Source: Shewanella woodyi ATCC 51908
GTDB lineage: Bacteria; Pseudomonadota; Gammaproteobacteria; Enterobacterales; Shewanellaceae
Length of the DNA: 64,000 nt
Assembly (NCBI RefSeq): GCF_000019525.1
Contig: NC_010506.1
Location: 3,286,001 to 3,350,000, forward strand
Direction: 5' to 3'
The first letter of the stretch is position 1. Each line of letters begins with the position of its first letter. Below are positions 1 through 64,000 of this stretch, piece after piece. The notes beneath the pieces were generated by a model. The model was not told the origin of the DNA. It saw only the letters and a list, made by a program, of their open reading frames with translations, and made no database searches. Made by a program: the position numbers and the translations under genes.

Positions 1-62
1 GGCACTAATGGTATGGAAAATTAACCTAGAGGTAAAAATGAGAACAGATGAAACTCAGTGGC

Positions 63-1178
63 TCAAGAGTAGACAACGTAACAGTTTCGCCCAGCAAGTT
101 TAGCATCAGAGAGTGCCTTATCAACCTGCTTTAAAAAAATATTGGCACTCATCCCTTGCTCCCACACTGTGATCCCCTGCGACAGCGTCGTCCACCCACT
201 TAAGGGGGAGTCTGGATGCAATATTTTAGCCTCTTTGAGTTTTGTTTGTACTTTTTTAGCAATTCTAACCGCCGACTCTAATCCTGTGTCCGGTAGCAAT
301 ATCGCAAACTCTTCACCACCGTATCTGGCAAGCATATCATCGGGCCGTTGAATGCAGCCCTGTATAAGGTTAGCAATATCAATTAAGCACAGATCTCCAG
401 CTTGATGGCCTACACTCTGGTTATAACGTTTAAAATGATCCACATCCAATAAGATCATGCTCAAAGGCTTACCACACCGTTTAGCCCGCTTAATCTCAAT
501 ATTGAGCCTGTCATCGAGATATTTGCGATTATTGATCCCAGTCAGGCCATCTCGCATAGCTAGATTCTCTAACTTTGACAGCAGTAATGTATTCTCATGT
601 TGGCTAGCTAATCCATCGTAAAAATGTTGGGCGAACGAAACTCGACAACAATTTAGCACAAAGCTTACGATCAGGTAGCTCCCAAGAAACATCAAGATAT
701 CTTCATTTCGAATATAGAGGTGCATGGTAACCATGGACAAGCAGATAAATAGTAAGCCACTGTAGAAAAATCGGCTATTGGGATAGAAACAGGTCAGTAG
801 GGAGATCAACAAGGTAAAAGCAATAAAATCGACATATGGCCAAAACTCATCACCAACCGCAATTAAACCCAGCATTAGCAGTAGCCAAGCAAATAAGATA
901 AAAAACAGATTGATGTAAGCCAGTTTTAGATCGTCATAGTTAAACTTTTTGATGGCGATGCGAAGATAGGAAATAACAAAAACGGCGCCACTCACACCAA
1001 AGACTATCTGCAGGTAATCCCTGTTGGCATTGGTGTCGACCTTCAATAGGCTAATAACGGCGATAAAGAGAAAGAAGATACATGAAAAGTGCACAAACCA
1101 GCCAAATCCCTTCACTATTTCAGCGTTGGATTGTACAATTAATGCTTCATTAAGACGTATCACTTCTCTTTGTTTCAT
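63..1178 (-). CDS. Membrane-bound diguanylate cyclase (GGDEF)
   Basis: This 371-residue protein should make cyclic di-GMP from two GTP at the inner membrane. Residues about 25-190 form roughly six hydrophobic segments with no recognisable sensory domain name. A GGDEF domain follows from about residue 205, with DGLTGINNR at 210-218 and the active-site GGEEF at 287-291. An RxxD inhibitory site (RPDD) sits exactly five residues before GGEEF, so product feedback is likely. No EAL domain is present. The ATG at 1178 is used. The signal sensed by the membrane part is unknown. Confidence 0.9.
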   Translation of the reverse strand: MKQREVIRLNEALIVQSNAEIVKGFGWFVHFSCIFFLFIAVISLLKVDTNANRDYLQIVFGVSGAVFVISYLRIAIKKFNYDDLKLAYINLFFILFAWLLLMLGLIAVGDEFWPYVDFIAFTLLISLLTCFYPNSRFFYSGLLFICLSMVTMHLYIRNEDILMFLGSYLIVSFVLNCCRVSFAQHFYDGLASQHENTLLLSKLENLAMRDGLTGINNRKYLDDRLNIEIKRAKRCGKPLSMILLDVDHFKRYNQSVGHQAGDLCLIDIANLIQGCIQRPDDMLARYGGEEFAILLPDTGLESAVRIAKKVQTKLKEAKILHPDSPLSGWTTLSQGITVWEQGMSANIFLKQVDKALSDAKLAGRNCYVVYS

Positions 1179-1285
1179 AGAAGAAAAGCTTAGTCCAAGA
1201 GTGTCAGAAGTAAAGTGAGCTTAGCCTAATGACAAGCATTTAAAGTGCCAAATTCACTTTCATCTTCTGAAAAGAGATCCCTTAT

Positions 1286-1702
1286 TTATACTGGCGCCAG
1301 ATAACACTGCTGCATATAGATATTGATCGCATTAAGCACATTGGTGCGGTTAATCGTCCCAACAACCTTCCCCTCTTCGACCACAGGGTAAACCTTAGGT
1401 TTAGGTCCAAGCATCTGCTCAGCCAGTTTTAGGATACTGTCTTCAGGCGAAACCCACAGTACGTCACTTCGCATGCAGTCACTCACCGTTGCCACAAGGT
1501 CACAGTGGTAACTACTCTTAAGCATTACAGACATACAATCTTGCTGAGAGAGAAAGCCGATTAAGTGCCCGGTATCATCCACCACTGGCGCTCCAAGCTT
1601 ATTTCTGTCTAATAGCGCATCAACAGCAGTCGCTAAGTTCATATCTGCGGTGAGTAGTACTGGTTGACGATCCATATGTTCGGTAATTTTTATAGAATCC
1701 AT
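1286..1702 (-). CDS. Tandem CBS-domain protein
   Basis: The product has 138 residues that consist almost entirely of two CBS motifs: about 7-60 (with GAPVVDDTGHLIGFLSQQD) and about 75-130 (with VYPVVEEGKVVGTINRTNV). Paired CBS motifs form a Bateman module that binds adenine nucleotides. As a stand-alone module it may be a regulator of another protein, but nothing here names the partner. It lies upstream of the diguanylate cyclase on the same strand with a gap of about 107 bp, which is only weak evidence for co-transcription. Confidence 0.85.
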   Translation of the reverse strand: MDSIKITEHMDRQPVLLTADMNLATAVDALLDRNKLGAPVVDDTGHLIGFLSQQDCMSVMLKSSYHCDLVATVSDCMRSDVLWVSPEDSILKLAEQMLGPKPKVYPVVEEGKVVGTINRTNVLNAINIYMQQCYLAPV

Positions 1703-1853
1703 GATCTTCCCCTATGAAAATAATAAACCCAGTCTACCTAACCTATTCAATATATGAACACAAAACAACCGATAGCTCTAATCTAAATTACCGCAAGCCT
1801 CAGACTCAAAAGTATAAAGGTAAAAAACTGGATAACTTACAAATATTTAATAC

Positions 1854-2900
1854 CTACTTATCTCGCCAAATCATCACTTGTACAGGTTCGCCATTTTTAC
1901 GGGTCGCACGGTACATCCCCTCAGTATTAAACGGCGTAGCAATATTGCCCCTTTGATCAAGTGCAATCACACCACCCGTGCCACCAGCGGTAATAAGACG
2001 CTGGTTAATCACTTCATCGGCGGCTTGGATAATAGACTTTTGCTGATACTTGACCTTAGCGCAGATATCTCCCGCCACATGATAGCGAATAAAATACTCA
2101 CCATGACCAGTGGCTGATACAGCGCACACACCATTTTCTGCGTAGGTACCAGCGCCTATCACAGGCGAATCACCGATACGGCCAAAACGTTTGGCCGTCA
2201 TCCCCCCTGTCGAGGTGCCAGCGGCCAGATTGCCACTTTGATCTAAGGCTACCGCGCCAACAGTACCGAATTTATAATCCAGATCCAGATAATCACGTCC
2301 CATCAAGTGGTTAGCGGCTTGGTAATCTTTTGCCGTCTCAGCAGTTTTTATCTTCTCTTTGGCATCGATAAGTTGATTATAACGCTTGTCAGTATCAAAG
2401 TGAGCCACAGGAACTAACTGGAACCCTTGCGTGAGTGCGAACTCCTCAGCCCCAGCACCAGATAACATGACATGAGGCGACTTATTCATCACCGCATCGG
2501 CCAAATTGATCGGGTTTTTAATATGTTTAACCCCAGCAACCGCGCCCGCATTCATGGTCTTACCATCCATAATGGAAGCATCCATCTCATGTTGACCATC
2601 GAAGGTATACACAGCGCCAACACCAGCATTGAAGAGTGGACTGTCCTCGAGCACATTAATTGCAGCCTTAATGGCCACAAGACTATCTCCACCCTTTTCT
2701 AATATGCTGTAACCAGCATTGACAGCTTGTGAAAGCTTGTCCCGATAAGCTTGCTCCTGCTCTGGCGTCAAGCTAGCCTTTGAGATGGTGCCCGCTCCAC
2801 CATGTATCGCAATAGAGAAAGGCTTTTCATCGGCAACAACTTGAGTTGATGACGATAAAATAGCCAACAGTAGGCCAGTAATTTTAATCTTGTGATCCAT
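1854..2900 (-). CDS. Isoaspartyl peptidase / L-asparaginase, exported Ntn-hydrolase
   Basis: This is a plant-type (IaaA-like) asparaginase that cleaves isoaspartyl dipeptides and asparagine. The core begins with PFSIAIHGGAGTISK, and the expected autoproteolysis and nucleophile threonine lies in the FGTVGAVALD motif, followed by GTSTGGMTAKRFGRIGDSP. The N-terminus has a lysine-then-hydrophobic stretch ending near STQVVADE, typical of a Sec signal peptide, so a periplasmic location is likely. I chose the ATG at 2900 (GGA about 8 bases upstream). ATG 2912 and GTG 2927 are also possible. It is divergent from tamA. Confidence 0.87.
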   Translation of the reverse strand: MDHKIKITGLLLAILSSSTQVVADEKPFSIAIHGGAGTISKASLTPEQEQAYRDKLSQAVNAGYSILEKGGDSLVAIKAAINVLEDSPLFNAGVGAVYTFDGQHEMDASIMDGKTMNAGAVAGVKHIKNPINLADAVMNKSPHVMLSGAGAEEFALTQGFQLVPVAHFDTDKRYNQLIDAKEKIKTAETAKDYQAANHLMGRDYLDLDYKFGTVGAVALDQSGNLAAGTSTGGMTAKRFGRIGDSPVIGAGTYAENGVCAVSATGHGEYFIRYHVAGDICAKVKYQQKSIIQAADEVINQRLITAGGTGGVIALDQRGNIATPFNTEGMYRATRKNGEPVQVMIWRDK

Positions 2901-3034
2901 TAGCGTGTCCATTATTTTTATTTGCACTCTTTGTAACCATTTATAGACTTAATTACAATCATCAACTTGCCTGCATTCAATAATCTAGCGACAATGGTCA
3001 CAGCATTTCAGTTACTGATTAGAGTTACCTCTTT

Positions 3035-4888
3035 TTGCATATACGTACATTAGCATCATGGCCATTTAGCCTTATCTTAATCATCAGTTTACTGTGCCCT
3101 CTCTCAGCACAGGCAGAAGATTGGCTTAAATTAGACATTAGTGGCGTTTCAGGGGAATTAGATAGAAATATCAAAGCTCACTTAGGCCAATTACCAAACT
3201 CAAACGTGCAGCGGCGTGCCTTTATCTTTAACGCAGAGGATAACACCTCGGCCGCACTTCACTCCCTCGGTTACTACCATGGCAAAGTGGAACAGAAAGT
3301 ATTATCACCCAAGAAGGGAGCCTGGACATTAAGCCTTATTGTAACGCCTGGGGCTCCCACATTAATCGAATGGGTAGATATTGATCTCGATGGAGAGATC
3401 CTCAATGACCCTATCATTAGCGATTGGCTCAATGGACTGAGCATTAAGCCGGGTGATACCCTTAATCACGGTGTTTATGAACAGGTAAAATCTCAGCTTG
3501 TCACGCTGGCACTCGCCCGTGGTTACTTTGATGGTAAATACATAAAATCGGCTATCACAATCAATCGCGATCTCAACACCGCTCGTATCACGCTCCACTA
3601 TGACTCTGGTCAACGTTACCGTATCGGTACGGTCAACTTCGAGGGACAGACACTCAATGATGATCTGATGAATGGTTTAGTGCCGTTCAAGACTGACAGT
3701 CCATACAGTACAGCAAACCTTGGAGCACTAAATAGAGAGCTGCTGAACACTGGGTACTTCTCCAACATTAAAGTGCTCCCTCAGGTGGATAAAGCAGTCG
3801 ACTTGAATGTTCCGATTAAAGTTGAGCTCTCTCCCAGACCAAGCCACTCAATAGAGCTCGGTTTAGGTGTCGATATCGGTAACACCACAGAGAAGGAGTT
3901 CGAACCTAGAGTCAGAGTCACCTGGCGAACCCCGCAGATAAACCGTTACGGACATTCTCAGGAGACCAGCTTAGAGTGGGCTCCCGATAAACCTAAATTT
4001 TTAAGCACCTACACCATACCGCTTACTCACCCTCTCAATGATCAATTAAAAATAAGAGTGGGGATGTTAAGGGATAAATACGGTGTCACTCAGGTCTTTG
4101 ACCCTGAAGATAACACCTTTAGGAATACTGGGGAGCTTGAGGGTAATAAACGTCTATTCGGGATCATTCGCCAACAAAAACTAGAGAGCCAATGGTTATT
4201 TAGCTACTCAGTTGAGGCGATCCGTGAGTATTACACTCAATCTGAAATCGACTACGATCCCACCTTTGTCCTGTTTGGCAGTAGCATCTCCAAGACCATA
4301 CGAGGAGACAGCAGTTTAGATCCTAAATCAGGTTTCTTTCAGCACTACAGCATTGAATATGCCGATCCGTCATTAGGCTCTACGGTGCGCCTTGCTCGGC
4401 TCCAAACTAAATATAAGTGGATCGATACTTTCTTCGAAAAACACAGAATCGTATCTAGACTCGATTTAGGAGTCAATTTGGCAGCTGATGAAGATCTGCC
4501 ATTTATCCCCCCTTCACTGCGCTACTTTGCCGGTGGCGATCAGAGTATCCGTGGTTATAGTTATCAAGAGCTAGGGCCCTATTTTGAATACACCAGCAGT
4601 GACGATAAGCTAATAAGGCAGGTGATCGGTGGACGCTACCTAATGGTAGGCAGTCTAGAGTATCAGTATTATCTGACTCCATCTTGGCGTGTGGCAACTT
4701 TTGTCGATGCAGGTAATGCCTTCGATGTGGATCAAATTGATCCTATTATCTCTGTTGGTGGAGGTATTCACTGGATCACCCCTATCGGTCCCATCAAGCT
4801 TGATGTCGGTGTCGGCCTTAAAGGGACTGAAACTGACACAGTTTCACGCCCATGGCGTATCCACTTAACCATGGGGTCAGAGTTATGA
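3035..4888 (+). CDS. tamA: TamA, outer-membrane Omp85-family translocation/assembly protein
   Basis: The 617-residue product has a signal peptide (hydrophobic stretch ending in LSAQAEDW), about three POTRA-like repeats over residues 25-265, and a C-terminal Omp85 barrel. The barrel carries the family IRGY motif in GGDQSIRGYSYQELG and ends in a beta strand. TamA works with inner-membrane TamB to span the periplasm and help insert outer-membrane proteins or move lipids. The stop overlaps the tamB start (ATGA at 4885-4888), showing translational coupling. The start appears to be TTG at 3035. No ATG fits before the signal peptide, and the Shine-Dalgarno is weak. Confidence 0.93.
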   Translation: MHIRTLASWPFSLILIISLLCPLSAQAEDWLKLDISGVSGELDRNIKAHLGQLPNSNVQRRAFIFNAEDNTSAALHSLGYYHGKVEQKVLSPKKGAWTLSLIVTPGAPTLIEWVDIDLDGEILNDPIISDWLNGLSIKPGDTLNHGVYEQVKSQLVTLALARGYFDGKYIKSAITINRDLNTARITLHYDSGQRYRIGTVNFEGQTLNDDLMNGLVPFKTDSPYSTANLGALNRELLNTGYFSNIKVLPQVDKAVDLNVPIKVELSPRPSHSIELGLGVDIGNTTEKEFEPRVRVTWRTPQINRYGHSQETSLEWAPDKPKFLSTYTIPLTHPLNDQLKIRVGMLRDKYGVTQVFDPEDNTFRNTGELEGNKRLFGIIRQQKLESQWLFSYSVEAIREYYTQSEIDYDPTFVLFGSSISKTIRGDSSLDPKSGFFQHYSIEYADPSLGSTVRLARLQTKYKWIDTFFEKHRIVSRLDLGVNLAADEDLPFIPPSLRYFAGGDQSIRGYSYQELGPYFEYTSSDDKLIRQVIGGRYLMVGSLEYQYYLTPSWRVATFVDAGNAFDVDQIDPIISVGGGIHWITPIGPIKLDVGVGLKGTETDTVSRPWRIHLTMGSEL

Positions 4889-7800
4889 GCCAGACTCCAG
4901 AGCAGTTAGCAAAAGTAGTTAGCCAAGAGCCGTTACCAGCCCAAGCCTCAACAGAACACAAAGCAGGAGTGTTAACTCACTGCTGGCGAAGCTTTAAGGG
5001 GCTATGTAGGCTCCTCATTTACCTTCCGCTTGGCTTGTTAATCTTAATCGCCATCTTAATTGGTACCGATTTCGGCAGCAGGATCACGGTATTTCTGGCA
5101 GATGCATTCGTCCCCGACCTCAACATCACCTATGTGAGCGGCACCATCAATAATCGCCTGGAGGTGAAAGATACTCACTGGGGAATGGACGGTATTACCG
5201 TCGATGTAAATTCGCTACAACTGACATGGCTGCCCATGTGTCTATTGAGAAAACAGCTATGTGTTGATGAGCTTGTTGCATCAAATATTCAGGTCGAAAT
5301 TGACACTGATAAACTTGCACAAAGTGACCCCACAGACACTCCCTCCCCTAACAACCTCCAAACCGAGGATGAAGATAATGTGGAGATCCAACTTCCTTTT
5401 GGGATCGATCTTCAACATGCCTCACTAGCAGGAGTTAAGGTTAGAGTCGATGACATGCAGTTTAATGCCGAGAACCTACAAACACAGGCTCAATGGCAAC
5501 AAACGGGAATAAGAGTTAACCAGCTTAATAGTCAAGGTCTACTAGTCTCTATCCCCTTGGAGAGCAAAGACACAGAGGTTTCCACAGTAGAGCAAGAGGA
5601 GAGCGAATGGGCCATGGCTCATCTACCGGAAGTGTTTATGCCAATTCCGGTATTTGTTTCCGATGCCAAGTTCACTGACAGCTTACTTAAACTGGGACAA
5701 CGACAGGACAAGTTCAAACAGATAAATCTACAAGCCAGCTATCACAGTTTTCTCGTTCATGTTGAGCTGCTTGAGGTTGAACACACCTATGGTAACGCGA
5801 GTCTGGCAGGTGAAATCTCCCTTAAAGCAGACTACCCAATGGCACTCTCTGCTGTACTTGATGCTCAGCACATCGCTGAATTGCCAGAGCTCAAAGCCCA
5901 AAAGCTCACGATAAATGCAGAAGGTGGCTTTGATAAACTCAATATTACGGCAACAGGCTCCGGCCACATTGATCTGTCGCTCGATGGCGATATTGCACTT
6001 TCATCGCCAACACTGCCCTACCACCTGAAACTTAAGAGTGAGCGATTAACTTGGCCACTCGATAATCCCCTCTATATAGGTGAATCGATTAACTTATCGA
6101 GCCAAGGCAATCTGAGTCATCAGTCAATCACGCTCACAAGCCTTATCAATACGCCCTATCAGCCTCAACTAGATATCGATACTGCGTTTGAACATACAGC
6201 TCAGCAAATAGAGATAGCCCACCTTAATGCCAAAGGGAGTATTGGTGAACTTATCGCTTCAGGCAGTGCCAGCTATGGAGATAAAATTGGCTGGGACGCT
6301 GATATTAAGCTCAATCAATTTAAGATGGAGCAGTTGGTTTTGGAGCTGGAAAAACCACTACCAGCAAGCTCTATCAGTGGTCAGCTGCATACTCAAGGCA
6401 CATTGGACAGTAAGCAGTGGCAGGTAGGGATAGCCCAATCAGATCTGCACGGTGAAATACAAGGTTACCCATTCGAGCTCCTAGGCGATGTCACCATCAA
6501 TAGTAAGTTAAGTCTCAGTGCAAACAGCCTAACACTTAATGCTCTGCAATCGGCTTTACATCTCTCAGGTGCGGTAAAAGATACCTGGGCCGTCAATGCC
6601 TTGCTAGATATTCCTGATCTAGGCCTTTGGCATCAGGATGCTTCAGGAAGTATTAAATCAAACATTAAGGTTTCTGGACAGAGCAGTCACCCGCAAATAG
6701 GGATCATTGCTGATGCATTAGATCTGCAATTTGACCAGTTCGAGCTTGAACATGCTCAAATCAAAGGCAACTATCGACCGCTCGATACCCATGAGTTTGC
6801 GCTCTCAATGAACGCCAAAAAACTCACTTGGGATGATATCGATATCGACTCGGTCACCTTAGGGGCAAAAGGTAATGAAAGGGAGCAAAAACTAGGCTTA
6901 CAAAGTTTCGGAGAGTTACAAGTTGACTCAAAAATCTATTCACGTTTCGACTCTAAAACAGAGAAACTGACCGCAGAGATAAATACCTTTAGTGTTAACT
7001 CCATAATGGGTCCTTGGTCGCTTGAATCTCCCTTCGACATCACGTGGCAAAACCGTGAACAATCGGGCCTAGTACAACCCTTTTGCTGGCAACATAAAGA
7101 GGGCAACTTATGCCTTAATGATCCCGCAGAACTCGGGGTTAAAGGCGACGCCAATATTAGCTTCAGCGGTGACTTAGGCTCTGTACTTACCCCCTTCCTA
7201 CCCGATAATTTCGCCTGGGAAGCGCCAGCTAAACTCAACACACAACTTGCGTGGCAAGCAAAAGGTAAACCCACAGGTTTATTGACCCTTAACTTTGACC
7301 CAGGACATATCAGTCTTAACAGCAATAATCGTCAATTAGATATAGGCTACAAACTGTTAAACCTACAAGCAGCTCTTGATGAGAAAAAACTGTCGACTCA
7401 AGTCAGCTTTGACTCCCATGATATTGCCAGTTTAGAGGGGCAACTTGATATTAATGTGACCCCTGACAGAACACTTTCAGGTTACACAAAACTGCATCAA
7501 ATCAACCTAGAAGCTTTATCGGAGTTTATGCCGCAACTTGAGCGTCTCGCGGGCAAGATCTCCAGTGAACTCACCATAGGTGGCACCTTGAGCAAACCCG
7601 ATATTTCTGGCGAGATAGCACTAAAACAAGGCGAGCTACTTATCACAGCTAACCCTACGCAACTTGAAGATATCGACCTCTCCCTTAAACTCTCAGGACA
7701 GAAAGCTAATGTTGATGGGAACTGGCTTATGGGGGACGGTAAGGCGACACTCGATGGTGTTATCGATTGGGGTGGGGATGAACTAAATGGTGATATCTCA

Positions 7801-8757
7801 TTTGACGGTAACAACCTGGCGATAATTCAACCGCCTCTAGCCTTACTCAATGTATCACCCAATCTAAAAATACAGTTTAAGAAACAGAGCTTAGATATTC
7901 AGGGGGGTATCGATATTCCTTCAGGAAATATCAAGGTAGTTCAGCTCCCTGAGGGCGGCGTAGCTGAATCCAGCGATGTGGTATTTGAAGACAGCATCTC
8001 CTCAGGCGAAAAGGAGCAGACACCGTTAGCCATCACCTCAAATATTCAGATTAATGTGGCTGATAAGCTCAAAATTGATGGTATGGGCTTAAGAGGAAAA
8101 CTCACAGGTACACTGGATCTGAAACAGGAAGCGTTTAGGCCAGCTCAGCTCTACGGTGACATTCGAGTCGTCGACGGTAACTACAAATTTATGGGGCAAA
8201 CATTAGAAATAAAAGCCGGTGAAGTGCAGTTTATCGGCCCACTCTCTATTCCAAATCTAAATATTGAGGCGGTCAGAGAGATCAAAGAGGAGGACGTGGT
8301 TGCCGGGGTTAGGATCACAGGAACTCCAATAAAACCGATCGTAACGCTATTCTCATCGCCAACCAAAGAGCAAGCTGAGATCCTCTCCTACATCATCAAA
8401 GGAACTGGTTTTCACAGCAATGACAGCGATCAAAATAGCAGTCTAATGATGGGCGCAGCACTAACTTTAAGTAATCAATTGGGCGGCGGAGCAGTGAATA
8501 ATATCGGTAACTCAGCAACAACGCTTATTGAGAAGATGGGCTTTTCAAACGTGCAGCTTGATGCCAATGATGATGGTCGAGTGGCGATCAGTGGATTTAT
8601 CGGTGAAGACTTAATGGTTAAATACGGTGTTGGTGTGTTTAATCCTGGTTATGAGGTGACAGTAAGGTATTACCTACTATCACAACTCTATCTCGAGACA
8701 GTATCTGGTACCGTTGAACAATCTCTGGATATCTACTACAACTTCGATATTGACTAA
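4885..8757 (+). CDS. tamB: TamB, periplasm-spanning translocation/assembly protein
   Basis: The protein is about 1290 residues long with one N-terminal transmembrane anchor (around residues 40-65). This is followed by a very long, repetitive, beta-rich periplasmic region with low motif content, and the conserved C-terminal DUF490/TamB domain ends in LDIYYNFDID. TamB is an AsmA-like bridge protein that partners TamA. I use the ATG at 4885, which overlaps the tamA stop, rather than an in-frame ATG at 4852 lying inside tamA. A bidirectional terminator near 8876 follows. Confidence 0.93.
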   Translation: MSQTPEQLAKVVSQEPLPAQASTEHKAGVLTHCWRSFKGLCRLLIYLPLGLLILIAILIGTDFGSRITVFLADAFVPDLNITYVSGTINNRLEVKDTHWGMDGITVDVNSLQLTWLPMCLLRKQLCVDELVASNIQVEIDTDKLAQSDPTDTPSPNNLQTEDEDNVEIQLPFGIDLQHASLAGVKVRVDDMQFNAENLQTQAQWQQTGIRVNQLNSQGLLVSIPLESKDTEVSTVEQEESEWAMAHLPEVFMPIPVFVSDAKFTDSLLKLGQRQDKFKQINLQASYHSFLVHVELLEVEHTYGNASLAGEISLKADYPMALSAVLDAQHIAELPELKAQKLTINAEGGFDKLNITATGSGHIDLSLDGDIALSSPTLPYHLKLKSERLTWPLDNPLYIGESINLSSQGNLSHQSITLTSLINTPYQPQLDIDTAFEHTAQQIEIAHLNAKGSIGELIASGSASYGDKIGWDADIKLNQFKMEQLVLELEKPLPASSISGQLHTQGTLDSKQWQVGIAQSDLHGEIQGYPFELLGDVTINSKLSLSANSLTLNALQSALHLSGAVKDTWAVNALLDIPDLGLWHQDASGSIKSNIKVSGQSSHPQIGIIADALDLQFDQFELEHAQIKGNYRPLDTHEFALSMNAKKLTWDDIDIDSVTLGAKGNEREQKLGLQSFGELQVDSKIYSRFDSKTEKLTAEINTFSVNSIMGPWSLESPFDITWQNREQSGLVQPFCWQHKEGNLCLNDPAELGVKGDANISFSGDLGSVLTPFLPDNFAWEAPAKLNTQLAWQAKGKPTGLLTLNFDPGHISLNSNNRQLDIGYKLLNLQAALDEKKLSTQVSFDSHDIASLEGQLDINVTPDRTLSGYTKLHQINLEALSEFMPQLERLAGKISSELTIGGTLSKPDISGEIALKQGELLITANPTQLEDIDLSLKLSGQKANVDGNWLMGDGKATLDGVIDWGGDELNGDISFDGNNLAIIQPPLALLNVSPNLKIQFKKQSLDIQGGIDIPSGNIKVVQLPEGGVAESSDVVFEDSISSGEKEQTPLAITSNIQINVADKLKIDGMGLRGKLTGTLDLKQEAFRPAQLYGDIRVVDGNYKFMGQTLEIKAGEVQFIGPLSIPNLNIEAVREIKEEDVVAGVRITGTPIKPIVTLFSSPTKEQAEILSYIIKGTGFHSNDSDQNSSLMMGAALTLSNQLGGGAVNNIGNSATTLIEKMGFSNVQLDANDDGRVAISGFIGEDLMVKYGVGVFNPGYEVTVRYYLLSQLYLETVSGTVEQSLDIYYNFDID

Positions 8758-8784
8758 GGCAAACAGATATAAGCAAATTTACTG

Positions 8785-8829
8785 CCATCCTTGGCAAATC
8801 TGCACAGATGTTCTGACCGCCAAGGATGG
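8785..8829. repeat. 11-bp inverted repeat downstream of tamB
   Basis: CCATCCTTGGC at 8785-8795 is exactly complementary to GCCAAGGATGG at 8819-8829 with a 23-nt loop. It lies 28 bp after the tamB stop and before the terminator at 8876. No T-tract follows, so it may be an mRNA 3'-end stabiliser rather than a terminator. Confidence 0.6.
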
Positions 8830-8875
8830 TGGAAATGCCAATAAATGAAGGGAGCATTTATGGCCAGACATAAAA

Positions 8876-8899
8876 AAAACCGCTTAGAAGCGGTTTTTC
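8876..8899. terminator. Bidirectional terminator between tamB and fadR
   Basis: AAAACCGCTT pairs with AAGCGGTTTT. A run of A on one side and T on the other lets it serve tamB (+) and fadR (-). Confidence 0.85.
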
Positions 8900-8918
8900 T
8901 TTCAATCACTAATTGGGA

Positions 8919-9668
8919 TCAATCAGTCAGTTGAGCCTGACTACTCTTAAATCTTTGCCATACCTTGCCACTATTAATACCATAGCTGCGCATCAATGCT
9001 GGTATCGCATTATGGTTTTTCTCTTCAGCAAGCTGTTGCAGCGCTTCATAAAACTCATAGGCCAGCTCACGGGCTTTATCAATAGCAAAATAATCTTGAC
9101 CAACACGACTATAAAGACCTTTAAAGCCATTCAAAATCAACACATAAAGTGGATTTCCAGAGTTATAGGCTAAAGTGTGGTGTAACTGGTAGTCGAACTC
9201 TACATAAGCTTTAGGATCGTTATCAAGCTGGGTGATCTCTTTTAACGCCTCTAACACTTTTTCAGGATTATGACGTACTGCGCCTTTAAAATAGATAGCA
9301 CTGATATTGGTTCGGGCAGAAAGCAACTGCTCTAATAAAACAGGCTCACCAGCAGGATTTAAATCTGCAATCGTCTCCAGTACATTTAACCCTGAGGTTT
9401 CCCAAATGTCGTTCACTTTAGTGGGTTTACCGTGTTGAATCGTCAACCAACCGTCACGCGCTAAACGCTGTAGCACTTCACGTAGTGTGGTTCGCGTCAC
9501 GCCTATCAGCTCAGATAACTCTCTCTCAGCCGGTAATATTGAACCTGGCGGAAACTTCTCCTCCCAGATAGAACGGACAATATACTTCTCAGCAAAACTC
9601 GCAGGTCCCTTGGCTTCGATAATATCTTTGTTTTTTGCCACGGTCGGAGCTTTTTGGACTATCGTCAT
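8919..9668 (-). CDS. fadR: FadR, fatty-acid-responsive GntR-family regulator
   Basis: FadR represses beta-oxidation genes and activates unsaturated fatty acid synthesis genes, and acyl-CoA releases it from DNA. The winged-helix part contains PPGSILPAERELSELIGVTR and TTLREVLQRLARDGWLTIQH, nearly identical to the enterobacterial protein, followed by the FadR-type helical acyl-CoA domain (LNGFKGLYSRVGQDYF). It is divergent from nhaB, as in E. coli. The start is uncertain. ATG 9668 gives an N-terminus about 20 residues longer than usual before AKGPASFAEKY, and GTG 9695 and GTG 9641 are alternatives. A FadR-like operator lies just upstream at 9708. Confidence 0.93.
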   Translation of the reverse strand: MTIVQKAPTVAKNKDIIEAKGPASFAEKYIVRSIWEEKFPPGSILPAERELSELIGVTRTTLREVLQRLARDGWLTIQHGKPTKVNDIWETSGLNVLETIADLNPAGEPVLLEQLLSARTNISAIYFKGAVRHNPEKVLEALKEITQLDNDPKAYVEFDYQLHHTLAYNSGNPLYVLILNGFKGLYSRVGQDYFAIDKARELAYEFYEALQQLAEEKNHNAIPALMRSYGINSGKVWQRFKSSQAQLTD

Positions 9669-9979
9669 CAGGGTCGTTTTCCAAATTTGATTCACATTAT
9701 GTTATCCACTGATCATACCAGAGAGAGGATAAATGGAAACCTTTCTAGATCAAAACAGGTTAAGATCAAAGATTAAACTCTCAAAACACCGGAAAATAAG
9801 ACGCAATTCATTCATGGAGAGAATTTTTTCCTGCTGAATTCGACAATTTAAGATTTTTTTAAGGTATTAGATGTTAGTAGGCTATTAAACACTAGCCTCT
9901 TTAGGCTAGACTTGTCCGGCTTAAAAAATGGTGGTCTCAAACTACTAACCATAATATCTATCAATTTTGAGAGGGTGAC
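9669..9979. other. fadR-nhaB divergent intergenic region
   Basis: About 311 bases separate the divergent fadR and nhaB starts. It holds a FadR-like palindrome at 9708-9721 and a CTAGCCT-CTTT-AGGCTAG hairpin (9892-9909) in the likely nhaB leader. I saw no small gene. Confidence 0.6.
9708..9721. promoter_or_regulatory. Candidate FadR operator
   Basis: ACTGATCATACCAG matches 12 of the 14 core positions of the known FadR consensus (ACTGGTC-N-GACCAG, from memory). It sits immediately upstream of fadR, which suggests autoregulation. The match is sequence-based only. Confidence 0.45.
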
Positions 9980-11566
9980 ATGCCTGTGACTATGAGTCAG
10001 GCGTTTATTGATAACTTCTTAGGTAATTCGCCTAAGTGGTTCAAAATCGCAATTTTATCATTTTTAATCATTAATCCGATTGTGTTTTATATCAATCCGT
10101 TTGTAGCGGGATGGTTATTGGTCATTGAATTTATTTTCACTTTGGCCATGGCATTAAAATGCTACCCACTCCAACCTGGCGGACTACTTGCTATTCAAGC
10201 AGTAGCGATAGGCATGACCTCCCCCAGCCAAGTTTTCCATGAAATAGAAGCAAACTTAGAAGTATTGTTACTATTAGTCTTCATGGTTGCTGGTATCTAC
10301 TTTATGAAGCAGCTACTTCTGTTTGGCTTCACTAAGATGATCACCAAAGTAAGGTCTAAAATAGTTGTTTCCTTGATGTTCTGTACTGCTTCAGCATTTC
10401 TATCGGCTTTCCTAGATGCATTAACGGTTATAGCTGTGATTATCGCCGTCGCAGTTGGTTTCTACTCTATCTACCATAAGGTGGCATCGGGTAAAACTTT
10501 CAATGACGATCACGACCACACTTCTGATGGACAAAAACAATTATGCGAAGAGGAGCTAGAAGCATTTCGTGGCTTCCTGCGTAACCTACTGATGCATGCT
10601 GGTGTCGGTACCGCATTAGGCGGTGTATGCACTATGGTCGGTGAGCCACAAAACTTGATCATTGCTGCGCAAGCTAATTGGCAGTTTGCCGAATTTGCAA
10701 TACGCATGTCCCCTGTAACAGTCCCTGTGTTCTTTGCCGGTATTTTTACCTGTTTCCTTGTGGAGAAATTTAAAATATTTGGCTATGGGCTACAGCTACC
10801 AGAAGCCGTACACAAGATTTTATCTGACTATGAAGCTCATGAAGATGCTAGACGCACCAATCATGACAAGATGAAGCTGGTTGTACAGGCATTTATCGGA
10901 ATTTGGTTGATTGTAGGTTTAGCCCTTCACTTAGCATCTGTAGGTCTTATCGGTCTGTCCGTTATTATCCTAGCAACAGCTTTTAATGGTGTAACCAATG
11001 AACATGCGCTGGGTAAGGCATTTGAAGAAGCGCTACCTTTTACTGCATTGTTAGCCGTTTTCTTTGCGGTTGTTGCCGTGATTATCGATCAGCAACTGTT
11101 TGCTCCTGTGATCCAATGGGCTCTGAGCTATGAAGGTAACACTCAATTAGTGATCTTCTATATCGCCAATGGCTTGCTCTCTATGGTCAGCGACAACGTA
11201 TTTGTTGGCACTGTCTACATCAATGAAGTTAAAGCTGCACTCCTGTCTGGTCAAATCACTCGTGATCAGTTTGACCTGTTGGCTGTAGCCATTAACACAG
11301 GGACTAACTTGCCTTCAGTAGCTACCCCTAATGGTCAAGCCGCCTTCCTGTTCTTGTTAACCTCAGCCATCGCTCCGCTTATTCGCCTCTCCTATGGGCG
11401 TATGGTGTGGATGGCACTGCCATACACTATCGTACTCTCTATCGTTGGTGTGCTTGCAATTGAGCTTGGTGGATTAGAACAGATGACACAGTACTTTTAC
11501 GATAATCAGATTATTACCCATCACTCGATAAAAGATGTGGTTGAATCTGCAGTGTCTTCACACTAA
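9980..11566 (+). CDS. nhaB: NhaB Na+/H+ antiporter
   Basis: This 528-residue polytopic inner-membrane protein matches the usual length of NhaB and exchanges internal Na+ for external H+. Many hydrophobic helices run throughout. Typical family stretches include [20 protein letters not shown] and [27 protein letters not shown]-like Shine-Dalgarno precedes ATG 9980. The divergent pairing with fadR is the classic gammaproteobacterial arrangement. A strong terminator follows at 11621. Confidence 0.95.
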
Positions 11567-11620
11567 CGTCGAGAGTAAATTCAGTGTAAACTGAACTTTA
11601 TCAGGTTAGAAAAGTCTTAA

Positions 11621-11646
11621 AAACGCCCTCATAGGGCGTTTTTTAT
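11621..11646 (+). terminator. nhaB terminator
   Basis: AAACGCCCT pairs with AGGGCGTTT around a 3-nt loop, followed by a T-run, between nhaB and dsbB. Confidence 0.88.
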
Positions 11647-11670
11647 TAATGAATTAGGGAGAATTTAGTC

Positions 11671-12180
11671 TTGAACCCAGTCACTCAATTTGCACAATCT
11701 CGTCTTGCTTGGCTTATTTTGGCCGGTACCGCTCTGGGCCTTGAACTGTGTGCACTCTTCTTTCAATACGTGATGAAGCTCGATCCCTGTGTGATGTGTA
11801 TCTATCAACGTCTCGCGATATTTGGAATTTTGGCTGCAGGCTTAATCGGCATTATAGGGCATAAAAATCGTTTTATGCGTCTGATAGCCATTTTAGGCTG
11901 GTCAGTCAGTGCCGCATGGGGATTAAAGTTGGCACTTGAGTTAGTTGATATGCAGACTAATCCATCCCCTTTCTCTACCTGTTCATTCCTACCCGAGTTT
12001 CCGACTTGGATGCCACTTCATGAATGGATCCCATCACTGTTTATGCCTACCGGTATGTGCAATGATATCCCTTGGGAGATGTTTGGGATCACTATGGGTC
12101 AATGGATGATAGGCGCGTTTACGGCATATTTAATCGCACTGGCTGTTTTTGCCATTCCAGCATTAAGCAAAACCCGTTAA
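11671..12180 (+). CDS. dsbB: DsbB, disulfide bond formation protein B
   Basis: DsbB reoxidises periplasmic DsbA and passes electrons to quinones. The 169-residue product has four membrane helices. It carries the first cysteine pair in the PCVMC motif at about residues 40-43, and a second periplasmic pair in FSTCSFL and TGMCNDI. The start is TTG at 11671 with a good AGGGAG upstream. It is transcribed alone. A copy of the dispersed palindrome and an IS200-like element lie just downstream. Confidence 0.94.
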
Positions 12181-12194
12181 GATTCGAACATCTG

Positions 12195-12208
12195 ATACTG
12201 ATTGGTAT
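12195..12208. repeat. Dispersed intergenic palindrome, copy 1 (after dsbB)
   Basis: The core ATACTGATTGGTAT is the reverse complement of copies at 38293 and 39872 and matches the copy at 38594. It lies 15 bp after the dsbB stop. Confidence 0.7.
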
Positions 12209-12274
12209 TAACAGTAAAGAATCCACCTTCTGAAGAAGGTGGCTTTGTATTAGCCCCCTAAAAGGGGGCGTTAT

Positions 12275-12709
12275 CTACTTCAAATCTAATTGCGGCTGCT
12301 CCTGTTTTTCAACCTTTTCTTGATGCCTTACATATCTTCGAATCACTTCCTCATTAATCCCCACTGTGTCAACAAAGTAACCTCTTTGCCAAAAGTGATT
12401 TCCCCATAGCTTATTTTTCCGAAGATACGGATACTTGCTAAACATTTTCAAAGCAATTTTACCTTTTAAAGCACCCATCAACTTTGAAATCGATAGCTTC
12501 GGAGGAACTTTGATAACCAGATGTACATGGTCTATTTGTACATTCAACTCTACAACCACACACCCTAACTGCTCACTATAGACATGAATACATCGGTAAA
12601 CATCTTTTCCTAACTTATTCTTTAAAATCCTAAACCTATACTTAGGTGTCCAAACTATGTGATATTGACATCGCCAATACACATGCGATGCTTTCTCATA
12701 TCTACTCAT
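12275..12709 (-). CDS. tnpA: IS200-family Y1 HUH transposase TnpA
   Basis: This is a 144-residue single-strand DNA transposase. The HUH metal-binding motif HVH is at residues 61-63 and the catalytic tyrosine is Y126 in VIRRYVRHQ, so the active site looks intact. N-terminal YHIVWTPKYRFRIL is typical of the family. The reading frame is undamaged and the element may be mobile. The ATG at 12709 has an AGAGG sequence upstream, but the start codon lies inside a 13-bp inverted repeat (12698-12710 with 12755-12767), which would limit translation. Confidence 0.93.
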   Translation of the reverse strand: MSRYEKASHVYWRCQYHIVWTPKYRFRILKNKLGKDVYRCIHVYSEQLGCVVVELNVQIDHVHLVIKVPPKLSISKLMGALKGKIALKMFSKYPYLRKNKLWGNHFWQRGYFVDTVGINEEVIRRYVRHQEKVEKQEQPQLDLK

Positions 12710-12767
12710 GTTTTTTATCCTCTATTACTTCGCTAAAAGTTAGAGTTCAATTAACATGAGTAGATAT
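12698..12767 (-). promoter_or_regulatory. Start-codon-sequestering stem in the tnpA leader
   Basis: ATATCTACTCATG at 12698-12710 is a perfect complement of CATGAGTAGATAT at 12755-12767. In the tnpA mRNA, the downstream arm contains the AUG and codons 2-4. The ribosome binding site falls in the 44-nt loop beside the stem. Confidence 0.65.
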
Positions 12768-12827
12768 TCAGGCAAAGCCTAATTGATGATAACCACCTAC
12801 TGAAGTAGGTGGTTTAGGGCTGAAAAT

Positions 12828-12853
12828 AAAAAACGCCCAATTGGGCGTTTTTA
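12828..12853. terminator. Bidirectional terminator outside the IS
   Basis: AAACGCCCAA is followed directly by TTGGGCGTTT with A and T runs on the two sides. It serves the Nif3 gene (-) and possibly dsbB before the IS inserted. Confidence 0.8.
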
Positions 12854-12886
12854 TTGTGTCGATAACGCTATCTATATAGCCAGAAT

Positions 12887-13639
12887 CTATACCGGATTAT
12901 CGATATCGACAAAGTGATGGGTTAAACCAAACTCACTAGCTAAATGCTCACCTAATGCCTGAATACCATAACGCTCAGTCGCATGATGTCCTGCTGCAAA
13001 ATAATGAACACCCAGTTCAATAGCACTGTGATAGGTTCGCTCGGATACCTCACCGCTGATAAAGGCATCGACACCTAGCTCAGAGGCAATATCGATGTAA
13101 TCTTGTGCCCCTCCACTGCACCAGGCTAATGTTTGGATCTCACCCTCTTCATCACCAATATGCAGTGCTTCACGATTTAACACTTGCGCTAATCTCGCAG
13201 AGAAAGCTTTAGCACTCATCGGCTTATCAAGTCTGCCCTGCCACACTAACCCTTGTGCAACCCCTTCAAGCGATTCTGCACCAGTAATATCGAGTCTACG
13301 GGCAAGTTCTGCATTATTGCCTAACTTAGGGTGTCCATCTAGCGGAAGGTGGTAACCATATAGATTAATATCTTGACTTAATAGAGCCTTAATTCTTCTC
13401 TGCTTCATGCCTGTTATCACTTGTGGCTCACCTTTCCAGAAAAAGCCATGGTGAACTAAGATAGCATCGGCATTTAACTCAATGGCCTTATCGATCAATG
13501 CCTGACATGCGCTCACACCTGTCACTATTGTTGCAATCTGCTCACGACCTTCAACCTGTAATCCATTTGGTGCGTAATCTTTATATTTGGCGACTTGTAA
13601 AAATTCACTAAGATACTGACTTAACTCTGAACGTGTCAT
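12887..13639 (-). CDS. Nif3-like dinuclear metal protein (YbgI family, 'GTP cyclohydrolase I type 2')
   Basis: About 250 residues make up a Nif3/YbgI family protein that binds two metal ions and assembles into toroidal hexamers. Its biochemical role is not settled. Visible metal-site motifs are ADAILVHHGFFWKGEP, YGYHLPLDGHPKLGNNAEL and a C-terminal HYFAAGHHATERYG. I chose ATG 13639 (MTRSELSQYL) because AAGGG lies about 9 bases upstream and the family starts here. An in-frame start at 13708 would add 23 unlikely residues. Confidence 0.88.
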   Translation of the reverse strand: MTRSELSQYLSEFLQVAKYKDYAPNGLQVEGREQIATIVTGVSACQALIDKAIELNADAILVHHGFFWKGEPQVITGMKQRRIKALLSQDINLYGYHLPLDGHPKLGNNAELARRLDITGAESLEGVAQGLVWQGRLDKPMSAKAFSARLAQVLNREALHIGDEEGEIQTLAWCSGGAQDYIDIASELGVDAFISGEVSERTYHSAIELGVHYFAAGHHATERYGIQALGEHLASEFGLTHHFVDIDNPV

Positions 13640-13875
13640 GAAGCGACCCTTTAGTATTTTGGTGGCAGTGTAACCCATCAAGCAATATTTTTTAACTATA
13701 CTGATCACATGTAGTGCTAATCAAAGCCTTGCACAATTTAACGATATTAGTCCCAATATGGTCATAAAATCGATAAAAACAGCAGATTTACAGTGAAAAT
13801 TGGACTTTTTACCAGTTTCACCTATAAAATCCCCCCAAACCTTCGAGTAAACATTAAAAAAAATAGGTTATAACT

Positions 13876-14226
13876 ATGTCAAAACTGACCAAAGAAGAGG
13901 TGATCAGCGCGTTAGAGTCTGCCCTTGCAACGAAACAAGGTAGTGCTGTAACGATTGAGCAGAAAGGCAGCTGGTACAAAATCGATGGCGGTAAGTCACT
14001 TCGCTTTAGCGAACTGGAAGCTATGCTTGCCGAACTATCCGGTGATACGCCAGCTCCAAAAGCGGTAGAAAAAAAAGCTGCACCAGCCGCGAAACCTAAA
14101 GCTGCCGCTAAAAAAGCACCAGTAGCTAAGAAAGCCGCTCCAGCCAGTAATAAAGGTGGCAAGACACCTAAAGAGCTATGGCGTGAAAAATTGGCCGGAA
14201 AAGGTCAACTGCCTCGCGGTTTCTAA
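13876..14226 (+). CDS. Small basic protein with histone H1-like Ala/Lys/Pro linker
   Basis: The product has 116 residues. An N-terminal mixed alpha/beta part (1-55) contains KGSWYKIDGGKSLRFSELE. A linker rich in Ala, Lys and Pro (about 60-93, units such as KKAAPA and KAPVAKK) resembles the H1-like tails of bacterial nucleoid proteins. A short conserved-looking C-terminus (TPKELWREKLAGKGQLPRGF) follows. I do not recognise a named family, and DNA or RNA binding is inferred only from charge and composition. A strong terminator follows at 14244. Confidence 0.75.
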   Translation: MSKLTKEEVISALESALATKQGSAVTIEQKGSWYKIDGGKSLRFSELEAMLAELSGDTPAPKAVEKKAAPAAKPKAAAKKAPVAKKAAPASNKGGKTPKELWREKLAGKGQLPRGF

Positions 14227-14243
14227 TGAGTAATTAGAAAACT

Positions 14244-14269
14244 AAAAGGAGCCTTTCGGCTCCTTTTTT
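14244..14269. terminator. Terminator after the H1-like gene
   Basis: AAAAGGAGCC pairs with GGCTCCTTTT around TTTC. A T-run follows on + and an A-run precedes, so it can also serve the convergent gene at 14275. Confidence 0.88.
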
Positions 14270-14274
14270 ATTGT

Positions 14275-14757
14275 TTACATCGCAATGTCTACTCTAACAC
14301 TGCCCTGAAGGTAGACCACCCTGACCTCATCTCCGGCATTAAAGATCATACCCGGATCCAAGTCTTGTATGATCATCACCTGCTTACCGTCTTCTTGCTT
14401 AATCATCAATTCGACCAAACTTAGCTCCTGATAATAGCTGTTGTCACCGTATCGATTACCAACACCTGCACCAATTAATGCACCAAGAACAGTTGCCACA
14501 TCTTGACCACTACCGCCACCAAATTGATGACCAACCACGCCACCAATTAGAGCTCCACCAAACGTTTTCCACCCTTGGTTTCGATCTTCAACAAGCTGCT
14601 TTTGAGTAATATTCCTCACCGATACAACACTGCCATATTGCACTTGCTCTACAGCGACTGCTTGATTTCGTTTATATCCAGCTTCAATTGGGCTAATTAC
14701 ACCAATAAACAGGCAAACGATAGCTAAGCAGGTGATCCAAGGTTTCAACATAATCAT
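14275..14757 (-). CDS. Glycine-zipper 2TM domain envelope protein (SlyB/PcP-like)
   Basis: The 160-residue protein has an N-terminal hydrophobic export signal (about 5-26). A glycine-zipper segment covers about 65-105, with GGALIGGVVGHQFGGGSGQD and LGALIGAGVGNRYG, and a short beta-rich tail follows. This is the fold of SlyB/PcP outer-membrane proteins. No lipobox cysteine sits at the expected position (ISPIEAGYK), so it may be soluble or membrane-inserted rather than a lipoprotein. It is convergent with the H1-like gene and divergent from aat. Confidence 0.8.
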   Translation of the reverse strand: MIMLKPWITCLAIVCLFIGVISPIEAGYKRNQAVAVEQVQYGSVVSVRNITQKQLVEDRNQGWKTFGGALIGGVVGHQFGGGSGQDVATVLGALIGAGVGNRYGDNSYYQELSLVELMIKQEDGKQVMIIQDLDPGMIFNAGDEVRVVYLQGSVRVDIAM

Positions 14758-14806
14758 TTTTCCGCTAACTTATAATAAAGTCGAATTAAGATAATCTTAC
14801 TCAATT

Positions 14807-15517
14807 GTGAACTCACTGTCTTATTTAAATCATGAACTCGAGCAGTTCCCCTCACCGGAATTTGCGCTCACCGATCCCAATGGTCTTCTTGCCGTAGGTG
14901 GAGACTTGCAACCTAAGCGATTGCTGAATGCCTATTATGAAGGGATATTTCCTTGGTTTAATATCGATGATCCTATTCTTTGGTGGTCACCGGATCCAAG
15001 AGCCGTTTTTGTACCCGGGAACATGAAAACCAGTCGCTCACTGCTTAAGCACCTTAAAAAGCAACCTTGGCGTTACAGCATCAACCATGCTTTTTCTCAA
15101 GTCATTGAAGGTTGTGCAGCCCCAAGAAGTTCACAAGATGGAACCTGGATAACTCCAGAGATCCAAGATGCCTACCTTAAACTCCATGAACTGGGTAAAG
15201 CCCACTCTATCGAAGTCTGGCACCAAGATGAACTAATTGGAGGTTTGTATGGTTTAGCCACTGGACAGGTTTTTTGTGGTGAGTCCATGTTCCACACACA
15301 AACAAACGCCTCTAAAGCTGCTATGCTTTTGTTACACCAGCACTTATTGAAACAAGGTTTTAAACTAATCGACGCTCAGGTAATGAATCCACATCTCGCG
15401 TCATTAGGGGCTACAGCATTGAGAAGAAAAGACTTCATAAACCTACTTAAACGTTTTAGAGATTTACCCGTAGCAGCAGATGCTTGGGCCAGATCCGAGG
15501 TATCACTTGAGCTTTAA
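14807..15517 (+). CDS. aat: Leucyl/phenylalanyl-tRNA-protein transferase
   Basis: Aat adds Leu or Phe from charged tRNA to proteins with N-terminal Lys or Arg, creating primary N-degrons for ClpS. The 236-residue length and motifs such as [32 protein letters not shown] and [18 protein letters not shown] are diagnostic. The start is GTG 14807. Its last codons overlap the bpt start. Downstream lie bpt, infA, clpA and clpS, so the N-degron pathway is encoded together. Confidence 0.96.
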
Positions 15518-16217
15518 ATCACACCCTATCGCCGTTGGCGTAACACAAGCCTTTACCTGTAGCTACCTTGAAGATGAATTAGAGCAACTCCTTGTCTTGC
15601 AAGAAGAAACCATTAACCTGGAGTTGTTTGAACAATTATTAGCCTTAGGCTTTAGACGCAGTGGCGGCACAATATACAAGCCACAATGCCCTAGTTGTAA
15701 CGCTTGTATGCCGATTAGGATCCCAGCAAAAGAGTTCATGCCCTCAAGGCGTCAGAAACGGACATTAAAAAACAATAAAGATATTGTCTGGAAAGTTATC
15801 GATAAACAGCAGGAGTATCATTACACACTCTATGAGCGCTATATCAATGAGCGGCATCAAGACGGCCCTATGTATCCCGCCTCTAGAGAGCAGTATGAGC
15901 ATTTTATTAACTCAGGCTGGATTGAGCCTAGCTTTATCGAGCTTTGGCACGAACAAAGGCTAATTGGCGTTGCAGTCACAGACGTAATGCCCAATAGTCT
16001 CTCCGCTATCTACAGCTTCTTCTGTCCCAATGAGCACAAACGCTCATTAGGATCACTACTCATTCTTATTCAGTGTCGGCTTGCCAAACTCATGGATAAA
16101 GATTTTGCCTACCTTGGTTATCAAATCGACGAATCGAGAAAGATGAACTACAAACGAAGCTACCTACCCTATCAGATATTAACGCCAAGCGGATGGAAGC
16201 AAATAGCTGATGAATAA
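15507..16217 (+). CDS. bpt: Bpt, aspartate/glutamate leucyltransferase (bacterial ATE homologue)
   Basis: Bpt transfers Leu from Leu-tRNA to proteins with N-terminal Asp or Glu. Family features visible are the [13 protein letters not shown] cysteine motif, the RTLKNNKD region and the acetyltransferase-like core [20 protein letters not shown] chose TTG at 15507, with GAGG six bases upstream and overlap with the aat stop, giving about 236 residues. An ATG at 15480 has no better ribosome site and would add nine residues. The tight overlap implies co-translation with aat. Confidence 0.94.
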
Positions 16218-16351
16218 CTGATATTTCAGTTTATGGATAATTTTCAATCAAAAATGAAATATCACTCTTACGACTACATTCCCTTTACAGCAAGGGGAAT
16301 TTACGGCATGATATGCCCGATTTAATACTTGAAGGCTAACAGGATAACTGA

Positions 16352-16573
<222 letters not shown>

Positions 16574-16592
16574 GTTAGCTAGTACAGATTTT

Positions 16593-16617
16593 AAAAGCCG
16601 GCTGTGCCGGTTTTTTT
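16593..16617 (+). terminator. infA terminator
   Basis: AAGCCGGC-TGT-GCCGGTTT followed by a T-run, 20 bp after the infA stop. Confidence 0.85.
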
Positions 16618-16640
16618 ACTTTTTAATAAAGTATCGAATT

Positions 16641-16669
16641 AAAAAAGGCTGCAATCGCAGCCTTTTTTT
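16641..16669 (-). terminator. clpA terminator
   Basis: GGCTGC-AATC-GCAGCC flanked by A6 and T7, so it is possibly bidirectional, just after the clpA stop. Confidence 0.85.
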
Positions 16670-16688
16670 ATATCTAAAACTAAATGGA

Positions 16689-18953
16689 TCAGTGACTTAC
16701 TTTTTCAAGCGACTCAACAGAGATAGTTATCTCATCTTTGCTTATATCCACATGAGCCACGCCACCTTTCTCAAGCTTACCGAATAAGATCTCATCAGCC
16801 AATGGACGTTTAATCAACTCAGTGACCACACGTGACATCGGTCTCGCCCCCATCGCTTTATCGTAACCTTTTTCAGCCAGCAAGGTTCTCGCCTCATCGC
16901 TGACATCCAAGGTCACCCCTTTCTCATCAAGCTGAGCTTGCAGTTCAACGAGGAACTTATCGACCACTTTAGCAATAACGGTAAGATCAAGGTGATTAAA
17001 CCAGATGATCTCATCCAGACGGTTTCTAAATTCTGGTGAGAATACCTTATTGATTTCAGACAGGGCGTCTTGGCTATGATCTTGCTGTTTAAAGCCGATA
17101 GACTTTCTTACCGTCTCCTGTACACCAGCATTTGTCGTCATAACCAAGGTCACATGCCTAAAATCGGCTTTGCGTCCATTGTTATCGGTTAAGATACCGT
17201 GATCCATCACCTGCAGAAGTAAGTTGTATACATCTGGATGTGCTTTCTCAATCTCATCCAATAACACAACACAATGAGGATTCTTAATCACGGCGTCAGT
17301 TAATAAGCCGCCTTGATCATACCCAACATAGCCAGGTGGCGCACCAATCAGGCGAGAAACCGTATGACTCTCCATATACTCAGACATATCAAAACGTACT
17401 AAGTTGAGGCCGAGGCATTTAGCCAACTGACTGGTGACCTCAGTTTTACCCACCCCAGTTGGACCTGCAAATAGAAAGCTACCAACAGGTTTATGCTCGC
17501 CACTTAAGCCACTACGAGATAAGCGAATAGCTGAGCTAAGGCTCTCTATCGCTTTATCTTGCCCAAACACAACCATCTTAAGGTTACGGTCAAGGTTTTT
17601 GAGCATATCCTTGTCAGTCGCCGATACGGACTTCTCAGGAATACGAGCCATCTTAGCGATAATCGCTTCAATCTCATTCTGACCGATGGTCTTCTTACGC
17701 TTGCTCGCAGGCTGCATCGCCATGCGTGCGCCGGCTTCATCGATAACATCGATTGCCTTATCGGGCAGATGACGATCGTTGATGTGCTTGTCTGATAAAC
17801 GGGCTGCAATGCTCAAGGCGGCCATGGTGTATCTTACGCCATGGTGCTCCTCATATTTAGATTTAAGTCCCTGTAGGATCTTAGTGGTCTCAGCAACTGA
17901 AGGCTCATTAATATCCACTTTCTGAAAACGTCTAGCCAGTGCTCTATCTTTCTCAAAAATACTTTGATATTCCTGGAAAGTTGTTGAGCCCATACACCTT
18001 AATTTGCCGCCAGACAGTAACGGCTTAAGCAGGTTAGATGCATCCATCACCCCACCGGAAGCCGCACCAGCACCGATGATGGTGTGGATCTCATCAATAA
18101 ATAAAATCGCATGTTCATCGCTTTCAAGCTCTTTAAGCAAACTTTTAAAGCGTTTTTCAAAATCACCGCGATACTTGGTTCCTGCTAACAAAGCACCGAG
18201 ATCAAGTGAGTAAACCGTTGCCGTACTCATCACCTCTGGCACTTCATTTTTAACTATTCGGTACGCTAATCCCTCGGCAATGGCTGTTTTACCCACCCCA
18301 GCTTCACCGACTAATAATGGATTATTCTTTCTTCTTCTACATAAGATCTGAATCGAGCGCTCAATCTCATCACTACGACCAATCAGAGGATCAATACTTC
18401 CCTGCATCGCCAATTCATTGAGGTTAGACGCAAACTGAGACAGTTTACTCTTCTCCTCTTCACCCTCGGTTTGATCTTCTATTCGCTCCTGTTGAGAGCT
18501 GTGCTCTATCTCATCTTTTGACACACCATGAGAGATAAAATTCACCACATCTAAGCGGGTAACTTCACCATTACGCAACAGATATACCGCTTGTGACTCC
18601 TGCTCGCTAAAGATAGCGACCAAAACATTTGCCCCAGTAACTTCGTTACGACCTGAGGACTGAACATGAAAAACCGCTCTTTGCAAAACTCGCTGAAAAC
18701 CTAATGTTGGCTGAGTTTCCCTCTCATCTTCTGGATCAGCAATAATTGGCGTTGTTTGCTGAATAAAATTAGATACATCCTCTCTCAATTTATCAAGATT
18801 TGCTCCGCAAGCCACTAGGGCTTCTTGAGCAGCTGGATTATCTATTAAGGCGAGCAGCAGGTGTTCCACCGTCATATATTCATGACGTGCATCTCTGGCT
18901 TGCTGAAATGCCAGATTTAAGGTGACTTCAAGATCTTTATTTAGCATAAGCAC
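16689..18953 (-). CDS. clpA: ClpA, ATPase subunit of ClpAP protease
   Basis: ClpA is a 754-residue AAA+ unfoldase that feeds substrates to ClpP. The N-domain (1-150) binds ClpS. Two ATPase modules follow, with Walker A motifs GEAGVGKT and GPTGVGKT and the Walker B region [15 protein letters not shown]. The C-terminal D2-small domain has [10 protein letters not shown]. It lies directly downstream of clpS (30-bp gap), so the two should be one operon. Together with Aat and Bpt it completes the N-degron degradation route. Confidence 0.97.
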
Positions 18954-18983
18954 CCCCTAAATTTACAACTAAAATAACCCAAT

Positions 18984-19292
18984 TCAGGCTTTCTCTAATG
19001 AACACAGTAACGGATGTTGGTTTTGTCTTGCAAATTGATTTACTTGTGCAACCTTAGTTTCTGCAATTCCAAAGGGAAAAATTCCACAAATTCCTTTTCC
19101 CTGATGATGGATTGCAAGCATGATATCTGTGGCTTGCTCCTCGGTTTTTTTGAAAAAGAGCTGTAACACCTCAATCACAAAGTCCATCGGAGTATAATCA
19201 TCATTGTTTAAAATCACCTTGTACATCGAAGGCGGCATGACTTCCGATTCGACACGCTCTTCAACGTGTTCAATATTTCCTGCTTTACCCAT
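18984..19292 (-). CDS. clpS: ClpS, N-degron adaptor for ClpAP
   Basis: ClpS (102 residues) recognises N-terminal Leu, Phe, Tyr and Trp and delivers such proteins to ClpA. The family signature [19 protein letters not shown] is present, with the N-degron pocket residues in [10 protein letters not shown] and the helix [15 protein letters not shown]. It is transcribed with clpA and divergent from cspD. Confidence 0.96.
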
Positions 19293-19541
19293 GGTTCAAT
19301 ATTAGCCTCTAGTCATCACTTGTACCAATTAAAGAGATTATTCAGTAAAAACTCTTCCTCTACAATCTTCTATCAAGTTCATCAATTGATACAAATTTTA
19401 CACACAAATGTTGACTTTTTGCTAAAATACTCTTGACATACAAACTCACTGCTTTCATTCTGTTCAACAGGCGGTGAATTGTCCCCGCTTATTTAGTTTT
19501 ACTATCTTACTGGCAAGTAGACAACAGAAGGAAGTGGAAGT

Positions 19542-19748
19542 ATGGCAAACGGAACTGTTAAATGGTTCAACAACGCCAAAGGATTCGGGTTTATCTGCCC
19601 TGAAGCTGGTGGTGAAGACGTTTTTGCACACTATTCTACCATTGAAATGGAAGGCTATCGAACGCTAAAAGCAGGCCAACCAGTCCAATTTGAAGTGGAA
19701 GCGGGTCCTAAAGGTATGCACGCGTCAGCTATTTCGCCAACCAATTAG
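19542..19748 (+). CDS. cspD: CspD-like cold-shock-domain protein
   Basis: The 68-residue single cold-shock domain carries RNP1 (KGFGFICPE) and RNP2 (VFAHYS). Its divergent placement from clpS matches cspD of E. coli, a stationary-phase inhibitor of replication. Without expression data it could also be a general CSP. A GAAGGAAG ribosome site precedes the ATG. The long leader (about 200 bp back to clpS) contains a TTGACA element near 19434 but no clean -10. Confidence 0.92.
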   Translation: MANGTVKWFNNAKGFGFICPEAGGEDVFAHYSTIEMEGYRTLKAGQPVQFEVEAGPKGMHASAISPTN

Positions 19749-19770
19749 TTTTGGCGATGTAAAAAGTAAA

Positions 19771-19799
19771 AAAAGGCAGGGTTTTCCCTGCCTTTTTTA
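19771..19799 (+). terminator. cspD terminator
   Basis: GGCAGGG-TTTT-CCCTGCC followed by a T-run. Confidence 0.9.
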
Positions 19800-19828
19800 T
19801 TTCTCACAAAAAATAGTTCACAATTAAT

Positions 19829-19850
19829 GCGAAGAGGGATCCCTCTTCGC
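19829..19850. repeat. 22-bp perfect palindrome at the icd 3' end
   Basis: GCGAAGAGGGA at 19829-19839 is followed directly by its reverse complement to 19850, centred on GGATCC. It lies 10 bp after the icd stop and lacks a T-tract, so intrinsic termination is doubtful. Confidence 0.75.
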
Positions 19851-19860
19851 AGTGACCAAC

Positions 19861-22495
<2,635 letters not shown>

Positions 22496-23203
22496 GTGAG
22501 TCACACAATTAAACAAAAGTCTCAATCAAAAAGAGCGACCACAACCTCCAAAAGAGGCGATCAGAAGCGAGCTTCTTGGTTTAACAAAAATCAGCCAAAA
22601 TCTAAAGCTCCTCAAATGCGTACTGGTAAAGGCAAAACTGTTGAACCTGTTATCGTTCTTTTTAATAAGCCCTTTGACGTGCTGTGCCAGTTTACCGATG
22701 AACAGGGACGTCAAACATTAAAAGACTTTATCCCTATTCCCGGCGTATATGCAGCAGGAAGACTCGACAGGGACAGTGAAGGACTGTTACTGCTTACCAA
22801 TGACGGTAAACTTCAATCTAAACTCACTGAGCCTAAAAAAAAGACATTCAAAACCTATTGGGCGCAAGTTGAAGGCGCACCAGATGAAGCTCAATTAGAT
22901 CTGTTACGTAAGGGCGTCGAACTAAAAGATGGCATGACGCTACCTGCAAAAATCAGCATCATGTCGCAACCTACTGTTTGGGAACGTGTTCCACCGATCC
23001 GAGAGCGTAAAGCTATCCCAACCACTTGGTTAGAGATCCAGATCTGTGAAGGGCGTAACCGTCAAGTAAGAAGAATGACTGCCCATATCGGTTTTCCAAC
23101 GCTCAGACTCATTCGCTATAAAATAGGTCAATGGAGTCTTGATGATCTCAGTCCAGGTCAATACCAGAGTATTGATATGAAAAATAAAGCCGTATGTCAG
23201 TAA
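22496..23203 (+). CDS. rluE: RluE-type 23S rRNA pseudouridine synthase
   Basis: RluE isomerises U2457 of 23S rRNA. The protein has a Lys/Arg-rich N-terminal extension (1-50) ahead of the catalytic domain. The active-site motif [19 protein letters not shown] contains the catalytic Asp, and the C-terminal [20 protein letters not shown] is typical of the RsuA/RluE branch. The start is GTG 22496. The order rluE-nudJ-mnmA-hflD-purB matches E. coli. Confidence 0.94.
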
Positions 23204-23216
23204 TAAGGAGCACACC

Positions 23217-23693
23217 ATGAAGCCAAGGTACAGACCCAATGTGACTGTAGCTTGTATTGTGCAGTGTCAAGATAAGTATCTTATGGTTGAGGAGCTCATC
23301 GATGGGCAAACTCGTTACAATCAGCCCGCAGGACACTTAGAGAAAGGTGAATCAATCACTCAAGCTTGCGAGCGAGAGGTATTTGAGGAAACAGGGATCA
23401 AGCTTAAAGTTCAGGAGCTAGTTGGGATCTATCAATTCAATCCTGATGACACGCTAGCCTTTCTTAGGTTTACCTTCTTTGCTCAACTTTCAAGCTGTGT
23501 AAATGCTACGCCTCAAGATACAGATATTCAAGCTGCACACTGGTTAACTTTTGATGAAATTCAGGCGCTAGCGGCTAAATTAAGAAGCCCATTAGTACTC
23601 ACCAGTCTCGATGACGCCAGAAATAAAACACACTATCCGCTAGAACTGCTCAATAGCCAGTATCTCAGGTTAGCTCCAAGCCAGAATGCGTGA
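23217..23693 (+). CDS. nudJ: NudJ-type Nudix hydrolase
   Basis: The 158-residue Nudix phosphatase has the Nudix box from GHLEKGESITQACEREV through FEETGI. E. coli NudJ acts on HMP-PP and nucleotide di/triphosphates. It starts 13 bp after rluE with AAGGAG upstream, so it belongs to the same operon. Confidence 0.92.
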   Translation: MKPRYRPNVTVACIVQCQDKYLMVEELIDGQTRYNQPAGHLEKGESITQACEREVFEETGIKLKVQELVGIYQFNPDDTLAFLRFTFFAQLSSCVNATPQDTDIQAAHWLTFDEIQALAAKLRSPLVLTSLDDARNKTHYPLELLNSQYLRLAPSQNA

Positions 23694-23838
23694 TAGAATA
23701 CGCCCCCGAAAATATAGCTTCTTTTTTAGATGACTTCTACATGACTGACCTAGCCTCACATGGGTTTAACTCAAGGCTAAATATCACGACTCATCTCTCT
23801 TTCAAGCTATCTAGGTATATTCAACGGTTTTAGGAACT

Positions 23839-24972
23839 ATGGCGATAATCGAACCAACTGCGGCATTAATCGAACCCACTGCTAATAAAAAAGTCATTGT
23901 CGGCATGTCCGGCGGTGTTGACTCATCAGTTTCGGCTTACTTGTTACTTAAACAGGGCTATCAAGTCGAAGGTCTTTTCATGAAAAACTGGGAAGAAGAT
24001 GACACCGATGAATATTGTGCTGCTGCAGATGACCTTAAAGACGCGCAAGCGGTATGCGATAAGCTGGGCATAAAACTGCACACAGTAAACTTTGCCTCTG
24101 AATATTGGGACAATGTTTTCGAATACTTTCTAGCAGAGTACAAGGCAGGCAGAACGCCAAATCCAGATATTATCTGTAATAAAGAGATAAAATTTAAGGC
24201 ATTTCTTGAGTTTGCAGATGATATTTTAGACGCTGACTACATCGCCATGGGGCACTATGTTCGCCGTAGTGATGACAGCGGTCAAAGCCAGATGCTACGA
24301 GGTATCGACGGCAATAAAGATCAAAGCTATTTTCTCTATACACTGAGCCATGAGCAAGTTTCCCGCTCACTATTTCCTGTCGGTGAGCTTGAAAAAAGTG
24401 AAGTCAGGGAGATTGCCAAAGAGATGGGACTTATCACCCATGATAAAAAAGATAGTACTGGGATCTGTTTTATCGGTGAGCGTAAGTTCACTGACTTCCT
24501 CAGCACCTTCCTGCCTGCACAGCCTGGTAATATTGAGACTGCTGAAGGTGAAGTCATTGGAACCCATCAAGGCTTGATGTATCACACCCTTGGACAGCGT
24601 AAAGGTCTAGGGATCGGTGGAATGAAAAACAGTAACGATGATCCTTGGTATGTGGTTGATAAAGAGATGGACCGCAATGTATTAGTTGTGGGTCAAGGTG
24701 GTAACCACCCTCGCCTTATGTCGACGGGTTTTTATGCTGACCAACTTCACTGGGTTGACCGTATTGGTCCTGACAATGGCGCAAAAATTACAGTTAAGAC
24801 TCGTTACCGTCAAAGAGACGTAGCCTGCAGCTTACATTACGATGGCGAAGACAGGGTAAAAGTACTCTTTGATGAACCTGTTGCAGCAGTGACACCAGGC
24901 CAATCAGCCGTTTTTTATGATGCCGAAGTATGCTTAGGCGGCGGTATCATCGATTCACTAATCAGAGAATAA
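23839..24972 (+). CDS. mnmA: MnmA, tRNA-specific 2-thiouridylase
   Basis: MnmA thiolates U34 in tRNA-Lys, -Glu and -Gln using ATP and sulfur relayed from IscS. Visible are the PP-loop [16 protein letters not shown] and the two catalytic cysteines in [12 protein letters not shown] and [12 protein letters not shown]. The length (377) is slightly above usual owing to an N-terminal extension ([17 protein letters not shown]). It ends 3 bp before hflD. Its substrate tRNA-Lys(UUU) is present in a large array later in this window. Confidence 0.96.
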
Positions 24973-24975
24973 GAC

Positions 24976-26989
<2,014 letters not shown>

Positions 26990-27023
26990 TCTGCATTTAG
27001 ATTAATGCACTAATAGTATCGAT

Positions 27024-27058
27024 AAAAAGCGGTAAGCTAACACTTACCGCTTTTTTTA
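27024..27058 (+). terminator. purB terminator
   Basis: 13-bp stem AAAAAGCGGTAAG / CTTACCGCTTTTT with a 6-nt loop and T-run. Confidence 0.92.
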
Positions 27059-27086
27059 TAGATAAACACATAACCGAATTAAGTAT

Positions 27087-28211
27087 ATGTATAAACTAAA
27101 TCTGAATGTGGCTGAGTTTTTAACTCAATACTGGCAAAAGAAGCCCCTTGTCATTAAAGGAGCCTTTACTGGCTTTATCGACCCAATTGGTGCCGATGAG
27201 CTTGCAGGGCTTGCATGCGAAGAGGAGATTTCATCTCGAATCGTGCTAACAAAAGAGCGCGACTGGGAGATCATTCAAGGTCCTATCGAAGATTATAATC
27301 AGTTTGGTGAAAAGAACTGGCAATTACTGGTTCAAGCCGTGAACCACTGGTACCCAGATACGGCTCCGCTTATTGATGCTTTTAGGTTTATTCCCGACTG
27401 GCGCTTTGATGATCTCATGGTCTCCTTCGCCACTCAAGGTGGCGGAGTCGGTCCCCATATCGACAACTATGATGTCTTTCTGCTTCAAGGTGAAGGCACT
27501 AGACGCTGGCGAGTTGGTGCTAAAGGGGATTATACGCCGAGGGGCGGCGATACCAATACCGCACTGATTGACGATTTTGAGCCCATTATTGATGTGGTTC
27601 TCGAAGCTGGGGATATGCTTTATATACCGCCAGGATATCCCCATTGCGCAGAAACCCTCACTACCGCATTAAGTTACTCTATTGGATTTCGAGCCCCAAG
27701 CCAGCAGGAGCTATTTAGTAGTATTGCCGACCACCTGCTTGATACCAATACTGGCTTAAAACGCTTTACTTCATCGAGTGAACCCACATCGGCGTCAACA
27801 GTCCCCTTTGAGCATCAACAAGGGATGTTAAACCAGATAAATGAGCTGTTTAGTCAGCCTGAGTTTTACCAAACAGCGTTAGGACAACTGCTAAGCCAGA
27901 ATCGATTTGAGCTTGATTTATCGACTCCCGATACCCCCTACAATCTTGACGATTTGATGCATGCCCTGTCTGAAGGTGCTGAAGTCCACAGAGTGGGTGG
28001 TTTAAAGGTGCTACAACTCGAAGGTGACAGCAATAGACTCTTTATTAATGGAGAGGTGTTTAGCTGCGAGCAACTCGAGCAGAGTGATATTACAAAGTTA
28101 GCTGACAGATTTGCTCTCGATAACCAGCAAGCAACAGCCCTGTGTCAATCAAGTAAAATTAAAGAGCTCATTTTAGCGTTACTGAATAGAGGCTACTATT
28201 ACTTAGCCTAA
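27087..28211 (+). CDS. roxA: RoxA (YcfD), ribosomal protein L16 arginine hydroxylase
   Basis: This is a 374-residue JmjC/cupin 2-oxoglutarate Fe(II) oxygenase. The metal triad is visible as HID (about 124-126) in GPHIDNYDVFLLQGEGTRRW and a distal His in YIPPGYPHCAETL. Length and C-terminal winged-helix-like part match E. coli YcfD, which hydroxylates Arg81 of L16. The stop codon is the first three bases of a degenerate copy of the dispersed palindrome. Confidence 0.94.
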   Translation: MYKLNLNVAEFLTQYWQKKPLVIKGAFTGFIDPIGADELAGLACEEEISSRIVLTKERDWEIIQGPIEDYNQFGEKNWQLLVQAVNHWYPDTAPLIDAFRFIPDWRFDDLMVSFATQGGGVGPHIDNYDVFLLQGEGTRRWRVGAKGDYTPRGGDTNTALIDDFEPIIDVVLEAGDMLYIPPGYPHCAETLTTALSYSIGFRAPSQQELFSSIADHLLDTNTGLKRFTSSSEPTSASTVPFEHQQGMLNQINELFSQPEFYQTALGQLLSQNRFELDLSTPDTPYNLDDLMHALSEGAEVHRVGGLKVLQLEGDSNRLFINGEVFSCEQLEQSDITKLADRFALDNQQATALCQSSKIKELILALLNRGYYYLA

Positions 28212-28225
28212 TACCTATCAATATA
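28209..28225. repeat. Degenerate copy of the dispersed palindrome over the roxA stop
   Basis: TAATACCTATCAATATA resembles TAATACCAATCAGTATAA found at the ppsR and aroH stops, and again the first TAA is the stop codon. Confidence 0.4.
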
Positions 28226-28238
28226 TGAGCATTAAACT

Positions 28239-28270
28239 AAAATGGCACCTATATTAGGTGCCATTTTTAT
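28239..28270. terminator. Bidirectional terminator, roxA / DUF4826-like gene
   Basis: AAAATGGCACCT pairs with AGGTGCCATTTT around ATATT, with a T-run on +. Confidence 0.9.
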
Positions 28271-28306
28271 CTGCTACTTGTTTAAAACAGTAGAGGTTTT
28301 ACCTGA

Positions 28307-28750
28307 CTAGCCCCACAGTTTTTCATCACCTTGGATCTGATAAAGGCTCTCAGCACGGGAAACCAAAAGTTGAGCAAACTTAGCTTGAGTTGGATCTTGA
28401 GTTGCCCCTGATTTAATCAGGTTTTCCGCCTTCATCTGCCACATCATCGAAAAGTGACGCAGCGCATCACGAGCCGTTTCTGCAACCTTAACATCAACAT
28501 AATCACTGGGGAGATCACCAGACATAACCCAAAAAGTTTGCTTAGTGGGTTGCTTAGATTCCATCTTCCAAACCGCGACATAAGGGGCTAAATAGCGGCT
28601 ATCATCAGCAATCACTTTACTTGGTATCACGCCCTTTTCAGCCAGAAATCGATTCGCTTTTTGAAAGTGCTCTCTAATCCACTCCTGCCTCAAAGCTTCT
28701 TGTTGCTCTGCATTTAACTCTGGCGCCTGAGTGTCTACTTGTTCAGTCAT
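28307..28750 (-). CDS. Conserved hypothetical protein (DUF4826-like)
   Basis: This 147-residue soluble, acidic protein has no signal or membrane segment. It has a helical N-terminus (NAEQQEALRQEWIREHFQKA) and a central Trp-rich motif (YLAPYVAVWKMESK, KQTFWVMSGDLPSDYV). I believe it belongs to the DUF4826 family common in Shewanella, but the function is unknown. It is convergent with roxA and stands alone. Confidence 0.75.
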   Translation of the reverse strand: MTEQVDTQAPELNAEQQEALRQEWIREHFQKANRFLAEKGVIPSKVIADDSRYLAPYVAVWKMESKQPTKQTFWVMSGDLPSDYVDVKVAETARDALRHFSMMWQMKAENLIKSGATQDPTQAKFAQLLVSRAESLYQIQGDEKLWG

Positions 28751-29010
28751 ATCTGCATCCTATCTTATTGTTATATGTAAACCTGTAACCGCTTTCCCAA
28801 AAATAACGTGACTGAATCGTGATAAACACCACTCAGATTGACGTTAACGTAAAGTGGAAAGCAAAATTGCCACACAGATCACAATTAATCCAAACCTTTA
28901 CTTTGTTGAGAGTATCCCTAAATGCTATCGTTCTGCAATAATTTTAATAAGGCACCGAATAAACTCTTTATTAAGTGCTTGTGTTTAAATCCCTAGGGGA
29001 GAACCGTTAC

Positions 29011-30042
29011 GTGGCTGTATTCAATCATATCTCTTTTGACGAACATGAACAGGTCGTTTTTTGTCAAGATAAGGAGAGCGGCTTAAGAGCCATCGTTGCT
29101 GTCCATAATACTAATTTAGGCCCAGCTGTTGGCGGCTGTAGAATGTGGAATTACGAGTCTGACGATGAGGCACTCAACGATGTGCTTCGTTTATCACGCG
29201 GTATGACATATAAAAATGCCCTTGCAGGTTTGGAGATGGGGGGCGGAAAGTCTGTCATTATTGCTGATCCAAAGACCCAAGACAGAGAAGCTCTATTTCG
29301 CGCCTTTGGCCGCTGCATTGATGGATTAGGTGGTAAGTATTATTCAGCTGAAGATGTGGGTGTGTCGACTGCCGACATTATGATCGCTCACGAAGAAACT
29401 CCTTATATGGCTGGACTTGAAGGAAAAAGTGGCGATCCTTCACCTTTTACCGCTTTAGGTACCTACTTAGGGATCAAGGCTGCCGTTAAGCATCAACGTG
29501 GTATTGATAGCCTTAAAGGGCTTAAGATTTCCGTTCAAGGTGTTGGCCATGTAGGTTACTACTTATGCCGTCACCTGCATCAAGAAGGCGCTGAACTTAT
29601 CGTTACCGATATCAACCAATCCTCTTTGGATAGGGTTGCGACAGAGTTTGGTGCGACCGTTGTGGCTCCTCAAGATATCTACCATCAGGATGTCGATATT
29701 TATGCACCGTGTGCCCTGGGCGCGACGATTAATGACACCACAATTCCGCTGCTTAAGGCTACTATCGTTGCTGGATGTGCAAACAACCAGTTGGCAGAAG
29801 CCAGACATGGTGAGAAGCTAAAAGAGCTTGGCGTCTTGTACGCTCCTGATTATGTCATTAATGCGGGTGGGATCATTAATGTCTCGTTTGAGAAAGATTA
29901 CGACGCGACATTAGCAACTCAAAAAGTTGAAGAGATCTATAACACGCTGACACGTATTTTTGTGCAGGCAGATAAGCAAGATCGCACCACGTCATCGGTT
30001 GCCGATGATCTTGCTCGCGCCATCATTGAAGCCGCTAAATAG
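29011..30042 (+). CDS. Leucine dehydrogenase-type Glu/Leu/Phe/Val dehydrogenase
   Basis: The enzyme oxidatively deaminates a branched-chain or aromatic amino acid with NAD+. The catalytic lysine is in LEMGGGKSVIIAD, and the Rossmann motif is VQGVGHVGYYLCRHL. I chose GTG 29011 (VAVFNHISFDEHEQV, read as Met) with AGGGGA ten bases upstream, giving 343 residues. An in-frame start at 28975 lacks a ribosome site. Leucine is the likeliest substrate by family, but Phe or Val cannot be excluded. It is monocistronic, with a terminator at 30089. Confidence 0.88.
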   Translation: MAVFNHISFDEHEQVVFCQDKESGLRAIVAVHNTNLGPAVGGCRMWNYESDDEALNDVLRLSRGMTYKNALAGLEMGGGKSVIIADPKTQDREALFRAFGRCIDGLGGKYYSAEDVGVSTADIMIAHEETPYMAGLEGKSGDPSPFTALGTYLGIKAAVKHQRGIDSLKGLKISVQGVGHVGYYLCRHLHQEGAELIVTDINQSSLDRVATEFGATVVAPQDIYHQDVDIYAPCALGATINDTTIPLLKATIVAGCANNQLAEARHGEKLKELGVLYAPDYVINAGGIINVSFEKDYDATLATQKVEEIYNTLTRIFVQADKQDRTTSSVADDLARAIIEAAK

Positions 30043-30088
30043 TGACTTAATTTTGTAAAAATATGACCGAATGATCATAAAACAACCA

Positions 30089-30121
30089 AGGGGTGGAATA
30101 TCAATTCTATCCCTTTTTTTT
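30089..30121 (+). terminator. Terminator of the leucine dehydrogenase-type gene
   Basis: AGGGGTGGAAT pairs with ATTCTATCCCT (two G-U pairs), followed by T7. Confidence 0.75.
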
Positions 30122-30253
30122 ATGCCAAAATTTATTTTCGCAAGCCTACCAAAGAGATAGTTAAACAGCACAGAAAATTAATCATTATGAACTGGATATT
30201 GTCATATTTGTCTGCTTGACTTAGAGGCTCGTTACCTCGCTTAGGAAAACAAT

Positions 30254-30598
30254 ATGGTTACTTTCAAGTATGATCTCAATCAAGATATTGTTGAACTTCA
30301 AGCAAGCAATTGGTGTGGGCTTGAACAGGTATACATTAACGGGAAACGAGTCTCGAGAAAATTAAACTTTGGACAACACAGTGAACATGAAGTTAAACTT
30401 CATGATGGAAATCCTTGTAAATTTCAACTACTTATTGACCCATCGTCTGAGCAGATGGTATGCAGGATCTACAGGAAAAACAATCTTGTTGCCAGTATAA
30501 AGCAGGGTAAGGAGAACCTGAGTCAGAGCAGAAGGTCACTGCAAAACTGGGCAATATTCTTCACACTCTCTAGCTTATTGTTATTACTGTTAAATTAA
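30254..30598 (+). CDS. Unrecognised small protein with C-terminal membrane anchor
   Basis: A 114-residue product I do not recognise. Residues 1-80 look like a small beta-rich soluble domain (VELQASNWCGLEQVYINGKR, EVKLHDGNPCKFQLLIDP). A Lys/Arg/Ser stretch and one hydrophobic segment at the very end (NWAIFFTLSSLLLLLLN) follow, a tail-anchor-like layout. No export signal is seen. Codon use looks normal, and a terminator follows at 30603, so it is probably a real single gene. Confidence 0.7.
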   Translation: MVTFKYDLNQDIVELQASNWCGLEQVYINGKRVSRKLNFGQHSEHEVKLHDGNPCKFQLLIDPSSEQMVCRIYRKNNLVASIKQGKENLSQSRRSLQNWAIFFTLSSLLLLLLN

Positions 30599-30635
30599 AA
30601 AAGGGCAGGACTACCAAGCCTGCCCTATCCTTTTT
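30599..30635 (+). terminator. Terminator after the tail-anchored protein
   Basis: GGGCAGG at 30603-30609 pairs with CCTGCCC at 30619-30625. A T-rich tract follows. Confidence 0.8.
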
Positions 30636-30766
30636 AGCCTGATGACTCACACAGGCATTTCCATTAAATAACTCTCCCTCTATAAACTAATACCACATCG
30701 GATAACCACAACTGTGTAAGCAATAAAGGGATAAACAAAAACTACGATCTAACAAGTTGAAAACAA

Positions 30767-31195
30767 TTAGGCTTGGTCTGGGGGAAAGCGGTTAATTTTA
30801 TTGAGTAGGCTCACAAACGCGAGACGCTCATCCATTGATAAGTTCTCTAAAAAATGTTCGTTGACTCGCTCTGCTTCAACAATAAGATCTTGCTCTAACG
30901 CTTTGCCTGAGTCTGTGAGGAGTATTTGGAAAGCCCGACGATTATCGGCTTCTTGATGACGAGTAACAAGCCCCTGAGTCTGCAGCTGGTCCAAAATACG
31001 TGTCATCGTATAGTTGGCTACATCACAACGTTTAGAGAGTTCAGTCTGAGTGATCCCCTCCTCTTGCCACAGGGCAAAAAGAACCGGCCACAACTTAATA
31101 TCCAACTGGTAACGTTTAAGCTTTTGATCCAATGCATTTTGCAGATCAACATTCAAATGAGAAACCAGATAGCCTAAACTTTCTGACTGTTTCAA
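30767..31195 (-). CDS. MarR-family transcriptional regulator
   Basis: About 142 residues with a MarR winged helix: the recognition region ITQTELSKRCDVANYTMTRILDQLQTQGLVTRH, split as ITQTELSKRCDVANYTMTR then ILDQLQTQG, and the wing EADNRRAFQILLTDSG. I chose TTG 31195 because GGAGG lies six bases upstream. The longer frame from GTG 31237 has no ribosome site. The target genes are unknown. The nearest genes, a DUF1285-like gene and ydiJ, lie upstream of it on the same strand. Confidence 0.87.
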   Translation of the reverse strand: MKQSESLGYLVSHLNVDLQNALDQKLKRYQLDIKLWPVLFALWQEEGITQTELSKRCDVANYTMTRILDQLQTQGLVTRHQEADNRRAFQILLTDSGKALEQDLIVEAERVNEHFLENLSMDERLAFVSLLNKINRFPPDQA

Positions 31196-31310
31196 GCAGC
31201 ACCTCCACAATATGAGCACCTGATTTAATATTACCACTTAGTTGGCAAGAAACTAGCGATAGCGGAAACAAATTCACATTTAAAGTATAATGCATTGTTT
31301 TTAAAATAGA

Positions 31311-31754
31311 TTAATTATCTACTAATATATACTCATTAATAAAACGGTAGTAGCATGCACGCCCTAGTTTGGCAGTGTTCTCTCTTTCAAGTGTGAGCGT
31401 GATCTCTTCATCCTTGATATCAAAATCTTGAATTCCTGAGATTTTATGCACAATACCCAGTGAGGTCACGACATCCATCCCCGCCTCATTGCATCGCTGG
31501 TAATCCACAATAACCAAGGGGTGATCAACCACTTCAACTTTGAGTTTCTCAGCAGGAGTAATAAGAAAGTATTCACCGTCAACTTGATAAAGAATGGACG
31601 AGAACAGGCGCGCAAATTTACTGGGTAATGGTTCCTCAAGATAGAACCAATCCCCTTTACCATCTATCTTAAACAATACTGCTTGAGTGCACAGCTCTGT
31701 CTCTTTTGTCAGTTGAGTCAGAGTTTGCTCTGCGCAGATACGCTTATCACTCAT
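31311..31754 (-). CDS. DUF1285-like conserved protein
   Basis: A 147-residue soluble protein with features of DUF1285: KIDGKGDWFYLEEPLPSKFA, LFSSILYQVDGEYFLITPAE and a C-terminal ARACYYR-like segment. The function of the family is unknown. It starts about 50 bp after the ydiJ stop on the same strand and may be co-transcribed. Confidence 0.75.
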   Translation of the reverse strand: MSDKRICAEQTLTQLTKETELCTQAVLFKIDGKGDWFYLEEPLPSKFARLFSSILYQVDGEYFLITPAEKLKVEVVDHPLVIVDYQRCNEAGMDVVTSLGIVHKISGIQDFDIKDEEITLTLERENTAKLGRACYYRFINEYILVDN

Positions 31755-31806
31755 ACTACCTCCATGAGGCCAGAATAAACTTGCCTCATCACCGGTTGAG
31801 ATTGAA

Positions 31807-34800
31807 TTATATTAAGCTAAGCAGCGCTTCAAGAGGGTGTTTAGGCTTAAAGCCACCGAAACGTTTAACCTGACTACGACAGGAGTAACCTGAAACTAAT
31901 ATCTGCTCTTGAGGTAACTCCTTTAATGCCTGCTCCCAAGACATACTGAAGAGTTCGCGGGAACGTTGCTGATTCTCCAATTCATGACCATAAGTTCCCG
32001 CCATACCGCAGCAGCCCATATTGGCCGTTTTAAGCTCTGCACCAAAGTGTGCAAATATCAACTGCCACTCTTTTGCTGTATTAGGTTTAGCCGTTGACTC
32101 TGTACAGTGGCTAAACCAGGTGAACTCTGGCTTTAATTCTGGCTTTAACTCAGAGCTTGGCCTACTGACACTGTGAGACTTTATCGCCTCTAGTAACCAC
32201 TCGTTTGCAAGCTTTACTTCAAAATCACCGCACTCATCACCAAGTACTTCTCGGTATTCATCACGATAACAGAGCACCATAGCAGGATCGACGCCTACCA
32301 TAGGGATGTTAAGTTTATGCACCTGAGCTAAAAAATCTGCCGACGACTTGGCCGTTTTAGCAAATTTATCTAAGAAACCTTTAATGTGAATAGGCTTTCC
32401 ATTTGGCTTAAATGGAAGCAGAACAGGTTTTAAGCCCATTTTTTCAATCAGCTTAATAAAACGGTAAACCGTTCCTGCCTCGTAATAACTGTTAAATGGA
32501 TCTTGCACTACCAACACATATTCACAGCGTTCATCGTCAGGGATTGCAGCTAACGCTTCAAGATCGTATCCCCTGCTACCATGGCCATCCAGACGCTGTT
32601 TAAGGGTTGGTACCGACAATGCTGGTGCATCAACATACCCCAGTGCTCGTTTTATCACCCACTGGCTAACAGGGTTCTGAGAAACGGCATTCGTTAGCTT
32701 TGGCATACTGGCCATGACTGGAAGCGCATCTTCTATGCCCGCAACCAAGTAATCCTTTGTTGGACGCAGATACCTCTGATAGTAGATATTAAAAAACTGA
32801 GCCCTGAACTTAGGCACATCGACCTTAACCGGACATTGAGATGAACATGCCTTACAGGCTAGGCAGCCCTTTAGCGATTCCATCACTTCATGGGAGTAGT
32901 CGTATTCACTCTCTATCTTTAAACTATTTTGTGCTCTTTGAAGCAGTCCTAATGGTTTTGCTTTGGCTAAAGCATCAAGATCTACCCCTTCACTCTCAAG
33001 TAGGCGAAGCCATTCACGCATTAAACCCGCTCGGCCTTTCGGTGACTGTACTCTGTCACCAGTCACTTTAAATGAGGGACACATGGGCGAATAATGGCTG
33101 TAGTTAAAACATAAACCATTGCCGTTACAGTTCATCACATCAGGGAAAGCATCACGGGTCTTAATTGGGATCTGTCTGTCAAAGCTACCACGCTTAGCAC
33201 TGTCAACATTGTAGATAAGCGCACCCGCACCTTTAGGAGCAACAAGCTTACCTGGATTGAGCTTGTTATGGGGGTCGAAAAGGCCTTTTACCTCCTCAAG
33301 TAAACCATAGAGCTCATCACCAAAAACAGCAGGGCCGTATTCACCACGTACCCCTTTACCATGCTCTCCCCACATTAAGCCGCCATACTTGAGGGTCAAG
33401 TCAGCAACCTGATCCGACACAGTCTTAAGCAGTCTTTCATCATTGATATCACACATATCCAGTGCAGGCCTAACGTGTAAAACACCTGCATCGACATGGC
33501 CAAACATGCCATATTGCAACTGATGGCTATCAAGTAGCGCTCTAAACTCCATAATGAAATCGGCGAGCTTTTCTGGTGGTACGGCAGTGTCCTCAGCAAA
33601 TGCCAGTGGCTTACGTCTCCCTTTTGTTGCGCCAAGCAGGCCTACCGCTTTTTTTCGCATCGCATAGATCATATTAATGCTGGGTTTATCGCTGGTAACC
33701 TGATACCCAAGTAATCCACCAGCAGAGGCGTTTATCTGTTGCTCAAGAACAGATTCAAGTTCAGCAACTTTGGCTTCAACCTCCTCTTTATCTCCAGCAA
33801 ACTCAACCATATTGAGACCGTCGATAACACTACCAGGCACCTCTTTTATCAAATCTGAAACCGAATGCCAGATAATGTCTTGCTGGGCAAGGTTGAGCAC
33901 TTTAGAGTCGACCGTTTCAACTACCGTCGCTTTAGCTTTGACTAAGTCTGGCGCGTGCCTCAATGCCGACTCAAACGAGTCATACTTGATATTGACCATC
34001 ATGCGCACACTTGGCAGTGGTGTGATATTAAGCTTAGCTTCGGTGATAACCGCAAGGGTTCCCTCAGATCCTGTTAAGATCCGAGATAGATTGAACTCAC
34101 TGAGCTCATCATTCCACACATTTTTCAGATCATAACCTGTCAGAAAGCGGTTTAATTTAGGAAAGCGAGCTTCAATTTCAGCGCGGTTATTACGACAAAT
34201 TGAAGCTACCTCTTCGGTTAACTTTTGCCCCAAAGCATTCTGCGTAACATCGTCTATACGAGCCAATTCATCATTAGAGACAGTGGTGGTCTCAAGTACG
34301 CTGCCATCATAAAGCACACTCGATAACCCAAGCACATGATCTGATGTTTTCCCATACACTAAGGAGCCAGCACCAGATGCATCGGTATTAACCATGCCAC
34401 CTATGGTGGCTCGATTGGATGTAGAGAGATCTGGACTAAAGAAGAAACCATGAGGGCGCAGCGCATCATTAAGTGCATCTTTCACCACACCAGCCTGAAC
34501 CTTGACCCAGCCCTCCTCAGCATTGATTTCAACCACTTTATTAAGGTAACGCGACAAGTCTAAAATTAATCCGTGGGTAAGTGATTGGCCATTGGTTCCC
34601 GTGCCGCCACCTCTGGCACTAAACACCACTTTATCAAACTCACTTTTTGCCGCTAATGTCAGAGCAATGCTGACATCTTGTTGATTTTTAGGGTAGATAA
34701 CCGCTTGTGGTAAAAACTGATAGACCGAATTATCCGTGGCTTGGGCTAAACGAGCACTATAACGTTTATCAATATCACCACTGAACTCACTCTGGGCTAA

Positions 34801-34878
34801 CGCACCAAGAAAGGAGAGGTATACAGGTTCAAGCGTTTGTTCATGGGATAATTTAGGCAAGCTCACGTTCGGCGACAT
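31807..34878 (-). CDS. ydiJ: YdiJ-type FAD/4Fe-4S dehydrogenase (D-2-hydroxyacid/D-2-hydroxyglutarate dehydrogenase-like)
   Basis: The 1023-residue two-part enzyme begins with an FAD-binding-4 domain (SARGGGTGTNGQSLTHGLIL) and an FAD-oxidase C domain with MFGHVDAGVLHVRPAL. It continues with a ferredoxin-like 4Fe-4S motif (CLACKACSSQCPVKVD) and ends with a CCG-type cysteine motif (GCCGMAGTYGHE). Length and order match E. coli YdiJ, reported as a D-2-hydroxyglutarate dehydrogenase. The physiological substrate here is inferred, and D-lactate is an alternative. It follows ppsA on the same strand, but a terminator separates them. Confidence 0.88.
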   Translation of the reverse strand: MSPNVSLPKLSHEQTLEPVYLSFLGALAQSEFSGDIDKRYSARLAQATDNSVYQFLPQAVIYPKNQQDVSIALTLAAKSEFDKVVFSARGGGTGTNGQSLTHGLILDLSRYLNKVVEINAEEGWVKVQAGVVKDALNDALRPHGFFFSPDLSTSNRATIGGMVNTDASGAGSLVYGKTSDHVLGLSSVLYDGSVLETTTVSNDELARIDDVTQNALGQKLTEEVASICRNNRAEIEARFPKLNRFLTGYDLKNVWNDELSEFNLSRILTGSEGTLAVITEAKLNITPLPSVRMMVNIKYDSFESALRHAPDLVKAKATVVETVDSKVLNLAQQDIIWHSVSDLIKEVPGSVIDGLNMVEFAGDKEEVEAKVAELESVLEQQINASAGGLLGYQVTSDKPSINMIYAMRKKAVGLLGATKGRRKPLAFAEDTAVPPEKLADFIMEFRALLDSHQLQYGMFGHVDAGVLHVRPALDMCDINDERLLKTVSDQVADLTLKYGGLMWGEHGKGVRGEYGPAVFGDELYGLLEEVKGLFDPHNKLNPGKLVAPKGAGALIYNVDSAKRGSFDRQIPIKTRDAFPDVMNCNGNGLCFNYSHYSPMCPSFKVTGDRVQSPKGRAGLMREWLRLLESEGVDLDALAKAKPLGLLQRAQNSLKIESEYDYSHEVMESLKGCLACKACSSQCPVKVDVPKFRAQFFNIYYQRYLRPTKDYLVAGIEDALPVMASMPKLTNAVSQNPVSQWVIKRALGYVDAPALSVPTLKQRLDGHGSRGYDLEALAAIPDDERCEYVLVVQDPFNSYYEAGTVYRFIKLIEKMGLKPVLLPFKPNGKPIHIKGFLDKFAKTAKSSADFLAQVHKLNIPMVGVDPAMVLCYRDEYREVLGDECGDFEVKLANEWLLEAIKSHSVSRPSSELKPELKPEFTWFSHCTESTAKPNTAKEWQLIFAHFGAELKTANMGCCGMAGTYGHELENQQRSRELFSMSWEQALKELPQEQILVSGYSCRSQVKRFGGFKPKHPLEALLSLI

Positions 34879-34925
34879 ATTAGTTTCTATCTATATTTTT
34901 TTATTAGTTGGCTAAACAGTATAAA

Positions 34926-34955
34926 CAAAAAAAAAGCCGCTCAATAGCGGCTTTT
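34926..34955 (-). terminator. ppsA terminator
   Basis: On the minus strand AAAAGCCGCT pairs with AGCGGCTTTT around a 4-nt loop, followed by a T-run. Confidence 0.88.
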
Positions 34956-34984
34956 GTGATTAGCTTATTCTATTTTAAGAATAA

Positions 34985-37354
34985 TTAAGCGTGCTCTTTA
35001 CCTAGGTACAACCAAGTATCGATAACGGTATCTGGGTTTAGTGACACAGTATCAATCCCCTGCTCAACCAACCAAGCCGCAAAATCTGCATGATCTGAAG
35101 GACCTTGACCACAAATACCAACGTAAGCGCCCTTAGCTTTAGCCGCTTTAATTGCCATTGCTAACAATGCCTTCACTGCATCGTTACGCTCATCAAATAG
35201 ATGGCTGATGATACCTGAGTCACGATCTAGACCTAATGTCAGCTGAGTCAAATCGTTTGAGCCGATAGAGAAGCCATCGAAATGCTCTAAGAACTGATCA
35301 GCTAACAGGGCGTTAGATGGAAGCTCACACATCATGATGACACGAAGTCCATCTTTACCACGCTCAAGACCTTGCTCTTTCAGCAGCTCGATCACCTGTG
35401 ATGCTTCACTGACTGTACGAACAAATGGGATCATAATCTCAACGTTCTTTAAGCCCATCTCATTACGAACACGTTTAATCGCTTCACACTCAAGTGCAAA
35501 ACAATCACGGAAGGACTCAGAGATATAACGGCTAGCACCACGGAAGCCCAACATTGGGTTCTCTTCCTCTGGCTCATACCTATCGCCACCCACCAAGTTA
35601 GCGTATTCGTTTGACTTAAAATCAGACATACGAACAATCACTTTCTTTGGATGGAAAGCTGAAGCTATCGTCGCAATCCCTTCAACCAAACGCGCAACAT
35701 AATACTCAACAGGAGAATCGTAACCTGCAATCATCTCATTTATTTCAGCCTGTAGCGCAGCATCTTGTTGGTTAAATTCAAGAAGAGCTTTAGGGTGAAT
35801 ACCGATCATGCGGTTAATGATAAACTCAAGACGCGCTAGACCAACACCTTCATTAGGAAGACGAGCAAAATCGAATGCTCTGTCAGGGTTACCCACGTTC
35901 ATCATTATCTTCATCGGCAACTCAGGCATTGAATCGACACGAGAGCGAACAACATCAAACTCTTGAACACCTTCGTAGATAAAGCCAGTATCACCTTCGG
36001 CACAAGAAACAGTCACTTCCTGACCGTTCTTAATACGCTCAGTCACATCACCACAACCTACAACAGCTGGAACCCCAAGCTCACGAGCGATAATCGCTGC
36101 ATGACAAGTACGTCCGCCACGGTTGGTGACAATCGCGCTAGCGCGCTTCATAATTGGCTCCCAATCTGGATCAGTCATGTCAGTAACAAGAACATCACCG
36201 TCTTGGATCTGGTCCATATCATCGATTGAAGACAGCACTTTAGCAACACCGCTACCTATCTTATGACCGATTGCGCGGCCTTCACAGATAACATCGCTCT
36301 TAGTCTGTAGATGATAACGTTCAATCAACTGCACATCTTCACGAGAACGGACTGTCTCTGGACGAGCTTGAACGATATAAAGCTTGCCATCATTACCATC
36401 TTTAGCCCACTCGATATCCATTGGACGACCGTAGTGTTTCTCGATGATCATAGCCTGCTTAGCCAACTCCATCACTTCATCGTCATTCACTGAGAATTGG
36501 CGACGTAGATCGGCTGGTACATCTTCAATCTTAACCTGTTTGCCATGTTCAAGATCATCTGAATAAACCATCTGTATCAACTTGCTACCAATATTACGGC
36601 GTACAACCGCTTTATTGCCTGCAGTTAAGCTTGGCTTATGCACATAAAATTCATCTGGGTTAACTGCACCTTGAACAACCATTTCGCCTAGACCAAATGA
36701 AGAGGTAATAAATACCACATCATTGTTACCAGACTCAGTGTCCATGGTGAACATAACACCAGAAGCGGCGGTATCAGAGCGAACCATACGCTGAACACCG
36801 GCAGATAAGGCAACACCTTTATGGTCATAACCTTGGTGAACACGGTATGAAATAGCTCTGTCGTTAAACAAAGAAGCAAAAACATGCTTAATTGCGACCA
36901 AAACAGAATCATAACCTTTAACGTTCAGGAATGTTTCTTGTTGGCCAGCGAATGATGCATCAGGCATATCTTCAGCAGTCGCAGAGGAGCGAACCGCAAA
37001 TGAGGCATCTTTAGTTTCAGAGGAGAGCTTATCGTATGAATCACGAACAACTTGCTCAAATTCGCTATGGAATGGGGTATCGATCACCCATTGTCTGATC
37101 TGTGCACCGGCTGTAGCGAGTGCGTTCACGTCATCTACATCTAAAACATCTAGAGTGTCGTATATCTTCTGGTTAAGTCCACTTTGTTCAAGAAACTCAT
37201 TGAACGCGTGAGAGGTGGTTGCAAAACCGCCAGGCACTTGAACACCTGCGTTAGATAAATTGCTAATCATCTCTCCAAGAGAAGCGTTTTTACCGCCTAC
37301 CTTGTTGACGTCACCCATGCTTAATTCTTGATACCAGAGTACATATTGTTGCAC
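34985..37354 (-). CDS. ppsA: Phosphoenolpyruvate synthase
   Basis: PpsA converts pyruvate and ATP to PEP, AMP and Pi for gluconeogenesis. The 789-residue length is standard. The N-terminal ATP-binding domain begins [11 protein letters not shown]. The phosphorylated His is in [15 protein letters not shown], and the C-terminal TIM barrel carries the catalytic Cys in [12 protein letters not shown]. It is divergent from ppsR, its bifunctional kinase/phosphorylase. A HexR-like palindrome at 37453 lies upstream. Confidence 0.97.
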
Positions 37355-37452
37355 AGTTCTATCTCCGCAAGTTTATTTCAGTGTGGCCCCTTCACAGGAG
37401 GGCAGCGGCATTTTACACTCCAGCACAACGCACGTAAATCTATAATTTTATT

Positions 37453-37467
37453 TGTAATTTTATTACT
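37453..37467. promoter_or_regulatory. Candidate HexR operator between ppsA and ppsR
   Basis: TGTAAT-TTT-ATTACT matches the HexR consensus TGTAAT-WWW-ATTACA, as I recall it, at all but the last base. HexR controls central carbon genes in Shewanella. The site is about 100 bp upstream of ppsA and 14 bp before the ppsR start. Confidence 0.55.
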
Positions 37468-37480
37468 ACAAGAGGTCAAA

Positions 37481-38293
37481 ATGTTACGTAAAGTATTTTA
37501 TATCTCAGACGGGACAGCGATCACAGCAGAGGTGTTTGGACATGCGGTTTTGTCTCAGTTTCCTGTTGAGTTTGAAGCACTTACTATTCCATTTGTTGAG
37601 ACAGAATCTAAAGCAAATGAAGTAAAGGCTCAAATCAATGATTGTTTTATTACAACAGGTGAGCGCCCTTTAGTCTTCCACTCCATCGTTAAAGCGGAGA
37701 TCAGAGACATCATCTATAGCAGTGAAGGCCTTGATTACGACTTTTTGAACACTTTTGTGGCACCACTAGAGCAACAATTAGGTATTTCTGCGACTCCGGT
37801 CGTTCATCGTACTCATGGAAACATGAATGAGAGCTATGAAGCGCGTATCGATGCAATAAATTATGCGATGGATAACGATGATGGACAGACCTTAAAACAT
37901 ATCGATAAGGCCGATTTAGTACTACTTGGTGTCTCTCGTTGTGGCAAAACACCAAGTAGTCTCTACCTTTCGATGCAGTTTGGTATAAAAGCCGCTAATT
38001 ATCCTTTTGTCGAAGATGACATGGATAACCTTAAGCTACCCGATGCATTAAAAAAGAATAAGAGCAAACTATTCGGTCTAACTATCGATCCCGTGCGTCT
38101 GCATGAGATACGTCAAAGTCGAATGGAGAACAGCCGATACTCATCATTAAGGCAGTGTCGTATCGAGGTGAAAGAGGTCGAAATGATGTACAAGCGCGAA
38201 AGGATCCCTTTTGTTAATACGACCAACCACTCTGTTGAGGAGATCGCCACAAAAATTTTGGCAATGACAGGACTCGAACGCCATATGTTCTAA
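37481..38293 (+). CDS. ppsR: PpsR, PEP synthase regulatory kinase/pyrophosphorylase
   Basis: The DUF299 family bifunctional protein inactivates PpsA by ADP-dependent phosphorylation of a Thr and reactivates it by phosphorolysis. The P-loop [17 protein letters not shown] is present. I chose ATG 37481 ([18 protein letters not shown]) with AGAGG nine bases upstream, giving 270 residues, the family norm. A longer in-frame start at 37328 overlaps ppsA on the other strand. The stop codon TAA is the first three bases of a dispersed palindrome. Confidence 0.94.
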
Positions 38294-38308
38294 TACCAAT
38301 CAGTATAA
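38291..38308. repeat. Dispersed palindrome, copy 2, overlapping the ppsR stop
   Basis: TAATACCAATCAGTATAA, whose first TAA is the ppsR stop. The arms TATAC/GTATA fold a short hairpin. It is in inverted orientation to copy 3 at 38594. Confidence 0.7.
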
Positions 38309-38320
38309 AGATTTGCTCGC

Positions 38321-38518
38321 TCAGCGAGAGTTTAGCGGTCCTGAGGCAAGGTCTTTAATTGCTCCTGCATTAATGACATTCACCACATCCATGTGGCTTG
38401 CAACGAGTGAAGAGCATAGTTGTTCTACGGTTAAGCTCGTTAACGCAGTATCAGAACCGCTAAAACTCGCTTGTAAGGAGTGTTTTTGGCTGCCTACTTC
38501 TGCGTTGAATGAACTCAC
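38321..38518 (-). CDS. Possible small unknown protein or gene remnant
   Basis: A 65-codon frame with GTG start encodes a mildly hydrophobic, Ser/Leu/Val-rich protein (LTSLTVEQLCSSLVASHMDV, VVNVINAGAIKDLASGPL). Codon use looks coding-like, but no Shine-Dalgarno is visible and I do not recognise it. It lies between two inverted copies of the dispersed palindrome (38293 and 38594), so it could be cargo of a small mobile segment or a decayed gene. Confidence 0.4.
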   Translation of the reverse strand: MSSFNAEVGSQKHSLQASFSGSDTALTSLTVEQLCSSLVASHMDVVNVINAGAIKDLASGPLNSR

Positions 38519-38591
38519 AAGGGAACAAACATTCTATCATCCATTCGCCTTGAATTAGTTTGCCAAAGAACACTCTGAGTAGATCAACTTC

Positions 38592-38609
38592 TTATACTGA
38601 TTGGTATAA
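38592..38609. repeat. Dispersed palindrome, copy 3
   Basis: TTATACTGATTGGTATAA folds as TTATAC-TGATTG-GTATAA. It is the inverse of copy 2, 300 bp away. Confidence 0.7.
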
Positions 38610-38612
38610 ACA

Positions 38613-38663
38613 CTGCCTATATAAGATGCAATATTGGCTCAGCCATTCGACCGATATAGGCAG
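38613..38663 (+). promoter_or_regulatory. Inverted repeat in the aroH leader
   Basis: CTGCCTATAT (38613-38622) is a perfect complement of ATATAGGCAG (38654-38663). It lies about 145 bp before the DAHP synthase start. No T-tract or leader peptide was found, so attenuation is only a possibility. Confidence 0.4.
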
Positions 38664-38807
38664 AACAGTCCCTTTTTGGCAATTAATATGCACGGTGCAC
38701 CATAAATACTCCAATTTTTCCCGAGTTAGGCACTGTGCATCCTGTCACGATTCGTTATAATCCGATGCAATCAGGCAAAATGCCCATACGAACGCTCGGT
38801 ATAATGA

Positions 38808-39872
38808 ATGACCATTAAAACAGATGAACTACGCACCACTTTATTATGTAAAGCTATCTCTCCTGCTAAGTTAGCCTCTGAGTTTCCGTTAACACAAGAT
38901 GCTGCCGATTACTTAGTACAGCAACGCCGTGAAGTAGAAGCCATTTTAAAAGGCGATGATCAACGACTATTAGTGATCATCGGCCCATGCTCAATCCATG
39001 ACACGACAGCTGCAATAGATTATGCAAAGCGTCTTGCTGCACTGCATCAAGAGTTAAAGGATGATCTATGCATTTTAATGCGTGTTTACTTTGAGAAGCC
39101 TAGAACGACTGTCGGCTGGAAAGGTTTAATTTCAGATCCGGATCTCGATGGCAGCTTTAATGCCAACAAAGGCTTACGTTTAGCACGTCAATTATTACAA
39201 GAGATCACTGAACTTAAACTGCCTATCGCCACTGAATTTCTCGATATGGTGAACGGTCAATATATTGCTGACCTCATCACTTGGGGCGCAGTGGGAGCCC
39301 GTACTACTGAGAGCCAGATCCACCGCGAAATGGCATCGGCCCTCTCCTGCCCTGTCGGTTTTAAGAATGGTACCGATGGCAATATTAATATCGCTATCGA
39401 TGCGGTGCGCGCAGCTAAAGAGCCACATATTTTCTACTCACCAGATAAAGATGGCGCCATGGCAGTGTATCGCACCAGCGGTAACCCTTATGGCCACATC
39501 ATTCTACGTGGCGGTAAACAGCCAAATTACCATGCAGAAGATATCAATGCGGCAGCAGAGCAGTTAAGTGATGTTGGGGTTTCTCATCGTATGGTCGTGG
39601 ATTTCAGCCACGGTAATAGTCAGAAGAAACACGCTCAGCAGTTGAATGTAGCCGATAGTATTATGGAGCAGATGCGCCAAGGTTCAACCGCTATCGCAGG
39701 TATTATGGCTGAAAGTTTTATTGAGGAGGGCAACCAAAAAGTCGTTACTGGTGAGCCTCTTGTCTATGGTAAGAGCATCACTGATGCCTGTCTGCATTGG
39801 GAAGACTCTGAAACACTACTTCGTGCACTGGCAAAAGCATCAAGAGACAGGATTAACTTGCTTAACAAGTAA
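38808..39872 (+). CDS. aroH: 3-deoxy-7-phosphoheptulonate synthase (AroH-like, class I)
   Basis: DAHP synthase joins PEP and erythrose 4-phosphate, the first step to aromatic amino acids. The 354-residue protein has RLLVIIGPCSIHD, the EKPRTTVGWKGLISDPDL loop and GARTTESQIHREMASALSCP. N-terminal TDELRTTLLC... resembles the Trp-sensitive AroH more than AroG or AroF, but the feedback ligand cannot be read with certainty. Stop TAA opens another copy of the dispersed palindrome, and a terminator follows at 39898. Confidence 0.9.
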   Translation: MTIKTDELRTTLLCKAISPAKLASEFPLTQDAADYLVQQRREVEAILKGDDQRLLVIIGPCSIHDTTAAIDYAKRLAALHQELKDDLCILMRVYFEKPRTTVGWKGLISDPDLDGSFNANKGLRLARQLLQEITELKLPIATEFLDMVNGQYIADLITWGAVGARTTESQIHREMASALSCPVGFKNGTDGNINIAIDAVRAAKEPHIFYSPDKDGAMAVYRTSGNPYGHIILRGGKQPNYHAEDINAAAEQLSDVGVSHRMVVDFSHGNSQKKHAQQLNVADSIMEQMRQGSTAIAGIMAESFIEEGNQKVVTGEPLVYGKSITDACLHWEDSETLLRALAKASRDRINLLNK

Positions 39873-39887
39873 TACCAATCAGTATAA
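39870..39887. repeat. Dispersed palindrome, copy 4, overlapping the aroH stop
   Basis: TAATACCAATCAGTATAA, identical to copy 2. Its first TAA is the aroH stop codon. Confidence 0.7.
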
Positions 39888-39897
39888 TTTTATATTT

Positions 39898-39935
39898 AAA
39901 AAAGGCTTCCCAGTGTCAACTGTGAAGCCTTTTTC
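39898..39935 (+). terminator. aroH terminator
   Basis: AAAGGCTTC pairs with GAAGCCTTT, with an inner CAGT-GTCA-ACTG stem and a T-run. Confidence 0.85.
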
Positions 39936-39959
39936 TATACCATTAGAATGTACAACCAA

Positions 39960-41141
39960 CTAGAGGCAAGGACCTAAATTTTTCCACACGCCCCATTCAC
40001 CTGAGCTTGATGGCACATCCCCTTTCGTCCACCACTGTGCTTGGTAACGAATAGAGTCATAGACGACCTCTCCACCTGTGTTATAAACAGTAGCCACATC
40101 CCATGGCATTAACTGACAACTCGGTGGCTCACTGATGGTTTTCACATCGAGCCTAAAGGTGATACCTAACTGTTTACTCCAGACTTTATTTAGCGCTAAG
40201 TCATCAGAGTAAACCAGCTCACCACCGGCTCCCTTAACACCAACCTGCACTAATTCACCATGTTGTGACATCACAGACTCGGCTAGCTGACGAGCCCACA
40301 ACTCTGTCTGTAAGTTAGCCGCTGTCACCTGCAACTTATCAAACACTAGCTCATCACCTTGTGCACTAAAGAGACGAAACCAGACCTCATCCCCCTTATT
40401 AGCGGTTAACCCATTAGCAATATATTGCTCTAATACTACCCACTCCTGAGGCTGAGAATCATTAATGATGTTGATGTCACTGCAGTTGTAAAAACCTTCA
40501 CCAGCAGCATCTTCACGCTGCCAACGGGTATACAGAGTTGCGGGCCCTACTCTACCCAAAGGAAGAGAGATCATTATCTGGTATACCTTTTTCCCATTGA
40601 CCTCACTGACTCCAACATTGCCTACCTGAGTTATTAGCTCCAGCTTCTCCCAGCTGAGCACCTCATTTGCAACATCAAAGGTCTCATCAGACAGATAAAA
40701 CTCCCAGAAACTCGGGTTATGGGGCGTGTGAGCATCAAATATAATGGAGACTTGTCCATTGTTATCAGGAGTTACATCTGTTCGTTGCCAATGCATAGAA
40801 GGCGTATCCATACCGGACTTTTCACTATCTCCACCCGCGCACAATTGACCGTTTGGGATCGCCTGTTTTACTGCTGCGAGATTATGATAATCAACCACAT
40901 TTTCAGAAAATTCATTGTTTTGAACCAACTGCTTAGTTCCAGTCTCTAAAAAGGCCGCCCTACAAGCCAAGTTAGGGATTGCGGAGCCATCATCTGGCCA
41001 CCAATAGCCGCCATCATCAACACAGAACTGTTGACGAGCTTTTGGTGAATCCATATAGCCGTGGGCATGCAACTCTTGAGTTAACACGCTACTAATAAGC
41101 AAGACACCAAGTAGAGAGGATAAACATGTTATCTGTTTCAT
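39960..41141 (-). CDS. Secreted chitin-active lytic polysaccharide monooxygenase (AA10, GbpA-like) with CBM5/12
   Basis: This enzyme oxidatively cuts crystalline chitin. A signal peptide is followed by mature HGYMDSPKARQQFC, where the N-terminal His is the first copper ligand. The second His is in DAHTPHNPSFWEFYLS. The AA10 domain covers about the first 190 mature residues. A middle beta-rich domain follows and the C-terminus is a CBM5/12 (YQAQWWTKGDVPSSSGEWG). I chose ATG 41141 (MKQITCLSSLL), giving 393 residues. The longer frame to 41219 precedes the signal peptide. It lies downstream of the chitinase on the same strand. Confidence 0.92.
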   Translation of the reverse strand: MKQITCLSSLLGVLLISSVLTQELHAHGYMDSPKARQQFCVDDGGYWWPDDGSAIPNLACRAAFLETGTKQLVQNNEFSENVVDYHNLAAVKQAIPNGQLCAGGDSEKSGMDTPSMHWQRTDVTPDNNGQVSIIFDAHTPHNPSFWEFYLSDETFDVANEVLSWEKLELITQVGNVGVSEVNGKKVYQIMISLPLGRVGPATLYTRWQREDAAGEGFYNCSDINIINDSQPQEWVVLEQYIANGLTANKGDEVWFRLFSAQGDELVFDKLQVTAANLQTELWARQLAESVMSQHGELVQVGVKGAGGELVYSDDLALNKVWSKQLGITFRLDVKTISEPPSCQLMPWDVATVYNTGGEVVYDSIRYQAQWWTKGDVPSSSGEWGVWKNLGPCL

Positions 41142-41281
41142 AAATTTCTCGATGTTAATAAAATTAGAGAAGCTCATCAGAAAATGAGCTCTCATTGAAT
41201 AGGAAGATACCTCTTGCAATAAGAGGCAAAAATCTTGAAAGCGACATATTCAGCACGTGCCGCTCTCTTATCTAGATAGGA

Positions 41282-44200
41282 TTAATCGATGTTGCAGACA
41301 AAATCCCAATCACCACTTGCAGCACTCGGTTTGGCATTCGTCCACCAAAGTGCAACAAATACTGCAGCTTCATCTTTCATCCTATCTCCACCAATAGCGT
41401 GACTTGGGTTACCGGCCCAGTCAGTTTGAGGAAAGTTAGGGTATGCAGGAATAGTTGCCGGATTCACATTGGCAGCACTGCACAGATCTGATGTTGGTGG
41501 TGTTGTGTCTCCACAACCAGGCGCTGTTGGATCAAGCTCACATTCATCTGGCACAGTGTCACCAACTTGACCAAAGTCATAGGTCACCCCATCAAATGTA
41601 ACAGTGAAGTTCGACGGCATGGATACAGGCAGGTAATACTTAATCGTGCCACCAAAGTCGGCACCTGGTGCAATGGATTTGTAACTTGGCAGAGTAAACT
41701 GCACACGATGGAAGTCATTTTCTAAGCCTCCTACGTTACCAGCTCCCACATTTGACCCATCAGATATAACAGTCAAATTCATACCAGATTGGTCACTAAT
41801 TTGAGACGAGGTAGAGGTTGAAATATCAAACTCAAATACAGCGCCACCAGGGATAGTGCTTTGGCTGTTGTTGGTGATAGTCAAAGTTGGCGTAATTGGG
41901 TAGTTACTGTCACCCACTTTATAGCCTGATAAGCTCGCACTCATCGCTATGGTATTAGCCAAGGCTGGAGAGTTACTCACCTTATTGCCATATGGCGTTG
42001 CAGCAGCAAATTTGTCGTAGGCAATGGTTGTCATTGTCTCACCGATAAAGTACTCACCTTGACCACCGTTACGCTCTGGATACCAATCAAAATCACCAGC
42101 AAGTTCCCAGAACATCACACCACCGATCCCTTTGTCTACGACATACTGAACCTTAGCGTTCATCGCTTGCTCATCTTCAGTAGACAAGTAGACCTTTTTG
42201 GCAGGGTTCCAAAGCCATGATGATTGAGCCACATTATCGTAATGACGCTCATAGATTCCCGTCAGTTGATCGGCAGGATCGTTCACAGGATCGAGTCCAT
42301 AAACGGGCAGATAGCTACCAGCAATCCCCTGCTCTAAATTCTTCGCATGCCACATAGGGTTAGAGCCGGCAAACATCTCATTACCCGCTTTATCAAGATC
42401 ATGCCAAAGGTTGTCTATTCCCTGTGCACCATAGCCACAGTTGTTATCACCTTCACCCGTTCCATCTGGGCAAGTTGCTTGATCTGGCAGTGCAGCTTTA
42501 CCCCACAGACCATTAACACCGCCTGTGACTCCCTGCCAACCGCGAGTATAGTAAGGCAAACCTATGTTGATACGCCCAGCAGGCATGGCGCCACGGAAGT
42601 AGTGGTAAGCCCAGTCAGTATTTAAGTAACCTATCCCGCCATATTGCGCGGTTGAGTACACATCCCAAAATGCCAATTCGGCATCTTCACCAGTATCGAA
42701 AAGCGCAGCATTGTGGCCTACAAAATCATTCCAAGCACCATGAAGGTCATAACTCATGATGTTAACGTAATCGAGAAAGCGTGACATTTGATACGCTTCC
42801 ATACCACGCAACAAGTAACCAGAAGCTGGCGCCGCAACAGTTAACATGTAATGTTTACCATCTTGCTTACTGGCAATATCCAACTTCTCCCGCAATGTTT
42901 TCATCAGCAAATCATATTGGGCAAACAAGGTAGCCCTTAGGGGATCTGCAATAGCAAAATCATCAGGGTTACCCGACTTAGCCATAGAGGTTGCGTATTC
43001 ATAATCGATATCTGCACCATCGAAGCCATAGGTCCGTAAGAAATCCACCACAGAATCTGCAAAAGTGTTTATCCCAGCCTGCGTCTTGGTCATCTCGTAG
43101 AAGCCACCACTAGCAACTCTCACGCCATTCTCATCAAAATACCCGCCAGTCTCAGCCCAACCACCAATGGAGATGAGCGTTTTCACTTGAGGGTGTAGCT
43201 TCTTGTATTTATTAAGTAGATTAAAGTGGCCCTGATAACTGTATTCAGGATCCATCTCAGCACCCGCAACACCCGACCATGTCATGCCTGTTGCAGGATT
43301 ATCGACGCTGTTTGGATTGCCGACAGAGACTTTATTGTCACTATTAACATGAGCAAAGGCGTAGTTGATGTGAGTGATCTTATCCCATGGAATATCATTT
43401 ACCAGATAGCTGGGTTGACCATTAGTGCCATTTCGCCAAGAGGTAAAGTAACCAATCACACGTCGTGCATGATCAGCTCCCATCTTCTCGCGACCCTGCT
43501 CATCATAAATATCACAATAAACTGAGTCCCCCTCTAAACCATCTGGACGACAAACTTCATGGCTAGTGGGTCTGTCACCGACATAACCCATTACGGCAGA
43601 TGAGAACGTATTTGCACCTAAGTTATCTGTCGCCTGCGCTGTAATGGAGAGATCGCCAGCCTCTATTCCAGTGTAGAGTGCCGTAAACGGTGCTACTGTA
43701 TCGGTTTCAATAAGTAGACCATTTGCGTAAAAACTCACACTTACCACCTCACCATCAACATCTTGGGCATCAGCACTAATAGTGAGTTCACCATTGATAG
43801 GTAAAGAAAAGTTGGCATTTGGTGCAGATAGAACAACACTGGGTAACTGGTTAGCTGCGCTTACATTGATATTTACCAACTCAGAGACAGCGCTGTCATT
43901 TTGTAGATCAAAAGCACGAGTTTGTAATGTATGACCCCCTTCCGATGAGGCTGTCCAGTTGAACTCATAAGGAGAAGTAAGATCTGTGCCTGAAACCACG
44001 CCATCTACAAGCAATTCAAGCTTAGCGATGCTATCACCCACATCTGGATCGGAAGCCGTTGCAGAGATTACAAGATCATCACCATAGGTGACAACGCTGT
44101 CATTTGTAGGCGAAATAATCGAAGTGACAGGAAGTTGATTTTGCCCATTAATAACAGTAACTGTTACGCTCTGCTCTGTGCTGGCACCGTCATTGTCGGT

Positions 44201-44671
44201 AGCGGTTAGTGTCAGAACCACACTACCTTGCTCTTGAGCAATCCAAGGGGAAGTAACCACAGCTCCATTAGCCGTCCACACCTGAGAAGTTAAAGTTCCA
44301 TCACTGTCAGTCACCTCAGCATCAAGAATAACGGAATCATTTAAAAGCACGCGTGCATCGGCTAAAGGAGAGAGAATATTAACCACAGGGGGTTGATTTG
44401 ATATGCCATCACATTGACCTAAGGTTTCCCAAACTCCCCATTGTCCAGCCTCAGATGGAGACTCATTTGTTGTCCACCACTTATTCTGATAAAGGCCATT
44501 TGATTGTGTGACTTGTGTCGTTGTGGCGTATACGGTATCAGCTGACCAAGGTGCGACCCCTTGGCAATCGACAGCGTAAGCCTGATTAATCACCCCTTGA
44601 CTCATCAAGGCCGTGCTTATTAACAGAGCTAAGCGGTGACGCCTGCTCAAATATGCAGTTTTGTTACTCAT
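41282..44671 (-). CDS. Secreted multidomain GH18 chitinase
   Basis: An 1129-residue exported endo/processive chitinase. In order: signal peptide (ends near QAYA), CBM5/12 (LYQNKWWTTNESPSEAGQWG), three Ig/PKD-like repeats beginning at QPPVVNI, QLPVTSI and QLPSVVL, GH18 barrel with SIGGW and catalytic DGADIDYE at about 552-559, a chitin-binding C domain, and a short CBM5/12-like tail (ALWWTNAKPSAASGDW). I chose ATG 44671 with AGGA upstream, since a longer frame adds residues ahead of the signal peptide. It is followed 140 bp later by the LPMO gene. Confidence 0.93.
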   Translation of the reverse strand: MSNKTAYLSRRHRLALLISTALMSQGVINQAYAVDCQGVAPWSADTVYATTTQVTQSNGLYQNKWWTTNESPSEAGQWGVWETLGQCDGISNQPPVVNILSPLADARVLLNDSVILDAEVTDSDGTLTSQVWTANGAVVTSPWIAQEQGSVVLTLTATDNDGASTEQSVTVTVINGQNQLPVTSIISPTNDSVVTYGDDLVISATASDPDVGDSIAKLELLVDGVVSGTDLTSPYEFNWTASSEGGHTLQTRAFDLQNDSAVSELVNINVSAANQLPSVVLSAPNANFSLPINGELTISADAQDVDGEVVSVSFYANGLLIETDTVAPFTALYTGIEAGDLSITAQATDNLGANTFSSAVMGYVGDRPTSHEVCRPDGLEGDSVYCDIYDEQGREKMGADHARRVIGYFTSWRNGTNGQPSYLVNDIPWDKITHINYAFAHVNSDNKVSVGNPNSVDNPATGMTWSGVAGAEMDPEYSYQGHFNLLNKYKKLHPQVKTLISIGGWAETGGYFDENGVRVASGGFYEMTKTQAGINTFADSVVDFLRTYGFDGADIDYEYATSMAKSGNPDDFAIADPLRATLFAQYDLLMKTLREKLDIASKQDGKHYMLTVAAPASGYLLRGMEAYQMSRFLDYVNIMSYDLHGAWNDFVGHNAALFDTGEDAELAFWDVYSTAQYGGIGYLNTDWAYHYFRGAMPAGRINIGLPYYTRGWQGVTGGVNGLWGKAALPDQATCPDGTGEGDNNCGYGAQGIDNLWHDLDKAGNEMFAGSNPMWHAKNLEQGIAGSYLPVYGLDPVNDPADQLTGIYERHYDNVAQSSWLWNPAKKVYLSTEDEQAMNAKVQYVVDKGIGGVMFWELAGDFDWYPERNGGQGEYFIGETMTTIAYDKFAAATPYGNKVSNSPALANTIAMSASLSGYKVGDSNYPITPTLTITNNSQSTIPGGAVFEFDISTSTSSQISDQSGMNLTVISDGSNVGAGNVGGLENDFHRVQFTLPSYKSIAPGADFGGTIKYYLPVSMPSNFTVTFDGVTYDFGQVGDTVPDECELDPTAPGCGDTTPPTSDLCSAANVNPATIPAYPNFPQTDWAGNPSHAIGGDRMKDEAAVFVALWWTNAKPSAASGDWDFVCNID

Positions 44672-45080
44672 GGTATTATTCCTATTATTATTTAGTTTTA
44701 CCGAACAACCTAAATATAGAGACAACTCACTCACAACATAACCACAGAGGCAACAGCATCGGTTATATTAATCTACACATAAAACAAGAGCTTGGTTATT
44801 ATTTTATTATATTAATACTGACCTAGCTTATAACACTTTTAAATTTAACCTTATTTATCAACAATTAATGATCACCCTGTATTTTACTAATTATTCAAAA
44901 ATATTAATTTTAAACTCAGATAGAGCTTACTAATTATTGTTTTTCCTCACACATAAGAATATTAAATTAGCAGCAATCTATTATTCAGACGCATTATTAA
45001 TCACCTTATCAAGTATTCCTTTAAAGCCACAAAATGATATAATTTGGGGCTGTTTAAACCGCATAACCTTAGGTTGCCGT
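44672..45080. other. AT-rich intergenic region between chitinase and thioesterase
   Basis: About 409 bases, strongly AT-rich, between divergent genes. Chitinase promoter elements must be here. I could not identify a clear operator or a small gene. An in-frame upstream extension of the thioesterase (from 44937) looks non-coding. Confidence 0.5.
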
Positions 45081-45509
45081 ATGCCATTGACTCACCCCCC
45101 TGAAACTCGCTCAGATGCCATGAATAAACGAGTTCAAAACTCTGAAGCAAGAGTGATAAAAGCCATTTTTCCCTCTATTACTAACCACCACAACACACTA
45201 TTTGGTGGTGAGGCACTGTCTTGGATGGATGAAACAGCTTTTATCGCAGCAACTCGATTCTGTCGTAAGCCTTTAGTCACTGTCAGTTCAGACAGAATCG
45301 ACTTTAAAAAAGCGATCCCTGCTGGAAGCTTGGCCGAGATCATCGCCAACGTCATACACGTAGGTAACACCTCCCTTAAGGTTGAGGTGAATATTTTTGT
45401 TGAGGATATGTATCAAGATGTGCGTGAACATGCCATCAGAGGTGTATTCACTTTTGTTGCTGTAGATGAAAACCGAAAGGCCACTAAAGTCTGGACAGAC
45501 AATTTATAA
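45081..45509 (+). CDS. Hotdog-fold acyl-CoA thioesterase (YciA/BFIT-like)
   Basis: A 142-residue hotdog domain with the family HHNTLFGGEALSWMDETAFI segment, in which N and the following helix form the active site, and FVEDMYQDVREHAIRGVFTF. It hydrolyses acyl-CoA. I use ATG 45081 (MPLTHPPETR), with ATG 45120 as an alternative. The upstream frame from 44937 is rejected. A terminator at 45555 separates it from crbR. Confidence 0.88.
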   Translation: MPLTHPPETRSDAMNKRVQNSEARVIKAIFPSITNHHNTLFGGEALSWMDETAFIAATRFCRKPLVTVSSDRIDFKKAIPAGSLAEIIANVIHVGNTSLKVEVNIFVEDMYQDVREHAIRGVFTFVAVDENRKATKVWTDNL

Positions 45510-45554
45510 TAAACCGCAGTTGCTAAACGACTGCGTACTTTGTCTTTATCTGGT

Positions 45555-45585
45555 CAACCACCACACTTTTGGTGGTTGTTTTTTA
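45555..45585 (+). terminator. Thioesterase terminator
   Basis: CAACCACCA pairs with TGGTGGTTG around a 6-nt loop, then T6. Confidence 0.88.
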
Positions 45586-45596
45586 GTCATTAATTA

Positions 45597-45612
45597 TTAG
45601 ACTTAAGTCTAA
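45597..45612. promoter_or_regulatory. Palindrome upstream of crbR (candidate CrbR operator)
   Basis: The perfect palindrome TTAGACTTAAGTCTAA lies 118 bp before the crbR start. It shares TAGAC-N4-GTCTA with the palindrome at 52140 upstream of acs. Confidence 0.5.
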
Positions 45613-45729
45613 CAAACCGAATTTAAACACAATTTTTTCTCTAATAACCAATAAACCAATAGGATCGAATGTCATTTTTCTGTTACATTGGCTTAATCTT
45701 CACGAGCAACTAACACAACTATAAAAGCC

Positions 45730-46389
45730 ATGAAGCTAGAAAATTTAAATATAATCATCGCAGATGATCACCCGTTATTTCGCAATGCACTTCGTCAGGC
45801 GCTGAGCGGCCCATTTGCAGATACTCATTGGTTTGAGGCTGATAGTGCAGAAGCGCTTCAAACTCTGCTTGAAAAATCTGATGTTGAATACGATCTTGTC
45901 TTACTGGATCTTCAGATGCCAGGCTCACACGGCTACTCAACATTAATTCACCTACGCACCCACTACCCGGAGCTGCCTGTTGTCGTCATTTCGGCCCACG
46001 AAGACAACATCACCATAAGCCGAGCGGTACACTACGGCAGTGCTGGTTTTATTCCTAAATCTTCATCCATGGACTCTCTTGCTGAAGCCTTAACCTCTGT
46101 ACTCTATGGAGATATTTGGTTACCACAAGATGTAGAGCTACAAGACATTGAGGAGGATGCGACGGCGCTGATAGCCAGTAAGTTATCGGATCTCACTCCA
46201 CAGCAATACAAGGTGCTGCAGATGTTTGCCGAAGGACTGCTTAATAAACAGATCGCTTATGACTTAGGTGTGTCAGAAGCCACCATCAAGGCTCATGCCA
46301 CCGCAATATTTCGTAAACTCGGTGTACGAAATCGAACTCAGGCCGTGATATCACTGCAACAGCTTGAGATGGAAAAAGTCGAACTGTAA
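45730..46389 (+). CDS. crbR: CrbR-like response regulator (REC + LuxR-type HTH)
   Basis: The 219-residue NarL/FixJ-type regulator has a receiver domain (acidic pair ADDH near residues 11-14, phospho-Asp in LVLLDLQMPG, Lys in GFIPKSS) and a C-terminal LuxR HTH (LTPQQYKVLQMFAEGLLNKQ, VSEATIKAHATAIFRKLGV). In Vibrio cholerae, CrbS phosphorylates CrbR to activate acs. The matching crbS and acs lie 2-8 kb downstream here, so this role is likely. Confidence 0.87.
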   Translation: MKLENLNIIIADDHPLFRNALRQALSGPFADTHWFEADSAEALQTLLEKSDVEYDLVLLDLQMPGSHGYSTLIHLRTHYPELPVVVISAHEDNITISRAVHYGSAGFIPKSSSMDSLAEALTSVLYGDIWLPQDVELQDIEEDATALIASKLSDLTPQQYKVLQMFAEGLLNKQIAYDLGVSEATIKAHATAIFRKLGVRNRTQAVISLQQLEMEKVEL

Positions 46390-46411
46390 ATATCAAACAC
46401 CAGTTTCCATT

Positions 46412-46440
46412 AAAAAGCCGATCATCTGATCGGCTTTTTA
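46412..46440. terminator. Bidirectional terminator between crbR and PuuB-like gene
   Basis: AAAAGCCGATCA pairs with TGATCGGCTTTT around TC, with A and T runs. Confidence 0.9.
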
Positions 46441-46447
46441 TTTCAAG

Positions 46448-47737
46448 TTAACGGAAGTTTTCCATCATACGATAATAGAGCATGCCTAATGCCATCCCTT
46501 GATTACCTAACCACTCACCCACCGGTAAGCGTATATGTTTCATACCAGCAAAAAGATCAAACTCAGTCAGCTCCCCAATGATGGCATTGGCCATGATCTC
46601 TCCCATAATGTGACTCGTGGCGACTCCATGTCCCGAGTAACCTTGGCAATAAAAAACATTTTTGGATACCTTACCTAACTGTGGAATTCTGTTTACCACA
46701 ATCCCAGCCATACCTGTCCATTCAAACTCAATTTCAACACCTTTCAAGCGAGGAAAAGTACGCTCGATACCAGGGCGTAACTCTTTAGCCAGATCTTTAG
46801 AATCACGACCTGAGTAGTTAGTTCCTCCGCCAAACATAAGCCTATGATCAGCCGTCATTCGAAAATAATCCAACACAAAACGACTGTCATATACAGCAAT
46901 ATCATGGGGATTAATCGCCTGCGCTATTTCTGGTGTGAGATTCACTGTTGCGCAGTTGCCCAGTGAGGCGGGAAATAACATACCAGCTAAACGCTTTCTC
47001 GCCAGTTTATGGTAGGCATTACCCGCTAACAAAACACTATTGGCCGTTATCGAGCCATGTGCCGTAGTCACAACTGGCAAGGTACCATCTGTAATATCGA
47101 TAACAGGAGAGTTTTCGAAAATTAGCGCTCCATGATACTCAGCTGCTCTAGCTTCACCAATACACAGATTGACTGAATGCAGGTGCATATTACGCTTGTT
47201 GAGCAAACCACCATGATAAAGTGGTGTTTCCAGATATTGGGGAATATCTTTCTTAGAGAGCAAAGAGACCTCATCACCCATGCCTCGTTTTACAGCCTCA
47301 TCATAAGTTGCTTGCATCTCAGCCATATGAGCAGGTTTATAAGCGGTATGCAGATGACCAAACTTAAGATCACACTCAATGTTATATTTCTCAACACGAG
47401 ATTTAATGATCTCATGACCACGCCAACGCAGATCCCACACAAACTTTTCAGCCTCACAGCCTAACCTGTTGCTTAACTGCTTGGTCATAGCTTGATCACC
47501 AGACAAACTGCCTGTTACCTGACCGCCATTTCGTCCCGTCGCTCCCCAGCCAATTTTATTCGCTTCCACAATAGCGACCTTATAACCTCGCTCAGCAAGC
47601 TCAACTGCACTAGCAACGCCTGTAAAGCCACCGCCAACAATCACCACATCAACCCGATGCTCGCCCTCCAATCTAGGATATTGAGTCTCATCATTAATCG
47701 TCGCATTATAATATGAGTTACACCTTGGCTCTGGCAT
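46448..47737 (-). CDS. FAD-dependent amine oxidase, gamma-glutamylputrescine oxidase (PuuB)-like
   Basis: A 429-residue DAO/GlyOx-family flavoenzyme. The N-terminal dinucleotide fold VDVVIVGGGFTGVASAVELA and IGWGATGRNGGQVTGS are typical of PuuB, as are GNAYH and the C-terminal YCQGYSGHGVATSHIMGE. It is expected to oxidise gamma-glutamylputrescine or a related amine. No other putrescine-pathway gene is in the window, so the substrate is uncertain. A TTTGTT-AA-AACAAA palindrome at 47750-47763 just upstream could be an operator. Confidence 0.85.
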   Translation of the reverse strand: MPEPRCNSYYNATINDETQYPRLEGEHRVDVVIVGGGFTGVASAVELAERGYKVAIVEANKIGWGATGRNGGQVTGSLSGDQAMTKQLSNRLGCEAEKFVWDLRWRGHEIIKSRVEKYNIECDLKFGHLHTAYKPAHMAEMQATYDEAVKRGMGDEVSLLSKKDIPQYLETPLYHGGLLNKRNMHLHSVNLCIGEARAAEYHGALIFENSPVIDITDGTLPVVTTAHGSITANSVLLAGNAYHKLARKRLAGMLFPASLGNCATVNLTPEIAQAINPHDIAVYDSRFVLDYFRMTADHRLMFGGGTNYSGRDSKDLAKELRPGIERTFPRLKGVEIEFEWTGMAGIVVNRIPQLGKVSKNVFYCQGYSGHGVATSHIMGEIMANAIIGELTEFDLFAGMKHIRLPVGEWLGNQGMALGMLYYRMMENFR

Positions 47738-47974
47738 GCAAGCTCTCCGTTTGTTAAAACAAATCTTGTGTTTTATATTTTTTACACTGTTGATTCGAGT
47801 ATATAGAACGAATTATATTCGTCAATCCTATTGCTCTGTTATTTCAAATAAGAAATTATGCTGGGTGAGAGAGAAGCGAGGTGTATCTTACAAGTAGAGT
47901 AATAAGTAATTTATATTTTACAAAATAGCCTTAAAAAGAGATCTGAAAGCGGGCCAGGCTAATGACCCACTCCC

Positions 47975-48586
47975 TTACTTAGCTTTCCATGCTGCCTTAG
48001 TCAATTCAACCTCTTCGTCAAATAGAGTTAACTCGAAGCGATCACCTAGATGGATCTCGCCGACACCTTTTGGAGTCCCCGTCATCACAATATCACCATC
48101 CTCTAAGCGCATAAATGAGCTTATTTCAGTCAAAATTCGCTCAGGAGAGTTCATCATCAACTTAATATGACCACTCTGGGCTAAGTTACCATTGATAGTT
48201 AATTTAAAATTGAGCTCACTACTTATCTTCTCGATATAAACGAAAGATGAAAATAACCCAGAGCCGTCAAACGCTTTTGCTCTCTCCCAAGGTAAACCTT
48301 TGGCTTTCAACTCGCTCTGCAGTGCTCGTTTGGTCAAGTCCAATCCGAGCCCGACAGCACTAAACCTGCCATTCTCATATAAAAAGCTAAGTTCAGCCTC
48401 ATAGTGCAACGCTTCTTGATGAAAACTGGTTAACTCTGTTGAAATGGCTGAATTTGGTTTAACAAATAACAGAAGCTCATCAGGGACCTCATTGTTTAAC
48501 TCACGAATATGCTCCACATAATTTCGTCCTACACAGATAATTTTGGAAGGGCTAAAATTTTTACCATCGACACACACTGTATTCAC
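47975..48586 (-). CDS. Fumarylacetoacetate hydrolase (FAH)-family protein
   Basis: About 203 residues with the FAH fold. Metal-binding residues are in HYEAELSFLY and the core KIICVGRNYVEHIRELN and GDIVMTGTPKGVGE are diagnostic. Members include acylpyruvases and oxaloacetate decarboxylases, and the substrate is not decidable here. I chose GTG 48586 because AGGAG lies five bases upstream. An in-frame GTG at 48619 overlaps the crbS stop by one base. The close spacing suggests co-transcription with crbS. Confidence 0.85.
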   Translation of the reverse strand: MNTVCVDGKNFSPSKIICVGRNYVEHIRELNNEVPDELLLFVKPNSAISTELTSFHQEALHYEAELSFLYENGRFSAVGLGLDLTKRALQSELKAKGLPWERAKAFDGSGLFSSFVYIEKISSELNFKLTINGNLAQSGHIKLMMNSPERILTEISSFMRLEDGDIVMTGTPKGVGEIHLGDRFELTLFDEEVELTKAAWKAK

Positions 48587-48618
48587 AACAACTCCTGCTT
48601 CTAAAAACCTAAATGACA

Positions 48619-51600
48619 CTACTTAACTAAACTCGAAATCAACGCCCTCAATGCTGCAGGTTTAACCATCTTGGCCATGTAGTGATACCCTTGACTATGC
48701 ACATCATCAATCAAACGTTTACTGGTGTTAGCTGTGATCAATATGCCAGGGAGATGACTTCCATACAGAGCACGTATACCGTTGAGGGCATCGACGCCAT
48801 TTTGCCCGTCGTCTAGGTGGTAATCCGCCAAGACAATATCAGGAGCAACACCTTTAAGGCCAAGTTTAATACGCGCATCAGCCAGATCTTTAGCGCTAAT
48901 AACCTCACACTTCCAGCGACTAAGCAAGCTTTCCAATCCGGCTAAAATAGCTTCTTCATTATCGATACAGAGTACTTTAACGCCAGCTAAAGGTTGCAAC
49001 AGGCTTGGGATCTTCTTAGGTTGCGGCTCACTGATAGCTTTACCTAGTGGCACCCGAATCGAGAATACTGAGCCCCGACCTAACACAGATGAAACATCTA
49101 TTTTATGATTTAAGACTCGGCTTATTCTGTCGGCAATCGCTAGGCCTAACCCTAAACCACTCACGCTGTTGCTGGTAGGATTATCGAGTCGTTTAAACTC
49201 TTTAAAGATCTCTTTAGTCTCGGCTTCATCTATACCGCAACCGGTATCAAGCACTTGGATCTCGAGCTCATCTCCTCTATGCCTACAACCAAATAGCACC
49301 TTACTCCCTCTGGCATATCGATAAGCATTGGTGAGAAAGTTCTGTAACACCCGCCTCAATAGATTGAGATCTGAATTGATACTGGTACTAGAGGAGACCA
49401 TTTTGAATTTAATCTGATTATCATTAGCCATGGCTGCAAACTCGACTCCCAGTCCATCGATCAACTCAGAGACGGAAAAATCACGACGGTTAACCTCAAT
49501 CATTCCAGAGTCTAGTTTGGAGATATCAAGCAGATCGGTAAGCAGCTCCCCCGCTATTTTAAGTGAGCTATTGACATGAGACAGGGTCGTTCTGCCCTCT
49601 TGATCTAAGTTAGGGTATTGAGACAAGGAAGCGGTAAACAGCCGCGCCGCATTTAACGGTTGCATCAAATCATGACCCACAGCGGCAAGAAACTTACTCT
49701 TAGACGCGTTTGCCATCTCCTCTTGAGCTTTAGCCTCAAGTAGTTGACTGTTTAGCATCGCCAACTCGTAAGTCCGCTCCTTTACTCTAGCCTCTAACGT
49801 GTCATTCATCTCTTGGAGCGCTTTAGCATGCTCCCGATACTGAGTAATGTCGGTAAAGGTCATCACAAAGCCACCACCAGGCATAGGGTTACCCTGAATT
49901 TTGATCACCTTGCCATCTTTGCGTCTGCGCTCAGAGACATGGGCAGTCCCATCACGCATGTGCTGAACCCGTGTATTGACCTTCTCTTCAATGTCGCCTT
50001 CACCACAAAAGCCTCTGCTGGCATTAAAGCGCACCACATCGCTTATCGGCATCCCCTCCTGTAAAAACGAAGCTGGATATTGATACAATTCAGCATATTT
50101 ATAGTTCCAAGCCACCAGATTAAGGTCTTTATCGACCACACTCATCCCCTCATAAGCGTGTTCAATCGCCCCTCTGAGCATATCTTGACTTAAAATAATT
50201 TTGGATGACGCTTCATCGACTAAACTAAACACCTCATCGAGGGCGAGATCTCGTCCTTGCTGCACTGAATCCATGACCAATGAAGCACTAGAGCCACCGA
50301 GGACACCCGCTAACATATGCTCGGTATGGGCAATCAACTCTGGAGGCGCGGATTTATGCCAACTATCACTCTTTACCGCCTCCTCAGAAAAGCGAGAAAA
50401 ACTCTCATAGGCACGCGTTGGACTGACAAATCGGCTGGCTAAGATCAATAGATCTTGCTGAGAAACGGCAGCAGCTTTACGCGTACTATTGCTTTTCAAA
50501 TTTCCGGGTGAAACAAACTCACTGGCCTGTATCCGCTCAACAACACCGGCTCTAAACCAGATTGAGCCCAACATATAGCAGGCACAGTTTGCCAGCAGTG
50601 CCGTTAAAATATCGCGAACATTAGGGTTGATCGAGTCCAATAAGCCAAAATCATTATTAAAGACACCTGATACATCGCTGGCACCTTTTAGCAAGATATA
50701 ACACCAAAGCCCAAAACCAACGATAAGGCCCATTAAGACCCCCGAACGATTACCATGCTTCCAATACATACCACCAATCAGAGCTGGTGCTAACTGGGCA
50801 AAGGCGCCAAAGGAGAGCATACCAAGACCCGACAGAGAGTCGCTGTCGATAAATGACAGGTAACTAAAGTAACCTAATCCTAAAATGATAATGATAGAGA
50901 GTCGTCGTGCATTAAGTAGAAACTGAGAGAATTGACTGAAATTTTTCTGCCTGATTTTGCCAGTTCTCAGCATCATAGGAACCAACCACTCATTACTGAC
51001 CATGACACTAATGGTTACCACCGCCACAATCACCATCCCCGTCGCAGCAGACAAGGTCCCAAGCAGAGCGATCACCGCAACTATAGGCTGATCGAGTGCC
51101 AAAGGCATATTGATGACATAGGTATCGGCTGCAACGCTATCGCCTAAAATCAGCTTACCAGCCAAAGCTAAAGGGGCGACAAACAATCCAAAAAGCAGCA
51201 GATAAAGAGGAAATAACCAACGCGCTTTAAGCAAGGTCTTTTCGTTACTACACTCCACCATCATGACGTGAAACTGTCGTGGCATACATAAAAACGCCGC
51301 CATCCCAACTAAAAGTTGTGGCATCAAGGCGCTAATACTTAACTCAGGGGCGCTGATAAGATTTTTTTGCTCAGCTTGTTGCCAGATATCACCAAAACCA
51401 TCGAAATAACCAAAACTTATTACTATGCCTACAATCAAAAAGGCTGCGAGTTTAACAAGGGACTCAAACGCGATCGCCAGCATCATCCCTGGGTTATGCT
51501 CCGTAGCATCAAGCTTGCGAGTACCAAACAAGATGGCAAACATAGCCAAAATGGCTGTGATAATAAGCGAGACCTTAGCTCCATCGAAAGGTGAGTCTTC

Positions 51601-52041
51601 AGGCTGGAATAAATTAAGACTAAATACCATCGCTTTAAGCTGCAAAGCGATATAGGGCATGATACCAAACAGTGCAATAAGAGTGACGATAGCAGCAAGA
51701 AGCTGTGACTTGCCATATCGCGCAGCGATAAAATCCGCAACGGAGGTGATGTTATGGGCCTTAGAGACCAGCACCATCTTACGTAGTAACCCAAAACCAA
51801 AGGTAAAAATAAGAATAGGTCCGACAAAAATAGGCAGGAATGACCAAAGATCTTGAGCCGATTGCCCCACTGTCCCTAAAAAGCTCCATGATGAGCAGTA
51901 AACAGCCAAACTGAGGCCGTACACCCACACTTGAATTCGCTTAGTAAATTGACTGAACCAGCGTTCAGCCCCCCAAGCTAAGAGAAACAGCAAAAAGACA
52001 TAAAGGACGGCAATCACGCCTACGAAAATGGTTAAGTTCAT
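48619..52041 (-). CDS. crbS: CrbS-like hybrid sensor kinase with SLC5 transporter domain
   Basis: This is a 1140-residue fusion. Residues 1-500 form about 13 membrane helices of a sodium:solute symporter. A STAC-type linker follows (about 510-620), then a PAS domain (about 625-740) and a coiled coil. HisKA has the phospho-His in AAVGHDLMQPLNAARL. HATPase carries GLGLGLAIADRI, and a C-terminal receiver has DIVLADYHLDDG. CrbS proteins sense acetate-related signals and act on CrbR. It is divergent from acs, whose promoter region it shares, and ends against the FAH gene. Confidence 0.92.
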   Translation of the reverse strand: MNLTIFVGVIAVLYVFLLFLLAWGAERWFSQFTKRIQVWVYGLSLAVYCSSWSFLGTVGQSAQDLWSFLPIFVGPILIFTFGFGLLRKMVLVSKAHNITSVADFIAARYGKSQLLAAIVTLIALFGIMPYIALQLKAMVFSLNLFQPEDSPFDGAKVSLIITAILAMFAILFGTRKLDATEHNPGMMLAIAFESLVKLAAFLIVGIVISFGYFDGFGDIWQQAEQKNLISAPELSISALMPQLLVGMAAFLCMPRQFHVMMVECSNEKTLLKARWLFPLYLLLFGLFVAPLALAGKLILGDSVAADTYVINMPLALDQPIVAVIALLGTLSAATGMVIVAVVTISVMVSNEWLVPMMLRTGKIRQKNFSQFSQFLLNARRLSIIIILGLGYFSYLSFIDSDSLSGLGMLSFGAFAQLAPALIGGMYWKHGNRSGVLMGLIVGFGLWCYILLKGASDVSGVFNNDFGLLDSINPNVRDILTALLANCACYMLGSIWFRAGVVERIQASEFVSPGNLKSNSTRKAAAVSQQDLLILASRFVSPTRAYESFSRFSEEAVKSDSWHKSAPPELIAHTEHMLAGVLGGSSASLVMDSVQQGRDLALDEVFSLVDEASSKIILSQDMLRGAIEHAYEGMSVVDKDLNLVAWNYKYAELYQYPASFLQEGMPISDVVRFNASRGFCGEGDIEEKVNTRVQHMRDGTAHVSERRRKDGKVIKIQGNPMPGGGFVMTFTDITQYREHAKALQEMNDTLEARVKERTYELAMLNSQLLEAKAQEEMANASKSKFLAAVGHDLMQPLNAARLFTASLSQYPNLDQEGRTTLSHVNSSLKIAGELLTDLLDISKLDSGMIEVNRRDFSVSELIDGLGVEFAAMANDNQIKFKMVSSSTSINSDLNLLRRVLQNFLTNAYRYARGSKVLFGCRHRGDELEIQVLDTGCGIDEAETKEIFKEFKRLDNPTSNSVSGLGLGLAIADRISRVLNHKIDVSSVLGRGSVFSIRVPLGKAISEPQPKKIPSLLQPLAGVKVLCIDNEEAILAGLESLLSRWKCEVISAKDLADARIKLGLKGVAPDIVLADYHLDDGQNGVDALNGIRALYGSHLPGILITANTSKRLIDDVHSQGYHYMAKMVKPAALRALISSLVK

Positions 52042-52139
52042 AAAGCTCTCATTTTTTCCTCTATTGTGCGTTAATTATCTGATTAAATCTAGTTCACTAA
52101 CACCTCTCAACGCCCTAAAAACAAAGGAGATTATTACAC

Positions 52140-52153
52140 TAGACCAAGGTCTA
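52140..52153. promoter_or_regulatory. Palindrome in the crbS-acs intergenic region (candidate CrbR operator)
   Basis: TAGACCAAGGTCTA, within a wider CACTA...TAGTG frame, lies 65 bp upstream of the acs start. It has the same TAGAC-N4-GTCTA pattern as the palindrome before crbR. Confidence 0.55.
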
Positions 52154-52217
52154 ATAGTGCTATAAGGTTATATGACTCCATACTTGAGCCACGCATTATT
52201 AGATTAAGGGAAGCCCA

Positions 52218-54170
52218 ATGAGCACGCAGTCTCTCTACAAAGTTTCAAGCGAAATCGCTGAAAACGCACATGTAAATGAAGAACAGTATAAAAAGATGTA
52301 CCAAGAGTCGATTGTGAATCCTGAAGGTTTCTGGAGAGAGCACGGTCAACGTATTGATTGGATTAAGCCATATACCAAGATTAAAAAGACCTCGTTCGAC
52401 GATCATAATCTGTCGATTAACTGGTTTTATGACGGCACGTTAAACGCGTCAGCCAACTGCTTAGATCGCCACCTTGAAAAAAGTGCTGATAAAGTCGCTA
52501 TCATCTGGGAAGGCGATGATGCAAAAGATCAACGAACGATTACTTATGGTGAGCTTCACAAAGATGTTTGTAAGTTTGCCAACGCACTACGTAGCCAAGG
52601 CGTAAGACGTGGTGATGTTGTTACAGTTTATATGCCTATGGTTCCTGAAGCGGCCGTGGTGATGCTTGCCTGTGCTCGCATCGGTGCTGTCCACTCAGTG
52701 GTATTTGGTGGTTTCTCACCTGACTCTATCGCCTCACGCGTGATTGATGGAAAATCAAAAGTCGTTATTACAGCCGATGAAGGTGTGCGTGCTGGCCGTA
52801 TCATTCCTCTAAAAGCCAATATCGATGAAGCCTTATCTCATCCTGATGTTGATTGCGTCGAAAAAGTTATCGTTTATGAGCGCACTGGCGGCGATGTAAA
52901 CTGGGTAGAAGGTCGCGACATCAAGTGGAATGCGTTAATGGATACCGCCTCTGAGCACTGTGAAGCTGAGGAGATGGGCGCGGAAGATCCGCTTTTCCTA
53001 CTCTACACCTCTGGCTCAACAGGCAATCCAAAGGGCGTTTTGCATACTACCGGTGGCTACATGGTTTATGCAGCAATGACCCATGAATATGTCTTTGATT
53101 ACAAAGATGGTGAGGTTTACTGGTGTACCGCGGATGTCGGTTGGATCACTGGCCACTCCTATATGGTGTATGGTCCATTGGCAAATGGAGCAACAATCCT
53201 TATTCATGAAGGCGTACCTAATTACCCTACCCCATCTCGCCTTGGTGAAATGGTTGATCGCCACAAAGTGAACATTCTCTACACTGCACCAACATTAATT
53301 CGTGCCCTTATGGCGGAAGGCAAGGAGCAGTTTGCTGACTTTGACGGCAGTTCTCTGCGTATTATGGGTTCCGTTGGTGAGCCAATAAATCCAGAGGCAT
53401 GGCGCTGGTATAACGAAGTCATCGGCCATGAGCAGTGCCCTATTGTCGATACTTGGTGGCAAACAGAAACGGGCGGTATCTTAATTAGCCCACTCCCTGG
53501 TGCTACTGACACAAAACCTGGCTCAGCGACTCGTCCTTTCTTCGGCGTGCAACCTGCGCTTGTCGATAACATGGGTAACATCATCGAAGGCGCCACTGAA
53601 GGTAACTTGGTGATGCTTGATTCATGGCCTGGACAGATGAGAACCGTGTTTGGCGATCATGAGCGTTTTGCACTAACTTACTTCAAGACATTCCGCGGCA
53701 TGTACTTCACCGGTGATGGCGCAAGACGTGATGAAGATGGCTACTACTGGATCACGGGTCGTGTTGATGACGTCATTAACGTTTCAGGTCACAGACTTGG
53801 AACTGCTGAAGTTGAAAGCGCATTAGTATCTCATGAGAGCGTCGCTGAAGCGGCTGTGGTTGGCTATCCTCATGATATTAAGGGCCAAGGTATCTATGCC
53901 TATGTCACCTTAACCAAGGGAACGACAGAGACTGAGGAGTTACGTCAAGATCTCCGAAAGTGGGTACGTAAAGAGATTGGTGCTTTAGCAACGCCAGATC
54001 TTATCCAGTGGGCGGGTGGTCTACCAAAAACTCGCTCTGGAAAAATTATGCGCCGCTTCCTACGTAAGATAGCTGCCAATGAAGTGACTAACTTAGGCGA
54101 TTCATCGACACTGGCAGATCCTGCTGTTATCGATACACTAATTGAATCTCGCTTAAACCGTAGCGAGTAA
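52218..54170 (+). CDS. acs: Acetyl-CoA synthetase
   Basis: The AMP-forming enzyme of 650 residues activates acetate to acetyl-CoA. The ANL-family motif [15 protein letters not shown] is present, as is [11 protein letters not shown]. The acetylatable Lys is in [15 protein letters not shown]. It is divergent from crbS and probably a direct target of CrbR. A terminator at 54203 closes the unit. Confidence 0.97.
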
Positions 54171-54202
54171 TTAACACGTACAAACTGCTTAAGACTCTCC
54201 CT

Positions 54203-54229
54203 AGCCCCTCTAACGAGGGGCTTTTTTTT
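54203..54229 (+). terminator. acs terminator
   Basis: AGCCCCTC-TAAC-GAGGGGCT followed by T8. Confidence 0.92.
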
Positions 54230-54291
54230 CTTCACCAAGTTCCCCTCACTTGTTATTCTTCATTTTAAAACACTAACGTGATTAAATTTTT

Positions 54292-56034
54292 GTGCAATTA
54301 AGAGACTACCAACAGCAAGCTGTAGATGCCGCAGTAAAACATTTCAGATCCAGTAGTGACTCCGCGGTACTGGTGCTTCCTACGGGAGCAGGTAAAAGTA
54401 TTGTCATTGCCGAACTTGCCCGAATCGCCAACGGCCGCGTGCTGGTACTCACCCATGTAAAAGAGTTAGTTGCTCAAAATGCTGAGAAAGTCGGGATATT
54501 GACCACAGCAGCAAGTATCTACTCCGCAGGACTTAAACAAAAATCAACCAAAAACAAAACAGTGGTAGCAAGTATTCAATCAGCTGTTAGAGCACCAGAG
54601 CAGTTTAATGAGCCTTTCTCTTTAGTGATCATCGATGAGTGCCACAGGGTCACTTCTGAGGAAACAAGCCAATATCAGAAGCTATTAAGCCATCTTAAAC
54701 AAAAGAATTCCAAAATAAAGCTACTCGGGCTCACTGCAACACCCTACCGTTTAGATCTTGGCTGGATCTATCACCAGCACTACCACGGCAAGATGGGCAA
54801 TCCAGATAAACCTGTATTTCAGCAGTGTATATTTGAGCTCCCTATGCGGCCCCTAATTAAACGTGGTTATCTAAGCGTCCCTAAGATGTTTGATGGACTC
54901 TCTGTTCAATATGACTTTAGTGCGTTACAGCAATCTGTAAACGGTGATTATCAAGAGAAAGAGGTTAATGATCTACTTAGTCATTGCGGACGCGCAACCA
55001 CAGCGATTATTAAGCAACTTATTGAGATAGGCTCAGGTAGACAAGGGGTCATCATCTTCGCAGCCACAGTGCGCCATGCTGAAGAGATTATGAAGCGATT
55101 ATGTGATGAGAAGGCTGCACTTATCACCGCAAAGACCAGTACAGAAGATAGAGATAACATCATCACCTCATTTAAGGCTCGTGAGATCAAATATCTGGTA
55201 AATGTTGCCGTACTCACCACAGGCTTCGATGCTCCTCACGTGGATCTGATCGCCATCTTAAGGCCCACAGCATCAGTGAGCCTATTTCAGCAGATGGTGG
55301 GCCGAGGACTTAGGATCTGTGAAGGTAAAGATGAGTGCCTAGTCATCGACTATGCCGCCAATGGTTACGATCTTTACTTCCCTGAAGTCGGTCAACATAA
55401 ACCCAATAGCAAGAGTGTCCCAGTTCAGGTGCACTGCCCTGTATGTAATTTTGCCAATATATTCTGGGGATTAGTAGATAATGATGGTGATATCATCGAA
55501 CACTTTGGTCGGCGATGCCAAGCATTGATTCAGCGAGATGGAGATAAAGCCCAGTGTGACTTTCGTTTCCGTTCTAAATCTTGCCCTAATTGTGGTGAAG
55601 AAAATGATATTGCGGCCAAAATTTGTCATCACTGCGACTCAATGTTAATTGACCCCGACAAACGACTTAAAGAGGTATTACAGCAGAAACATCACCACCT
55701 GTTTAAATGCCAAACAATGCTCTTTGTGAAAGATGGCGAGCGACTAAAGGTTCAATATATTGATCAAGATGGTAATGACTATTGTCGTTACTTCAACTTT
55801 AAAACAGAGGGCCAACGACGAGCCTTCTATGCGGTATTTGTCATATCTCACACTCGAACTCCGGGATTAAAGCATCAACAATACAAAAGTGCAGAGCAAG
55901 TTATTCAAGCCAGAGACAAGTTTAGAATGCCAGATCTTCTGTTATTAAAGAAAGACAAAAAAGGTTGGGATTTAGTTGAAACCTTTTTTGATTACCGTGG
56001 GCGTTATCAAACTGAGAATAAGTTTATTCAATAG
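54292..56034 (+). CDS. radD: RadD (YejH) superfamily 2 helicase
   Basis: A 580-residue helicase-like DNA repair ATPase. Motifs: Walker A LPTGAGKS, DECH box (VIIDECHRV), motif III LTATPYRL, and motif VI QQMVGRGLRICEG. A C-terminal zinc region follows (CPVCNFAN, CPNCGEEND, CHHCDS). It aligns along its whole length with E. coli RadD, which acts with RecA in repair. The start is GTG 54292 (MQLRDYQQQAVDA) with no clear Shine-Dalgarno. Confidence 0.94.
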   Translation: MQLRDYQQQAVDAAVKHFRSSSDSAVLVLPTGAGKSIVIAELARIANGRVLVLTHVKELVAQNAEKVGILTTAASIYSAGLKQKSTKNKTVVASIQSAVRAPEQFNEPFSLVIIDECHRVTSEETSQYQKLLSHLKQKNSKIKLLGLTATPYRLDLGWIYHQHYHGKMGNPDKPVFQQCIFELPMRPLIKRGYLSVPKMFDGLSVQYDFSALQQSVNGDYQEKEVNDLLSHCGRATTAIIKQLIEIGSGRQGVIIFAATVRHAEEIMKRLCDEKAALITAKTSTEDRDNIITSFKAREIKYLVNVAVLTTGFDAPHVDLIAILRPTASVSLFQQMVGRGLRICEGKDECLVIDYAANGYDLYFPEVGQHKPNSKSVPVQVHCPVCNFANIFWGLVDNDGDIIEHFGRRCQALIQRDGDKAQCDFRFRSKSCPNCGEENDIAAKICHHCDSMLIDPDKRLKEVLQQKHHHLFKCQTMLFVKDGERLKVQYIDQDGNDYCRYFNFKTEGQRRAFYAVFVISHTRTPGLKHQQYKSAEQVIQARDKFRMPDLLLLKKDKKGWDLVETFFDYRGRYQTENKFIQ

Positions 56035-56096
56035 GGAATATGCAAGCTTAATACTCTTATGGTATAAAGTATCGAATCAATTTTTCAGGAGTCACT

Positions 56097-56366
56097 ATGT
56101 TTGTTGTAATTTTTGGCCGTCCAGGCTGTCCGTACTGTGTTAGAGCTGTTCAACTGTCAGAGCAACTTACCGAAGCCCGCAGTGACTTTAAATTTAAATA
56201 TGTTGATATTCATGCAGAGGGGATCTCAAAGGCCGACTTAGAGAAGACTGTAGGTAAGCCTGTTGAAACCGTACCTCAAATTTTTGTTGATAAAGAACAT
56301 GTTGGTGGATGTACTGAGTTTGAACAGTACGTCAGAGATAATCAGTTATTAGCGACAGCAGTTTAA
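56097..56366 (+). CDS. grxA: Glutaredoxin 1
   Basis: An 89-residue glutaredoxin with CPYC active site (GRPGCPYCVRA) and the GrxA-specific GKPVETVPQIFVD and GGCTEF. It reduces ribonucleotide reductase and protein mixed disulfides with glutathione. It has a strong AGGAG upstream and is followed by an unusually long terminator stem. Confidence 0.96.
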   Translation: MFVVIFGRPGCPYCVRAVQLSEQLTEARSDFKFKYVDIHAEGISKADLEKTVGKPVETVPQIFVDKEHVGGCTEFEQYVRDNQLLATAV

Positions 56367-56386
56367 TTATACTGTTAATCTGCAAA

Positions 56387-56424
56387 GCAATAAAAAAGGA
56401 GGCTAACGCCTCCTTTTTTATTGC
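56387..56424. terminator. grxA / porin bidirectional terminator
   Basis: A 17-bp perfect stem: GCAATAAAAAAGGAGGC pairs with GCCTCCTTTTTTATTGC around TAAC. Confidence 0.93.
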
Positions 56425-56458
56425 TTCAGCTCACTCAAAGCATTGAGCGAACTAACAT

Positions 56459-57598
56459 TTAAAGTACATATTTCACTGAGAAAATCACTCTATTTAGCTC
56501 ACCTTTATCACCACTCTCTTTGGTGTTTTCGGCATACATATACTCAACACCCACAGTCATCGGCTTAATTGGTGAGTAGAGTAAGTTCACATACCCAGAG
56601 TAGGACTCCTTGTTTACGCCAAGCCCTGTTAGTGATTCAGTGTTATCAGCTTTAAAACCTGAAAGAGTAAAGCTTGAGCGCCACTTATCATTCCACCAGT
56701 GACGGTAAGATGCAAAACCGCCATATGAACTAATGGTTTCAATATCACCATTGTTATCAATCACACCTGCATTGGCATAGTTAAGAGCCATATAGCGACC
56801 CATACCGTCACCCACAGTTGCTGAGACTTTAAAATCATCATCACCTACGGGGACTACACCAGTAAAGCTGACACCGTAACCTAAGGTTTGTGCATCCAAG
56901 CCATCTTTCTCTATATTAAGCTGCCTAGCTAAACCTGCAACGGTAAACTTAGCACCGCCCTCAGTTTTGAAGTTGTAGCGTGCCACGAAGTCAGGCACCA
57001 TTCCGCTACCGCTAGTGATCCTTCCACCACCGCCATTTGGCGTTAAAGTAGTTTCAGGGTTCTCAACTGCAAACTGGAATCCGCCATTGGTGTATCTCAC
57101 CATGCTTTGACGAACGAATGGTGTTCCCTCAGCTGCACCAACAAAATCTAAATTTTCAGGTAGTGCACCAGGGTTTTGAAAAGTTGTCCAAGTTTGACCT
57201 ACCGTCCAGTTGTCAAAACTCACAATTGCATGTCGAATACGCGGTGAGTAACTATTTGAAACACGTTCATTACCGTCAGCATGTGTCATGAAATCAAGCT
57301 CAATAAAACCACTTAACTTATGGCCACCTAAATCTGTTGAAGTTTTAAAATTAAATCGAGATTCACGTGCTTGAAAGTCAACGACCTGCTCACCGTTTCC
57401 CTCTACACCGTATATGGTGCCAGGTACATAAAACTGTCTGGATAAACTTCCTGAATCAGGTGCCCCGTTACTATAATCACTAAACATGACATCAGCTTTT
57501 ACATAACCGCCAAATTTAAACTCTGTATCACCAGCAGCGGCAGAACTTGCAGCCAACATCGTCGCCATTGCTATAAGGCTTAACTTTGCTTGTTTCAT
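56459..57598 (-). CDS. DcaP-like outer-membrane porin
   Basis: A 379-residue exported barrel protein. It has a clear signal peptide (LAASSAAA-GD), then alternating beta strands to a C-terminal aromatic-rich strand (RVIFSVKYVL) typical of porins. FKFGGYVKADVMFSDYS and DFQARESRFNFKTST resemble DcaP-family trimeric channels, which take up organic acids. The substrate is unknown. It is divergent from a possible 19-codon ORF at 57653. Confidence 0.82.
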   Translation of the reverse strand: MKQAKLSLIAMATMLAASSAAAGDTEFKFGGYVKADVMFSDYSNGAPDSGSLSRQFYVPGTIYGVEGNGEQVVDFQARESRFNFKTSTDLGGHKLSGFIELDFMTHADGNERVSNSYSPRIRHAIVSFDNWTVGQTWTTFQNPGALPENLDFVGAAEGTPFVRQSMVRYTNGGFQFAVENPETTLTPNGGGGRITSGSGMVPDFVARYNFKTEGGAKFTVAGLARQLNIEKDGLDAQTLGYGVSFTGVVPVGDDDFKVSATVGDGMGRYMALNYANAGVIDNNGDIETISSYGGFASYRHWWNDKWRSSFTLSGFKADNTESLTGLGVNKESYSGYVNLLYSPIKPMTVGVEYMYAENTKESGDKGELNRVIFSVKYVL

Positions 57599-57890
57599 CT
57601 CACTCTCCCGAATATTTATTTTTATATCACCATTAAATATGAAGGAGTTAACATGCGAACAACATTAGCAATACGTCTATCAGACAAAAGTATAACAGTG
57701 GTAACTAATTAAAAAGGGAGGCTTTAGTAAAGCATTAGGCTAGCTCATATTTTGAGCCGCTGCGAATACACTTGAGAATAGAAAAGTATGAGATTTAAGA
57801 GTAACAAACTATCATCCTAATTGATGAGTGGAGTTTGAATTCATGAGCTTATTGAAATAATAATAGAGGGGATATAAGACTAAAAAGAAG
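57599..57890. other. Intergenic region between porin and tRNA array
   Basis: About 292 bases. It contains a short ORF (57653-57712) with a strong ribosome site, and the T-rich 3' boundary of the tRNA array (on minus, just left of 57891). I see no other gene. Confidence 0.5.
57653..57712 (+). CDS. Possible 19-codon small ORF
   Basis: ATG at 57653 is preceded by AAGGAG with a 5-nt spacer, and runs 19 codons to TAA, encoding MRTTLAIRLSDKSITVVTN. It is divergent from the porin. The ribosome site is much better than chance, but there is no family match, so it may be a leader peptide, a small protein or coincidence. Confidence 0.3.
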   Translation: MRTTLAIRLSDKSITVVTN

Positions 57891-57990
57891 TGGTGAGTCG
57901 TGAAGGATTCGAACCTTCTACCAATGTGGTAGTTAAGAGTAAGCCAACTGCGCTTTTACAAAAAAGCATCGACTGAGCTATTAATGACTA
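57891..57990 (-). pseudogene. Degenerate tRNA-Lys unit 1 (distal, class I)
   Basis: The T-arm (GAAGGTTCGAATCCTTC) and CCA are intact. The anticodon arm is disrupted by inserts and the acceptor is only partly paired. A 16-nt hairpin GCTTTT-TTGT-AAAAGC is inserted in the D-loop. A T-rich run follows its CCA, so transcription may end here. Confidence 0.8.
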
Positions 57991-58020
57991 CCTCCTTTAT
58001 CTTTTATCACTTAAAGGAAG

Positions 58021-58096
58021 TGGTGGGTCGTGAAGGATTCGAACCTTCGACCAATTGGTTAAAAGCCAACTGCTCTACCGACTGAGCTAACGACCC
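58021..58096 (-). tRNA. tRNA-Lys(UUU), unit 2
   Basis: 76 nt with full cloverleaf: acceptor GGGTCGT/ACGACCC, D-stem GCTC/GAGC, anticodon loop CTTTTAA, T-loop TTCGAAT, CCA encoded. Confidence 0.97.
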
Positions 58097-58138
58097 ATCT
58101 GGTATTGCTTCTACTTCTTTAACCACTAATAGATAAAG

Positions 58139-58214
58139 TGGTGGGTCGTGAAGGATTCGAACCTTCGACCAATTGGTTAAAAGCCAACTGCTCTACCGAC
58201 TGAGCTAACGACCC
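58139..58214 (-). tRNA. tRNA-Lys(UUU), unit 3
   Basis: Sequence identical to unit 2. CCA encoded. Confidence 0.97.
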
Positions 58215-58257
58215 ATCGAGTATTACTTTCTACTTGTTTAGCCACTAATAGATAAAG

Positions 58258-58347
58258 TGGTGGTTCGTGAAGGTTCTAACCATTCGACTGATTGGTTATA
58301 AGCCAACTGCCCTATCCTTCATAAAGAATCGACTGAGCTAACGACCC
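58258..58347 (-). pseudogene. Degenerate tRNA-Lys unit 4 (class II, anticodon UAU)
   Basis: 90 nt. Hairpin ATTCTT-TATG-AAGGAT is inserted in the D-loop, the D-loop GG is lost, and the T-loop is changed from TTCGAAT to GTTAGAA. There is one acceptor mismatch. The anticodon loop is CTTATAA, giving UAU instead of UUU. Confidence 0.85.
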
Positions 58348-58389
58348 ATCTAGTATTACTTTCTACTTGTTTAACCACTGGCAGAAAAG

Positions 58390-58465
58390 TGGTGGGTCGT
58401 GAAGGATTCGAACCTTCGACCAATTGGTTAAAAGCCAACTGCTCTACCGACTGAGCTAACGACCC
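58390..58465 (-). tRNA. tRNA-Lys(UUU), unit 5
   Basis: Identical to unit 2. The spacer on its 3' side carries the CCACTGGCAGAAAAGTGG variant hairpin. Confidence 0.97.
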
Positions 58466-58508
58466 ATCGAGTGTTACTTCCTACTTGTTTAACCACTAAT
58501 AGATAAAG

Positions 58509-58598
58509 TGGTGGTTCGTTAAGGTTCTAACCATTCGACTGATTGGTTAAAAGCCAACTGCCCTATCCTTCATAAAGAATCGACTGAGCTAACGACCC
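58509..58598 (-). pseudogene. Degenerate tRNA-Lys unit 6 (class II)
   Basis: 90 nt, same D-loop hairpin and altered T-loop as unit 4, anticodon UUU. It has one extra base change in the acceptor region (plus-strand TTCGTTAAGG). Confidence 0.85.
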
Positions 58599-58641
58599 AT
58601 CTAGTATTGCTTTCTACTTCTTTAACCACTAATAGATAAAG

Positions 58642-58717
58642 TGGTGGGTCGTGAAGGATTCGAACCTTCGACCAATTGGTTAAAAGCCAACTGCTCTACC
58701 GACTGAGCTAACGACCC
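58642..58717 (-). tRNA. tRNA-Lys(UUU), unit 7
   Basis: Identical to unit 2. Confidence 0.97.
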
Positions 58718-58760
58718 ATCGAGTATTACTTTCTACTTGTTTAACCACTAATAGATAAAG

Positions 58761-58850
58761 TGGTGGTTCGTGAAGGTTCTAACCATTCGACTGATTGGTT
58801 AAAAGCCAACTGCCCTATCCTTCATAAAGAATCGACTGAGCTAACGACCC
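58761..58850 (-). pseudogene. Degenerate tRNA-Lys unit 8 (class II)
   Basis: 90 nt with D-loop hairpin insert and T-loop GTTAGAA, anticodon UUU. Same sequence as unit 10. Confidence 0.85.
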
Positions 58851-58891
58851 ATCAGGTATTGCTTCTACTTCTTTAACCACTGGCAGAAAAG

Positions 58892-58967
58892 TGGTGGGTC
58901 GTGAAGGATTCGAACCTTCGACCAATTGGTTAAAAGCCAACTGCTCTACCGACTGAGCTAACGACCC
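58892..58967 (-). tRNA. tRNA-Lys(UUU), unit 9
   Basis: Identical to unit 2. It is preceded on the plus strand by the GGCAGAAA-type spacer, as are units 5 and 13. Confidence 0.97.
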
Positions 58968-59010
58968 ATCGAGTATTACTTTCTACTTGTTTAGCCACTA
59001 ATAGATAAAG

Positions 59011-59100
59011 TGGTGGTTCGTGAAGGTTCTAACCATTCGACTGATTGGTTAAAAGCCAACTGCCCTATCCTTCATAAAGAATCGACTGAGCTAACGACCC
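59011..59100 (-). pseudogene. Degenerate tRNA-Lys unit 10 (class II)
   Basis: 90 nt, same as unit 8. D-stem and anticodon stem still pair, while D-loop and T-loop tertiary contacts are lost together. Confidence 0.85.
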
Positions 59101-59143
59101 ATCGAGTATAACTTTCTACTTGTTTAACCACTAATAGATAAAG

Positions 59144-59219
59144 TGGTGGGTCGTGAAGGATTCGAACCTTCGACCAATTGGTTAAAAGCCAACTGCTCTA
59201 CCGACTGAGCTAACGACCC
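59144..59219 (-). tRNA. tRNA-Lys(UUU), unit 11
   Basis: Identical to unit 2. Confidence 0.97.
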
Positions 59220-59262
59220 ATCGAGTATTACTTTCTACTTGTTTAGCCACTAATAGATAAAG

Positions 59263-59338
59263 TGGTGGGTCGTGAAGGATTCGAACCTTCGACCAATTGG
59301 TTAAAAGCCAACTGCTCTACCGACTGAGCTAACGACCC
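59263..59338 (-). tRNA. tRNA-Lys(UUU), unit 12
   Basis: Identical to unit 2. By the higher-order period a degenerate unit would be expected here, suggesting gene conversion or an older state. Confidence 0.97.
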
Positions 59339-59380
59339 ATCTAGTATTGCTTTCTACTTGTTTAACCACTGGCAGAAAAG

Positions 59381-59456
59381 TGGTGGGTCGTGAAGGATTC
59401 GAACCTTCGACCAATTGGTTAAAAGCCAACTGCTCTACCGACTGAGCTAACGACCC
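59381..59456 (-). tRNA. tRNA-Lys(UUU), unit 13
   Basis: Identical to unit 2, with the GGCAGAAA-type spacer on its 3' side. Confidence 0.97.
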
Positions 59457-59499
59457 ATCGAGTATTACTTTCTACTTGTTTAGCCACTAATAGATAAAG

Positions 59500-59575
59500 T
59501 GGTGGGTCGTGAAGGATTCGAACCTTCGACCAATTGGTTAAAAGCCAACTGCTCTACCGACTGAGCTAACGACCC
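59500..59575 (-). tRNA. tRNA-Lys(UUU), unit 14 (promoter-proximal)
   Basis: Identical to unit 2. It is the first unit transcribed, about 85 nt after the predicted -10. Confidence 0.97.
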
Positions 59576-59662
59576 ATCTTTGCTTCTAAAAGCAATGCTC
59601 TAGCATGTTTCCTAAGAAGCTTAGCTAGCGCCTCAAGCGACTGTGCCGCTCTGAGGGCGCCT

Positions 59663-59690
59663 ATAATACCTTTTTCATCTTCTCATGCAA
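59663..59690 (-). promoter_or_regulatory. Promoter of the tRNA-Lys array
   Basis: On the minus strand, TTGCAT (59690-59685), a 16-nt spacer and TATTAT (59668-59663) are followed by AGGCGCCC. The GC-rich discriminator is the mark of stringently controlled rRNA/tRNA promoters. Confidence 0.7.
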
Positions 59691-59761
59691 GTGCATTTTA
59701 TCTATTTCTTGCTGTTTGAATGAAAAACAGACTAGGAGTATGTTTTTCGTTTCAAATCAGA

Positions 59762-60493
59762 TTAAAGAGCATTCAACTGCTGCTGAGCAATCCTTGCAGC
59801 AGCACTATTAGCGTACTCTTTTAGCACTCTTTGATAATATGATTTCGCAGATGATGGAACTCCCGTCTTCTCAGCGATCATTCCTAGTTTAACTAAACTG
59901 TCTCCACGCTTATTAGACTCTTTGAAGCGATCCACTACTGTACTGAACGCTTCTTTAGCTGATGTAAACTCACCTTTATTATATAAAAGCTGGCCTAACC
60001 AATAGTTTGCATTAGCCGAATAAGTTGAATTTGGGTAATTCTTAGTAAACGCACTAAAAGCAGGAATCGCCTCATCATATCTTTTTTGTTTAAGAACTAG
60101 ATTAAGTGCTTGCTCATAGCTTGCTGTTTCACTCAAGGTCGATGAAGAGCCTGAACTCGAAACAGATGCAGAGGATGCTACCGGAGTTTGAACCAACTTC
60201 GTCGACAAATTCGCAATATCATCATAAAGCTGACGCTGGCGTTGCAACATCTGCTCTATCTGATAGTTTTGTTGCTCAGTTAAACCTCTAAGATCCAAAA
60301 CTTCTTGTTGTAAAGTGTCAAGGCGTTGCTGCGTCTGAAATTCAGATTGCTGCTTGGCTTTTAATATCCTTTCTAAACGTGCAACTCTCTCATCGGTTGA
60401 ACCACTACTAATATCTGCAACCGGGGCTGGTGCAGCAGTTGCTGCACCGATACTGAGAAGAATTGCCGCACTCAATACGGCATTTTTCATCAT
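59762..60493 (-). CDS. cpoB: CpoB (YbgF), Tol-Pal-associated periplasmic coordinator
   Basis: A periplasmic protein of about 243 residues that links peptidoglycan synthesis with Tol-Pal constriction. A signal peptide (ends GAATAAPA) is followed by a coiled coil with VARLERILKAKQQSEFQTQQ (about 38-95), a Ser/Thr-rich linker, and C-terminal TPR repeats (YEQALNLVLKQKRYDEAIPA, NANYWLGQLLYNKGEFTSAK). Start ATG 60493 is chosen with AGG nine bases upstream. ATG 60490 or TTG 60496 are possible. It is last in the tol-pal operon. Confidence 0.94.
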   Translation of the reverse strand: MMKNAVLSAAILLSIGAATAAPAPVADISSGSTDERVARLERILKAKQQSEFQTQQRLDTLQQEVLDLRGLTEQQNYQIEQMLQRQRQLYDDIANLSTKLVQTPVASSASVSSSGSSSTLSETASYEQALNLVLKQKRYDEAIPAFSAFTKNYPNSTYSANANYWLGQLLYNKGEFTSAKEAFSTVVDRFKESNKRGDSLVKLGMIAEKTGVPSSAKSYYQRVLKEYANSAAARIAQQQLNAL

Positions 60494-60525
60494 CAATCTT
60501 TACCTACACTCTTAACTTAAAATGA

Positions 60526-61062
60526 TTAGTAAACCAGTACGGCTCTACGGTTAACAGCAAAACCATCGTCAGTACGTGACATATCCAATGGCTTCTCTTC
60601 ACCATAACTCACGATGCTCATCTGGCTAGGCAGTACACCCATTCCCTGTAGGTACTTAGCCACAGCTTTAGCACGTCTCTCACCAAGAGCAATGTTGTAC
60701 TCAGGTGTTCCACGCTCATCGGCATGACCTTCAATCATCACTCGAACATTTGGATGTTCAATAAGGTATTCACCATGTGCTTGTAAGACTTCAGCAAACT
60801 GTGCTGATACAGAGCTACGGTCAAAATCAAAATAGATAATATGCTCTTTTCTTAACTCTTGGTATTTTAAACGTTGCTGTTCTTGAGGCGTCAGCACAGG
60901 TGCAACTCCACCTGTCTCTACACCACCAGTAGTCAGTTCACTTCCAGAACTTGAGTTTGAGCTAGTCGCATCAGTTTCTGAGTCAGAAGTCGAGCTACAA
61001 GCACTGATGGCCATCATCGGAATTGCAACCAACATTGCTTTAAACAGCTTATTGAGATCCAT
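60526..61062 (-). CDS. pal: Pal, peptidoglycan-associated lipoprotein
   Basis: A 178-residue outer-membrane lipoprotein. The lipobox is MAISAC, followed by a Ser/Thr-rich linker and an OmpA-like domain binding peptidoglycan (IYFDFDRSSVSAQF, IEGHADERGTPEYNIALGER). I chose ATG 61062 with AAGGA ten bases upstream. A longer in-frame start at 61116 overlaps the end of tolB. Confidence 0.95.
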   Translation of the reverse strand: MDLNKLFKAMLVAIPMMAISACSSTSDSETDATSSNSSSGSELTTGGVETGGVAPVLTPQEQQRLKYQELRKEHIIYFDFDRSSVSAQFAEVLQAHGEYLIEHPNVRVMIEGHADERGTPEYNIALGERRAKAVAKYLQGMGVLPSQMSIVSYGEEKPLDMSRTDDGFAVNRRAVLVY

Positions 61063-61097
61063 TATTAAGTCCTTAATTTTCTTTATCGTTAAAATAG

Positions 61098-62426
61098 TTA
61101 TAGAAATGGTGACCAAGAGGGAGACTTAACTTCCCCCTGACCTGCTGGCAGTCTGGCCTTAAAACGTCCATCCGTTGAAACTGCTGCTAAAACCTGCTTT
61201 CCTTGATAAGTCGTCCCGTAGATAACCATAGTGCCATTTGGTGCGACACTTGGCGACTCATCGAGACGGGTAGATGTTAATACCTGCACAAAACGTGTTT
61301 CGAGATCCATACGGGCAATATTAAACTTACCATTAGTACGATTAACAAATATCATACTGCGGCCATCGGGTGAGATTGAACCACCTAAGTTCCACTCCCC
61401 TTCAAATGTCATTCTCTGAACTTTTCCAGATGCTAATGTCACCTTGTAAATTTGTGGGCGTCCGCCGCGTTCAGAGGTAAAGATAAGCGACTTGCCATCT
61501 GGAAACCATGACGCTTCAGTATCAATAGCATAATGATTAGTGACACGCTTCAATGCTTTGGTATCAATATCGACAACATAGATCTCAGGCTGACCATCTC
61601 TTGATAGAGTCAGAGCCAACTTTTTCCCATCTGGAGAAAAAACAGGTGCCCCATTAATACCATCATAACTGGTGATTTTAGCGCGAGCTTGTGTATAAAT
61701 ATTCTGCACAAAAACTTCCGCTTTTTTGTTCTCAAAACTAACATAAGCCAATTTACTTCCATCTGGAGACCAAGAAGGCGACATTAATGGCTCAGGAGAG
61801 CGAAGCAACATCTTTTCATTGTGGCCATCATAATCAGAGATCATTAGATGATAAGGCGATTTTTCACCATGCTTAACCACTACATAGGCAATACGAGTTA
61901 AGAAAGCACCACGAATACCGGTCAGCTTCTCATAAACAATATCACTGATCCTATGACCATATTGACGAAACTGCTCAGCGCTGATAACCACTTCACTGCT
62001 ATCAATAAGGTACTCACTGCTTGATTGTGGGCCATTGCCCGCTTGCATTTGAGCTTTAACTAAATCCACCAGTTCAAAATTAACTAAAAATTGATCAGGT
62101 CCCATAGGTTTAACTGAGCCCATGACCACTGCCTCAGCAGCAACATTGGACCACTCTTTAGCCACAAACTGTGACACCTTGGCGATATTACGTTGGGGTA
62201 AACCAAGCTCATCTATCGGGTTAAATGTACCACTGCGTGCCAAGTCAGACATCACAACATCGGAAATCTGCTGCGGCGCAGGTCCTTGTCCCTGCCAAAC
62301 AAAAGGGATAACAGCGATAGGACGCGCAGCATCAACCCCTTCAGTGATCACAATATCTAATGCAGCCCTAGCTGGCATACTCATTACAACCAGCCCTAGC
62401 AAGAGCCATTTCCCCAAAGTCTTCAT
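61098..62426 (-). CDS. tolB: TolB, periplasmic Tol-Pal propeller protein
   Basis: A 442-residue protein with a signal peptide (SMPARAALD), an N-terminal alpha/beta domain and a six-bladed propeller with repeated SPDG units ([59 protein letters not shown]). It binds Pal. An AGGAG lies 4 bases before the ATG. Confidence 0.96.
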
Positions 62427-62437
62427 AGGACTCCTTT

Positions 62438-63373
62438 TTAATTAAATTTAGGCCTGTAGATTATATTTAATTCTTTCAATTTGTCATAAACATCAGGTTC
62501 ACTAGATACGGGTAATCGCTGAACCTTTTGTATTGCAGATTGAGTTGCGCGACACAAAACAGGATCTCCCTCCACAATTCGGCTAGATGTAACAAACCCA
62601 TCTTTAGCAAGTCTTACCCAAACCGTGCAGCTCTTTCCACGCATGGACTCTTCTTGTTGAACATTTCGAGATATCGTAGCTACGATCATACTGGTATAGC
62701 GACTTACCTCCGAAGTAACTTGTTTATTTCGGGTCTGTGAGAGTGACGCTTGTTCAGCTGCCAACGCATCTTGCATCATCTGCTCTTGCTGCCTGCGAGC
62801 TTCCTCTTCAGCCTTACGTTTACGCTCAGCCTCTGCTTTGCGCTTACGCTCCTCCTCAGCCTTTTTAGCAGCAGCTTCTTCAGCTTTGCGTTTTTCTGCC
62901 GCTTTTCTTGCCGCTTCTTCAGAGGCTTTACGCTCCTTCTCTTTCTGCTTACGATCAGCTTCCGCTTTTGCCGCTTTCTCTTTCTCTTGCTTCTGTTTTA
63001 ACTGTGCAGCCTTCGCAGCGTCAGCGGCATTTTTAGTTTCAACCTCTTTCTGTTTACGCTCTTGCTCAAGTTGCTTAATTCGAGCTTGCTCGCGCTCACG
63101 CTCTTTTCGTGCTTCACGTACCTGTCTATTTGCCTCATCTTGCCTGGCTTTCTCTTTACGCTCAGCTTCTTTTTTTTCAGCTTTTAAACGCTCAACATGT
63201 TGCGCAACCTTACTTTGATCGACAACAACCGCCTGAACAGCGGGGGCACTGGCTTGAACCTGAGGCTTAGGTTTTTCTGAAAAGTCGACACCCATGGCGA
63301 CAATAACTATCACGCCAATATGAATGCCAGCTGAAATAATTAAAGGAATTGTAATATCCGATCTCATCGCCAC
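62438..63373 (-). CDS. tolA: TolA, inner-membrane Tol-Pal bridge protein
   Basis: About 311 residues. One N-terminal membrane helix (about 8-30) carries the conserved SAGIH region. A very long Lys/Glu/Ala-rich helix (about 55-215, with repeats such as [20 protein letters not shown]) spans the periplasm. The C-terminal domain ends [14 protein letters not shown] and receives TolB. I chose GTG 63373, six bases after GAGGAG. ATG 63367 is equally plausible. Confidence 0.93.
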
Positions 63374-63376
63374 CAA

Positions 63377-63814
63377 TTACTCCTCAGGTGAATCAGTCAT
63401 CAAACCAACAGAAGGAACACCCGCGCCTTGCAATGTCACCATCAGTTGGATAACTTTCTCATAGGCGATACTTCTGTCAGCTTTTACAACCACAGGACGT
63501 TCAGGTTCTAACTGAACAATGGCCCCAACTCGTATCGCGATCTCTTCAAGATCTAATGTTTCACGTGAACTTGAACTGCCCACATCAAGAAAGTAATCAC
63601 CATCAGCATCAATAGACGCCACCACTGGTGGTTTACTGTCTGCGGCTAATGCTTCTGATGAAGCTTGTGGAAGATCAACCTTGACCCCTTGCGTTACAAT
63701 AGGTGCCGTTACCATAAAGATAATAAGCAGTACCAACATAACGTCGATATAGGGTACAACATTGATCTCAGCAACCGGACGCCGGCGTTTTCGCTGATAA
63801 CCCTGTTGCATCAT
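63377..63814 (-). CDS. tolR: TolR, ExbD-family Tol stator protein
   Basis: A 145-residue inner-membrane protein. Its single helix starts near residue 18 with the essential Asp in VVPYIDVMLVLLIIFMVTAP, and a periplasmic domain follows. With TolQ it forms the proton-driven motor of Tol-Pal. The start overlaps the tolQ stop by one base (TAATG), and the tolA start follows directly. Confidence 0.96.
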   Translation of the reverse strand: MMQQGYQRKRRRPVAEINVVPYIDVMLVLLIIFMVTAPIVTQGVKVDLPQASSEALAADSKPPVVASIDADGDYFLDVGSSSSRETLDLEEIAIRVGAIVQLEPERPVVVKADRSIAYEKVIQLMVTLQGAGVPSVGLMTDSPEE

Positions 63815-64000
63815 TATGCTTCATCCTTTTCGCTGTAGGCTTGGCGGTGTAAAATACTTGAGAACTCCTCCATAAAGTTCGCATATGACATCTCAATCTT
63901 ATCCACTTGCGTCGAAAAGCGGTTATAGGCGATAACGGCAGGAATAGCTGCAAATAGACCCATTGCTGTCGCAATTAACGCCTCAGCAATACCGGGGGCA
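63814..64000 (-). CDS. tolQ: TolQ, 3' end only (window edge)
   Basis: The last 61 codons of tolQ, read on the minus strand, start [20 protein letters not shown], the third helix of the ExbB/TolQ family, and finish near [15 protein letters not shown]. The stop TAA overlaps the tolR ATG. The rest lies outside the window. Confidence 0.92.

Follow-up and report, generated by a model that had tools for sequence, protein, structure and literature searches.

What are the altered copies that interrupt a tandem array of tRNA-Lys genes in Shewanella woodyi: damaged tRNA genes that have spread with their neighbours, or RNAs that are maintained for a fold of their own? Among known genes, those for tRNAs rank with the most conserved. 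In the window analysed here (a stretch of 64,000 nucleotides), 14 tandem units, all on the minus strand, occupy positions 57891-59575 and run, along transcription from 59575 down, in the order N N N N D N D N D N D N N X, where N is a normal tRNA-Lys(UUU), D a 90-nt altered unit and X a 102-nt altered unit (Table 1). The nine N copies are identical, 76 nt long in the ARAGORN calls, and score 78.1 bits each against the Rfam tRNA model; with the five altered units (four of 90 nt, type A in the classification below, and one of 102 nt, type B-like) they bear out, by ARAGORN, Rfam and unit mapping, the run reported in a preliminary description of this DNA. Chance is excluded as the origin of the array itself. 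Based on sequence comparison and fold prediction, we tentatively propose, as a reading that falls somewhat short of probable, that the altered units are tRNA-Lys-derived structured RNA modules under selection for folding, likely acting in cis within the tRNA precursor.

The array is flanked upstream by tolB, pal and cpoB, the product of which scores below the cut-off of NCBIfam PRK10803 and above that of TIGR02795, and downstream by a DcaP-like porin gene and radD. The promoter-like block at its head comprises what we take to be a -10-like TATTAT and a GC-rich discriminator, and presumably resembles a growth-rate-controlled tRNA promoter. With at most one mismatch allowed, 127 of 129 genus genomes contain it, in most cases once, and it was not among the calls of a sigma-70 consensus scan. 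Within the stretches searched, tRNA was the sole Rfam family above its cut-off. Other tRNA arrays of the S. woodyi genome also contain altered units.

Table 1 Units, hairpins and promoter-like block of the tRNA-Lys array, in positions of the window.
Feature	Position	Strand	Detail
Promoter-like block GGTATTATAGGCGCCCTC	59653..59670	-	head of array
tRNA-Lys(UUU) N1	59500..59575	-	ARAGORN, Rfam
tRNA-Lys(UUU) N2	59381..59456	-	ARAGORN, Rfam
tRNA-Lys(UUU) N3	59263..59338	-	ARAGORN, Rfam
tRNA-Lys(UUU) N4	59144..59219	-	ARAGORN, Rfam
Altered unit D1 (type A, 90 nt)	59011..59100	-	Rfam tRNA, 38.8 bits
D1 D-loop insert hairpin ATTCTT-TATG-AAGGAT	59067..59082	-	one G.U pair
D1 new hairpin TTAACCA...TGGTTAG, in place of anticodon and T arms	59029..59052	-	predicted, P 0.995
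tRNA-Lys(UUU) N5	58892..58967	-	ARAGORN, Rfam
Altered unit D2 (type A, 90 nt, identical to D1 in sequence)	58761..58850	-	Rfam tRNA
tRNA-Lys(UUU) N6	58642..58717	-	ARAGORN, Rfam
Altered unit D3 (type A, 90 nt)	58509..58598	-	Rfam tRNA, 30.1 bits
tRNA-Lys(UUU) N7	58390..58465	-	ARAGORN, Rfam
Altered unit D4 (type A by letters, 90 nt)	58258..58347	-	Rfam tRNA, 38.9 bits
tRNA-Lys(UUU) N8	58139..58214	-	ARAGORN, Rfam
tRNA-Lys(UUU) N9	58021..58096	-	ARAGORN, Rfam
Altered unit X (type B by letters, 102 nt)	57891..57992	-	fold z -3.04
X D-loop hairpin GCTTTT-TTGT-AAAAGC	57952..57967	-	16 nt
X second new hairpin CTACCA-CAT-TGGTAG, replacing anticodon 3' side	57918..57932	-	sequence, fold

D2, D3 and D4 each differ from D1 by at most one substitution, which in D3 lies in the 3' region; the anticodon loop of D4 reads CTTATAA, and the automatic classifier used below assigned this unit to the remainder class O. 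All four D units score above the Rfam tRNA cut-off of 29 bits (30.1-38.9 bits), while ARAGORN calls none of them. As previously described, they have jointly lost the elbow letters of a tRNA, the D-loop GG and the T-loop TTC, and carry one acceptor mismatch, G3 opposite A70. The 16-nt D-loop hairpins of D and X are also as described, and the claim that they share the same geometry holds for these two hairpins of the window; genus-wide it does not, the 163 distinct D-loop inserts (51 clusters) varying widely in length and stem and diverging too far for their stems to be aligned. A 22-nt pattern of the D insert, allowing up to three mismatches, has four matches in the single-contig genome of 5,935,403 bases, all of them in D units, and its reversed control has none. 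The two inserts closest to that of D, ATTCTTTATGAAAGAT in genome G062 and ATTCTTTATCAAAGAT in G101, each lack one pair of the stem as drawn; aligned by hand in a register with a bulged T, both still form six pairs.

Folding predictions depart from the five-armed, tRNA-like structure that had been proposed. For a D unit, the five-armed cloverleaf is predicted at -15.2 kcal/mol and the best fold at -25.0 kcal/mol. In the predicted ensemble the acceptor and D stems each reach P 0.76, the anticodon and T stems P 0.0, and the new TTAACCA...TGGTTAG hairpin forms in their place. The anticodon stem is therefore kept in letters, as claimed, and lost from the predicted fold. The insert hairpin as drawn reaches P 0.03, an overlapping D-loop stem being favoured instead. 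Two changes wreck the T arm, an inserted T and a C-to-A substitution, and both sit in the 3' strand of the new hairpin. Normal tRNA-Lys in the same model retains its acceptor (0.98), anticodon (0.83) and T stems (0.98) with a D stem of merely 0.09, so that folding of this kind overlooks tertiary effects and modifications. Whole-unit stability of D4 does not differ significantly from that of shuffles (z -1.2 for 90 nt with CCA, -1.5 for 87 nt without). By these predictions the cloverleaf of a functional tRNA-Lys is not the favoured fold of the D units; they are derivatives of tRNA genes, as their common half, array position and spacers indicate, with a broken predicted fold.

Unit X is altered at the other end: it retains a T arm, with TTCGAAT, and CCA, has a replaced 5' acceptor and lacks the D-loop GG. 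It, too, was placed in class O by the classifier, and it was detected neither by ARAGORN nor by Rfam up to E = 1. X folds better than its shuffles, none of 200 being as stable. The second new hairpin and an extra 4-nt insert in the anticodon loop had gone unmentioned in the preliminary description.

To place these units in a wider setting, arrays were read from 115 stretches including the window, of which 113 contained a normal unit and 89 were complete, meaning that the promoter block was in view and that the sequence went on for 500 bases or more beyond the last normal unit. The signature of an altered unit was its anticodon-arm letters, CAGTTGGCTT, with at most one mismatch, which misses units lacking those letters; by it, altered units were found in 70 of the 89 complete arrays of the genus (totals: 341 altered and 563 normal units). 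A pattern built on the D-loop insert, which proved too strict, matched 36 of 129 genus genomes, S. woodyi among them. After exclusion of 22 units without a D-arm anchor, 348 of 370 extracted units were parsed. Class A (108) retains the 5' half and has a D-loop insert and a TTAACC..GGTT hairpin, like the D units of the window. Class C (106) also retains the 5' half, its 3' half having become a hairpin followed by spacer-like AAAACCAAGAT. Class B (56) retains the 3' half and CCA, with the 5' acceptor replaced and the anticodon loop enlarged, as in X by its letters. The remainder (class O, 78) holds D4 and X by script, and its members with a TAAC start were counted as type A in the hairpin tally below.

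An exact pattern, run against a single genome from each GTDB species, matched 65 stretches: 47 from Shewanella, two from Parashewanella and 16 from elsewhere. The context was read for the 16 others, which had no tRNA-Lys around the match, and for both Parashewanella stretches; the one from Parashewanella hymeniacidonis (L202) carries class A units, and in that from P. curva (L231) there is a related altered unit whose T arm survives. A draw of 295 genomes across the order gave eight matches, all within the genus. Both scans detect tRNA-Lys-derived units with exact flanking letters only, and in the GTDB-species scan such units were found only in Shewanella and Parashewanella.

The arrangement of units within arrays bears on the main rival explanation, which we regard as a real possibility, if on the unlikely side. 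It holds that the altered units are plain pseudogenes: an ancestral tRNA copy was damaged, dimers of normal and altered units multiplied through unequal crossing over, the 5' halves are held alike by gene conversion, and hairpins arise and are mended by DNA template switching or quasi-palindrome correction, all without function at the RNA level. Normal units are followed by normal ones 287 times and by altered ones 221 times, and altered units by normal ones 215 times and by altered ones 72 times; many arrays alternate, with dimer patterns such as aNaNaNaN or NbNbNb that speak for this rival. Patchy absence does so as well: by the CAGTTGGCTT signature, 19 of the 89 complete arrays have no altered unit, 13 of them with spacers of just 16-59 nt, so altered units are dispensable. 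So, too, does the presence of altered units in other tRNA arrays of S. woodyi. Since dimers of normal and altered units seem to be amplified together, the four near-identical D copies, which had been taken to suggest maintenance, are insufficient evidence by themselves.

In the predicted folds of the wider set, the anticodon-like stem has a median P of 0.002 in 101 type A units and 0.000 in 94 type C units, and exceeds P 0.5 in 6% of the former and none of the latter, so that the loss of this stem, and with it of the five-armed picture, extends beyond the D units. A 3' hairpin is predicted instead, with a median P of 0.924 in type A and 0.991 in type C and a P above 0.5 in 92% and 99% (8% of type A being without it); the type A count may include surviving T arms. 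Pseudogenes would be expected to decay to many states, and this near-uniform outcome in type C argues against them. Of the type A 3' parts, 100 are distinct, and a hairpin of 5 bp or more occupies the inherited AACC..GGTT in 69 of them, as opposed to a fraction of 0.116 in shuffles, a control that is too easy because the hairpin begins with four inherited base pairs of the normal tRNA. An exact T stem survives in 15 of the 100 parts, an exact acceptor 3' strand in 26 and CACCA in 49. For the D-loop inserts, the gain in stability over shuffles is only modest (51 clusters; mean z -0.59 mononucleotide, -0.45 dinucleotide).

Evidence of selection comes from the 3' hairpin of type C, which occurs as sequence variants such as GTTAACC/GGTTAAT, GTAAGC/GCTTAT, GTAAGAA/TTCTTGC and ATCAAAAC/GTTTTGAT. 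Class C and O units accepted by the parser (118 of 184) were registered by their flanking letters alone, giving 57 distinct hairpins in 118 copies from 24 arrays. In this set, 86.8% of cells are paired (shuffle mean 67%, maximum 74%) and covariation is 0.637, against a shuffle maximum of 0.389. A second alignment (A1) comprised 41 of 45 selected type C units, three units of stretch L162 (bulged stem) and one of L182 (short stem) being left out, which favours a uniform alignment. Its three helices are paired in 93.7% of cells, pairing falls to 31.7-45.8% when partners are slid, and 69 paired cells are doubly changed where 25.2 +/- 4.0 are expected (0 of 500 shuffles). Two of five measures on A1 did not exceed shuffles: the number of pairs showing a double change at all (6 against 4.7; 77 of 500 shuffles) and that of further pair types (18 against 16.4; 110 of 500). 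Every double change falls in the 3' hairpin; in type C the D-loop helix and the anticodon-like helix are nearly invariant, and in helix 3 six of seven pairs have changed on both sides, covarying beyond both shuffles and slid controls. RNAalifold recovers the 3' hairpin, yet favours a different pairing for the 5' half. Chance is excluded as the origin of this hairpin in the relatives.

The same hairpin can be compared within genomes, where 33 of 300 stem sites and 30 of 126 loop sites have changed (Fisher p 0.0015), a lower rate in stems that counts against pseudogenes. Of the stem changes, 20 keep the pair and 13 break it. Uniform mutation would keep a fraction of 0.197 (p 3e-7), but transitions alone about 0.586, close to what was found, so that the evidence consists of the stem/loop contrast and the between-genome covariation only. 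RNA hairpins are reported to be both generated and preserved by template switching (PMC8794818), and one same-pair double change within a genome keeps pairing in just the way that template switching would produce; both favour the pseudogene explanation. However, among 39 hairpin comparisons two changes apart there is no kept same-pair compensation (two same-pair hits are not kept), which argues against frequent one-step template switching and for mostly step-wise evolution. The 27 comparisons one change apart comprise 16 loop and 11 stem changes, seven of the latter kept; the two sets share sequences and are not independent. G-U pairs, moreover, are frequent in the type C hairpin of A1, as we would expect of an RNA rather than of DNA palindromes, and they too count against the rival.

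In type C, covariation and the stem/loop contrast run counter to the absence of constraint that marks a pseudogene. Random, pair-breaking substitution in relatives, which the preliminary description had set against maintenance, is not the pattern at this hairpin of type C. For the wider family, the 70 of 89 arrays, the covariation and the lower change in stems support maintenance over random decay. For the type A and B units of the window, selection would follow by extension from type C, the only type with evidence of selection, on the strength of their shared position and shared refolding.

If the altered units are indeed cis-acting modules, they would be co-transcribed from the array promoter and would be neither charged nor used in translation, a use that is very unlikely given the loss of the predicted anticodon fold and T arm (types A and C) or of acceptor pairing and a normal anticodon loop (type B). 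Each keeps mainly one tRNA half, 5' in types A and C and 3' in type B, and the rest is predicted to fold into new hairpins, the 3' pairing of type C apparently being preserved through compensatory and G-U changes. The folded RNA would then matter in cis, as hairpin modules of a polycistronic tRNA-Lys precursor that hold the half-tRNA sequence folded on itself, punctuate processing, or both; protection from decay is another possible role. Gene conversion with normal copies would keep the 5' half tRNA-like, and copies would multiply as dimers of normal and altered units.

One further candidate, folding insulation, failed. Real altered units were expected to raise the native folding of flanking tRNAs relative to shuffled ones, and for acceptor and T stems the probability of native pairing was about 0 with either (one spacer each, 21 arrays), the tiny differences leaning toward shuffled spacers. 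These values are near 0 because tandem identical tRNA-Lys copies cross-pair through their acceptors and near-palindromic T arms, and this arm swapping, with or without altered units, makes equilibrium folding of precursors uninformative.

Alternatively, the units might be cut from the precursor and act in trans as small-RNA sponges, decoys or regulators, which we consider rather improbable. Hairpins would confer stability on such RNAs, and their output would follow that of tRNA-Lys, provided that the array is transcribed from the shared promoter block; the loops and unpaired parts vary among types and clades, though, and by eye there is no common seed besides the tRNA-derived letters. A decoy for anticodon nucleases, of which PrrC and PARIS were considered, is ruled out as a general reading, since types B and C lack the CTTTTAA loop. 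Precedents for a trans-acting RNA may come from the spacer RNAs of Escherichia coli tRNA precursors and from Bacillus cereus. In the latter, a pseudo-tRNA (tRNA-Other) that is non-translational is reported to be a possible component of a larger regulatory RNA (PMC3399842).

Very improbable, in our judgement, is that the units are footprints of integrative elements or of a small mobile palindrome aimed at tRNA genes. In several arrays type B units, with their intact 3' half, follow the last normal tRNA as attachment-site remnants would, but no integrase gene lies among the five flanking genes of the window's array (TolB, Pal, CpoB, DcaP-like and RadD products). In several arrays the altered units repeatedly contain motifs resembling ACTCTT..AAGAG, as a mobile palindrome would have it, yet the inserts differ among clades. 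As a genome-wide mobile palindrome ACTCTT..AAGAG was rejected: it has 91 matches against 46 for the reversed control, about twofold, where palindromic places may count on both strands, and by position the matches lie mostly outside the tRNA arrays read.

A bolder generalisation, which we think unlikely though worth stating, is that Shewanellaceae make, alongside tRNA-Lys, a set of RNAs from refolded half-tRNAs, 'tRNA-derived hairpin RNAs', which selection maintains and which have their own function, with counterparts that other arrays have derived from tRNA-fMet, -Glu and -Gly; tRNA arrays would then be a birthplace of new structured RNAs. Independently of this generalisation, a family of damaged tRNA copies that are embedded among working genes, amplified with them and refolded into hairpins whose pairing is kept would form a natural series of steps from a tRNA to a new structured RNA. 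Annotation of tRNAs, small-RNA maps and studies of tRNA fragments in Shewanella may in that case overlook a co-transcribed class of RNA, for which arrays with and without altered units among related species offer a tractable system.

No description of such altered units or their setting was found in the titles and abstract openings of the open-licence literature. The units share with canonical bacterial tRNA-Lys(UUU) arrays their locus, spacers, half of their letters and the promoter-like block, and differ in lacking the predicted anticodon fold and T arm (types A and C) or acceptor pairing and a normal anticodon loop (type B). RNA that lies between or beside the tRNAs of one precursor is also familiar from tRNA-precursor spacers, such as the 3' external spacer of Escherichia coli leuZ, which acts as a sponge; these are plain spacers, whereas the Shewanella units are tRNA-derived. 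YrlA and the tRNA-like modules of Y RNAs are tRNA-like RNAs with extra hairpins, and YrlA (RF02553) gave two sub-threshold Rfam matches, at 35.8 bits against a cut-off of 69, each across two normal tRNAs. The tRNA array units of Mycobacterium and phages are similarly dense, and the opening of the abstract on them mentions no interspersed refolded half-tRNAs (PMC5966550). Non-translational pseudo-tRNAs are already known, as reported for B. cereus (PMC3399842), and the base pairing kept in one class points to the Shewanella altered units as an undescribed family of structured RNAs. Both are tRNA-derived elements outside translation, as reported for tRNA-Other and as we infer here; tRNA-Other, as described there, is a single element flanking a genomic island, whereas the Shewanella units are restructured, present in many in-array copies and in many species, and in one class carry covarying hairpins.

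By eye, tRNA-derived units bearing new predicted hairpins were also found amid normal genes in tRNA arrays of S. woodyi other than the tRNA-Lys array, among them five in a Met array of the same genome. The arrays in which these altered units were seen comprise Met/fMet (assigned by letters), Glu, Gly, Pro, Asp and Thr/Phe tRNAs. In an Rfam search, none of the altered units in these non-Lys arrays scored above the cut-off; one unit in L071 scored 23.3 bits, which is below it.

Coordinates of non-Lys arrays with altered units (by eye) and of tRNA-Lys array features
Feature	Position
Array L080	G000:C1:3039500-3043300
Array L074	2148000-2152600
Array L077	
Array L082	
Array L072	
Array L073	
Array L071	
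tRNA-Lys units with T arm GAAGGTTCGAATCCTTC	window 58021-59575
Spacer with CCACT..AGTGG, example	window 59457-59499

Two of the stretches read, L082 and L083, contain repeated tRNA-Leu 3' halves downstream of tRNA-Leu(UAA), each half being followed by a terminator-like hairpin.

In two other species, tRNA-Lys(UUU) genes are intermixed with apparently intact tRNA-Lys(CUU) genes (L141 in genome G025; L200 in G127), and no altered units were found in these mixed arrays. Certain D-loop inserts in L067 (G116) and L047 (G057) contain a longer or second palindrome within the first, and their sequences look as if they had grown by nested palindromes.

The tRNA-Lys T arm, GAAGGTTCGAATCCTTC, is nearly identical to its own reverse complement. 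Because of this near-self-complementarity, neighbouring identical tRNA-Lys units in a precursor are predicted, from equilibrium folds, to exchange T arms and acceptors. For most units, the spacer downstream of the CCA could base-pair with it (CCACT..AGTGG); the hairpin that this would form is seen in variant versions across the genus.
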